Assembly: GCA_903944085.1 (NCBI GenBank)
Contig: CAJAQO010000024.1
Coordinates: 1-35,610 of the forward strand
Reading direction: 5' to 3'
Origin: an uncultured Verrucomicrobia subdivision 3 bacterium
Lineage (GTDB): Bacteria; Verrucomicrobiota; Verrucomicrobiia; Limisphaerales; UBA11358
Length of the DNA stretch: 35,610 bases
Of the stretch, positions 1 through 35,610 are shown one piece after another. Below the pieces are notes generated by a model. The model saw nothing but the letters and a program-made list of their open reading frames with translations, ran no database searches and was not told the DNA's origin. Numbering within the stretch: position 1 is the stretch's first letter; each line of letters starts with the position of its first letter. A program made the translations under genes and the position numbers.

Positions 1-2
1 AT

Positions 3-185
3 CGCGCGGAAAAGCTGGCCCATCTCACCGATTCAAACCTGATCGAGTATCGCGAGCGTTATGACATCTCGAATTTCCTCTCCATGTTCGGCCAAAGCAG
101 CCAGTCGCACGACATCAAGCTGCAACTCGGTGCGGACATGCCGAAACTGCGCGCCGGTCTGATGTATTTCCTCTATCAACCCTAA
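3..185 (+). CDS. C-terminal end of an unidentified protein (partial)
   Basis: An open frame enters from the left edge and runs 60 codons to a TAA at 183-185, nine bases before the GTG of upp. The tail is rich in charged and aromatic residues and ends in GLMYFLYQP. No family motif is visible in this fragment, so I give no function. The tight spacing to upp suggests one transcript. The gene start lies outside the window. Confidence 0.6.
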   Translation, partial: RAEKLAHLTDSNLIEYRERYDISNFLSMFGQSSQSHDIKLQLGADMPKLRAGLMYFLYQP

Positions 186-190
186 TTCCT

Positions 191-817
191 TTGGTGAAAA
201 ACCTCACGGTCATTGCGCATCCGCTCGTGCAGCACAACCTGACGCGGCTGCGCGATCAGCGGACGCAGCCGCAGGAATTCCGGCGGCTCCTCGGCGAAAT
301 TGCATCGCTGATGATTTACGAGGCCACGCGCTCATTCAGCTTGAAAAAGGTTTCCGTCCGCACGCCGCTGGAAACCACCGCCGGCTCCAAACTCGAACGC
401 GAAATTGTTTTGGTGCCGGTGCTCCGTGCCGGACTCGGAATGCTGAACCCGATCCTCGAAATCATTCCGCACGCGCGCGTCGGCTTCATCGGCCTTAAGC
501 GCGAAGAATCCACCCTGATCGCGCATTTCTACCACAAAAGCCTGCCGAAAGAATTGGGCCGCTGCGAAGTCATCCTGATTGACCCGATGCTGGCTACCGG
601 CGGCAGTGCCGTGGCCGCGCTGGATTTTTTGAAGGAGCAAGGTGCCAAACGCATTCGCCTGGTCAGCCTCGTGTCCGCGCCGGAAGGCATTGCGCGTGTC
701 CGCAAAAGCTATCCCGTCCTGCCGATCTTCACCGCCGCGATTGACCGCCAACTGAACAAAGTTGGCTACATCCTGCCCGGCCTCGGTGATGCCGGTGACC
801 GGTTGTTTGGAACTTAG
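191..817 (+). CDS. upp: Uracil phosphoribosyltransferase
   Basis: Cytoplasmic pyrimidine-salvage enzyme that joins uracil to PRPP to make UMP. The 208-residue length equals that of the classical bacterial enzyme. The PRPP-binding loop is seen at about residues 128-140 (ILIDPMLATGGSA), and the family-specific uracil-binding C-terminus at 193-208 (YILPGLGDAGDRLFGT), which is close to invariant in Upp. The first codon could be TTG at 191 or GTG at 194; GTG followed by KNLTV looks more natural, and neither has a clear Shine-Dalgarno sequence. It follows the preceding partial gene by a few bases, and an 81-bp repeat begins five bases after its stop. Identification is firm. Confidence 0.96.
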   Translation: MVKNLTVIAHPLVQHNLTRLRDQRTQPQEFRRLLGEIASLMIYEATRSFSLKKVSVRTPLETTAGSKLEREIVLVPVLRAGLGMLNPILEIIPHARVGFIGLKREESTLIAHFYHKSLPKELGRCEVILIDPMLATGGSAVAALDFLKEQGAKRIRLVSLVSAPEGIARVRKSYPVLPIFTAAIDRQLNKVGYILPGLGDAGDRLFGT

Positions 818-821
818 TTTG

Positions 822-902
822 GGAGTGCGCGGACATGGCCGCGCTTTGGAACTGGGAGGCCTGTCTCCCAGTCGGAAAGCGGCGACGTGTCGCCGCACTC
901 CA
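822..902 (+). repeat. 81-bp cloverleaf repeat, copy 1
   Basis: This copy can fold into a four-way junction: closing stem GGAGT/ACTCC (822-826 with 897-901), arm A 827-832 with 839-844, arm B ACTGGGAG/CTCCCAGT (851-858 with 865-872), and arm C GCGGCGAC/GTCGCCGC (879-886 with 889-896). It lies between the convergent ends of upp and the beta-helix gene. A second copy in the same orientation is at 2485-2565, with seven substitutions and no gaps. Confidence 0.9.
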
Positions 903-931
903 AATCAACGGCCGGCCGTCACCATCCAAAC

Positions 932-2476
932 TCACTGCACGCCGACGCGATAAAAATAAGCTCCGCCATTCGTGGCGGTGGCGTCAATGACCAGCGTGGT
1001 GCCCGCTTGACCGGTAATGTTGCTGCCAACCAACGAAAAGGCAGACGGCGCCGAAAGATTAGTGCTGCGCAGGAGAAAATAGTTTCGCGTGTCCACGCTC
1101 TGCCATTTGACGATGGTCCAATTAAAGCTGCTGACAGGATAGGCCACCGTCATCGCCAGCACCGAAGCCGCATTGGTCGGATTCGTTCCGGCGACAAATT
1201 CCTGCCAGTTGTTCATGCCATCGCCATCGGGGTCGGCCAAGTCCGCCGAACCGTCGGTGGGAAAACCATATTGCTGCGCCCACGCATACGAAAGCTTCGA
1301 CGCTGGCGTGGCGAATTCATACGCGCCGATATCCACCGTGCCACCAACGATGCGCGCATTGCCATCGGCATCCGTGCCGCTGATGACCGCACTGTTATTG
1401 CCTGAATTGATGCAGAGTGAACTGGATTGAAGATGAAAATCACCACCCGCGAAATCCACGATGCCCGGATCATTGGTAAGATCCCCTGCCCCGCTTGGCA
1501 ACGGAAACGTGCAGCAATGGTCAAACACCAACGAACTTGTGCTGGCGTAATTATCATTTGTGCCGGCCGTGTTGAAATACACGAGGCAGTTTGTTAGCAC
1601 GTCAATCGTAAGTCCGTTATAACTGCCATAACCTACGCCGCCATTAAACGCCGCCGAATTGTTGACGATGGTGCAGTTCATCAATTTGCCCACTGCGTAG
1701 ATGCCGCCACCAAGTCCAGCCTTATTACCAGCAACTACACAATTCATGGCGGTTCCGTCGCAAATCCCACCGCCCGCATTAGGCTGGGGGATCGCCGGGC
1801 CGGTTACACCATAGTCTGCTGTGCTATTGCCAGTGATATTGCAGCTGTTCAACGTGCAGCCAAAGGCACCGCCACCCATGGCTGCTGAATTGCCATTCAA
1901 TTGGCATCTGATCAGCGCCACATCATACGCTCCTCCGCCCTCACTGGTGGCTCTATTGGCAGTTAGCACACAGTTTGAAACTACACCCCTGGACAACGAT
2001 CCCCCACAAACACCGCCGCCGTTGCCGACAACAGTGCTATGGCCGAATAAGCCTATCCGGTTAGTGTAACCAGCAATTCCATTTTCCAGGGTGAATCCAT
2101 TGAGCGCCGCACCATTGGTCAAATAGACGCAGCGATATATCCCGCCACCGCTGATATAAGCCGCCGTTGGGCCATTGATGCTTTGAACCGTCAGTTGCTT
2201 GGAGATTACCAGTCGGTTGGTCACGTTACCGATGCCGGGAACTCCCTTCGCCACGGTCTGAAACCCATCCTGATAATAACCATCATTCACCAAAACCAGA
2301 TCGCCATTCGTAGCCGCATCCACGGCGGCTTGAATCGTGTTGGCGGCGGTGGACAAGTCCGCATATGGCGGCGTCGGATTGGCGCTGTTCCCATCCACAT
2401 ACAACACCGCCGCCGGCGCGTGAAGAATCAGCAGCAGCAGACAAATAGACACAAACGCAATCGGATGAGTTTGCAT
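932..2476 (-). CDS. Secreted right-handed beta-helix protein with calcium-binding repeat
   Basis: Predicted exported protein of 514 residues. From the chosen ATG at 2476 it opens with a signal peptide (MQTHPIAF, then a Val/Ile/Leu-rich stretch ending APAA). Residues about 25-365 carry short repeated turns such as GGGI, NCxLxxN and GNxA, the pattern of right-handed parallel beta-helix and choice-of-anchor Q proteins. Around residue 400 an aspartate-rich loop (DPDGDGMNNWQEFVAGTNPT) resembles thrombospondin type 3/EF-hand-like calcium sites, followed by a C-terminal beta-rich domain common in verrucomicrobial surface proteins. The frame is open upstream to 2686, with an ATG at 2596 overlapping the stop of the preceding gene, but that extension is largely a translation of the 81-bp repeat, so I prefer the signal-peptide start. 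No enzyme residues can be assigned; polysaccharide binding or cleavage is possible. Confidence 0.82.
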   Translation of the reverse strand: MQTHPIAFVSICLLLLILHAPAAVLYVDGNSANPTPPYADLSTAANTIQAAVDAATNGDLVLVNDGYYQDGFQTVAKGVPGIGNVTNRLVISKQLTVQSINGPTAAYISGGGIYRCVYLTNGAALNGFTLENGIAGYTNRIGLFGHSTVVGNGGGVCGGSLSRGVVSNCVLTANRATSEGGGAYDVALIRCQLNGNSAAMGGGAFGCTLNSCNITGNSTADYGVTGPAIPQPNAGGGICDGTAMNCVVAGNKAGLGGGIYAVGKLMNCTIVNNSAAFNGGVGYGSYNGLTIDVLTNCLVYFNTAGTNDNYASTSSLVFDHCCTFPLPSGAGDLTNDPGIVDFAGGDFHLQSSSLCINSGNNSAVISGTDADGNARIVGGTVDIGAYEFATPASKLSYAWAQQYGFPTDGSADLADPDGDGMNNWQEFVAGTNPTNAASVLAMTVAYPVSSFNWTIVKWQSVDTRNYFLLRSTNLSAPSAFSLVGSNITGQAGTTLVIDATATNGGAYFYRVGVQ

Positions 2477-2484
2477 CTCGTTGT

Positions 2485-2565
2485 GGAGTGCGTGGACATG
2501 TCCGCGCTTTGTAACTGGGAGACATGTCTCCCAGTTGGAAAGCGGCGACCTGTCGCCGCACTCCA
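2485..2565 (+). repeat. 81-bp cloverleaf repeat, copy 2
   Basis: Same element and orientation as 822-902. Arm B is here a perfect 22-bp palindrome (2514-2535) and arm A contains the 10-bp palindrome GGACATGTCC. It lies nine bases upstream of the beta-helix gene's start on the other strand, so it would be in that gene's 5' leader if the upstream gene is co-transcribed. Confidence 0.9.
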
Positions 2566-2592
2566 GGTGTTGCGGGCCATGGCGTTTGGGAT

Positions 2593-3357
2593 TCATTTCA
2601 CTTCCGGAGTGGTCGTGGTGGCTGCCGGCGCAGGCGCGGGCGTGCTGCTGTTGTCGAAGGCATAAACGACGCCCCAGCGCTGGCATTGCACGCGGCGGGT
2701 GGCGTCATCGGCGGTCTTGCGATAGAAGAATTCCACGGTGTCACAGATGTCCACGGCCAGGGCTTGCGCGGCGGGATAATCGGCATTCAATACGCCGCGC
2801 TGTTTGTCGGTGTATTCCTGCGCCTGGCCGCTCTGCTTGTCAAGATCGCGGAACTGGGTCAGCAGCGCCGCCACTTCCGCCGCGCTGGGGAGCGCCATCG
2901 GCACATAGGCCGCGCCCTCGGCTTTCTGGCGGGCGGCTTCGCCGTTCACCACGGCTTCCGCCGCGTCGTCCACGGCCTGATAGCTCGATAATTCAGGAAT
3001 GGTGGTGGCGGTAATGTCGCGCCCATAATAACTGCGGGCACCGGCGTTGAAAGTTCCGCGCGTGACGCCTAAGTCCAGCACCTGATGGAAATGGCTGACG
3101 GACATGGTAAGTTGGCTGGCCAGTTTCGCCTCGGCGCTGGTGAGCGGTGCCTGGGCTGCCTCAGCCAACTGCAAAGCGCTGGCGTCGGCGAGAAACCGGT
3201 TAAGCAGGCTGTTGGGATCGTTCTCGTCAAGCTGCGCAAACTGTTCGGCAGAGATGGCGCGATCGGCGGGATTGCTGACGTTGTTCCACTCGTCCCGCGC
3301 GGTTTTGAGCGTGCGGATAACGGTGGGCGTGCTGTTGGGGAGTAGTCTGTGTGGCAT
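2593..3357 (-). CDS. Hypothetical protein, Ala-rich, cytoplasmic-looking
   Basis: 254 residues with no signal peptide or membrane segment. It is rich in Ala, Gln and Asp and mostly predictable as helix. The C-terminus is low-complexity (Ala/Pro/Thr-rich, ending TTTTPEVK). The middle has AVDDAAEAVVNGEAARQKAEG and the end of the globular part has FFYRKTADDATRRVQCQRWG. I do not recognise the family. The ATG at 3357 is preceded on its own strand by the heptamer array at 3366-3402. Its stop overlaps an ATG at 2596 in the beta-helix reading frame (ATGA arrangement), so the two genes may share a transcript. Confidence 0.7.
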   Translation of the reverse strand: MPHRLLPNSTPTVIRTLKTARDEWNNVSNPADRAISAEQFAQLDENDPNSLLNRFLADASALQLAEAAQAPLTSAEAKLASQLTMSVSHFHQVLDLGVTRGTFNAGARSYYGRDITATTIPELSSYQAVDDAAEAVVNGEAARQKAEGAAYVPMALPSAAEVAALLTQFRDLDKQSGQAQEYTDKQRGVLNADYPAAQALAVDICDTVEFFYRKTADDATRRVQCQRWGVVYAFDNSSTPAPAPAATTTTPEVK

Positions 3358-3365
3358 AATTTAAT

Positions 3366-3402
3366 GAGGAGTTGGGAGTTAGGAGTTGGTAGTTGAGGAG
3401 GG
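3366..3402. repeat. Heptamer tandem array (TNGGAGT-type, about 5 units)
   Basis: GAGGAGT-TGGGAGT-TAGGAGT-TGGTAGT-TGAGGAG runs with exact 7-bp spacing, immediately upstream of the hypothetical gene that starts at 3357. It is one of six such arrays in the window. Confidence 0.75.
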
Positions 3403-3487
3403 AAAGCGGTTTTGGGCGGTAATTCTGACGCGATTGAGCGGAATATGGGTAAGGTGCTGATTTGCTTCGACTAGGACGAATCCTGTG

Positions 3488-3815
3488 GGTTCCTCGCTGT
3501 TTTCGGTGGAATCGAATCTTCGGGTTTTGGGGGCGGCTTGGGCGGTCCCGGCGGGACGGCGGAAATTAGCCGGGGGCAAGACCGCTTGGGCGGTCGCCGC
3601 CCCCGGTATTGCGACCGTAAGCGCCGCGTCCTGAAAGGACGCCGGAAGCACCGTGAGCTGGGTTGCCGCCGCCCCGCCGGGGCGGGTTCCACCCGAAATC
3701 TCGTTTCCGGGGGCGGCGCCGGCGGCTTGCCCCCGGCTAATTTCCTGGGCGCTTTCAGCGCCAGCCCAAACCCGTTGGCCCGCCCCATCACTTCCACAGA
3801 AAACAGCGAAGAACC
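3488..3815. repeat. 328-bp inverted-repeat element
   Basis: The ends are 24-bp inverted repeats (3488-3511 and 3792-3815) matching at 22 of 24 positions. Inside lies a perfect 20-bp inverted pair (3561-3580 with 3726-3745), plus smaller hairpins such as GTCCTGAAAGGAC and GGCGCTTTCAGCGCC. The interior is very GC-rich and has no credible gene on either strand. The architecture is that of a non-autonomous mobile or structured repeat element. I see no clear target-site duplication; CCTGTG occurs near both ends. Confidence 0.7.
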
Positions 3816-3817
3816 AT

Positions 3818-4153
3818 CCTGTGAGATTACAAGTCTCACTTCTGTCTGGCGGGAAGACACTTTTAAGATTAAAAGTAGCGGTCTGGCTTAGCAGGAAGGC
3901 AATTTTAATCTTAAAAGCGCCTTCCCGGCGTGGCGGGAGGCATCTTTTAATTTTAGACATGGCTGTCCGGTCGGGCAGGATGGTGCTTGTAAGATTAAAA
4001 TGGCCACGCTGGCTGGGAAGGCGATGGGTTTTAAAATTGAAACTGCCGTTCTGGTGCAGCGGGATGAGGCTTGTAATGCGGCAAGCGGCATCCGGCCTGG
4101 GCGGACTGGCTGTAATAATCCGGCGCGCAGAGGTTCTGGCGGCGGGGATGATG
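3818..4153. repeat. 42-bp degenerate tandem repeat, eight units
   Basis: Units begin at 3818, 3860, 3902, 3944, 3986, 4028, 4070 and 4112. Each has an AT-rich half close to the palindrome TTTTAA-NN-TTAAAA and a GC-rich half resembling CTGGCNGGGAAGGC. The units are diverged but the 42-base period is exact. On the minus strand the period equals 14 codons and the frame stays open, giving 14-residue repeats such as GSFNFKTHRLPSQR and GHFNLTSTILPDRT. Whether it is translated is unclear. The block 4154-4195 may be a ninth, very diverged unit. Confidence 0.82.
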
Positions 4154-4324
4154 GCGGCAAAGTGAACTAGATCGTCCGGGCCGGGCCGGCTGGCCGCCAG
4201 AATTTTCGCCGCATCAGGGTAAAGTCCGCCGCCCGCGCTAAAGAGCGTTTTGTGACGAGAACCGACTACGCTTCTGACTGATCCAAAGTGCCACATAATC
4301 CAGCCCATTGAAAATTCTATTTCG

Positions 4325-4354
4325 ATTTAATCATAAGGAAATGAATTTTGTCAA
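4325..4354 (-). promoter_or_regulatory. Possible sigma-70 promoter reading into the tandem repeats
   Basis: On the minus strand a perfect TTGACA (4349-4354) is followed after 18 bases by TTAAAT (4325-4330), a weak -10 match. It would transcribe leftwards through the 42-bp repeats, whose open frame begins with ATG at 4308. No Shine-Dalgarno sequence is visible for that ATG. The rest of 4355-4485 holds nothing I can name. Confidence 0.35.
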
Positions 4355-4485
4355 CAACTTTTTTTACCAGGGATTTCACCAGTCGGACATGCGAACGCGA
4401 TGGCTTTCATCAGGGTGAAAGCATCGTATGGGCATACCCGCGCGCAGGCCGACAAAGGAAGGGGTTCGGCAGCTTCTACCAACGC

Positions 4486-4788
4486 TCAAAGTTGAACAAT
4501 TTCAAACACGCGATTGAGCCGGGTCAGTTCCAGAATCTGTTTGACGTTCGGTGCGGGGTTGAGCACCCGCAGTCCGCCACCGCGCGCACACATGGTTTTG
4601 TGCAAGGTGATGAGCGCGCCCAAACCGCTGCTGTCAATCAGGCGTGTCTGGGAAAGGTCCACGTCAATGAACGTCATCGCCTCCTTCAACGCTTCGCGGA
4701 CATCCAGACACAGCGCGGCGCTGTTGGTGGCATCCAATTCCGTAATATTGCTCAAGACAAGTGCGGTGGGCTGGTGCTGGATCTTCAT
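4486..4788 (-). CDS. STAS-domain protein (anti-sigma factor antagonist type)
   Basis: 100 residues, the length of a single STAS domain. The diagnostic loop IDSSGLGALITLHK lies around residues 51-64; in SpoIIAA/RsbV proteins a serine of this DSSG motif is phosphorylated by an anti-sigma kinase. The protein therefore probably acts in a partner-switching cascade in the cytoplasm. No anti-sigma kinase or sigma factor gene is in the window. It lies 108 bp downstream of the sigma-54 activator gene on the same strand, so co-regulation is plausible but not shown. Confidence 0.88.
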   Translation of the reverse strand: MKIQHQPTALVLSNITELDATNSAALCLDVREALKEAMTFIDVDLSQTRLIDSSGLGALITLHKTMCARGGGLRVLNPAPNVKQILELTRLNRVFEIVQL

Positions 4789-4896
4789 GGCGTTTTAAGC
4801 GAAATAACTATGGCAAGAATAGAACAAATAGGTTTGGGTTGCAGCTTCATTTGCGAGCCGGGCGTCGTGATTGGAGTTTGATGATGCAGTTTGCGC

Positions 4897-6276
4897 TCAG
4901 TCGAGCTTGCCGGATTTTCGCCAGCGCCAAAGCGTGGAGGAATTGATGCCCAACTGACCGGCTGCCCAGCTATAATTATTGTCACTCTCGGCCAGGAGTT
5001 TTTTCGCCAGCGCCAGTTTCTGTTTGGTGTTGAGCACGGGAGATCCGTAACTCCCGGGCGCGGCGAGCGGGGCGGCAATGTCCATTTCGGAGTAAGCAGT
5101 CGGGGCCGGCGATGCGAGCGGCGGAGCGCTGGCTTTCGACTGGCGGTTTTCGGGCATGTCCCACCACGGCGCGCGCAGGATCGGTCCGTCGAACAGCAAG
5201 ACCATCCGGTCAATCGTGCTCTTCAACTCGCGGACATTTCCGGGCCAGCCATATTGTTGAAACCGGCTGATGAGCGCCGGTTCGATCATTTCAATATTTT
5301 TGCCGAAGCGTTCGTTGGCCTTTTTCAAGAACGCAAGGGCCAGTTCGGCGATGTCCTCAGTCCGCGCCCGCAACGGCGGAACTTGGAGCGTGAGTTCGGC
5401 CAGCCGGTAGAAGAGATCGGCGCGAAAACGGTTCTCCGTGATCTCGGTATCGAGGTTGCGATTGGTGGCGGAAACAACCCGGACGTTCACCCGATACTCT
5501 GCTTCGCCGCCAATGCGCCGGGCTTTGCGCGTTTCGAGGAAGCGCAGGAGTTTGGGCTGCACGCCGATCTCCATTTCGCCGATTTCATCCAGAAACAAAG
5601 TGCCGCCGTTGGCCTGTTCGACCAGCCCAAGCCTGGCTTTCAGCGCCCCGGTGAAGGCACCTCTCTCGACACCAAACAATTCCGCTTCCAGCAGATCCTT
5701 GGGAATGGCCGCGCAATTGAGCGCGACGAACGGGCCGTCATGGCCGGCCTTGTGCAATGCGGACGCAACGCGCTCCTTGCCTACGCCCGACTCGCCTTGA
5801 ATGAGCACGCACACATCGGTGGGGCCGAGCCGGTCAATGGTTTGTTGCAGCCGCTGGATGGCCTCCGAACGGCCGATCAGCACATCTTCCGCGCTCAACG
5901 GCCGGCCGCCATAGACTTGCAGCCATATTTTCTGGCTCTCAGTCACGGCCAATATGGCTTGCCGCCAGCGTTCATCTGAATCATCGAGCGACAGCACATC
6001 ACATGCGCCATCCCGCATGCTCCGCGCCACATCATGGGTCGTGGGTTTTTCGAGCCAGATGATGTAAGGCCGGTTCGCGCGGGCGAATTGCACGCGTAAC
6101 TTGGGCCAGGTTTTGGCGTCCATCGCCTGCAACGGCAGTAAATACACCAGCTCGCGCGTCGGTTGCGTCAGTTCCGTGATGTTGGTGCCCGAAAAAGTGC
6201 GATGCGCCAAGCCCAGGCGTTTGAAACGACCCGCCGGCACGCACTCAAATTCCGAGGGATGAAATATATTGGTCAT
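4897..6276 (-). CDS. Sigma-54-dependent transcriptional activator (NtrC-type, pseudo-receiver)
   Basis: 459 residues in three parts. Residues about 1-120 resemble a response-regulator receiver (a helical stretch, then ARSMRDGACDVLSLDD) but lack a recognisable phospho-acceptor aspartate pattern. Residues 130-360 are the AAA+ domain: Walker A GESGVGKE (161-168), the sigma-54 contact loop GAFTGA (206-211), Walker B GGTLFLDEIGEM (224-235) and WPGNVREL (344-351). Residues about 417-455 form a Fis-type helix-turn-helix ending WRWRKSGKLD. It should bind enhancer DNA and drive sigma-54 RNA polymerase by ATP hydrolysis. The divergent receiver suggests control by something other than standard phosphorylation. 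No sensor kinase is adjacent and I see no -24/-12 promoter nearby, so targets are unknown. Confidence 0.94.
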   Translation of the reverse strand: MTNIFHPSEFECVPAGRFKRLGLAHRTFSGTNITELTQPTRELVYLLPLQAMDAKTWPKLRVQFARANRPYIIWLEKPTTHDVARSMRDGACDVLSLDDSDERWRQAILAVTESQKIWLQVYGGRPLSAEDVLIGRSEAIQRLQQTIDRLGPTDVCVLIQGESGVGKERVASALHKAGHDGPFVALNCAAIPKDLLEAELFGVERGAFTGALKARLGLVEQANGGTLFLDEIGEMEIGVQPKLLRFLETRKARRIGGEAEYRVNVRVVSATNRNLDTEITENRFRADLFYRLAELTLQVPPLRARTEDIAELALAFLKKANERFGKNIEMIEPALISRFQQYGWPGNVRELKSTIDRMVLLFDGPILRAPWWDMPENRQSKASAPPLASPAPTAYSEMDIAAPLAAPGSYGSPVLNTKQKLALAKKLLAESDNNYSWAAGQLGINSSTLWRWRKSGKLD

Positions 6277-6295
6277 GCAATTGCAATGCGAGGAT

Positions 6296-6324
6296 AGGGT
6301 TTGGTCTCGGCCAAGGCAAACCCT
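6296..6324. promoter_or_regulatory. Inverted repeat upstream of the sigma-54 activator
   Basis: AGGGTTTG (6296-6303) and CAAACCCT (6317-6324) are perfect 8-bp arms separated by 13 bases, starting 20 bp upstream of the activator's start codon. It could be an operator (possibly autoregulatory) or a leader hairpin. The remaining interval to 6507 shows no gene or strong signal. Confidence 0.4.
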
Positions 6325-6507
6325 GCTTGATTATCAGGCAAACAACTTTCAGGAATTTGTCCGGTGCGAAAGAATGCTCTATTCAATTCTTCCCACAGTC
6401 ATCGCGTGAAGAGAATCACAGGTTTGAATTTGGCGATGAACGGTGTTACAAACCAATTCGTCAAAACGAGGAATCTGCGAGCCGGAACGCTCTTCGCGCC
6501 GGCCCGT

Positions 6508-7506
6508 TTATTGTGCAGCACGCGCCAACGATTCGCGCGGACCGGCTTTCACATCCAGCCAACGCGATTGCAGCAACACATTGGCGGCGGTAATAAGCGA
6601 GCCGCCCACCAGCAGGCGCAGGGTGAGATGTTCGTCAGGATAGTTCAGGCCGGTCCAGCGCGAGAACCAGCCGGGTAAAAACAATGCGAGGGCGCTGGCA
6701 AACAGCGGTTCGGCGCAGTAAATCAAGCCAGCCTCGGTGGCGGTGACGTGCCGTTGCCAGCGACTCATCATTACAAACGCGCCGAGCGTGCAAAACAACA
6801 CGATAATTGCCATCAGTCCGCACGCCGGCACGGAAGCGTAAGCGCGAAAACAAGCGGCGGCACTTGGCGCGGTGACTGCCACGAGCGGCAGAGTGAGCGC
6901 GGCGGTGGCCAGCAGCATCGCGGCGGTGAAACAAAGCGGCCGGTTCGCCGCGTAGCGCGGATGTTCGAGGCAGAGGATTTGCGCCGCGAACATCACCGAG
7001 GCGGCGAGCGTTTCAATTTCACCACGCCCCAGCTTGAGGGCGAATACGTTCAGTTGCACCAGCACCGCCATGCCGCCGAGCACGAGTGCGCTGCATAAAA
7101 TGATTTTCACCGTCGGCGGACGGCGATGACTCACGGCTACCCACAGCGGAATCAGCACGCAGTATAATTGCGTGAGGAATGCCGAGGTGGAGGCGGAGGT
7201 GTAGGCCAGCCCGTCCATTTGCAGACAAAGCCCCACCGAGGTGAACAGCGCCAGCCACATCCCCTGCTCCATTTCGCGGCGTGAAATGGTTCTGACTTCG
7301 GGAAATGAAATAACCAGCAGCAGCGCGCCGGCGAGCGCGAAACGATACAGCACACTCAAGGAGCTGATGAACCAACTGCCGGCACCGGGCAAGATGGCCA
7401 GCTGCGTCAGCGCCAGCGCTTTCATGGCGGGGAAACTCAATGACCAGAACAGCGTGCAAAGCACGAGGCGTTGAAACGCCTTCCGGCGAAGATGGGCAGA
7501 CGGCAT
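6508..7506 (-). CDS. EamA/DMT-family membrane transporter
   Basis: 332 residues with about nine or ten hydrophobic helices spread over the whole length, in the duplicated pattern of drug/metabolite transporters. The first half contains LCTLFWSLSFPAMKAL and TSASTSAFLTQLYCVLIPLWVA, which match the EamA repeat style; the second has TATEAGLIYCAEPLFASALALFLPG, the conserved end segment of the second repeat. It sits in the inner membrane and probably exports a small metabolite; the substrate cannot be read from sequence. It is the last of a minus-strand series (lolC-lolD, methyltransferase, rhomboid, transporter), 15 bp after the rhomboid gene, so it is likely co-transcribed. Confidence 0.88.
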   Translation of the reverse strand: MPSAHLRRKAFQRLVLCTLFWSLSFPAMKALALTQLAILPGAGSWFISSLSVLYRFALAGALLLVISFPEVRTISRREMEQGMWLALFTSVGLCLQMDGLAYTSASTSAFLTQLYCVLIPLWVAVSHRRPPTVKIILCSALVLGGMAVLVQLNVFALKLGRGEIETLAASVMFAAQILCLEHPRYAANRPLCFTAAMLLATAALTLPLVAVTAPSAAACFRAYASVPACGLMAIIVLFCTLGAFVMMSRWQRHVTATEAGLIYCAEPLFASALALFLPGWFSRWTGLNYPDEHLTLRLLVGGSLITAANVLLQSRWLDVKAGPRESLARAAQ

Positions 7507-7521
7507 GAGGTGATGGCGCGG

Positions 7522-8415
7522 TCAGCGCTGCGCCATTTTTTTGCGGGCGGCTTCCAGCACCGCGCGTTCCCGAGTGGTCAAGCTTTGAATGCCGTGCGCG
7601 GAAATTTTGTCGAGGATCGGATCCACCTCGCTTTCGAGGAATTCATCGGGAGATTTTTCCTCCGGCGGCACCATTTTTTTCTTCACCAGTTTGGGCGGGA
7701 TGAACCGGGTTTCCTCGTCCGCGCCGATGAGCGCCGGGTGCTTCAGGATTTTTTTAACGTAGAACCAGCCCATTGCCATGCCGCCGAGATGCGCGGCGTT
7801 GGCGACATTGCCACCGAGAATGGACTCGGAAAAAACAATGCCCATGACGGCGATCACGGCGGATAAAATCAGCAGCGTCTTGGCGCGCATCCGCACCGGG
7901 ATGACGAAAAAAATCAGCATGGTCAGTTCGCGTTCGGGAAACATCATCGCAAACGCCGCCACCAGCCCGAACGCGCACGCCGACGCGCCCACCACTTGAC
8001 CGCCAAACAGCGCCGGCCACAGGATGGCCGTCAGCACTTGAAAAACGCCGCCGACGATGCCGCTGGAAAACATCAGCGCGAGAAACCGGCGGCCGCCCAG
8101 CAACGCCTCCACTTCGCTGCCGAAAGTGTAAATCGCCCAGCAGTTCAACAGCAGGTGCAGCCAGCCGGCGTGCATGAATTGATAGGTCACCAACTGCCAC
8201 GCAAAGCCATGCTCCAGCCCTTCCCGGCTCAACGCCAGATAGCCGAAGATGTAACTGTAATCGTGGAAAAACCGCGCCGTGATCAATTCGGCCAGCAGCA
8301 CGACCACATACGACACAAGCAGCGCCAGCGTCCACGACCAGCGCAGGCGCAAGTTGGGCCACCAGCGATGTTCCTCGAATTCGGGCTGGCGCATGTAATC
8401 ACGATCTTCAAGCAT
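7522..8415 (-). CDS. Rhomboid-family intramembrane serine protease
   Basis: 297 residues. Six hydrophobic segments lie between about residues 28 and 220, followed by a soluble tail of about 75 residues. Rhomboid features are HAGWLHLLLNCWAIYTFG (His82, His87, Asn91), the nucleophile Ser145 in GASACAFG, and the catalytic His209 in ANAAHLGG. The usual GxSG is GASA here, but the Ser/His pair is intact, so activity is expected. The tail ends with ILDKISAHGIQSLTTRERAV, a short C-terminal domain often fused to rhomboids in Bacteroidota and Verrucomicrobiota. It cleaves membrane proteins within the inner membrane; the substrate is unknown. It lies between the methyltransferase and transporter genes with gaps of 29 and 15 bp. 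Confidence 0.92.
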   Translation of the reverse strand: MLEDRDYMRQPEFEEHRWWPNLRLRWSWTLALLVSYVVVLLAELITARFFHDYSYIFGYLALSREGLEHGFAWQLVTYQFMHAGWLHLLLNCWAIYTFGSEVEALLGGRRFLALMFSSGIVGGVFQVLTAILWPALFGGQVVGASACAFGLVAAFAMMFPERELTMLIFFVIPVRMRAKTLLILSAVIAVMGIVFSESILGGNVANAAHLGGMAMGWFYVKKILKHPALIGADEETRFIPPKLVKKKMVPPEEKSPDEFLESEVDPILDKISAHGIQSLTTRERAVLEAARKKMAQR

Positions 8416-8444
8416 GATTCAAATATATTAGTCTGGTTGCCAAT

Positions 8445-9053
8445 TTAATCAATGGCGGCCGACTGCTTGCTGGCTGTCCGCAAGCCCCACCAGAACATGC
8501 GTTCCTTGCCCTCGCGGTTCGGATACGAGCGCGGCGTCCAGTCTGCCAACAACTTAAAATGCGGTGAAAACCGCTCAAGTTGTTCCGCACGCGTCGTCGG
8601 CCACGGCGGTCCGTCCGGGCCGCAGTCGAAATAATTCACGGCCAGATAATTCCCGCCGGGCTTCAGCCAGCGCAACACGGCACGGACATACGCGTCGCGC
8701 TCACGAGGTTGGATGGCACAGAACAAAGTGTGTTCAAACAGCCAGTCAAATTTTTGCGGTGGTTCGTCGCGGAGAAAATCCGCAAGCTGAAATTTCGCCG
8801 TGAGTCCGGCAATTATAGTTTTTCCCTCCGCCAGGGCAATGGCGCTGGGGGCAATGTCAAAACCAGAGGCTTCAAATCCGGCGGCGGTGAAAGCGCGAAC
8901 GTCATGGCCCGTGCCACAGCCGGGAACGCAAACCGTTCCTCGCTTCAAAACGGGATGGGCGGTAAGAAAATCCACGAGGCCGGGCGACGGCGCACCTTTT
9001 TCCCAACTCATATCGTTGGTTTGATAACGCTGTTCCCAGTAATCGCGGCTCAT
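8445..9053 (-). CDS. TPMT-family SAM-dependent methyltransferase
   Basis: 202 residues. It begins MSRDYWEQRYQTNDMSWEKG, typical of the thiopurine S-methyltransferase-like family (small-molecule methyltransferases). The SAM-binding glycine loop is VPGCGTGHDV (about 43-52), followed by the acidic residue in FDIAPSA; the family signature FEHTLFCAIQPRERDAYV is at about 106-123. Bacterial members methylate thiols, selenium or tellurium compounds, or harmful halides; which applies here cannot be told. It is 70 bp downstream of lolD, with the gap filled by inverted heptamer arrays, and 29 bp upstream of the rhomboid gene. Confidence 0.9.
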   Translation of the reverse strand: MSRDYWEQRYQTNDMSWEKGAPSPGLVDFLTAHPVLKRGTVCVPGCGTGHDVRAFTAAGFEASGFDIAPSAIALAEGKTIIAGLTAKFQLADFLRDEPPQKFDWLFEHTLFCAIQPRERDAYVRAVLRWLKPGGNYLAVNYFDCGPDGPPWPTTRAEQLERFSPHFKLLADWTPRSYPNREGKERMFWWGLRTASKQSAAID

Positions 9054-9056
9054 GGC

Positions 9057-9125
9057 ATTTACGATTTACGATTTACGCGCCTTGCGACCATCCGCTCGTC
9101 AATCTTAAATCGCATATCGTAAATC
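9057..9125. repeat. Facing heptamer arrays (ATTTACG and its inverse)
   Basis: ATTTACG is repeated three times perfectly at 9057-9077. About 24 bases later the inverse appears with 7-bp spacing (TCTTAAA-TCGCATA-TCGTAAA, 9103-9123). The two blocks can pair as a hairpin and fill the gap between lolD and the methyltransferase gene. Confidence 0.75.
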
Positions 9126-9801
9126 AGGAAGCAATCAGTCCATCCACCAGCTCAATCACACGCGGCGCGCTGGCCGCGACTTTGGCGTCGTGCGTGGCGA
9201 TGACGAGTGTCATTTGCTTTTCCGGGCGCAGGCTTTTGAGCAGCTCGATGATTTCGCCGCCGGTGTGTGAATCCAGATTGCCCGTCGGCTCGTCGGCAAG
9301 CAACAATTCCGGCTCGTTGATCAGCGCACGGGCGATGGCGACGCGCTGTTGCTCGCCGCCGGAAAGTTCGGATGGTTTGTGGTCAAGCCGGTCTTTCAGG
9401 CCGACGCGGGTGAGCAATTCTTCCGCGCGTTGCGCCGCCGTGCCGGTGCCAATCCGCGCAATGCGCGCGGGCAGGCAGACATTTTCCAGCGCGGTCAATT
9501 CGGGCAAAAGATGATAGGCTTGAAAAACAAACCCGACACGGCGGTTGCGAAAATGCGTCAGCTCGCTTTCAGAAAATTTCGAGACGTTTTCGCCGTCGAA
9601 AAAGATTTCGCCGGCGTTCGGCGTGTCGAGCCCGCCGATGAGATGGAGCAGCGTGCTTTTGCCGGTGCCCGATGCGCCGCGCAGCGCCACGAAATCGCCG
9701 CGCGCAATTTCCACATCCACGCCGCGCAACACTTCCAGCGCGCGCTTGCCGATGACGTAGGTTTTTTTCAGCCCGCGTGCGGACAGCAACGATTCACTCA
9801 T
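9124..9801 (-). CDS. lolD: Lipoprotein-releasing ABC transporter ATP-binding protein
   Basis: 225 residues, typical of LolD/MacB-type ATPases. Walker A GASGTGKST is at 42-50, the Q-loop at about 94 (VFQAYHLLP), signature LSGGEQQR at 146-153, Walker B LLLADEP at 166-172 and the H-loop His at 204. The HLLPELTALENV stretch is characteristic of the LolD subfamily. It is expected to power extraction of outer-membrane lipoproteins from the inner membrane to the periplasmic carrier. Its start codon lies within the end of the permease gene (8-bp overlap), indicating translational coupling. Confidence 0.93.
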   Translation of the reverse strand: MSESLLSARGLKKTYVIGKRALEVLRGVDVEIARGDFVALRGASGTGKSTLLHLIGGLDTPNAGEIFFDGENVSKFSESELTHFRNRRVGFVFQAYHLLPELTALENVCLPARIARIGTGTAAQRAEELLTRVGLKDRLDHKPSELSGGEQQRVAIARALINEPELLLADEPTGNLDSHTGGEIIELLKSLRPEKQMTLVIATHDAKVAASAPRVIELVDGLIAS

Positions 9802-11083
9802 AGCGCAATGCCTCCACGGGTTTCAAACTGCCGGCGCGAACCGCCGGCAACAGGCCGCCCAAAATGCAAATCACAAACGAGCTGACGCAGATGATTGCGA
9901 CATCGCTCGGCGTGATGAGCGCGGGCAGTTCGCCAAACCCGTAAACTGAAGCCGGAAATAATTCCCAGCCAGTCGCGTTGCGCATGAAATGCAAAAACTC
10001 ATTCCGATAGGCCACGGCCAACATGCCCAGTCCGTAGCCGGACGCCACGCCGATGATGCCGATGATGGCGCTCTGGGCGAGAAAGATGCCGGAGATTTGC
10101 AGCTTGGTCGCGCCGAGCGCTTTCAGCATTCCGATCTCGCGCGTCTTCTGGATGACGAAGGTGATTTGCGCGCTCAGGATGCACAGCGCTGCGACCAGCA
10201 CGATGAAAAACAACAAATAGAACATCACGTTTTTTTCAACAATCAGCGCACTCAAAATGCCGGAATTCTGATCCATCCAGGATTGCGCGTAAAACGTCCC
10301 TTCGTTCATTTTGAAATTCAGCGCCTGCTCCAATTGCTTTTTCACCAGCGCCGCTTGATACGGATCGTTTAACTTGACGAACAGTCCGTGCACCGAATCG
10401 TTCAGATCATACAAATCCTGCGCGTTGGCGAGCGAGCAGACGATCACCCGGGCGTTGTATTCGTAATAACCCGCGTCAAAAATTCCCCGCACCTCATAAT
10501 CATCGGGCATGATCGTCACTTCCTTTTTCTGATCGCGGGCATCTTTCATTTTTTTGATTTCCCGCGCGGAATAGATCGAAAGCGTGTCGCCCACCTGCAG
10601 GCGCAAATTGTTCGCAAAATCCACGCCCACCACCAGCCCGCGCCCGCTCAAGTCAAACGTGCCGGTGGTAATCTGTTTTGGCAGCTCGCTCACCTTGATT
10701 TCGGTGGCCGGATCAACGCCCCGCAACATCGGTGCGTCTTGCAGTGCCGGACGATTGGTATCGCCCTGCGTTTCCACCAATACCGGGCCGAGGACGAAAG
10801 GCGAAACTCCGCGCACATTTTTGTTCGCCGCGATGACCGCCGCCGCCTGCCGGTAATTTTTCATCGTGCTGCCCGATTCTGTGACCGTCAAATGCGCACT
10901 GAAGCCAAGGATTTTTTCCCGCAGATCGTGATCGAAGCCGCTCATCACGCTGATGACAATGATCAACACGGCCACGCCAAGCGACACGCCGAGGATGGAA
11001 ATCAACGTGATGACCGAGACAAACGTCCGTTTGGGCCGCAAATAACGCAGCGCCAGGAACAGTTCAAACGGCAATCGAGACAT
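9794..11083 (-). CDS. lolC: Lipoprotein-releasing permease, LolC/LolE family
   Basis: 429 residues. One N-terminal membrane helix (VITLISILGVSLGVAVLIIVISVMSGF split over about 22-49), a periplasmic domain of about 220 residues, then three helices in the last 150 residues. The N-terminal FELFLALRYLRPKR, the conserved TREIGMLKALGAT coupling segment and the LPAVRAGSLKPVEALRYE end are hallmarks of LolC/LolE. Only one permease gene is present, so a homodimer (as with LolF-type systems) or a partner elsewhere are both possible. It overlaps lolD by 8 bp. Start ATG at 11083; the 115-bp gap to the divergent gene must carry both promoters. Confidence 0.92.
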   Translation of the reverse strand: MSRLPFELFLALRYLRPKRTFVSVITLISILGVSLGVAVLIIVISVMSGFDHDLREKILGFSAHLTVTESGSTMKNYRQAAAVIAANKNVRGVSPFVLGPVLVETQGDTNRPALQDAPMLRGVDPATEIKVSELPKQITTGTFDLSGRGLVVGVDFANNLRLQVGDTLSIYSAREIKKMKDARDQKKEVTIMPDDYEVRGIFDAGYYEYNARVIVCSLANAQDLYDLNDSVHGLFVKLNDPYQAALVKKQLEQALNFKMNEGTFYAQSWMDQNSGILSALIVEKNVMFYLLFFIVLVAALCILSAQITFVIQKTREIGMLKALGATKLQISGIFLAQSAIIGIIGVASGYGLGMLAVAYRNEFLHFMRNATGWELFPASVYGFGELPALITPSDVAIICVSSFVICILGGLLPAVRAGSLKPVEALRYE

Positions 11084-11199
11084 CGGTCAAGGCTAGAGAC
11101 GCCAGGCGGCAGTGTCAATTATCCGCTGGCAAGAACGGCGGAATTGCGGCAACTGGGAAAACTGTTTGACAGGCAAAATGGTTCGGCAATGCTTTTCCC

Positions 11200-12180
11200 A
11201 TGCCAGCCAATGCCCACTCCCGCCGGGATTTCGTCAAATGCGCCGCCCTCCTGCCATTCTGCGCCGCCACCTTGGCCGGCAGTCTCACGGCGGCGGCCCG
11301 CGAACCGGTCAAGCGCGCTGGCGCCGCGGCGCTCAAGGTTTCGCTCAACGCTTTTTCCTTCGACAAATTGTTAAACGATTACAACCTGAACCGCGGCCAA
11401 GGCATCAGCCTGATGGCGCTGCTCGAATTTTGCGCGAAAAATAATTTCGATGCGATTGATCCGACGGGTTATTTCTTTCCCGGTTATCCGCAGGTGCCAA
11501 CGGATGATTACATTAACACGTTCAAGCGAACCGCGTTTGAGTATGGACTTGGCATCAGCGGGACGGGCGTGCGAAATAATTTCACCACAGCCGACAAGGC
11601 CGAACGCGCGGCGGGCGTGACGCTCGTCAAGGATTGGGTCGTGGTCGCCGCCAAGCTCGGCGCGCCGGTCATCCGCGTGTTTTGCGACACGCAATCGCGC
11701 GGTCAAGGCTGGCAGGACGTGGCCAAAGGTTTTACGCGCGAGCAGGTGCAGTCGTGGATGGTGGATGCGCTGGGCGAATGTGTCGAGCAGGGCAGGAAAT
11801 ACGGCGTCATCATCGGCGTGCAGAACCACGGCGATTTTCTCCAGACCGGCGAACAGCTCTTGTCGCTCGTCAATGCGGTCAACTCTGACTGGTGCGGCGC
11901 GATTGTGGACACGGGCAAATTCATTTCCAAAGATCCGTATCAGGACATTGCACTCGTGGCACCCTACGCGGTGAACTGGCAAATCAAGCAGAGTCCGGCG
12001 GGTGCCGACAGCAACGTGCCGACCGATCTGGTGAAACTTCTGCGCATCATTCGCGCGGCCGGGTATCGCGGCTATCTGCCGATTGAAACGCTGGCACCGC
12101 AAAACAAGGTCTATGACCCGTTCGCCGTCGTGCCGCCGTTCTTGGAACTGGTGCGGCAGGCAATCGCCCAAACGGCCTAG
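11200..12180 (+). CDS. Tat-exported sugar phosphate isomerase/epimerase-like TIM-barrel protein
   Basis: 326 residues. The N-terminus has the twin-arginine signal SRRDFVKCAALLPFCAATLA, so it is probably exported folded to the periplasm. The rest fits the xylose isomerase-like TIM barrel/AP endonuclease 2 family: KVSLNAFSFDKLLND at the barrel start, GVRNNFTTADKAER, a central GVIIGVQNHGDFLQTGEQ (catalytic/metal-binding His and Glu region) and WCGAIVDTGKF with the metal-site aspartate, ending with YRGYLPIETL. Members isomerise or epimerise sugars or polyols; the substrate is unknown. The ATG at 11200 gives an ideal Tat signal. It diverges from lolC. Confidence 0.87.
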   Translation: MPANAHSRRDFVKCAALLPFCAATLAGSLTAAAREPVKRAGAAALKVSLNAFSFDKLLNDYNLNRGQGISLMALLEFCAKNNFDAIDPTGYFFPGYPQVPTDDYINTFKRTAFEYGLGISGTGVRNNFTTADKAERAAGVTLVKDWVVVAAKLGAPVIRVFCDTQSRGQGWQDVAKGFTREQVQSWMVDALGECVEQGRKYGVIIGVQNHGDFLQTGEQLLSLVNAVNSDWCGAIVDTGKFISKDPYQDIALVAPYAVNWQIKQSPAGADSNVPTDLVKLLRIIRAAGYRGYLPIETLAPQNKVYDPFAVVPPFLELVRQAIAQTA

Positions 12181-12308
12181 GCGCGGAAAATTTTTGCCCG
12201 CCGACATTTCGCTGTTCGGACGTTTCCTCAAGCCCGGCGAGTTTCCGCCGATACCTGTGGTGCGGTTAATGGCGATGAAGCATTTTAACCCAAAAGCAAA
12301 TTGATATT

Positions 12309-12650
12309 ATGAACGTCTCGACTGTCTCAACTTCAAGTTATGTGAGCACCTCAAACGTGTCCGGCAGCAGTTCGGTGACTGATCTGGAAAAAACATTGCA
12401 GGACCTGGAAAAACAGGTGCGCGATGAAAATTCCAGCAAGACGGACGACGCCAAGACCAAACAGGAAAAGCTCAAGGAATTGCAAGCGGAAATCCAGATG
12501 GTGCAGACTGAAATCCAGCAGGCCCAGGCCAAAGCCGCCAAAAAAAGCAGCCAGAAACAAGCCGGCGCCAGCAGCGCCACCCAAACTTCCGGCCCGACGA
12601 CGGCCAACCGCGACCGGTCCGGCTACGATATCCTGAATCAAGTCGCCTGA
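12309..12650 (+). CDS. Small coiled-coil protein, FlxA-like
   Basis: 113 residues. A Ser/Thr-rich N-terminus (MNVSTVSTSSYVSTSNVSGS) precedes a continuous heptad-patterned helix from about residue 23 to 82 (DLEKTLQDLEKQVRDE, then KLKELQAEIQMVQTEIQQAQ), followed by a polar Ala/Ser/Thr tail. This arrangement resembles FlxA-like proteins, which have no well-defined role. There is no signal peptide or membrane segment. It sits alone in a plus-strand run, 128 bp after the isomerase gene and 62 bp before the HIT gene; that upstream gap shows no further feature. Confidence 0.7.
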   Translation: MNVSTVSTSSYVSTSNVSGSSSVTDLEKTLQDLEKQVRDENSSKTDDAKTKQEKLKELQAEIQMVQTEIQQAQAKAAKKSSQKQAGASSATQTSGPTTANRDRSGYDILNQVA

Positions 12651-12712
12651 CCATTCCGGCACGCGGGTGCTGGAGGATTTACTTTCCCGGCTTCGCTCAT
12701 TAACTTGGCGGC

Positions 12713-13198
12713 ATGGATTCATTGCACGCGCCGTGGCGCATCGAATATATTCTTTCGCCGAAACCGGAATCGAAAACGGGCCTTTTTGCGCGGATTGCGC
12801 AATCCTCCGACGACGAGGCGAACTACGTTATCGTGCGCGACCGCACCTGTTTCGCGTTGCTCAACCGGTATCCCTACAATGGCGGGCATTTAATGGTCGT
12901 GCCTTACAAGGAAGTCGCGGATTTGAACGGGCTGACGGACGAAGAGGTTGCCGATCTCTGGAAACTCGCACGCCGCTGCCTCAACGCGCTCACGTCCGTG
13001 ATGAAGCCGGATGGGTTCAACGTGGGCATCAACCTCGGCAAAGCCGCCGGTGCGGGCATCGCGGAACATCTGCACATCCATATCGTGCCGCGCTGGAGTG
13101 GCGACACAAATTTCATGCCGGTGATCGCCGGCACCGGCGTGGTGCCGGATGCGTTGAAAGCCATCGCGGCGAAACTGCGGGCAGAATTGGAAAAATAA
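12713..13198 (+). CDS. HIT-family nucleotide hydrolase/phosphorylase
   Basis: 161 residues. The histidine-triad motif EHLHIHIVPRW has His119, His121 and His123; the earlier LLNRYPYNGGHLMVVPY (about 49-65) is the conserved AP4A-phosphorylase/HIT strand-and-loop that contacts the nucleotide. The N-terminal MDSLHAPWRIEYI is typical of the bacterial group annotated as AP4A phosphorylase-like HIT proteins. It should cleave nucleotide phosphoanhydride or phosphoramidate bonds in the cytoplasm; the exact substrate is uncertain. The gap 13199-13376 after it holds a possible -35 TTGACA (13324-13329) ahead of the riboswitch, without a convincing -10. Confidence 0.9.
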   Translation: MDSLHAPWRIEYILSPKPESKTGLFARIAQSSDDEANYVIVRDRTCFALLNRYPYNGGHLMVVPYKEVADLNGLTDEEVADLWKLARRCLNALTSVMKPDGFNVGINLGKAAGAGIAEHLHIHIVPRWSGDTNFMPVIAGTGVVPDALKAIAAKLRAELEK

Positions 13199-13376
13199 CA
13201 TCCGCGCCAACCTGACACCAATGGTATGACCCGGCTGGCTTTCGCCCTCGCAGTGCGACCGCAACCGCGTCTTGCGCGACAATTCCAGCAGTTCCGAAAT
13301 CGCCGGGAGCGGCAAAAATACTGTTGACAGTTTGCTTTTCTAATATCATTGTATCCGCATCCGTTGATTTGACGGA

Positions 13377-13490
13377 CTCATGACGAGTGGACGAGGGACT
13401 GGCCCGATGACCCCACGGCAACCGATTGAACTTTGGTTTCAATGACAGGTGCCAATTCCAGCTCAAGCATCATCAGCTTGGGAAAAATGA
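13377..13490 (+). promoter_or_regulatory. SAM riboswitch (SAM-I type aptamer)
   Basis: The conserved core is plain: GAGGGACTGGCCCGATGA, then CGGCAACC, a small P3 hairpin (ATTGAA...TTTCAAT), then GGTGCCAATTCC and a P4 hairpin CTCAAGC/GCTTGGG. P1 is CTCAT (13377-13381) with ATGAG (13486-13490). These match the S-adenosylmethionine SAM-I consensus. It lies in the leader of the threonine-synthase-like gene. The 3' P1 strand with following bases (GAGAAG) can alternatively pair with CTTCTC in the terminator stem, the layout of an OFF switch. Confidence 0.95.
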
Positions 13491-13511
13491 GAAGAGCACA
13501 ACCGTTTTGTC

Positions 13512-13542
13512 GCCCCTTCTCGTCCTGAGTCGGGGCTTTTTT
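13512..13542 (+). terminator. Riboswitch-controlled intrinsic terminator
   Basis: GCCCC (13512-13516) pairs with GGGGC (13532-13536), with inner CTC/GAG pairs, followed by six T (13537-13542). It lies between the SAM aptamer and the ATG at 13579. SAM binding would free its 5' strand and stop transcription. Confidence 0.9.
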
Positions 13543-13578
13543 GTTGCCCAGATCAAATCGGCGGAAACCAAAACGATT

Positions 13579-14835
13579 ATGAGTGAACAACACGGTTTCA
13601 TGAAGGCGCTCAAGTGCCGCGAGTGCGGACGCGAATATCCGCTGGAAGCCACGCACGTCTGCGAATTCGACTTCGGCCCGCTCGAAGTCGCCTATGACTA
13701 CGACCGCATCAAAAAAACGCTGACCAAGGCGGTGATTGAATCGCGCCCCAAAACGATGTGGCGTTACCGTGAGTTGCTGCCCGTCGCCACCGAACCGACC
13801 GTCGGCAAGCAAGTCGGTTTTACGCCGCTCGTCAAAGCCGACCGGCTCGCGAAGGCGCTCGGCATCCGCGAACTTTACGTCAAGAACGACGCCGTGAATT
13901 ATCCCACGCTCTCGTTCAAAGACCGCGTCGTCAGCGTCGCGTTGAGTCGCGCCAAAGAACTTGGGTTTGAAACGGTCGCGTGCGCGTCCACGGGAAATTT
14001 GGCCAATTCCGTCGCCGCCAACGCTGCGAGCGCCGGTCTGAAGAGTTATGTTTTCATTCCGTCCGATTTGGAGCAGGGAAAAATTCTGAACTCGCTCATT
14101 TACGGTGCAAACGTCATTGCCATCAAAGGCCATTACGACGAGGTGAACCGGCTGTGCGCCGAGATCGCCGGCAAATTCGGCTGGGCGTTCGTGAATGTGA
14201 ACATGAGGCCGTATTACGCCGAAGGTTCAAAGAGCATGGCGTATGAAATCGCCGAGCAACTCGGCTGGCGGCTGCCGCAGCACACGATTGTGCCGATGGC
14301 GTCCGGCTCGTTGCTGACGAAGATTCACAAGGGCTACCAGGAATTTGCCAAGCTCGGCCTCGTCGCGAATTCCGAGACGCACATTCACGGCGCGCAGGCC
14401 ACGGGCTGTTCGCCGATTTCCGTTGCGCAAAAAGCCGGGCTCGATTTCTTCAAGCCGGTCAAGCCCGACACGATTGCCAAATCACTCGCCATCGGCACGC
14501 CCGCCGACGGTTTCTATGCGCTCAAAGTGATGCGCGAGACCAACGCCGCGGCTGACGACGTGACCGACGACGAAATCCGCGACGCGATCAAGCTGCTCGC
14601 CGAGACGGAAGGCATTTTTGCCGAGACGGCCGGCGGCGTGACCGTGGGCGTGGCGAAAAAGCTTATTGCTTCCGGCAAGATTCCGAAGGATTCTTCCGCC
14701 GTCATCTGTGTCACCGGCAACGGCCTTAAGACGCTGGATGCTGTCAACGGCTATTGCGGCAAGGCGCGCGAAATCAAGCCGAGCCTGCGCGAGTTCGAGG
14801 CGCTGCTGGCACAGGAAGAAAAAGTGAATGCGTAA
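13579..14835 (+). CDS. thrC: Threonine synthase-like PLP enzyme under SAM control
   Basis: 418 residues, fold-type II PLP enzyme of the threonine synthase family. An N-terminal zinc-ribbon-like segment (CRECGREYPLEATHVC, Cys13/16/28) precedes the catalytic domain. The PLP lysine is Lys114 in LSFKDR; ASTGNLANS (about 136-144) binds the cofactor phosphate. Known family reaction: O-phosphohomoserine to threonine. The frame is open back to 13426, but that part lies inside the riboswitch, so ATG 13579 is the start. The SAM OFF switch upstream and the sulfur-carrier and NIL genes downstream argue that this member may instead help make homocysteine; that is inference. Its TAA overlaps the next ATG (TAATG). 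Confidence 0.88.
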   Translation: MSEQHGFMKALKCRECGREYPLEATHVCEFDFGPLEVAYDYDRIKKTLTKAVIESRPKTMWRYRELLPVATEPTVGKQVGFTPLVKADRLAKALGIRELYVKNDAVNYPTLSFKDRVVSVALSRAKELGFETVACASTGNLANSVAANAASAGLKSYVFIPSDLEQGKILNSLIYGANVIAIKGHYDEVNRLCAEIAGKFGWAFVNVNMRPYYAEGSKSMAYEIAEQLGWRLPQHTIVPMASGSLLTKIHKGYQEFAKLGLVANSETHIHGAQATGCSPISVAQKAGLDFFKPVKPDTIAKSLAIGTPADGFYALKVMRETNAAADDVTDDEIRDAIKLLAETEGIFAETAGGVTVGVAKKLIASGKIPKDSSAVICVTGNGLKTLDAVNGYCGKAREIKPSLREFEALLAQEEKVNA

Positions 14836-15293
14836 TGCTCAATAAATCGAAAATAAAAATTTATGCATCCCGTCTCTTGATAGGTTTCCTTTGTGTCTTC
14901 CCTGTTTATCAGTGGTTTTTCGTGCCATTCACATCAGCGCTCAATCACATGGCTCGTGGACGCGACGCTGAAGAAGCTAATAAATTTTATACTTTCATAA
15001 CTAAGCAAATTAATTTTGAGCAGAAATCTTTGTTGGACTCGAATCGCCCGTCAATTTCTGTTGACCCTAGAAATCACGGTCTTCGATTTGACGTGTATGG
15101 ACTCACAAATTATGACGATAAAAAAAGACTGTTGGCAGCAGCCTATGACTGGCAATCTGCCAATAGTCATGTTGAAGATTTTCAAATTCGGTTCTTCTCG
15201 CAGGAGCAGCCAAGAGGTTATTATGGCCAGCATTCTGAATCTTTAATAGACGAGGTTCATTTTTCATTTACGAAGACAAACGCGCAAAATTAA
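14835..15293 (+). CDS. AT-rich orphan membrane-anchored protein inside the thrC operon
   Basis: 152 residues, family not recognised. One hydrophobic segment near the N-terminus (IYASRLLIGFLCVFPVYQWF, about residues 7-26) suggests a membrane anchor or uncleaved signal. The rest is polar, with many Asn, Phe, Tyr and Lys residues. Base composition is visibly lower in GC than its neighbours, and codon choice (AAT, TTT, ATA, AAA) differs from them. The ATG shares a base with the thrC stop, and the sulfur-carrier gene starts four bases after its own stop, so it is fitted into the operon without spare sequence. This looks like a later acquisition that became translationally coupled. Confidence 0.7.
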   Translation: MLNKSKIKIYASRLLIGFLCVFPVYQWFFVPFTSALNHMARGRDAEEANKFYTFITKQINFEQKSLLDSNRPSISVDPRNHGLRFDVYGLTNYDDKKRLLAAAYDWQSANSHVEDFQIRFFSQEQPRGYYGQHSESLIDEVHFSFTKTNAQN

Positions 15294-15297
15294 ATTT

Positions 15298-15573
15298 ATG
15301 TCAAAGAAAGTCCGCATCCCCACGCCGCTCCGCAAGTTGACCAACAACGAGGAGCTGGTTGAAATCAATGCCACCAACATCGGCGAAGCTATCGTCGAAT
15401 TGCAGACGCGCTTCCCCGGCATCCAGGAACGCCTCGTGGATGACAAGGGCGAGGTGCGCCGCTTCGTCAATGTTTATGTCAACGAGGAGGACATTCGCTT
15501 CCTCAAAAACCGCGAGACGCCGCTCAAAGACGGCGACGAAATCAGCATCATCCCCGCCATCGCCGGCGGCTAG
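15298..15573 (+). CDS. MoaD/ThiS-family sulfur carrier protein
   Basis: 91 residues with a ubiquitin-like beta-grasp pattern. The centre has RRFVNVYVNEEDIRFL and LKDGDEISIIPAIAGG; the terminal GlyGly is the diagnostic feature, being adenylated and converted to a thiocarboxylate that donates sulfur. The middle region matches the CysO/MoaD type more than ThiS. Known relatives feed sulfur to cysteine synthase (CysO-CysM) or to homocysteine formation (HcyS in Wolinella). With a PLP enzyme two genes upstream under SAM control, a methionine-pathway donor is the best guess. The activating E1-like enzyme and a JAMM-type protease are not in the window. Confidence 0.92.
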   Translation: MSKKVRIPTPLRKLTNNEELVEINATNIGEAIVELQTRFPGIQERLVDDKGEVRRFVNVYVNEEDIRFLKNRETPLKDGDEISIIPAIAGG

Positions 15574-15575
15574 GC

Positions 15576-15610
15576 AAATTGCGAATTTCAAATTCCGAAT
15601 TGCGAATTAA
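15576..15610. repeat. Heptamer tandem array (GAATTNC-type, five units)
   Basis: AAATTGC-GAATTTC-AAATTCC-GAATTGC-GAATTAA follow one another at 7-bp spacing. The array starts two bases after the sulfur-carrier stop and ends four bases before the NIL-gene ATG, in the middle of the riboswitch operon. Confidence 0.8.
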
Positions 15611-15614
15611 AACT

Positions 15615-15899
15615 ATGGCCACCAAGAAAAAACTTCCGGCAACGAAATCCACTTCGCCCACGCAGCAGCGGCTTTGGCTGATGTATCCGCCCAAGCTGAT
15701 CAAGAAGCCGTTCATCTGGGAGGTCGCCAAGAAATTCAAGGTCGTGACGAACATCCGCCAAGCCAGCGTGACCGATGAAATCGGCATCGTCTGCCTGGAA
15801 CTTGATGGTCCGCGCGACGAGGTGAAAGCCGCCATCAAATGGCTGGAGAAACAAGGCGTGAACGTGGAACCGGTGGAGATCGGCGTGATTGCGGGTTAG
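15615..15899 (+). CDS. NIL-domain protein
   Basis: 94 residues: a short basic Lys/Thr-rich start, then a single NIL domain (RLWLMYPPKLIKKPFIWEV to VEIGVIAG), the small ferredoxin-fold module also found at the C-terminus of the methionine transporter ATPase MetN and in NIL-ferredoxin fusions linked to homocysteine synthesis in anaerobes. In MetN it senses methionine. Here it stands alone at the end of a SAM-regulated operon, so a role as a methionine sensor or as a sulfur-transfer accessory is plausible. The ATG at 15615 follows the heptamer array; the frame extends to 15579 but that part is repeat translation. Confidence 0.85.
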   Translation: MATKKKLPATKSTSPTQQRLWLMYPPKLIKKPFIWEVAKKFKVVTNIRQASVTDEIGIVCLELDGPRDEVKAAIKWLEKQGVNVEPVEIGVIAG

Positions 15900-15915
15900 A
15901 TTTTGTGGAAACAAT

Positions 15916-15948
15916 AAAAACGGCGCGATGAAACATCGCGCCGTTTTT
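15916..15948. terminator. Bidirectional intrinsic terminator
   Basis: AAAAACGGCGCGATG (15916-15930), loop AAA, then CATCGCGCCGTTTTT (15934-15948): a perfect 15-bp stem with T-runs on both strands. It lies between the convergent NIL gene and atpC, ending 15 bp from the atpC stop, so it can terminate both the sulfur operon and the ATP synthase operon. Confidence 0.95.
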
Positions 15949-15963
15949 CTTTGAAAGCTTCAA

Positions 15964-16374
15964 TTATTTCCGGTGCAGCCGTTTCACTTTGAGCTGGGTT
16001 GCAGCGTGAACGAGTGATGCACGGACGGTGGCGGCTTCTTCGTCGCTCAATTTCTGCGCGAGCCGGGCCTCGGCTTTTTTTTGGGCTTCCACCGCTGCGG
16101 CCTCGTCAATGTCGTCGGCCTTGATGGCCATGTCGGTGAGGACGGCCACGCGCTGGCCGGTGATCTGCACAAAACCGTCGCCGACCGCGAGAAAAATATT
16201 TTCGCCGTTTTTGCGCGCGATCATTTCGCCCGCCACAAGCTGCGTCATCACCGGCATGTGCTGCGGATAGATGCCCATGTCGCCATCAATTCCGGTTAGC
16301 GAAACCATCTCCACGTCGTCGGAGAAAATTTTCGCCTCCGGCGTGACGATTTCGAGTTTGAGCGTGGCGGCCAT
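15964..16374 (-). CDS. atpC: ATP synthase F1 epsilon subunit
   Basis: 136 residues, normal length. It opens ATLKLEIVTPEAKIFSDDVEMVSLTGIDGDMGIYPQHMP, the conserved N-terminal beta-sandwich of epsilon, followed by two C-terminal helices (DEAAAVEAQKKAEARLAQKL). It couples the central stalk to the c-ring and can inhibit ATP hydrolysis. Last gene of the atp operon, 33 bp after atpD, followed by the terminator at 15916-15948. Confidence 0.95.
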   Translation of the reverse strand: MAATLKLEIVTPEAKIFSDDVEMVSLTGIDGDMGIYPQHMPVMTQLVAGEMIARKNGENIFLAVGDGFVQITGQRVAVLTDMAIKADDIDEAAAVEAQKKAEARLAQKLSDEEAATVRASLVHAATQLKVKRLHRK

Positions 16375-16407
16375 TTTAAATCGTGAATCGGTTCAACAGT
16401 TTCCAAA

Positions 16408-17904
<1,497 letters not shown>

Positions 17905-17905
<1 letters not shown>

Positions 17906-18783
17906 TAGCCGACCGCCATTTGCGCGGTGGTGATTTCCAAAAGTTCCTTGGTGATGTTTGCCTGACGCAGCTTGTTATATTCCAGCGTCAGGCTCTTGAT
18001 GATTTCCTTCGCGTTGTCCGTGGCATTTTTCATTGCCACCATGCGCGCGCTTTGCTCGCTGGCCTTCGTCTCCAGCAGAATCTGGTGCATCTGGAAATTC
18101 AGACTGTGCGGCAGCAGTTCACCGAGCACCGTCTCTTCGTCCGGCTCAAAATCAAAAACATCCGTCGTGCTGCTGGCGGGAAGTTCCTGCGCCGGCGAAT
18201 TCACCCCGGCGGTCGCGGCGGAAATTTTTCCAATCGGCAAAAACGGAACCGTCGTCGGCGACTGCGTGAGCGTGTTGATGAAACGTGGAAACAAAATGTC
18301 CACCGCATCCACTTCGCCCTTCAAAAACATCTGTTGCACAAATTTTGAAATCGCGCGCGCCTCGGCAAATTCCGGCGTGTCCTTGTAAGTGAACTCCGCC
18401 GCCAGATTCCGCTTCGTGCGCCCGACAAACTGCGCCGCTTTTCTGCCGGCGGTGACAAAAACGGTCGTGTTCTTGTCCAGCTTCATCGCCTCGCGGAAAA
18501 TATTGCTGTTCAAACCGCCGCACAGCCCGCGATCTGTGCTGACCAGAATCACCGCGCGTTTCACCACCGGGCGCGGCTGCATCAGTTCGTGATCGAAACC
18601 CACCGTGCGCGTCGCCGCCTCAGCCATGATTTCGTTCAACAACTGCGCATAAGGCCGCCCGACGAGCGCGGCGGACTGCGCCTTGCGCATCTTGGCGGCG
18701 GCCACCATCTGCATCGCCTTGGTGATTTGGGCGGTGTTCTTGACCGACTTGATTCGCCGGCGTATGTCGCGCGTGCTGGGCAT
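17905..18783 (-). CDS. atpG: ATP synthase F1 gamma subunit
   Basis: 292 residues, the usual size. The N-terminal rotor helix MPSTRDIRRRIKSVKNTAQITKAMQMVAAAKMRKAQ is classic, as is the DRGLCGGLNSNI strand and the C-terminal helix ENATDNA-like MVAMKNATDNAKEIIKSL ending with ITKELLEITTAQMAVG. It forms the rotating central shaft in the alpha3beta3 head. It lies 9 bp downstream of atpA. Ala/Thr/Pro-rich residues around 195-215 are a lineage-specific loop. Confidence 0.96.
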
Positions 18784-18792
18784 GAAAAATTA

Positions 18793-20325
18793 TCAGCGGT
18801 AAGTCTGCTTGAATTCCGTGACCGCCGTTTTCAGCTCCGCCGCGATGGCGTCGCTGATGGCTTTTTCCTTTAAAATTTTCGCCAGCAACTCCGGCTTGCG
18901 CGTGTGGAAATATTGGGAAAGCTTCTGCTGAAAATCCTTCACTTTGTCCACCGGCACGTCGTCAAAATAATTATTCTGCGCCGTCCAGAGCACGACGACC
19001 TGCGCCTCGACGGAAACCGGATCGTATTGCTGCTGCTTGAAAATTTCGATGATGCGCTTGCCGCGTTCGAGCAAAGCTTGAGTCTTCGCGTCAAGGTCGG
19101 AACCGAATTGCGCGAACGCCGCCAACTCGCGGAACTGCGCCAGATCACCTTTGATACGACCGGCAACTTGCTTCATCCCCTTGATTTGTGCGGCGGAACC
19201 GACGCGCGAAACCGACAAGCCGACGGAAACGGCGGGACGAACACCTTGATAAAATAAATCCGTTTCCAGATAAATCTGGCCGTCGGTGATCGAAATCACG
19301 TTCGTCGGAATGTAAGCCGAAACGTCGCCAGCCTGCGTTTCGATGATCGGCAGCGCGGTGAGCGAGCCGTTGCCGTATTTTTCGCCGACGCGCGCGCTGC
19401 GTTCGAGCAGACGGCTGTGGAGATAAAACACGTCGCCGGGATACGCTTCACGACCGGACGGACGTTTCAAGATGAGCGAAACCTGGCGATAGGCGACAGC
19501 GTGCTTGGAAAGATCATCGTAGATGATCAGCGCATCCATGCCGTTGTCCATGAACCATTCGCCAATCGCCGCGCCGGCGAACGGCGCGAGATACTGGTTC
19601 GACGCGGAATCGGAAGCGGATGCCACCACGATCACCGTGTAAGGCAGCGCGCCGGCTTCTTCCAAAACGCCGATGACGCGCGCGATGTTCGACTGCTTCT
19701 GGCCAATCGCGACGTAAATATTGTAAATCGGACGACAATCCTTATCACCAGCGTCGGCGGCGGCTTTGTTAATGCGCGCCTGGTTGATCATCGTGTCCAC
19801 GCCGATCGTGGTTTTGCCAGTGCCACGGTCGCCGATGATGAGTTCGCGCTGGCCACGCCCAATCGGAATCATCGCATCAATCGCCAGAATGCCGGTCTGC
19901 ACTGGCTGGCTGACGGGCCGGCGCTTGATGATGCCGGGCGCAATTTTTTCGACAGGATAAAAAGCGGTCTCCTTGATCGGCCCCTTGCCGTCCACCGGCT
20001 GGCCGAGCGTGTTGACCACGCGACCGAGCAAACCTTTGCCGACGGGAATTTGGAGCAGCTTGCCCGTCGTGCGGACTTCGGTGCCTTCTTTGATCTTGGT
20101 GTAATCGCCGAGAATGATCGCGCCGACTTCGGTCTCTTCGAGGTTGAGCGCGAGGCCGACGATGCCGTTGCCGAAGTCGAGCATCTCGTTGAGCATCGTG
20201 TCGGTGAGGCCTTCGATCTTGGCCACGCCGTCGCCGATTTCGCGGACGACGCCGACGTTCTGTTTCGCCGTCGCGGTTTTTGCGCCCGCGATCTGGGCTT
20301 CGATTTCCTGTAACAAATTACTCAT
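18793..20325 (-). CDS. atpA: ATP synthase F1 alpha subunit
   Basis: 510 residues, standard length. The non-catalytic nucleotide site P-loop GDRGTGKT is present, with [33 protein letters not shown] and [14 protein letters not shown], all near-invariant AtpA segments. The C-terminus ends [14 protein letters not shown]. It lies between atpH (9 bp upstream) and atpG in the same operon. Confidence 0.98.
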
Positions 20326-20334
20326 AGAATCCGG

Positions 20335-20727
20335 TTAAAAACTTTGCTGCAATTTTTCCAAACGTGTTTTCACGCTGCCGTCGTAAAGGTCGCTGCCGAC
20401 TTGAATTCTCAAGCCACCGATCAATTTGGGATTGATCGAATAATTGACGTCCAAGCCGGTGCCGTAAATTTTTTCCAGGCTGGCCTTGATCGCCGTCTGC
20501 TGGTCCGGCGATGTTTCCACGGCGTTCTCAATTTTCGCCGTGTGCTTGGCCACATCCAGTTTCACCAGGCGGTGCAGCCGCGAAAGAATTTCCACATAAC
20601 CGCGCGGCTTTTTTTCCGCCAGCAATGTCACCGCCTGACGGACGCGGTTTTCATCCAGCAAACCGCTTGCACAGCAACTGCGGAACAGTTGCCGGGCGTC
20701 GCGCTGGGCTTGTTTGGAAATTTTCAT
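20335..20727 (-). CDS. atpH: ATP synthase F1 delta subunit, short form
   Basis: 130 residues against the usual 175-180. The C-terminal part is clearly delta/OSCP: QQTAIKASLEKIYGTGLD followed by NPKLIGGLRIQVGSDLYDGS and RLEKLQQSF. The N-terminal part (ISKQAQRDARQLFRSCC to LSRLHRLVKLDVAKHTAKIENA) is only about 65 residues, so much of the usual six-helix domain that binds the alpha N-terminus is missing. No frameshift is seen: it fits between atpF and atpA with 9-bp gaps. This is probably a compact variant rather than a broken gene. Confidence 0.9.
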   Translation of the reverse strand: MKISKQAQRDARQLFRSCCASGLLDENRVRQAVTLLAEKKPRGYVEILSRLHRLVKLDVAKHTAKIENAVETSPDQQTAIKASLEKIYGTGLDVNYSINPKLIGGLRIQVGSDLYDGSVKTRLEKLQQSF

Positions 20728-20736
20728 TCCGCGAGG

Positions 20737-21231
20737 TCAGGACAACTGCTTCTGCGTTTCATCGGCGAGCCGGCGCTGGTCTTCCGGCGTGAGCACCTTG
20801 CCGGTGACGGTCATCGTGGTTTGCACCACGAGACGACCGACTTCACGCTTGAGCGCGGCGAGCGTCGCGGCGCGTTCTTGCGCGGCGGCTTCGCGCGCCT
20901 TGATGATGATCTGCTCGGCGGCGGTGATCGCCTTCTGCGTTTCCACTTCGCTCACGCGAGCGGCGGCGGCGCGGGCTTCGGCGATGATCTTGTTCGCCAA
21001 ATCGCCGGCTTCGCCCAGAACTTTCTGACGCGCGGCCTCGGTTTGCGCGAGCTGCACCTTGATTTTCTCGGCGTTGGCGATGCCCTCCGCGATTTTTGCC
21101 TTGCGCGCTTCGAGCATGTTGAACACCGGCTTGTAAGCCAGTTTCCATAGCACGAACAGCACGAAGGAAAAGCTGATCGTCTGCGCGAGCAGCTCGATCC
21201 AGCGAATGCCAAGGGTCTCGATCATAAACAA
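20737..21231 (-). CDS. atpF: ATP synthase F0 b subunit
   Basis: 164 residues: one N-terminal membrane helix (WIELLAQTISFSFVLFVLWKLAYKPV), then a long charged helix (MLEARKAKIAEGIANAEKIKVQL onwards) that forms the dimeric peripheral stalk linking F0 to F1 through delta. This is the usual architecture and length. Only one b-type gene is present, so a homodimer is expected. It is separated from atpE by three bases. Confidence 0.95.
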   Translation of the reverse strand: MFMIETLGIRWIELLAQTISFSFVLFVLWKLAYKPVFNMLEARKAKIAEGIANAEKIKVQLAQTEAARQKVLGEAGDLANKIIAEARAAAARVSEVETQKAITAAEQIIIKAREAAAQERAATLAALKREVGRLVVQTTMTVTGKVLTPEDQRRLADETQKQLS

Positions 21232-21234
21232 TGA

Positions 21235-21435
21235 TTACTTGATGACGATCCAGGCGAGAATCGCCAACCCTTCGGCGAGCGCCATGCCGATCAACATCGT
21301 CGTAAAGACTTTGCCGAACGCGCCGGGGTTGCGGCCGATGGCCATGACACCGCCGGCGGCGGCGATGCCGATGCCGATGGCCGCGCCACCAAAAGCCAGA
21401 CCGATGTGAATATTACCTGTCAATTCTGCTAACAT
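21235..21435 (-). CDS. atpE: ATP synthase F0 c subunit
   Basis: 66 residues, two membrane helices. Helix 1 contains the glycine-rich packing motif GAAIGIGIAAAGG, the polar loop is RNPG, and helix 2 (VFTTMLIGMALAEGLAILAWIVI) carries the ion-binding Glu in ALAEGLA. The residues typical of Na+-binding rings (Gln in helix 1, Ser/Thr after Glu) are not seen, so proton coupling is likely. ATG at 21435 is chosen: the open frame extends to 21468, but MLAELTGN is the natural start. Confidence 0.95.
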   Translation of the reverse strand: MLAELTGNIHIGLAFGGAAIGIGIAAAGGVMAIGRNPGAFGKVFTTMLIGMALAEGLAILAWIVIK

Positions 21436-21512
21436 ATGTTTTTCGTTGTTGGTTTCAGTTTCTCGCAACCGTTCGCCGAAAGGTCTCCCGGTTGCAAATT
21501 ATAAAAATTATT

Positions 21513-22553
21513 TCAATGGCCGTGCTCCTCATCCGCGTGCGTGCAGAGCGTGCCGACAAACGCGACCACCAGCATCGTGAACACAAACGCCTGCAACAGG
21601 CAGACGACCACTTCAAAAAAGTATCCGGGAATCGCCACCAGCACCGCGAACCACCACGGTTTCTGCGACAGCGCCATCGTGAGCATGGTTTCGCCGCCGA
21701 AAATATTTCCGTAAAGACGCAAGGCCAGCGCCACCGGCCGGATGAACAAAATGGAAAATGATTCCATCACGCCGATGAAAATGAACAGCAGCAGCAGCAG
21801 CGGATACAGCCACTTGGTCGTTTCCACTTTCACGCCGAAGACGTGTTTGATCAGGCCGAACGGGCCGTTGTATTTCAGCGCCCAATACAGACCCATCACA
21901 AAAAAGATTCCGGCCATCGCCACGGTCAGATTGGCGTCCGTCGTTGGCGGACGGAAGAACGGCGTGGTCACATGCTCAATCGCAAACGGCAGCGGGCTGG
22001 CCGCGTCTTTGTGTCCAAAGCCAATGCTGCCGACGCCCGGCAACAAATCCGTCAGGTTCGAGATGACGATGAAAATGAAAAACGACATCGCGAACGGGAA
22101 CACCCATTTGACGACTTTCGGTTCCAGCACGTTGCCCATCAAACCTTCCCAGCCTTCGATGAGGGCTTCCATCACGTTTTGGCCGGTGCCCGGCACTTCC
22201 TGCATTTTCCAAGTCGTGAGCCGCACAATGAGAATAATCAACGCTGCAACAATCCAAGTGCAAACCATTGAATTTGTGACCGGCAGCGAAATTTGTTTTG
22301 GCCACACGGAAGAGAGAATTGAAGGAATGCCTTTGTCCTGATCGGCGGGCATCCCAACATAAAAAAGGATTGGCGCTTTTTGCGTGACCAGCGGTTCAAC
22401 GGCTTCGGTTTTCGCACTGCTGGCCGCCGCCACGACCGCGTTAGTCGCGGCTGATGCGGCAGGCTGCGCTCCCAAGTTTGCGACGAAAGTCGCAGTCAGG
22501 AACGCCAGCGCAAAGATGATTTTGTAAAAACGGATCACAAAAGTAATTTCCAA
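21513..22553 (-). CDS. atpB: ATP synthase F0 a subunit with N-terminal export-like extension
   Basis: 346 residues, about 70-80 longer than E. coli AtpB. Residues 1-30 look like a signal peptide (FYKIIFALAFLTATFVANLGAQP), followed by an Ala/Val-rich periplasmic linker. The core has the conserved half-channel segments FIVISNLTDLLPG and SFSILFIRPVALALRLYGNIFGGETM (the essential Arg is in ALALRLYGN) and the last helices with LLQAFVFTMLVVAFVG. It forms the ion half-channels beside the c-ring. The 64-bp gap to atpE has no visible gene. Such extensions are seen in Verrucomicrobiota and Planctomycetota. It is the first atp gene; no atpI precedes it. Confidence 0.95.
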   Translation of the reverse strand: MEITFVIRFYKIIFALAFLTATFVANLGAQPAASAATNAVVAAASSAKTEAVEPLVTQKAPILFYVGMPADQDKGIPSILSSVWPKQISLPVTNSMVCTWIVAALIILIVRLTTWKMQEVPGTGQNVMEALIEGWEGLMGNVLEPKVVKWVFPFAMSFFIFIVISNLTDLLPGVGSIGFGHKDAASPLPFAIEHVTTPFFRPPTTDANLTVAMAGIFFVMGLYWALKYNGPFGLIKHVFGVKVETTKWLYPLLLLLFIFIGVMESFSILFIRPVALALRLYGNIFGGETMLTMALSQKPWWFAVLVAIPGYFFEVVVCLLQAFVFTMLVVAFVGTLCTHADEEHGH

Positions 22554-22671
22554 CTAATTCCGACGATAAAAATTCCACCAGCCAGAAAACTATACGGCGT
22601 CAGAGCCGCAAAATTTGCCTTGTCGTGAAAAATTTCACAAGCATTTTTTGAAAAAATCTGGGTTAGCATTG

Positions 22672-23517
22672 TTAATCTTTCCGGGTCCAGCGGCGGCGGA
22701 GATTTTCCGGCGATTCGCCGTGCGCCCGCAACTGGCGCAGACTCAATGCGTCATGGCGCTTCGCCAGGCGCTGGCCGGTGTCGTCCCGCATCAGCTCGCA
22801 GTGAAAAAAATCCGGCGCCGCCAAACCCAAGGCGCGGTAAAGCAGGATCTGCCGCGCGGTGCTGACGAGCAAATCCGCGCCGCGCACGACTTCGGTGATT
22901 TGCATCGCCGCATCGTCCACGACGCAGGCGAGCTGATACGCCGGCACGCCGTCGCCGCGCCAGACCACGAAATCGCCAAAATCTTTGCCCGCCAAAAAGC
23001 GCTCTCCGCCAAAATTTGCGTCCGCGAACGAAACCGTCTCGCCGTCGGGAACGCGAAAGCGCCAACTGCATTTCCGATTTCCGATTTCCGATTTCCGATT
23101 TTGTCGGCACGTTCCGGGATAAATCGGCTCGTCATCGTCGTTCGCGTGCGGCGCGCGGGTGGCGGCTTGGATGTCTTTGCGCGAACAGGTGCAGGGATAA
23201 ATGAAATTTCCGGCGCGCAAGGTTTCCAGCGCGGCCCGGTAAAAATCCATTCGTTCGCTTTGATCGTAAGGCGCGAACCGGCCGCCGACATCCGGCCCTT
23301 CGCTCCATGCAAAGCCGAACCAGCGCAGGTCTTCCAGCATCGCCCCGACAAATTCCATTTGGTAACGCGTCGAATCCAGATCGTCATTGCGCAAAATCAA
23401 AGTGCCGCCGCGCGCGCGGGCGCGCTCCTGCGCGACCCAAAATGTCCGCGCATGGCCGAGATGCAAATATCCGGTCGGCGACGGCGCGAGGCGGCCGCGA
23501 TAGTTGGCATGATTCAT
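22672..23517 (-). CDS. gluQ: Glutamyl-Q tRNA(Asp) synthetase with in-frame heptamer insertion
   Basis: 281 residues, catalytic half of a glutamyl-tRNA synthetase, without an anticodon-binding domain. It attaches glutamate to the queuosine of tRNA-Asp. The HIGH-type motif is PSPTGYLHLGH (12-22), the zinc cysteines are CTC (109-111) and YPGTC (133-137), and the KMSKS-type loop is KRHDALSL near residue 252. Between the last zinc Cys and WRFRVPDG there is an extra RKSEIGNRKC stretch encoded by a TTTCCGA x4 tandem array (23071-23098 on the plus strand). The reading frame is kept, so the enzyme may tolerate it. It is 118 bp upstream of atpB on the same strand; that gap contains the palindrome GTGAAAAATTTCAC (22625-22638) but no clear terminator. 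Confidence 0.93.
   Translation of the reverse strand: MNHANYRGRLAPSPTGYLHLGHARTFWVAQERARARGGTLILRNDDLDSTRYQMEFVGAMLEDLRWFGFAWSEGPDVGGRFAPYDQSERMDFYRAALETLRAGNFIYPCTCSRKDIQAATRAPHANDDDEPIYPGTCRQNRKSEIGNRKCSWRFRVPDGETVSFADANFGGERFLAGKDFGDFVVWRGDGVPAYQLACVVDDAAMQITEVVRGADLLVSTARQILLYRALGLAAPDFFHCELMRDDTGQRLAKRHDALSLRQLRAHGESPENLRRRWTRKD
23071..23098. repeat. Heptamer tandem array TTTCCGA x4 inside gluQ
   Basis: Four perfect copies of TTTCCGA, continuing into TTTT. It lies wholly within the glutamyl-Q synthetase coding region and encodes the NRKSEIGNRK stretch on the minus strand. Confidence 0.9.
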
Positions 23518-23624
23518 TGTCCGACAGAATTAACAGAATCCGGAAAAATTAAACCTGAAAAATTTTCTCGTTTTGGCAAACGACCTGGCCGGTGCAACTT
23601 GAAAGTGAATTCAGTTTGGTTTGA

Positions 23625-24407
<783 letters not shown>

Positions 24408-24410
24408 AAT

Positions 24411-24494
24411 GGGAGATAGGAGATGGCAGATGGCAGATGGGGAAAAACGCACACCATTGCCCAACTCCCATCTCCTAACTTCCAACTCCCAATT
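24411..24494. repeat. Facing heptamer arrays between pyrH and mutM
   Basis: Left block 24411-24438: GGGAGAT-AGGAGAT-GGCAGAT-GGCAGAT. Right block 24460-24494: CCCAACT-CCCATCT-CCTAACT-TCCAACT-CCCAATT. The right block is roughly the inverse complement of the left, so the pair can form an imperfect hairpin with a loop of about 20 bases. It ends three bases before the mutM ATG and begins three bases after the pyrH stop. Confidence 0.85.
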
Positions 24495-24497
24495 TTC

Positions 24498-25349
24498 ATG
24501 CCCGAACTGCCGGAAGTCGAAATCCTCGTCCGCCATCTGCGTCCCCTGCTCCACGGCCGGACGATTCGCGACGTGGAAATTCGCCGCCAAAAAGTTTTGC
24601 AGCCGACTTCCGCCGCGAAGTTCAAAAAAATTCTGCGCGGCGCAAAATTTCTGGAGCTGACCCGGCGCGGAAAATATCTGCTGTTCGAGCTGCGCGCGAA
24701 AAATTCCCGCGCCAAAATTCTGCTGCTGGGCCACCTCGGCATGACCGGCAAAATGTTTCTCGCGCGAAAATCAGCTCCGCCGCCCAAACATGCCGCCGTG
24801 ATTCTCGACCTTGGCGCACATCATTTCATTTACGAGGACACGCGTTATTTTGGCCGGCTGACTTTGGATTTGACGTCCATGGAAAAACTCGGCCCGGAAC
24901 CGCTCGGCGAAAATTTCACGCCGGACAATTTTGCCCGTGAACTGAAACGCTCGCGCCAGCCGGTCAAAGTGAAATTGCTCGACCAGTCGCTCGTGGCCGG
25001 CGTCGGCAACATTTATGCAAGCGAAGCCTTGTTTCGCGCCGGCATTTCCCCGCGCCGCGCCGCCAACCGATTGACGCCGGCGCAGGTGCCAAAACTTTGG
25101 CGGGCGATCCGCGACGTAATGGCTGAGGCAATCGAATGCGGCAGCACGATTCCGCTAAATTTCAGCGCCGGCAAGTCGGATGGACTTTTTTATTTTGGCA
25201 GCGCCGTCGGCGCGCCGGATTTTTACACGGAGCGCTTGCGCGTTTATGACCGTGAGGGAAAGCCGTGTTTGAAGTGCCAAACGCCAATCAAACGGATCGT
25301 GCAGGCGGCGCGCAGCACATTTTTCTGTCCGCACTGCCAAAAATCCTGA
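24498..25349 (+). CDS. mutM: Formamidopyrimidine-DNA glycosylase
   Basis: 283 residues. After removal of Met the protein begins PELPEVE, where Pro is the catalytic nucleophile and Glu the second catalytic residue; this fixes ATG 24498 and rules out the open frame to 24423, which is heptamer-array translation. The helix-two-turn-helix region contains LLDQSLVAGVGNIYASEALFRAGI, and the C-terminal zinc finger is CLKCQTPIKRI...FFCPHCQ. It excises oxidised purines such as 8-oxoguanine and nicks the abasic site. Likely co-transcribed with pyrH across the repeat. Confidence 0.97.
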   Translation: MPELPEVEILVRHLRPLLHGRTIRDVEIRRQKVLQPTSAAKFKKILRGAKFLELTRRGKYLLFELRAKNSRAKILLLGHLGMTGKMFLARKSAPPPKHAAVILDLGAHHFIYEDTRYFGRLTLDLTSMEKLGPEPLGENFTPDNFARELKRSRQPVKVKLLDQSLVAGVGNIYASEALFRAGISPRRAANRLTPAQVPKLWRAIRDVMAEAIECGSTIPLNFSAGKSDGLFYFGSAVGAPDFYTERLRVYDREGKPCLKCQTPIKRIVQAARSTFFCPHCQKS

Positions 25350-25358
25350 CGAATGGAT

Positions 25359-25387
25359 TTGACGATTGGGCTGAAGGTTTGTAGATT
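25359..25387 (+). promoter_or_regulatory. Probable sigma-70 promoter of tRNA-Asn
   Basis: TTGACG (25359-25364), 17-base spacer, TAGATT (25382-25387). It lies 16 bp upstream of the tRNA 5' end, giving a short leader. Confidence 0.55.
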
Positions 25388-25403
25388 GCGCGCCCATTTG
25401 CGT

Positions 25404-25478
25404 TCCAGAGTAGCTCAATGGTAGAGCGCGCGGCTGTTAACCGCGAAGTTGAAGGTTCGAGCCCTTCCTCTGGAGCCA
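25404..25478 (+). tRNA. tRNA-Asn (GTT anticodon)
   Basis: The acceptor stem TCCAGAG (25404-25410) pairs with CTCTGGA (25468-25474), followed by discriminator G and encoded CCA. D-arm GCTC/GAGC, anticodon arm CGCGG-CTGTTAA-CCGCG with anticodon GTT, T-arm GAAGG-TTCGAGC-CCTTC. All stems are intact. Confidence 0.97.
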
Positions 25479-25684
25479 ATTCTTAGGTTACAATCTTTTC
25501 AGGAGATTTTTCAGGCGGGAAGAGCAGATTGAAGGTGAATGTCAGCAAAATGTTCCGCAAAAAACGATTTTTTGCGCTAATCCGCAACAGTTCTCACTTA
25601 CTTCTGGTTGACGAGAGAGATACTAAAACGTCCAAAATGATAACTGGATAGTGATCCAATCACTTGAGTTCACTGTCCAAAAGC

Positions 25685-25823
25685 AGTTGCTGGTTGCGAT
25701 CAACAACTGCTGCACCAGTTTGAACGTCGGCGTAAAGAGCACCGGATTGCGATGCCGCAGGATCAACTGCCACCCCACGGCGGCCAAAAAACGCGACCGG
25801 TCGTCAGGAATGTTCAACGGCAT
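25685..25823 (-). pseudogene. IstB-like (IS21-type helper ATPase) remnant
   Basis: A 66-codon minus-strand frame (25623-25823) contains FLAAVGWQLILRHR directly followed by NPVLFTPTFKLVQQLL, which resembles the segment of IstB following the P-loop (LAAALGxxLI...VLFTxxxxLVxxLL). The P-loop itself is degenerate (DDRSR in place of GTGKS) and the Walker B and the rest are missing. No terminal inverted repeats or IstA are visible. The flanks 25479-25684 and 25824-25879 hold nothing else I can name. Probably the relic of an IS21-family insertion downstream of the tRNA gene. Confidence 0.5.
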
Positions 25824-25879
25824 GGCAGGAAGAATCTCCCATCCATTTGAGCCTCGTCACCTCGGCGGCCCATTCAAAA

Positions 25880-26992
25880 TTATTTCACGGCCACATCCCA
25901 AACTTTGGAGCGTCGCGATTTGCCCGTCGGACCTGCCACATCCAGCACCACGACGTAATGATCCGGCTTGTGGTAAGTGTGAATGGGGTTTTGTTCCGTG
26001 GAAGTTTCGCCGTCGCCAAAGTCCCAATGCCACGACTTGATTTCGCCGACGGACTGGTCTTTGAACGCGACCAGCCGCCGTTCCATGTCCACGACTTGAA
26101 ACGACCATTGCGCTTGAATTCTCGGTTGCAAAAACGGTTCGAGCGGCATCAGCTTGAACAGGCAAAGCTGATCCGCCTGGCCATACATCGTGTGATGCCG
26201 CGAAAGATTCCAAAAGCCGTTGTTGGTGTCGCCGGAATGCACGTCGTCATAGTCAATCACCGCGAACGACAGGCCGATCAGTTTGTTTTCCGACAATTTG
26301 GATTCCACCGCGCGCGGCGGACCTTCCGCGCCGGCGTAGTCAAACGGCGTGAGCCAAAATTCCAAAACATAATGACCTGACTCGCCCGGCTTGAATTCAT
26401 ATTTCTGCGCCGCGTTCGCATAAGGCAGTTCCTTCAGCCATTGCGCCGGTCCCCAGACCATGCACCAATCCTTGCTCTCGGCGGGCGTGAAGATGTGATA
26501 ATTCTGCGCGTGCGCGCCTTGCAGCGTGAAGTAAGTTTCCCACTGACCGAGAAACGGCTTGGCGGGTGAAAACTTTTCGATCAAAGGTCCGCCGGATAAA
26601 TCGCCGTCCACGACGACCTCAAAGGTATCGTTGTGCAGCCCCGGATCGGCAAAATCCCAGTAGTCATCGTCCGCCTCGTAAAGAAAATAAAGCCGGTTCA
26701 AGCCTTTGACCCAGCCGACTTTCACGCGGACTTTTGGCGTCGAGTGGTCGGACAATTGATGTTTGCCGTTATCATCCACGAGTTGGTCGGAGCCGATGAC
26801 ATAACTTTCGGGAACGATGTTCCAATCATTCGTGTCGCCGTCAATGCGGGGAATTTGATCCGCCGGAAATTGGAAGACTTTGAAAACCTCGTTCGTGCGG
26901 TCGAGCGCACGGGCGGGCTGACCCGCCATTAAAAAGCCGGCGACGACAAGCGCCGACAGCATCACACGCAAAAAAATTTGGTTCACCCCCAA
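25880..26992 (-). CDS. Secreted PKD-domain protein with CBM9-like N-terminal domain
   Basis: 370 residues. The N-terminal hydrophobic segment (VMLSALVVAGFLMAGQPARA) is a signal peptide. Residues about 35-260 look like a carbohydrate-binding/CBM9-type beta-sandwich (IPRIDGDTNDWNIVP, then RVKVGWVKGLNRLYFLYEADDDYWDF and ENKLIGLSFAVIDYDD). Residues about 295-370 are a PKD domain, with SWHWDFGDGETSTEQNPIHTY, the hallmark motif. It probably acts at the cell surface or outside, binding polysaccharide; no catalytic residues are identifiable. It is the last of four minus-strand secreted-protein genes, 94 bp downstream of the next. Confidence 0.85.
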   Translation of the reverse strand: MGVNQIFLRVMLSALVVAGFLMAGQPARALDRTNEVFKVFQFPADQIPRIDGDTNDWNIVPESYVIGSDQLVDDNGKHQLSDHSTPKVRVKVGWVKGLNRLYFLYEADDDYWDFADPGLHNDTFEVVVDGDLSGGPLIEKFSPAKPFLGQWETYFTLQGAHAQNYHIFTPAESKDWCMVWGPAQWLKELPYANAAQKYEFKPGESGHYVLEFWLTPFDYAGAEGPPRAVESKLSENKLIGLSFAVIDYDDVHSGDTNNGFWNLSRHHTMYGQADQLCLFKLMPLEPFLQPRIQAQWSFQVVDMERRLVAFKDQSVGEIKSWHWDFGDGETSTEQNPIHTYHKPDHYVVVLDVAGPTGKSRRSKVWDVAVK

Positions 26993-27086
26993 ATTGCCCC
27001 ATGTTTGGGCGGCGGAGTCAATTCAAGATTTTCAAGCAGAAATAAATTGAAGGAGGCACATGAGCGAGCCGGCGCATGGTTTCCGC

Positions 27087-27548
27087 TCAAGGATTGCTCA
27101 ACCGGAAAAACAGGTTGCCCAGCGGCGGTGTGATGGTGACGAAGTTGGTGCCAAAGCCGTTGGTCAGCGAGCCGAAATAAGGGCTGGTCACCCAGCTTCC
27201 GCCCGCGAGATTGCTGTTCTGCTGCAAGGTGTAGCTACCGGTGCTTGGCCAAAGAATTTTTACACTGGCCGGCCCGTTGGGAACAATAATGAGCTTCGGC
27301 ACACCCAGCGTCTGCACGACGTTTATCATGCTCCAATAACCACCGGTCATGGAATATTGGCCACCGGTCATCGCGCCGCTCGCATCCGGCTGTCCGATGG
27401 TGCCGCTCACGGTATAAGTGCCACCCGTGCTCGTGCCGCCGCCGCCGGCGATCTTATACCAGTCTATGTTATAGCTCTGGGCCAGCGCGCCCGCCGGCAA
27501 TAACAGAGGCGCGGCCACGGAAAGGATCAAGGCTAAGATATTTTTCAT
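27087..27548 (-). CDS. Small secreted surface protein
   Basis: 153 residues. Signal peptide MKNILALILSVAAPLLLPAGALAQ, then SYNIDWYKIAGGGGTSTGGTYTVSGTIGQPDA, a pattern that recurs in verrucomicrobial secreted proteins, and a C-terminal beta-rich domain (VKILWPSTGSYTLQQNSNL to LFFRLSNP) of the kind often found at the end of their exported proteins. No function is known to me. It sits 30 bp downstream of the S53 peptidase gene and is probably co-transcribed. Confidence 0.82.
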   Translation of the reverse strand: MKNILALILSVAAPLLLPAGALAQSYNIDWYKIAGGGGTSTGGTYTVSGTIGQPDASGAMTGGQYSMTGGYWSMINVVQTLGVPKLIIVPNGPASVKILWPSTGSYTLQQNSNLAGGSWVTSPYFGSLTNGFGTNFVTITPPLGNLFFRLSNP

Positions 27549-27578
27549 GGATGATTTAGGCTTGAGGCAAAGTGATTT

Positions 27579-29513
27579 TCATTGGCCAACCGTTGCCGCG
27601 CCGCCCAGTGAATTCACGGTCATGGCTTTGGTGATAGTCATGGTTTCCAGTTTCGAGCCGGAGGTTCGGAACCAGATGCTGCCGCCGGTGGCGACCACCG
27701 CCACAGCCTGGGCCAGCGTCTTATAGGGCGCGTCATAACTGCCGTTTTGGGTGCCGCCCGTATAGTTATAGTCCACCCAAACCGCACTGCCATAACCGGT
27801 GTAAGGCATCAGCGCATTGATCAGATTCATGCCATTCGGCGTGCCCAGACCGGTGCACAGATCGTAGCCGGCGACGGCGGAAAATTCACTCGGGCTGCCC
27901 GCGCTGAAGCTGTTGCCGCTGGTGATGTCGTGAAAACATGAAGCATAGGCCGATCCCTTTGCAATCTGATAAAGCGCGGGATTCATGAAGCCCACCGAGG
28001 GCTGGCCGTTGTTCGCCGCCTGCTGGTTGACCAGCGCGGTGAAACCCGCCCACAACGGCGCGGCGCAACTGGTCCCGCCAAAACTGCCGGACAAGCCATG
28101 AAAATAATTGACCCAGATCCCGGTGGCCGTCAAGGCCACATCGGGCACATTGCGCTGGGTGGTAGATCCCGCATTGGAAGCCATGCTGATGCCTTGCTGA
28201 TATACCGGAATTGAGGACCGGGTGCTGATACCACCGCTGCTTCCCCAATAACCACCGCCGCCATACCACCACGCTGGCGGATCATAATTCCAATTCCACA
28301 CTGCCTCCGAAGCATAGGAAGCGCCCGAACCATTCATCACCAACGAAGTGCCGCCCACGGTGGTGATGTTAATGTCGTCGTCCGGTCCCATCAGCGCGCC
28401 GGTGAACGCATCGCCATCGCCGGAGGCCAAGAAAAAAGACTGGCCTTGTGCGGCCATCAAAATGAAATCATTGTCCAAGGTGGCATCCGTGGCTCCGGAA
28501 AATCCCCAGGAACTACTGAATTGTTTGATTTCACTATGCGCCACCATGCTGTTGGCAATATCATCCCAATTGTTGCCCTCAAACACCACCACTTTGGCCA
28601 AGCCGGGAGCCATGGCGATGGCCATTTCAATGTCCAGCGACACCTCGGCCACGGCATTGGTGTTACCCGAAGCATTGCCGCTCAAGCCATCCAACACGAT
28701 ATTTTGCAAAGTCACATGCGGCGAAATGCCGGATTGATTTTCGTAAGTGATAATGTCATTAGCATCATAGCCATCCTCTTCAAACAATCCCACGATTTGC
28801 CCCGCACCGGTAAGCGCGACGCCGGGCGCATACGCATTTCTGAAATCAGTTCCACGGTAATTATTTGAAGGTCCAGTGCCATTCGCCGTGCCGGTGGTGT
28901 TGTTCCCCGCCGCCGGTCCAACACGAAGGTTCGGATGCGCCAAGGAATAGTTTTCCAAGCCGCTGATATTGACTATCGGCAGGCTGGCATCCACTGACGG
29001 TTCCATATCCGGCGCAAAAAACTGCCGCGCCTCGGTAGGATGCTGGTAAGTGCGGAGCGTGACATGCAGCGCCTTTTCAATGTCCGCCACCCGGCCCAAA
29101 ACATCCAGCACCAGACGGTTATCATGCTTGGCAAATACCGTCAGCCCGTTCGTTTCCGCGAACTGGATGACAGCCTGGTATTCTGCTTCCGTCGGACCAA
29201 ACCGGTGCGCGATTTGTTCCGGAGTCAGAAACCGGTGAAAGTTAGCGCTCGATGGGTCATAGATTTGGTTGACCAAATTGGTAAGCACGTCCTTGTCATG
29301 CAGCGGCAGGCCGATGGCGAGACTCAACCGGTTGCTGGCCAGCGGCCGACCCAAAGGCGATAGTTTAAATTGGCTGACGGCAGCAGGCACATGGCCCGTC
29401 AAAGTTTTATTGTCCGCCGCCGCTGTTGCGGCGAGCAGTGCAGAACATAACCACATGGAGATGAGTCCGGGCCGGCCAAAACACCGGCCATTCCGAAGCA
29501 GTTGGTTCTTCAT
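27579..29513 (-). CDS. S53-family (sedolisin/kumamolisin-like) secreted peptidase
   Basis: 644 residues: N-terminal signal (LISMWLCSALLAATAAA), a pro-kumamolisin activation domain (about 38-190), then the peptidase domain (about 210-570). Catalytic residues can be placed: Glu290 and Asp294 in AEVSLDIEMA, oxyanion Asp366 in LASGDGDAF, and Ser482 in GGTSCAAPLWAG; the calcium loop is near FHDITSGN (Asp529). The last 70 residues (WVDYNYTGGTQNGSYDAPYKTLAQAV onwards) are a beta-helix-like tail common in verrucomicrobial secreted enzymes. It should be a serine-carboxyl endopeptidase acting outside the cell, often at low pH. It lies between the tail-fibre-like gene (29 bp) and the small secreted gene. 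Confidence 0.94.
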   Translation of the reverse strand: MKNQLLRNGRCFGRPGLISMWLCSALLAATAAADNKTLTGHVPAAVSQFKLSPLGRPLASNRLSLAIGLPLHDKDVLTNLVNQIYDPSSANFHRFLTPEQIAHRFGPTEAEYQAVIQFAETNGLTVFAKHDNRLVLDVLGRVADIEKALHVTLRTYQHPTEARQFFAPDMEPSVDASLPIVNISGLENYSLAHPNLRVGPAAGNNTTGTANGTGPSNNYRGTDFRNAYAPGVALTGAGQIVGLFEEDGYDANDIITYENQSGISPHVTLQNIVLDGLSGNASGNTNAVAEVSLDIEMAIAMAPGLAKVVVFEGNNWDDIANSMVAHSEIKQFSSSWGFSGATDATLDNDFILMAAQGQSFFLASGDGDAFTGALMGPDDDINITTVGGTSLVMNGSGASYASEAVWNWNYDPPAWWYGGGGYWGSSGGISTRSSIPVYQQGISMASNAGSTTQRNVPDVALTATGIWVNYFHGLSGSFGGTSCAAPLWAGFTALVNQQAANNGQPSVGFMNPALYQIAKGSAYASCFHDITSGNSFSAGSPSEFSAVAGYDLCTGLGTPNGMNLINALMPYTGYGSAVWVDYNYTGGTQNGSYDAPYKTLAQAVAVVATGGSIWFRTSGSKLETMTITKAMTVNSLGGAATVGQ

Positions 29514-29542
29514 AAGATCACCTTGGTTCGGCTGACGACAAC

Positions 29543-31453
29543 TTACTGCAATGTGACCAATACCAATACCATGCCTTGGCCTTGGCTCAAGCCGGTCATG
29601 GCTTTGCCCAGGATCGCGCCAGCGGCTTTGGCATGGTCGCTGACCTTCATCGCGTGACCAGGCGTGCTCGAAGTGGTCAGCATGTCTCCCGGACGAATGG
29701 CCCCATTCGAGGCATCAGCCTGCACATAGACGCGTCCGGTGAGTGCCACATTCTGGCCGCCCTCAAGCATTCCTTGCTGGTGCATCTGGATGCCGGGATT
29801 GACGCCGTTGGCACCGCTCACCACGCCCGCCACTCGCGTGTCATACGCGCTGTCGCTCAATTTTAAGTGACCAGGATTTTGTTCGTCAATCACCACGACG
29901 GCACCTTGCGGAACCAGGCTTTTGTCCGAAGTAATGTTGAAAGGTTCCGCCAAGTCAGCGCCGCCGCGAATCGTCAGGGTGCCGGTGGAAATATTATTGC
30001 TGACCCACGCGTTGCCCCGCCAATCCCAGCTCACGGCAATCACCGTGCCGCCAACTGCCCCCAGTGCTCCGCCATTATAGCCGAAAAGAAACGGCCCGTC
30101 GTAGGAAATGCCGGGCAGTCCGGTGGTGTATTCCAGTCCATAGTTCGTGTTGCCACTGGACGCCAAAAGAAGCCGGTTATTGTCGATGGCCAAGTCGCCA
30201 TTAACTTCCAGCTTGGCAGCGGGCGTGGTAGTGCCGACGCCGACATTGCCGGAAGGCATGACGGTGAGCCAAAAGCCGGAATTATATAATTCCCACTTGT
30301 TACCATCCTGTCCATTCTGTTCCGTCCAACAACCGGTTGAGCCCGACTGCGAATACCCATAAAACGGCCGGCCACCCGTGCCGGTTTCTATAAACATGCC
30401 GCGCCAAGTGTTGGTGACAGCGCCATACAATCCGAACAACTCATTTCCATCCACCTGCGTCTGCCGGCCAATTCCAACAAAACCATTTTGGAGGATGGAC
30501 ATCCGGCTGGCGAAATCAGTGTAAAAATCCAGCCCATACTGATTGCCCCCCGCCTGCCGGTCCGAGGCAATCCCTTCCCCGCTGTTCAGACCGAAGGTGA
30601 GACCAACGCCGTTGGTGGTTCCATTATTGAGAAAACCATTGTTGGCGTTTTGCTGATCAATCGCCAGCCCGCCATAATTATCAATGATTACCTTTTTGGT
30701 TATCGGATAGCCATTGCCTTGCTTGGTGTAGAAACTAAGATAGCCAAAGCCATCGTTGTAACTGGACATAATGGCGCCTTCCCCGCTGCCGGCGTAATAT
30801 TGAAAGCCAAGCCCCGTAAACAAACTGGTGTCGATGCCGCCGAAACCCGCTATCGTCAGCCGACCATTGCCCGTGCCCGTGGAAAAAGTATTTATCCCGG
30901 TAAAAGTCTGGTTGGCATCCGTGAGCGCCACATCTGATGCCAACACCGCATCCGGCACTGTGCCGCCGGTCAACTGCGACGCGTTCAAGCCGGTCAACCC
31001 GCTGCCGCTGACGCCAGTGAGATCGCCGGCGGGAATCGTGCCGCTCAATCCGGCGGCGTTCGCGCCTTCGGCAAAGACGGCATACGGCGTCGGCGTCAAC
31101 TGCTGACGCGGCAAAAGTCCCGTGAACGCGCCGCCGCCATTGGTGCGCACGCCGACGTGCAGCCAAAGCATCGTGGGGCTGAAGACATTTCCAAAGTCAA
31201 TGGTGGTGGTAAACAAGCCGTTGGTGACAGCGGTGGCGGTATTGGTGATCGGCCCGGCAACTACACTGCCAGCCGTTGGGTCGTTATAAAGATAAAACCT
31301 CAAATCGTAACTGCCCGTGGCCGGATTGGTGCCGTTGTTCAACCGGCCTTGATAGGTGAACGCCGTGCCTTGGGCGCAGACGGTTGTGGGTGGATAGTTG
31401 AAGGAGGAAAGCAGCGTCAAGACGACCAACCAGCGATTGAACTTGGTATTCAT
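29543..31453 (-). CDS. Large secreted tail-fibre-like surface protein
   Basis: 636 residues. A signal peptide (RWLVVLTLLSSFNYPPTTVCAQ) is followed by GTAFTYQGRLNNGTNPATGSYDLRFYLY, the common opening of these exported proteins, then Gly/Asn/Thr-rich beta-repeats (LSGTIPAGDLTGVSGSGLTGLNASQLTGG) like phage tail fibres, including VGVGTTTPAAKLEVNGDLAI. The C-terminus (LAEPFNITSDKSLVPQGAV to MVLVLVTLQ) resembles the peptidase G2-like/intramolecular chaperone-type end domain. Likely an adhesin or envelope fibre. It has a good promoter at 31541-31569 and begins a run of four minus-strand secreted-protein genes. Confidence 0.82.
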   Translation of the reverse strand: MNTKFNRWLVVLTLLSSFNYPPTTVCAQGTAFTYQGRLNNGTNPATGSYDLRFYLYNDPTAGSVVAGPITNTATAVTNGLFTTTIDFGNVFSPTMLWLHVGVRTNGGGAFTGLLPRQQLTPTPYAVFAEGANAAGLSGTIPAGDLTGVSGSGLTGLNASQLTGGTVPDAVLASDVALTDANQTFTGINTFSTGTGNGRLTIAGFGGIDTSLFTGLGFQYYAGSGEGAIMSSYNDGFGYLSFYTKQGNGYPITKKVIIDNYGGLAIDQQNANNGFLNNGTTNGVGLTFGLNSGEGIASDRQAGGNQYGLDFYTDFASRMSILQNGFVGIGRQTQVDGNELFGLYGAVTNTWRGMFIETGTGGRPFYGYSQSGSTGCWTEQNGQDGNKWELYNSGFWLTVMPSGNVGVGTTTPAAKLEVNGDLAIDNNRLLLASSGNTNYGLEYTTGLPGISYDGPFLFGYNGGALGAVGGTVIAVSWDWRGNAWVSNNISTGTLTIRGGADLAEPFNITSDKSLVPQGAVVVIDEQNPGHLKLSDSAYDTRVAGVVSGANGVNPGIQMHQQGMLEGGQNVALTGRVYVQADASNGAIRPGDMLTTSSTPGHAMKVSDHAKAAGAILGKAMTGLSQGQGMVLVLVTLQ

Positions 31454-31513
31454 ATTGGAGATGAGAGTGCTTCCTAGATTTTAGTTGCTTCGGACAAAAA
31501 ATCCCTCGGGACC

Positions 31514-31540
31514 AAACCATTCCCATTAACTGAATGGTTT
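31514..31540 (-). promoter_or_regulatory. 5'-end stem-loop of the tail-fibre-like mRNA
   Basis: AAACCATTC (31514-31522) and GAATGGTTT (31532-31540) are perfect 9-bp arms with a 9-base loop. On the minus strand it lies just downstream of the -10 box, so the transcript would begin with this hairpin, which may stabilise the mRNA. On the plus strand a T-run follows, but no plus-strand gene is nearby to be terminated. Confidence 0.5.
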
Positions 31541-31569
31541 TTTATACCCCGCAACTGAATTAAAGTCAA
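31541..31569 (-). promoter_or_regulatory. Sigma-70 promoter of the secreted-protein cluster
   Basis: On the minus strand TTGACT (31564-31569), exactly 17 bases, then TATAAA (31541-31546). The transcript would start near 31534, leaving an 80-base leader before the ATG at 31453. The rest of 31570-31790 shows only a small hairpin (AGCCAGAAAGGCT) ahead of the plus-strand gene. Confidence 0.75.
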
Positions 31570-31790
31570 TTATTTTTTGCATTATTTATTTTCACCTGGT
31601 TTGTTTTACTGCACAATGCGCCGGCGTTGGCAGTCAAACGTGCCGGCAAAAATCTGTCGGAACGGCATGCCGATGCATTGTCGGCGGTTTGCCGGATCGG
31701 ACAATGATCCCAGCCGGTGGCCAGAACCACCTCGCCGCGGCTCGACGGATGCGTAAAATTATGGCATGTTAAAGCCAGAAAGGCTTGGCT

Positions 31791-32975
31791 ATGGAAGAAT
31801 CTACATCCCAAAAATCCACCGGTTCCGCCAACCCCGAAGCGCAACTGGTCGCGAGTCCGCCGCCGGCATCCGCGCCCGGCCTGCCGGTCAAATATCTGGC
31901 CGACAAGCTTGAGGACGCCGAATTGCTGCTGGGCTATGCCGCCGAAGTGGGCATCGAGGTGGAGGCTGCGGTTCGCGATGGCGTGCTGCAAGCCCGAATG
32001 GCCAGTGACGCCGGCTGGCTCACCGGGCCGACAGCAGCCAGTCTGCTCGTCGCGCTCACTACTCTCGCCATCAAAGTCCGGCCCGTGACGGTGGCGAGTC
32101 TGCGTTCGTGCGCCAAATGGAAGGATGCCCGCAAGCCCATTCGTTTATACGGCACTATCGCCATTATCGCGGGCTGTGTGATCGTGATTTTTTCGCTGCT
32201 CACTTTTGTCAGCAAAAGCATTTCGGAAAAAATCACGGCGGACGTGGAAACCGCGAACACCCTGGTCGCCAAGTTGCGGACGGAACTCGGTCCGCCGCCG
32301 TCTCCGGCCGAGTCTTTAACCAACGAACTGACTGGCACCAATAGCCCAGTCGTTTCACCGCAAGATTTAATCTGGTTTGGTGCCGGCGGCATTCCCTCCG
32401 GGCTGTCCGACAAAGATGTCATTAGCGACTTACAGCAGTTTGCCGCCATCATGCGGGAAATTGACGGCTACACGCGGCAGTTGAAATACTGTCTCTTTGA
32501 TTTTACCACGCATCGTTATGCCGAAAGCCCGACCAACCGGATGGCTTTGGAATTGACGCCCGGCTTGCGCGTCCGGCTTTCCCAGGAACTTACCGACAAA
32601 GTTGACGAGTATCAGCAAGTGAGAAGTTTTGGCAATCAGGTGGTTGAGCGGGTAACCGTGTATTATGGCGCCATCGCCACCTGCATTTTGCCGGTGCTGT
32701 ATGCGCTGCTTGGAACTGTCGCGTATCTGCTGCGCCTTTATGAAGAGCAGTTCAAAAACCGGGTGTTGATCGCCGGTGACAAGCATGTCGCGCGACTGCT
32801 GATCGCCGGCATCGGCGGCCTGGTCGTGGGCCAGTTCAACAATGTCACGCAAGGCATCACCATCTCGCCGTTCGCCGTCGCCTTTCTTGTTGGCTATGCC
32901 GTGGACGTATTTTTCACTTTTCTGGAAGGCTTGTTGCAGATGTTCAAGCGCGGACCAAACCAGACAAATCCATAA
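31791..32975 (+). CDS. Multi-pass membrane protein of unknown function
   Basis: 394 residues from ATG 31791, which has AAAGG seven bases upstream; a TTG two codons earlier is less likely. The N-terminal 110 residues are soluble (KYLADKLEDAELLLGYAAEVGIEVEAAV, WLTGPTAASLLVALTTLA). A membrane helix (YGTIAIIAGCVIVIFSLLTFV) at about 120-140 precedes a 150-residue soluble segment, then helices at about 290-312 (YYGAIATCILPVLYALLGTVAY) and near 335-385 (LIAGIGGLVVGQF; ISPFAVAFLVGYAVDVFF). I do not recognise the family. It is followed after 76 bp by rnr. A link to RNA decay is not implied by sequence. Confidence 0.75.
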   Translation: MEESTSQKSTGSANPEAQLVASPPPASAPGLPVKYLADKLEDAELLLGYAAEVGIEVEAAVRDGVLQARMASDAGWLTGPTAASLLVALTTLAIKVRPVTVASLRSCAKWKDARKPIRLYGTIAIIAGCVIVIFSLLTFVSKSISEKITADVETANTLVAKLRTELGPPPSPAESLTNELTGTNSPVVSPQDLIWFGAGGIPSGLSDKDVISDLQQFAAIMREIDGYTRQLKYCLFDFTTHRYAESPTNRMALELTPGLRVRLSQELTDKVDEYQQVRSFGNQVVERVTVYYGAIATCILPVLYALLGTVAYLLRLYEEQFKNRVLIAGDKHVARLLIAGIGGLVVGQFNNVTQGITISPFAVAFLVGYAVDVFFTFLEGLLQMFKRGPNQTNP

Positions 32976-33051
32976 ACCGATCCAAAGCTGGCTGCACGGT
33001 GTTGCAATCATCAGTAGTCAGGCCCGGCGATTTGGCGCATACTGAAGCATC

Positions 33052-35370
33052 ATGCGAGCGCAAATCATCAAACTACTGGAGCAAAAAAATTATGTGCCGG
33101 CAAATGTGCCGGAGCTGTTGCGATGGCTCCATCTGTCGCCAAACTGCCAGCAGGAATTGCAGACGGTGCTTAAAAAACTTGAGCAGACGGGCGAAGTCGC
33201 GCGCATCAAGGGCAACCGTTACATTCTGCCGCGCGAGGCGGATCTGATTCCCGGCCGCATCCGCATGAACCGCGCGGGCAAAGGTTTTCTCCAGCCGGAT
33301 GATTCAAGCCTCAAGGAAATCGCCATTGCCGAAAGCGCCACCGGCACGGCCCTGCACGAAGATCGCGTGCTGGTGCGGCGGGACGTCCACCGGAAAAATT
33401 TCCGCGACGGCGACACGGAAACCGGCACGGTCGTCCGCATTTTGGAGCGGCGGCGCACCCAGATTGTCGGCACTTTGCAGCAGAGCAAACAATTTCTCTA
33501 CGTCATCCCCGACGACCCGCGCATTCCCCATGATGTTTATGTGACGCCGCCGCGCGACTTGGGCCGGCCGGCGCGCGTGGGTGACAAAGTGGTGGTGGAA
33601 CTGCGCGAATGGGAATCGCGCCACTCGAATCCCGAAGGCGAAATTGTGGAAGTCCTCGGTGCGCCGGATGAGGAAGGCGTGGACATGCTCTCGGTATTGC
33701 GCCAATACGAATTGCCGCTGCACTTTCCCAAAACTGTCCTGGCGGAAGCGCAGGCCATCGGCTCGGTGGTTCACGCGAATGATTTGGCGGGGCGCTTGGA
33801 TTGCCGCGCCCATCAAGTCGTCACGATTGATCCCGACGATGCGAAGGATTTTGACGACGCCATCTGTCTTGAAAAAGTTTCGCCGGAGCAATGGCGCTTG
33901 TGGGTTCACATCGCGGACGTGTCGCACTACGTCAAGCCCGGCACCGCGCTCGACGCAGAAGCACGCAAACGCGGCAATTCCACTTATCTCGTGGACCGCG
34001 TCATCCCGATGCTCCCGGAAGCGTTGAGCAATGAACTTTGTTCGCTGAAACCGAGCGTGGACCGCCTGACGAAATGCGTCGAGTTTCTCGTGTCCAATGA
34101 CGGCCGCGTGCTGCACACGAAGTTTCACGCCGCCGTCATCCATTCGCAGCGCCGGTTCGCCTACGCGCAGGTGCTGGAAATTCTGCAGCGCAAACCGGCG
34201 GCCGACCCGATCGAGCAGATGTTGCATCAGGCGCACGCGCTCGCGCAAAAAATCCGCCGGCACCGGTTCAAGAACGGTTCGCTCGACTTGGATTTTCCCG
34301 AAACCAAAATCCGGCTGGACGAACAGGGAAAAGTTTTGCGCATCGAGAAAAACGAGAACGACGTGTCGCATCAGTTGATCGAAGAATTCATGCTGCTCGC
34401 GAACGAAGCCGTGGCGACGCGGCTGATGATTTTGCACACGCCGGCGATTTACCGCGTCCACGAGGAACCGGACGCGCGGCGGTTGCAGGAATACCGGCAG
34501 GATGTTTTGGCGCATCACGTCCCGTGTGGCAACTTGAGCCACCCCGCCGAGGTTCAGAAGCTGTTGCAAAAACTCGGCACGCTGCCGATTGGTTCGGCGC
34601 TAAAAATCGGTTTCCTCAAATCGCTCATGCGGGCCTGTTACTCGGTGGAGCCGCTGGGGCATTACGGTTTGGCGAAGAAAAAATACACGCACTTCACGTC
34701 GCCGATCCGCCGTTATGCCGACCTGGTGGTGCATCGCGCATTGTTCGACAAAAACGCGGTCCAAGGCGCCGCGCTCAAGGAAATCGCCGAGCACATTTCT
34801 GTCACCGAACGCAATTCCGCCGACGCCGAGCGCGACAGCAAGGACGTGAAGCTGTTCGCATTTTTGAAAGCGCAGCTCGCTTCCGGCGAGCCGCAAAAAT
34901 ATCCCGCGCTCGTGACCGACGTGCGGAACTTTGGTTTCTTCGTGGACGTGCCCGGCCTCGCGATGAGCGGCCTGGTGCCACTGTCGTTGGTGGAAGATGA
35001 TTTTTTTGTGTTCGATGAAGCGCGGCGCAATCTGGTGGGCCGCCGGACGCGCCGCGTGATCAAGCTGGGCGACAAACTCACCGTGCAGGTGGCGAAAGTG
35101 GACACGTTCAAAAAACAGGTGGACTTTTGTCTCGTGGTCGAGGCACGCAAAAGCGTTGCCGCGCGTCCACCGGTCGGACGACAATTCTCGCAGCGCCCAC
35201 CGGCAAATCGTTCGGAGGCAAAACGCCCAGCCGCCGCGCGGCCGGAAAATTCCCGACGGCCGGAGGCGCGTCCGCCAATGATGCGCACTTCGGCTTCGCA
35301 ACTGCCGACTTCGCAGCGGCCGCTGATAAAATCGAGCAGCCACCGCCCTTTTTCCCGGCGGCGGCGTTGA
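33052..35370 (+). CDS. rnr: Ribonuclease R
   Basis: 772 residues, the size of RNase R. N-terminal helix-turn-helix-like start (RAQIIKLLEQKNYVPANVPELLRWL), cold-shock domains (about 60-210), the RNB catalytic domain with the four-aspartate motif DPDDAKDFDDAI (260-271) and the conserved HFTSPIRRYADLVVHR, then an S1 domain (about 615-697). It is a 3'-to-5' exoribonuclease that degrades structured RNA. The last 75 residues are low-complexity and basic (Arg/Pro/Ser-rich, ending HRPFSRRRR), like the basic tails that help other RNase R proteins bind RNA or ribosomes. ATG 33052 fits the family start. Confidence 0.96.
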   Translation: MRAQIIKLLEQKNYVPANVPELLRWLHLSPNCQQELQTVLKKLEQTGEVARIKGNRYILPREADLIPGRIRMNRAGKGFLQPDDSSLKEIAIAESATGTALHEDRVLVRRDVHRKNFRDGDTETGTVVRILERRRTQIVGTLQQSKQFLYVIPDDPRIPHDVYVTPPRDLGRPARVGDKVVVELREWESRHSNPEGEIVEVLGAPDEEGVDMLSVLRQYELPLHFPKTVLAEAQAIGSVVHANDLAGRLDCRAHQVVTIDPDDAKDFDDAICLEKVSPEQWRLWVHIADVSHYVKPGTALDAEARKRGNSTYLVDRVIPMLPEALSNELCSLKPSVDRLTKCVEFLVSNDGRVLHTKFHAAVIHSQRRFAYAQVLEILQRKPAADPIEQMLHQAHALAQKIRRHRFKNGSLDLDFPETKIRLDEQGKVLRIEKNENDVSHQLIEEFMLLANEAVATRLMILHTPAIYRVHEEPDARRLQEYRQDVLAHHVPCGNLSHPAEVQKLLQKLGTLPIGSALKIGFLKSLMRACYSVEPLGHYGLAKKKYTHFTSPIRRYADLVVHRALFDKNAVQGAALKEIAEHISVTERNSADAERDSKDVKLFAFLKAQLASGEPQKYPALVTDVRNFGFFVDVPGLAMSGLVPLSLVEDDFFVFDEARRNLVGRRTRRVIKLGDKLTVQVAKVDTFKKQVDFCLVVEARKSVAARPPVGRQFSQRPPANRSEAKRPAAARPENSRRPEARPPMMRTSASQLPTSQRPLIKSSSHRPFSRRRR

Positions 35371-35470
35371 GGCTCAAGGTTCCATCCGGTGACCTCTTGA
35401 TCCTGATTCACGAACTTGGTTGCCGGACTTGCGGCGCGGAACGAATTGCGAAATACTCCCGCCCATCATT

Positions 35471-35610
35471 ATGGCAAAAAAGGCGCTCATCACCGGTATC
35501 ACCGGCCAGGACGGTTCGTATCTGACCGAATTGCTGCTGGCCAAAGGCTATGAAGTCCACGGCATTGTCCGGCGCACGGCCGCGCCGTATCGCGGCTATC
35601 TGGACCGGAC
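35471..35610 (+). CDS. gmd: GDP-mannose 4,6-dehydratase, N-terminal part
   Basis: The gene runs off the right edge; 46 codons are seen. [19 protein letters not shown] is the Rossmann NAD(P)-binding start characteristic of Gmd, followed by [22 protein letters not shown]; the HGIVRR step is typical of the short-chain dehydratase family that makes GDP-4-keto-6-deoxymannose for fucose/rhamnose-type sugars. ATG 35471 is clear; 100 bp separate it from rnr. Confidence 0.85.

Follow-up and report, generated by a model that had tools for sequence, protein, structure and literature searches.

A predicted SAM-repressed metM-metO-NIL operon with a probable role in homocysteine synthesis in Limisphaerales (Verrucomicrobiota)

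The window, the whole 35,610-nucleotide stretch analysed (contig CAJAQO010000024.1, assembly GCA_903944085.1), carries a structured leader followed by genes for a pyridoxal phosphate (PLP) enzyme, a small sulfur carrier and a NIL-domain protein, arranged as follows:

13375-13493, plus strand: SAM-I (S-box) riboswitch aptamer, a full-length match to RF00162 (70.7 bits; GA 44.4)
13489-13494, plus strand: P1 3' strand GAGAAG, the antiterminator half, complementary to CTTCTC at 13516-13521 within the terminator hairpin
13512-13536, plus strand: intrinsic terminator hairpin followed by six T, from fold analysis; a terminator is present in 21/21 own-order relatives scanned
13579-14835, plus strand: metM-like gene for a PLP enzyme with the threonine synthase fold, proposed to make homocysteine from O-phosphohomoserine (TIGR00260, 286.5 bits; cut-off 167.1)
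14835-15293, plus strand: 152-aa ORF between metM and metO, overlapping the enzyme stop codon (TAATG)
15298-15573, plus strand: metO-like gene for a ubiquitin-like sulfur carrier (Pfam ThiS, 65.4 bits; C-terminus AIAGG)
15615-15899, plus strand: NIL-domain protein, proposed third component (NIL, 48.3 bits; cut-off 24)
15916-15948, no strand assigned (listed on the minus strand): 15-pair hairpin with a T run, between the NIL and convergent ATP-synthase-like ORFs

The leader contains the SAM-I aptamer that the first-pass annotation had placed ahead of the operon. It is the only SAM-I found in the genome (150 of 471 first-look candidates scored), and a SAM-I aptamer also lies ahead of the ortholog in 19/20 close loci; no further riboswitch was detected on the contig with the hom-thrC-lysC cluster or in the opening 20 kb of the contig with MetX/MetY. 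Terminator and antiterminator had been described as mutually exclusive, and the P1 3' strand does pair into the terminator. This pairing is present in 19/21 own-order relatives scanned (absent in L030 and L050), the scan having picked a shorter, unpaired stem for the window itself, where a separate fold shows the pairing; compensating changes maintain it in L045 and L047. Unconstrained, the leader folds at -53.5 kcal/mol with P1 absent, compared with -47.6 kcal/mol for P1 plus terminator and -50.4 kcal/mol for the terminator only. Because the leader alone folds no better than shuffled sequences (z -0.66), its support comes from the family match and conservation. The terminator arrangement predicts a SAM-OFF switch.

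The three protein assignments made at first reading, namely a PLP enzyme of the threonine synthase family, a GlyGly-ending MoaD/ThiS-like carrier and a NIL-domain protein in the same operon, all hold up against the family models. The intervening 152-aa ORF, which that first reading does not mention, has a G+C content of 39% versus 57% for the window, matches nothing in Pfam or NCBIfam at E 0.1 and has a counterpart in 1 of 29 close loci. The hairpin at 15916-15948 probably marks the operon end.

Synthesis of homocysteine by a threonine synthase (ThrC)-like enzyme is not new at its core, the MetM/MetO route having been described in Streptomyces in 2024. As summarized in the available text of PMC12172450, citing Hasebe et al. 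(2024, AEM 90:e01247-24), Streptomyces MetM converts O-phosphohomoserine to homocysteine, and a SAM riboswitch lies upstream of the S. albulus MetM gene, which is partnered by metO, a member of the sulfur carrier family. The literature searched yielded no further paper on MetM. The window resembles the S. albulus system, as far as that text describes it, in its ThrC-like enzyme, carrier partner and upstream SAM riboswitch, and differs in its Verrucomicrobiota host, the NIL gene, the ORF between metM and metO, and MetX/MetY elsewhere in the genome. Relatives of the window enzyme in Streptomyces share the locus order SAM-I/enzyme/carrier, with identities of 54-58% for the enzyme and 46-49% for the carrier (13 loci compared of 17 sampled, the S. 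albulus sequence not among them).

Phylogeny and individual residues both separate the window enzyme from ordinary ThrC. In a quick tree, where Actinomycetota are represented by 22 of 58 full-length rows and by Nonomuraea and where close relatives are few, one branch (SH-aLRT 99) parts 84 MetM rows, including the window and Streptomyces, from 19 ThrC rows (among the matches listed). Nine diagnostic columns (e.g. L141, E165, S217, T350 and G353) differ between 120 MetM rows among the matches listed and 19 ThrC rows; as in the tree, one of the latter, L090_2831, is an odd row on a long branch. The window enzyme carries the MetM letter at 9/9 columns, letters conserved in ThrC being replaced. Neither a carrier nor a NIL gene lies within about 1.5 kb of ordinary thrC (0/18 loci), and SAM-I precedes 0/6 of those scanned. 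From these comparisons, the window enzyme and carrier are likely orthologs of Streptomyces MetM and MetO. Passing the TIGR00260 cut-off counts against the MetM reading; Nonomuraea MetM also passes it (270.1 bits), and the model therefore does not separate MetM from ThrC.

To place the locus in a wider setting, at least 120 MetM loci were collected by motif scan, with group names assigned from record titles; no cyanobacterial loci are among the matches listed, and at least three loci (L097, L179 and L192) apparently repeat contigs already compared. Neighbour counts omit loci with too little sequence beyond the gene, leaving 104 (carrier), 95 (NIL) and 102 (SAM-I) testable loci. The riboswitch-enzyme-carrier-NIL order expected by the first-pass annotation is conserved in part: among the matches listed, a carrier adjoins metM in 83/104 loci across many lineages and SAM-I lies upstream in 81/102 (Actinomycetota, 60/60), whereas NIL adjoins in only 28/95, spread over eight named groups. 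The 81 SAM-I loci include a weak match in L146 (26.1 bits) and leave out a partial 21.4-bit match in L097; the search model drew on 18 sequences, including five from MetM loci that Rfam found independently, and Rfam alone detects SAM-I in 10/18 loci.

A ThiF-family (carrier-charging) gene lies beside MetM in 14/79 loci; in L176, it includes a rhodanese domain and is followed by genes for a JAMM protease and another PLP enzyme. At E 1e-60, the MetB/C/Y/Z family is found in 2/12 MetM-bearing versus 257/276 other genomes of a 288-genome sample (Fisher p 1.3e-9, ignoring kinship: 6/12 genomes belong to one family and two to another), and a separate tally finds it absent in 28/34 MetM-bearing genomes.

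The window enzyme is not the only ThrC-like protein of its genome. The paralog count that had been proposed as a check revealed another threonine synthase, scoring 237.6 bits and flanked by hom and lysC, and we reject the window enzyme as the sole ThrC. This separate ThrC bears on an alternative that makes the window enzyme both a threonine synthase and a threonine deaminase, with the SAM switch controlling the homoserine branch point by way of threonine formation. Besides the TIGR00260 match, this alternative draws on threonine synthases being the closest solved structures and on a Microcystis ThrC, a MetM homolog, that according to the available text of PMC12172450 makes threonine and deaminates it to 2-ketobutyrate, gives only an unidentified peak near methionine and is stated to lack an upstream SAM riboswitch. 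We consider it highly improbable, given the second ThrC, the replaced ThrC letters, and the adjoining carrier, the charging genes at other loci and the MetB/C/Y/Z-complementary distribution, the last three of which have no role in threonine synthesis.

A canonical homocysteine pathway elsewhere had been named as evidence against MetM-dependent synthesis, and the same genome does encode a MetX-MetW fusion and MetY. In our reading this does not refute MetM-dependent synthesis, as the MetB/C/Y/Z family is missing from most of the MetM-bearing genomes tested. Copies of MetY are 84-88% identical in the same-genus genomes L085-L088, and those of MetX-MetW are 84-89% identical in L086-L088 and 42% identical in L085. 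These same-genus copies (MetY 4/4, MetX-MetW 3/4, at 84-89% identity) make contamination by the MetX/MetY contig unlikely, and we reject it; MetM is thus not the sole homocysteine route of the genome. A genome search found no GHMP homoserine kinase (ThrB), the best match being IspE, which counts against the MetM reading. L218, a TIGR02535 match considered for this role, was rejected as an apgM-type phosphoglycerate mutase. O-phosphohomoserine is also required by the other ThrC of the genome.

The best solved relatives of the window carrier, including entry 3dwg, are what we take to be CysO-type proteins. CysO/CysM, which serves cysteine synthesis in Mycobacterium tuberculosis, joins a fold-type II PLP enzyme to a GG carrier; the window pairs the same kinds of protein, although its enzyme groups with threonine synthases and not with cysteine synthases. 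In the Wolinella succinogenes HcyS pathway, a carrier thiocarboxylate is reportedly the sulfur source for homocysteine and the PLP enzyme is said to be of the MetY kind. Common to both are the proposed thiocarboxylate sulfur source and tails behind the carrier GG in other MetM lineages, while the window PLP enzyme is of the ThrC kind. The carrier thiocarboxylate is also said to be the sulfur donor in the MetM/MetO system reported in 2024. Alternatively, the enzyme could act as an O-phosphohomoserine sulfhydrylase on free sulfide, with the carrier auxiliary or serving another pathway. The carrier is not next door in 17/60 testable actinobacterial loci (among the matches listed), as such an enzyme would allow, yet it adjoins in the 83/104 loci of many lineages noted above and has CysO-type proteins as its best solved relatives, and the genome encodes further carriers, namely ThiS and, next to moaA, a MoaD-like protein; we give this alternative very little credence.

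The NIL protein, the only NIL match of the genome, has its best sequence and fold matches in the C-terminal (C2/NIL) domain of MetN, and this match to a regulatory domain suggests that it may sense methionine. It differs from MetN in lacking the ATPase part and carries R48, invariant across 30 NIL sequences, two residues past the nearly invariant N46. Among the matches listed, NIL adjoins metM in Nitrospirota (6/6), Chloroflexota (12/15) and six further named groups, many of these loci having no SAM-I upstream, and is not beside metM in testable loci of Actinomycetota (0/52), Planctomycetota (0/3) and Acidobacteriota (0/3). The actinobacterial count indicates that the core reaction does not depend on NIL. 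In four loci, NIL is fused in frame behind the carrier GlyGly as a single ORF, and a JAMM-type protease gene lies near 3/3 fusion loci with downstream sequence; a Syntrophaceae fusion has both JAMM and ThiF-rhodanese neighbours. NIL could be a mere passenger sharing the promoter, which is otherwise compatible with a MetM/MetO operon and agrees with those three groups; its recurrence across the eight groups, often without SAM-I, its fusion to the carrier and its single occurrence in this genome, within this operon, make that unlikely.

A NIL domain is also tied to homocysteine synthesis in the DUF39 route, which, in the portion of PMC5764234 available, uses DUF39 with NIL/ferredoxin and bypasses homoserine; the window NIL protein has no ferredoxin domain, NIL being its only match. 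PMC5764234 also cites the Wolinella HcyS pathway. In the texts retrieved, neither threonine synthase nor MetM is connected with NIL, the nearest topics being the DUF39 route and coenzyme M. NIL as a recurrent third gene and the carrier-NIL fusions are thus unreported in the literature searched, the original MetM/MetO report lying outside it. We tentatively propose, at somewhat less than even confidence, that NIL is a third MetM/MetO component, a free-standing relative of the methionine-binding MetN domain; by sensing methionine it would control how MetO delivers sulfur, and in some lineages JAMM would have to cut MetO-GlyGly-NIL before charging, coupling methionine control to carrier activation.

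Overall, we regard it as very probable that the locus is a SAM-repressed metM-metO-NIL operon making homocysteine via MetM and the MetO carrier, with NIL as third component. This reading builds on the parts present, their likely orthology to Streptomyces MetM/MetO, the conservation of gene order, riboswitch and partner genes, and a distribution that complements that of the canonical enzymes. MetM would turn O-phosphohomoserine into homocysteine rather than threonine, with sulfur from a C-terminal thiocarboxylate on MetO; charging of MetO would fall to a MoeB/MoeZ-type enzyme whose gene lies elsewhere in the genome. With plentiful SAM, the bound aptamer would form P1 and the terminator would halt transcription; with scarce SAM, the P1 3' strand would open the terminator. 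Within the operon, NIL would most likely act as a methionine (or homocysteine) sensor tuning MetM or MetO. The first-pass prediction of homocysteine from O-phosphohomoserine and carrier thiocarboxylate gains sequence-level support from the likely MetM/MetO orthology and the second ThrC, and we judge it right in substance.

Since MetM-family proteins pass the NCBI threonine synthase model, they are likely called thrC. An adjoining carrier, a SAM-I leader and diagnostic residues distinguish the two, and MetM suggests how genomes without the usual enzymes may make homocysteine. A carrier-dependent, often SAM-controlled putative homocysteine synthase occurs in at least a dozen groups, one archaeal MAG included, and NIL with its carrier fusions is a candidate new part of the pathway that is directly testable.

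By sequence, the cluster in the window belongs with the MetM/MetO systems already published, as a variant that carries NIL. The first-pass annotation had read a SAM-I aptamer and a mutually exclusive terminator/antiterminator ahead of a ThrC-like PLP enzyme gene, with a GlyGly-ending carrier and a NIL gene downstream, and each of these elements was located:

13375-13493: SAM-I aptamer, upstream of the enzyme gene
13512-13536: terminator 3' of the aptamer, then six T
13579-14835: ThrC-like enzyme gene (metM-like)
14835-15293: 152-aa ORF between metM and metO, 39% G+C, overlapping the enzyme stop codon (TAATG)
15298-15573: ThiS/MoaD-type carrier (metO-like), C-terminus AIAGG
15615-15899: NIL protein gene
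15916-15948: hairpin after the NIL gene

The antiterminator half GAGAAG is complementary to CTTCTC of the terminator. A leader scan placed a terminator in the window and in 21/21 own-order relatives; in 19 of these relatives P1 can pair with the terminator, with matched changes preserving the pairing in two (GAGACA/TGTCTC in L045, GAGACG/CGTCTC in L047). Seven more distant Verrucomicrobiota yielded one hairpin in the same scan, of weak quality (L054), and these leaders may operate by other means. The folding energy of the window leader alone is not unusual. SAM-I lies upstream of the orthologous gene in 19 of the 20 close loci given, and also in L031 and L044; upstream of the gene in L027 none was seen. 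Within the draft genome of the host, a Verrucomicrobiota of the order Limisphaerales (5.8 Mb, 95.9% complete, 4.7% contamination), the window copy is the only SAM-I detected, with 150 of 471 first-look candidates scored.

In the MetM/MetO route, MetO reportedly acts as sulfur donor via its thiocarboxylate. Excerpts of PMC12172450 credit Hasebe et al. 2024 with the discovery of the homocysteine synthase MetM in Streptomyces; they describe its conversion of O-phosphohomoserine to homocysteine, a SAM riboswitch upstream of S. albulus metM, and cyanobacterial homologs, including a Microcystis ThrC that shares 51.6% identity with MetM and adjoins a carrier gene with 47.25% similarity to metO. According to the same excerpts, the Microcystis protein acts both as threonine synthase and as threonine deaminase, and a full MetM role in the cell is doubtful, which weakens too strict a MetM reading.

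The predicted structure of the window enzyme (pLDDT 91) has threonine synthases as its nearest solved folds. In a quick 103-row tree, one split (SH-aLRT 99) parts the 84 MetM rows from the 19 ThrC rows, the MetM rows clustering largely by phylum, and nine alignment columns distinguish 120 MetM from 19 ThrC sequences. Identity to 13 of 17 Streptomyces loci is 54-58% for the enzyme and 46-49% for the carrier. The tree split, the enzyme identity and the adjoining carriers support the homocysteine synthesis, putatively thiocarboxylate-dependent, that the first-pass annotation proposed for this operon. Residues 13, 16, 28 and 31 correspond to zinc-ribbon-like ligands near the N-terminus. Most MetM rows read CCCC at these positions; CCCD occurs in 22 rows from Verrucomicrobiota, the window among them, three from Planctomycetota and one other.

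Among relatives, 53 of 59 genomes searched gave a match at E 1e-20, some to ordinary ThrC only. Gene order is conserved: the best 29 loci besides the window have the carrier in 24 and carrier plus downstream NIL, in the same order, in 21, compared with 1.5 kb flanks that in some stretches stop before order can be judged. The inserted 152-aa ORF gave no match in family searches, and a similar ORF occurs in only one of the 29 (L051, 33%). An evenly drawn sample of 288 genomes of the phylum holds matches of ≥62% identity in 12, own genome counted, the next among the matches listed at E 1e-60 reaching ≤38%. The carrier adjoins metM in all 11 others, NIL in 7/11 and SAM-I in 8/11. The 18 lower-identity loci (L063-L080) gave no carrier or NIL match, and the six scanned for SAM-I had none.

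Beyond the phylum, genome contigs were scanned with the motif N-x-R-P-[YF]-[YF]-A-E-G-S-K, written as DNA and widened since its first form missed the MetM locus L055; it matched no ordinary ThrC locus. The scan returned at least 120 stretches, a sample neither complete nor unbiased, with taxa taken from record titles. Among the matches listed, all 120 contain the enzyme, whole or partial, and comprise Actinomycetota (69), Chloroflexota (18), Verrucomicrobiota (9, one Kiritimatiellae), Nitrospirota (6), Acidobacteriota (4), Planctomycetota (3), deltaproteobacterial groups (3), other bacteria (3), and single loci from Elusimicrobiota, Dormibacterota, Omnitrophota, a zetaproteobacterium and an archaeal MAG titled Geoglobus. 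Among these matches, the carrier adjoins metM in 83/104 testable loci, SAM-I lies upstream in 81/102 (Actinomycetota 60/60, Verrucomicrobiota 7/8, Planctomycetota 3/3, Acidobacteriota 3/4, Chloroflexota 4/13, Nitrospirota 0/4), and NIL adjoins in 28/95 (Actinomycetota 0/52, Nitrospirota 6/6, Chloroflexota 12/15, Verrucomicrobiota 3/6). Four Nitrospirota loci (L143, L158, L178, L206) place a second, lower-scoring ThrC-family gene after MetM-carrier-NIL, so both O-phosphohomoserine users may share an operon. Nine actinobacterial MetM loci have SAM-I and no adjoining carrier (L108, L119, L126, L153, L168, L170, L182, L203, L212; examples are Micromonosporaceae, Blastococcus and Lentzea), the carrier possibly being encoded elsewhere or free sulfide being used.

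Carrier-charging genes near MetM in other lineages lend support to the predicted mechanism. A ThiF-family gene lies ≤3 kb downstream in 14/79 testable loci among the matches listed, including 0/45 actinobacterial and 0/5 verrucomicrobial ones. The Syntrophaceae locus L176 encodes a ThiF-family protein with a rhodanese domain, followed by genes for a JAMM-type protease and for a PLP enzyme; the Dehalococcoidia locus L199 encodes a carrier-ThiF fusion (1412-2560), a PLP enzyme and a JAMM protein. Across the 120 loci among the matches listed, 55 of 87 carrier ORFs scoring ≥85 bits end exactly in GG, and many others bear tails. One carrier is fused to a carboxymuconolactone-decarboxylase-type domain (L209:6463-7503).

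Carrier and NIL form one ORF in four loci among the matches listed (L140:3672-4196, L176:4949-5470, L190:3-443, L193:2661-3290), with NIL directly after the carrier GG. All three fusion loci with downstream sequence have a JAMM-like gene 2.1-2.5 kb 3' of metM; the JAMM model, seeded with L176 and L199, matched five of the 120 loci among the matches listed. The NIL profile matched six solved sequences at E 0.01, each of them a MetN protein or the C-terminal domain of one. The NIL model (pLDDT 87) gave nine fold matches at E 0.001, all to MetN or ABC-transporter C-terminal domains. Because the C-terminal domain of MetN binds methionine, we propose by analogy that NIL may sense methionine. The published MetM/MetO system reduces the novelty of the homocysteine inference; the new part, among the literature searched, is NIL and the carrier-NIL fusions.

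The own genome has seven PALP-family matches: two cysteine synthases, one protein resembling D-cysteine desulfhydrase/D-cysteate lyase, two of TrpB type, the window enzyme and, from the suggested count of thrC paralogs, a threonine synthase of another type. The latter, whose gene is flanked by those for homoserine dehydrogenase and aspartate kinase, rules out the window enzyme as sole threonine synthase. A GHMP-type homoserine kinase was not found in this genome, though two enzymes would need O-phosphohomoserine. Three ThiS-family carriers (the window carrier, a MoaD-like one adjoining moaA, and ThiS) and two ThiF-family proteins (one MoeB/MoeZ-like and truncated at the end of its contig, the other TcdA) were found.

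The expected lack of a canonical homocysteine route failed in the own genome; most MetM-bearing genomes tested lack a strong MetB/C/Y/Z-family match. A MetX-MetW fusion adjoins MetY on another own-genome contig (C96; L020:8012-11293), with no riboswitch found in the first 20 kb; both have close same-genus copies, and 4/13 same-genus genomes tested have a MetY-family match. MetM is thus one of two candidate homocysteine routes here among the kinds searched, MetM and the MetB/C/Y/Z family. Across the 288 sampled genomes, 2/12 MetM-bearing vs 257/276 others have a match to the MetB/C/Y/Z family at E 1e-60 (Fisher p 1.3e-9, ignoring kinship: six of the 12 are of one family, two of another); in a chosen set of 39, 6/34 MetM-bearing and 3/5 MetM-lacking genomes have one. 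MetM is therefore the sole candidate of these kinds in most MetM-bearing genomes tested. Two 0.9-Mb genomes (G115, G094; loci L056, L057) keep MetM and the carrier and have no MetB/C/Y/Z-family match; they may be nematode symbionts (Xiphinematobacter). Excerpts of PMC7857533 and PMC4607532 describe Xiphinematobacter as a nematode symbiont with an incomplete methionine pathway. If the two genomes are such symbionts, MetM and its carrier could fill the reported gap in methionine synthesis.
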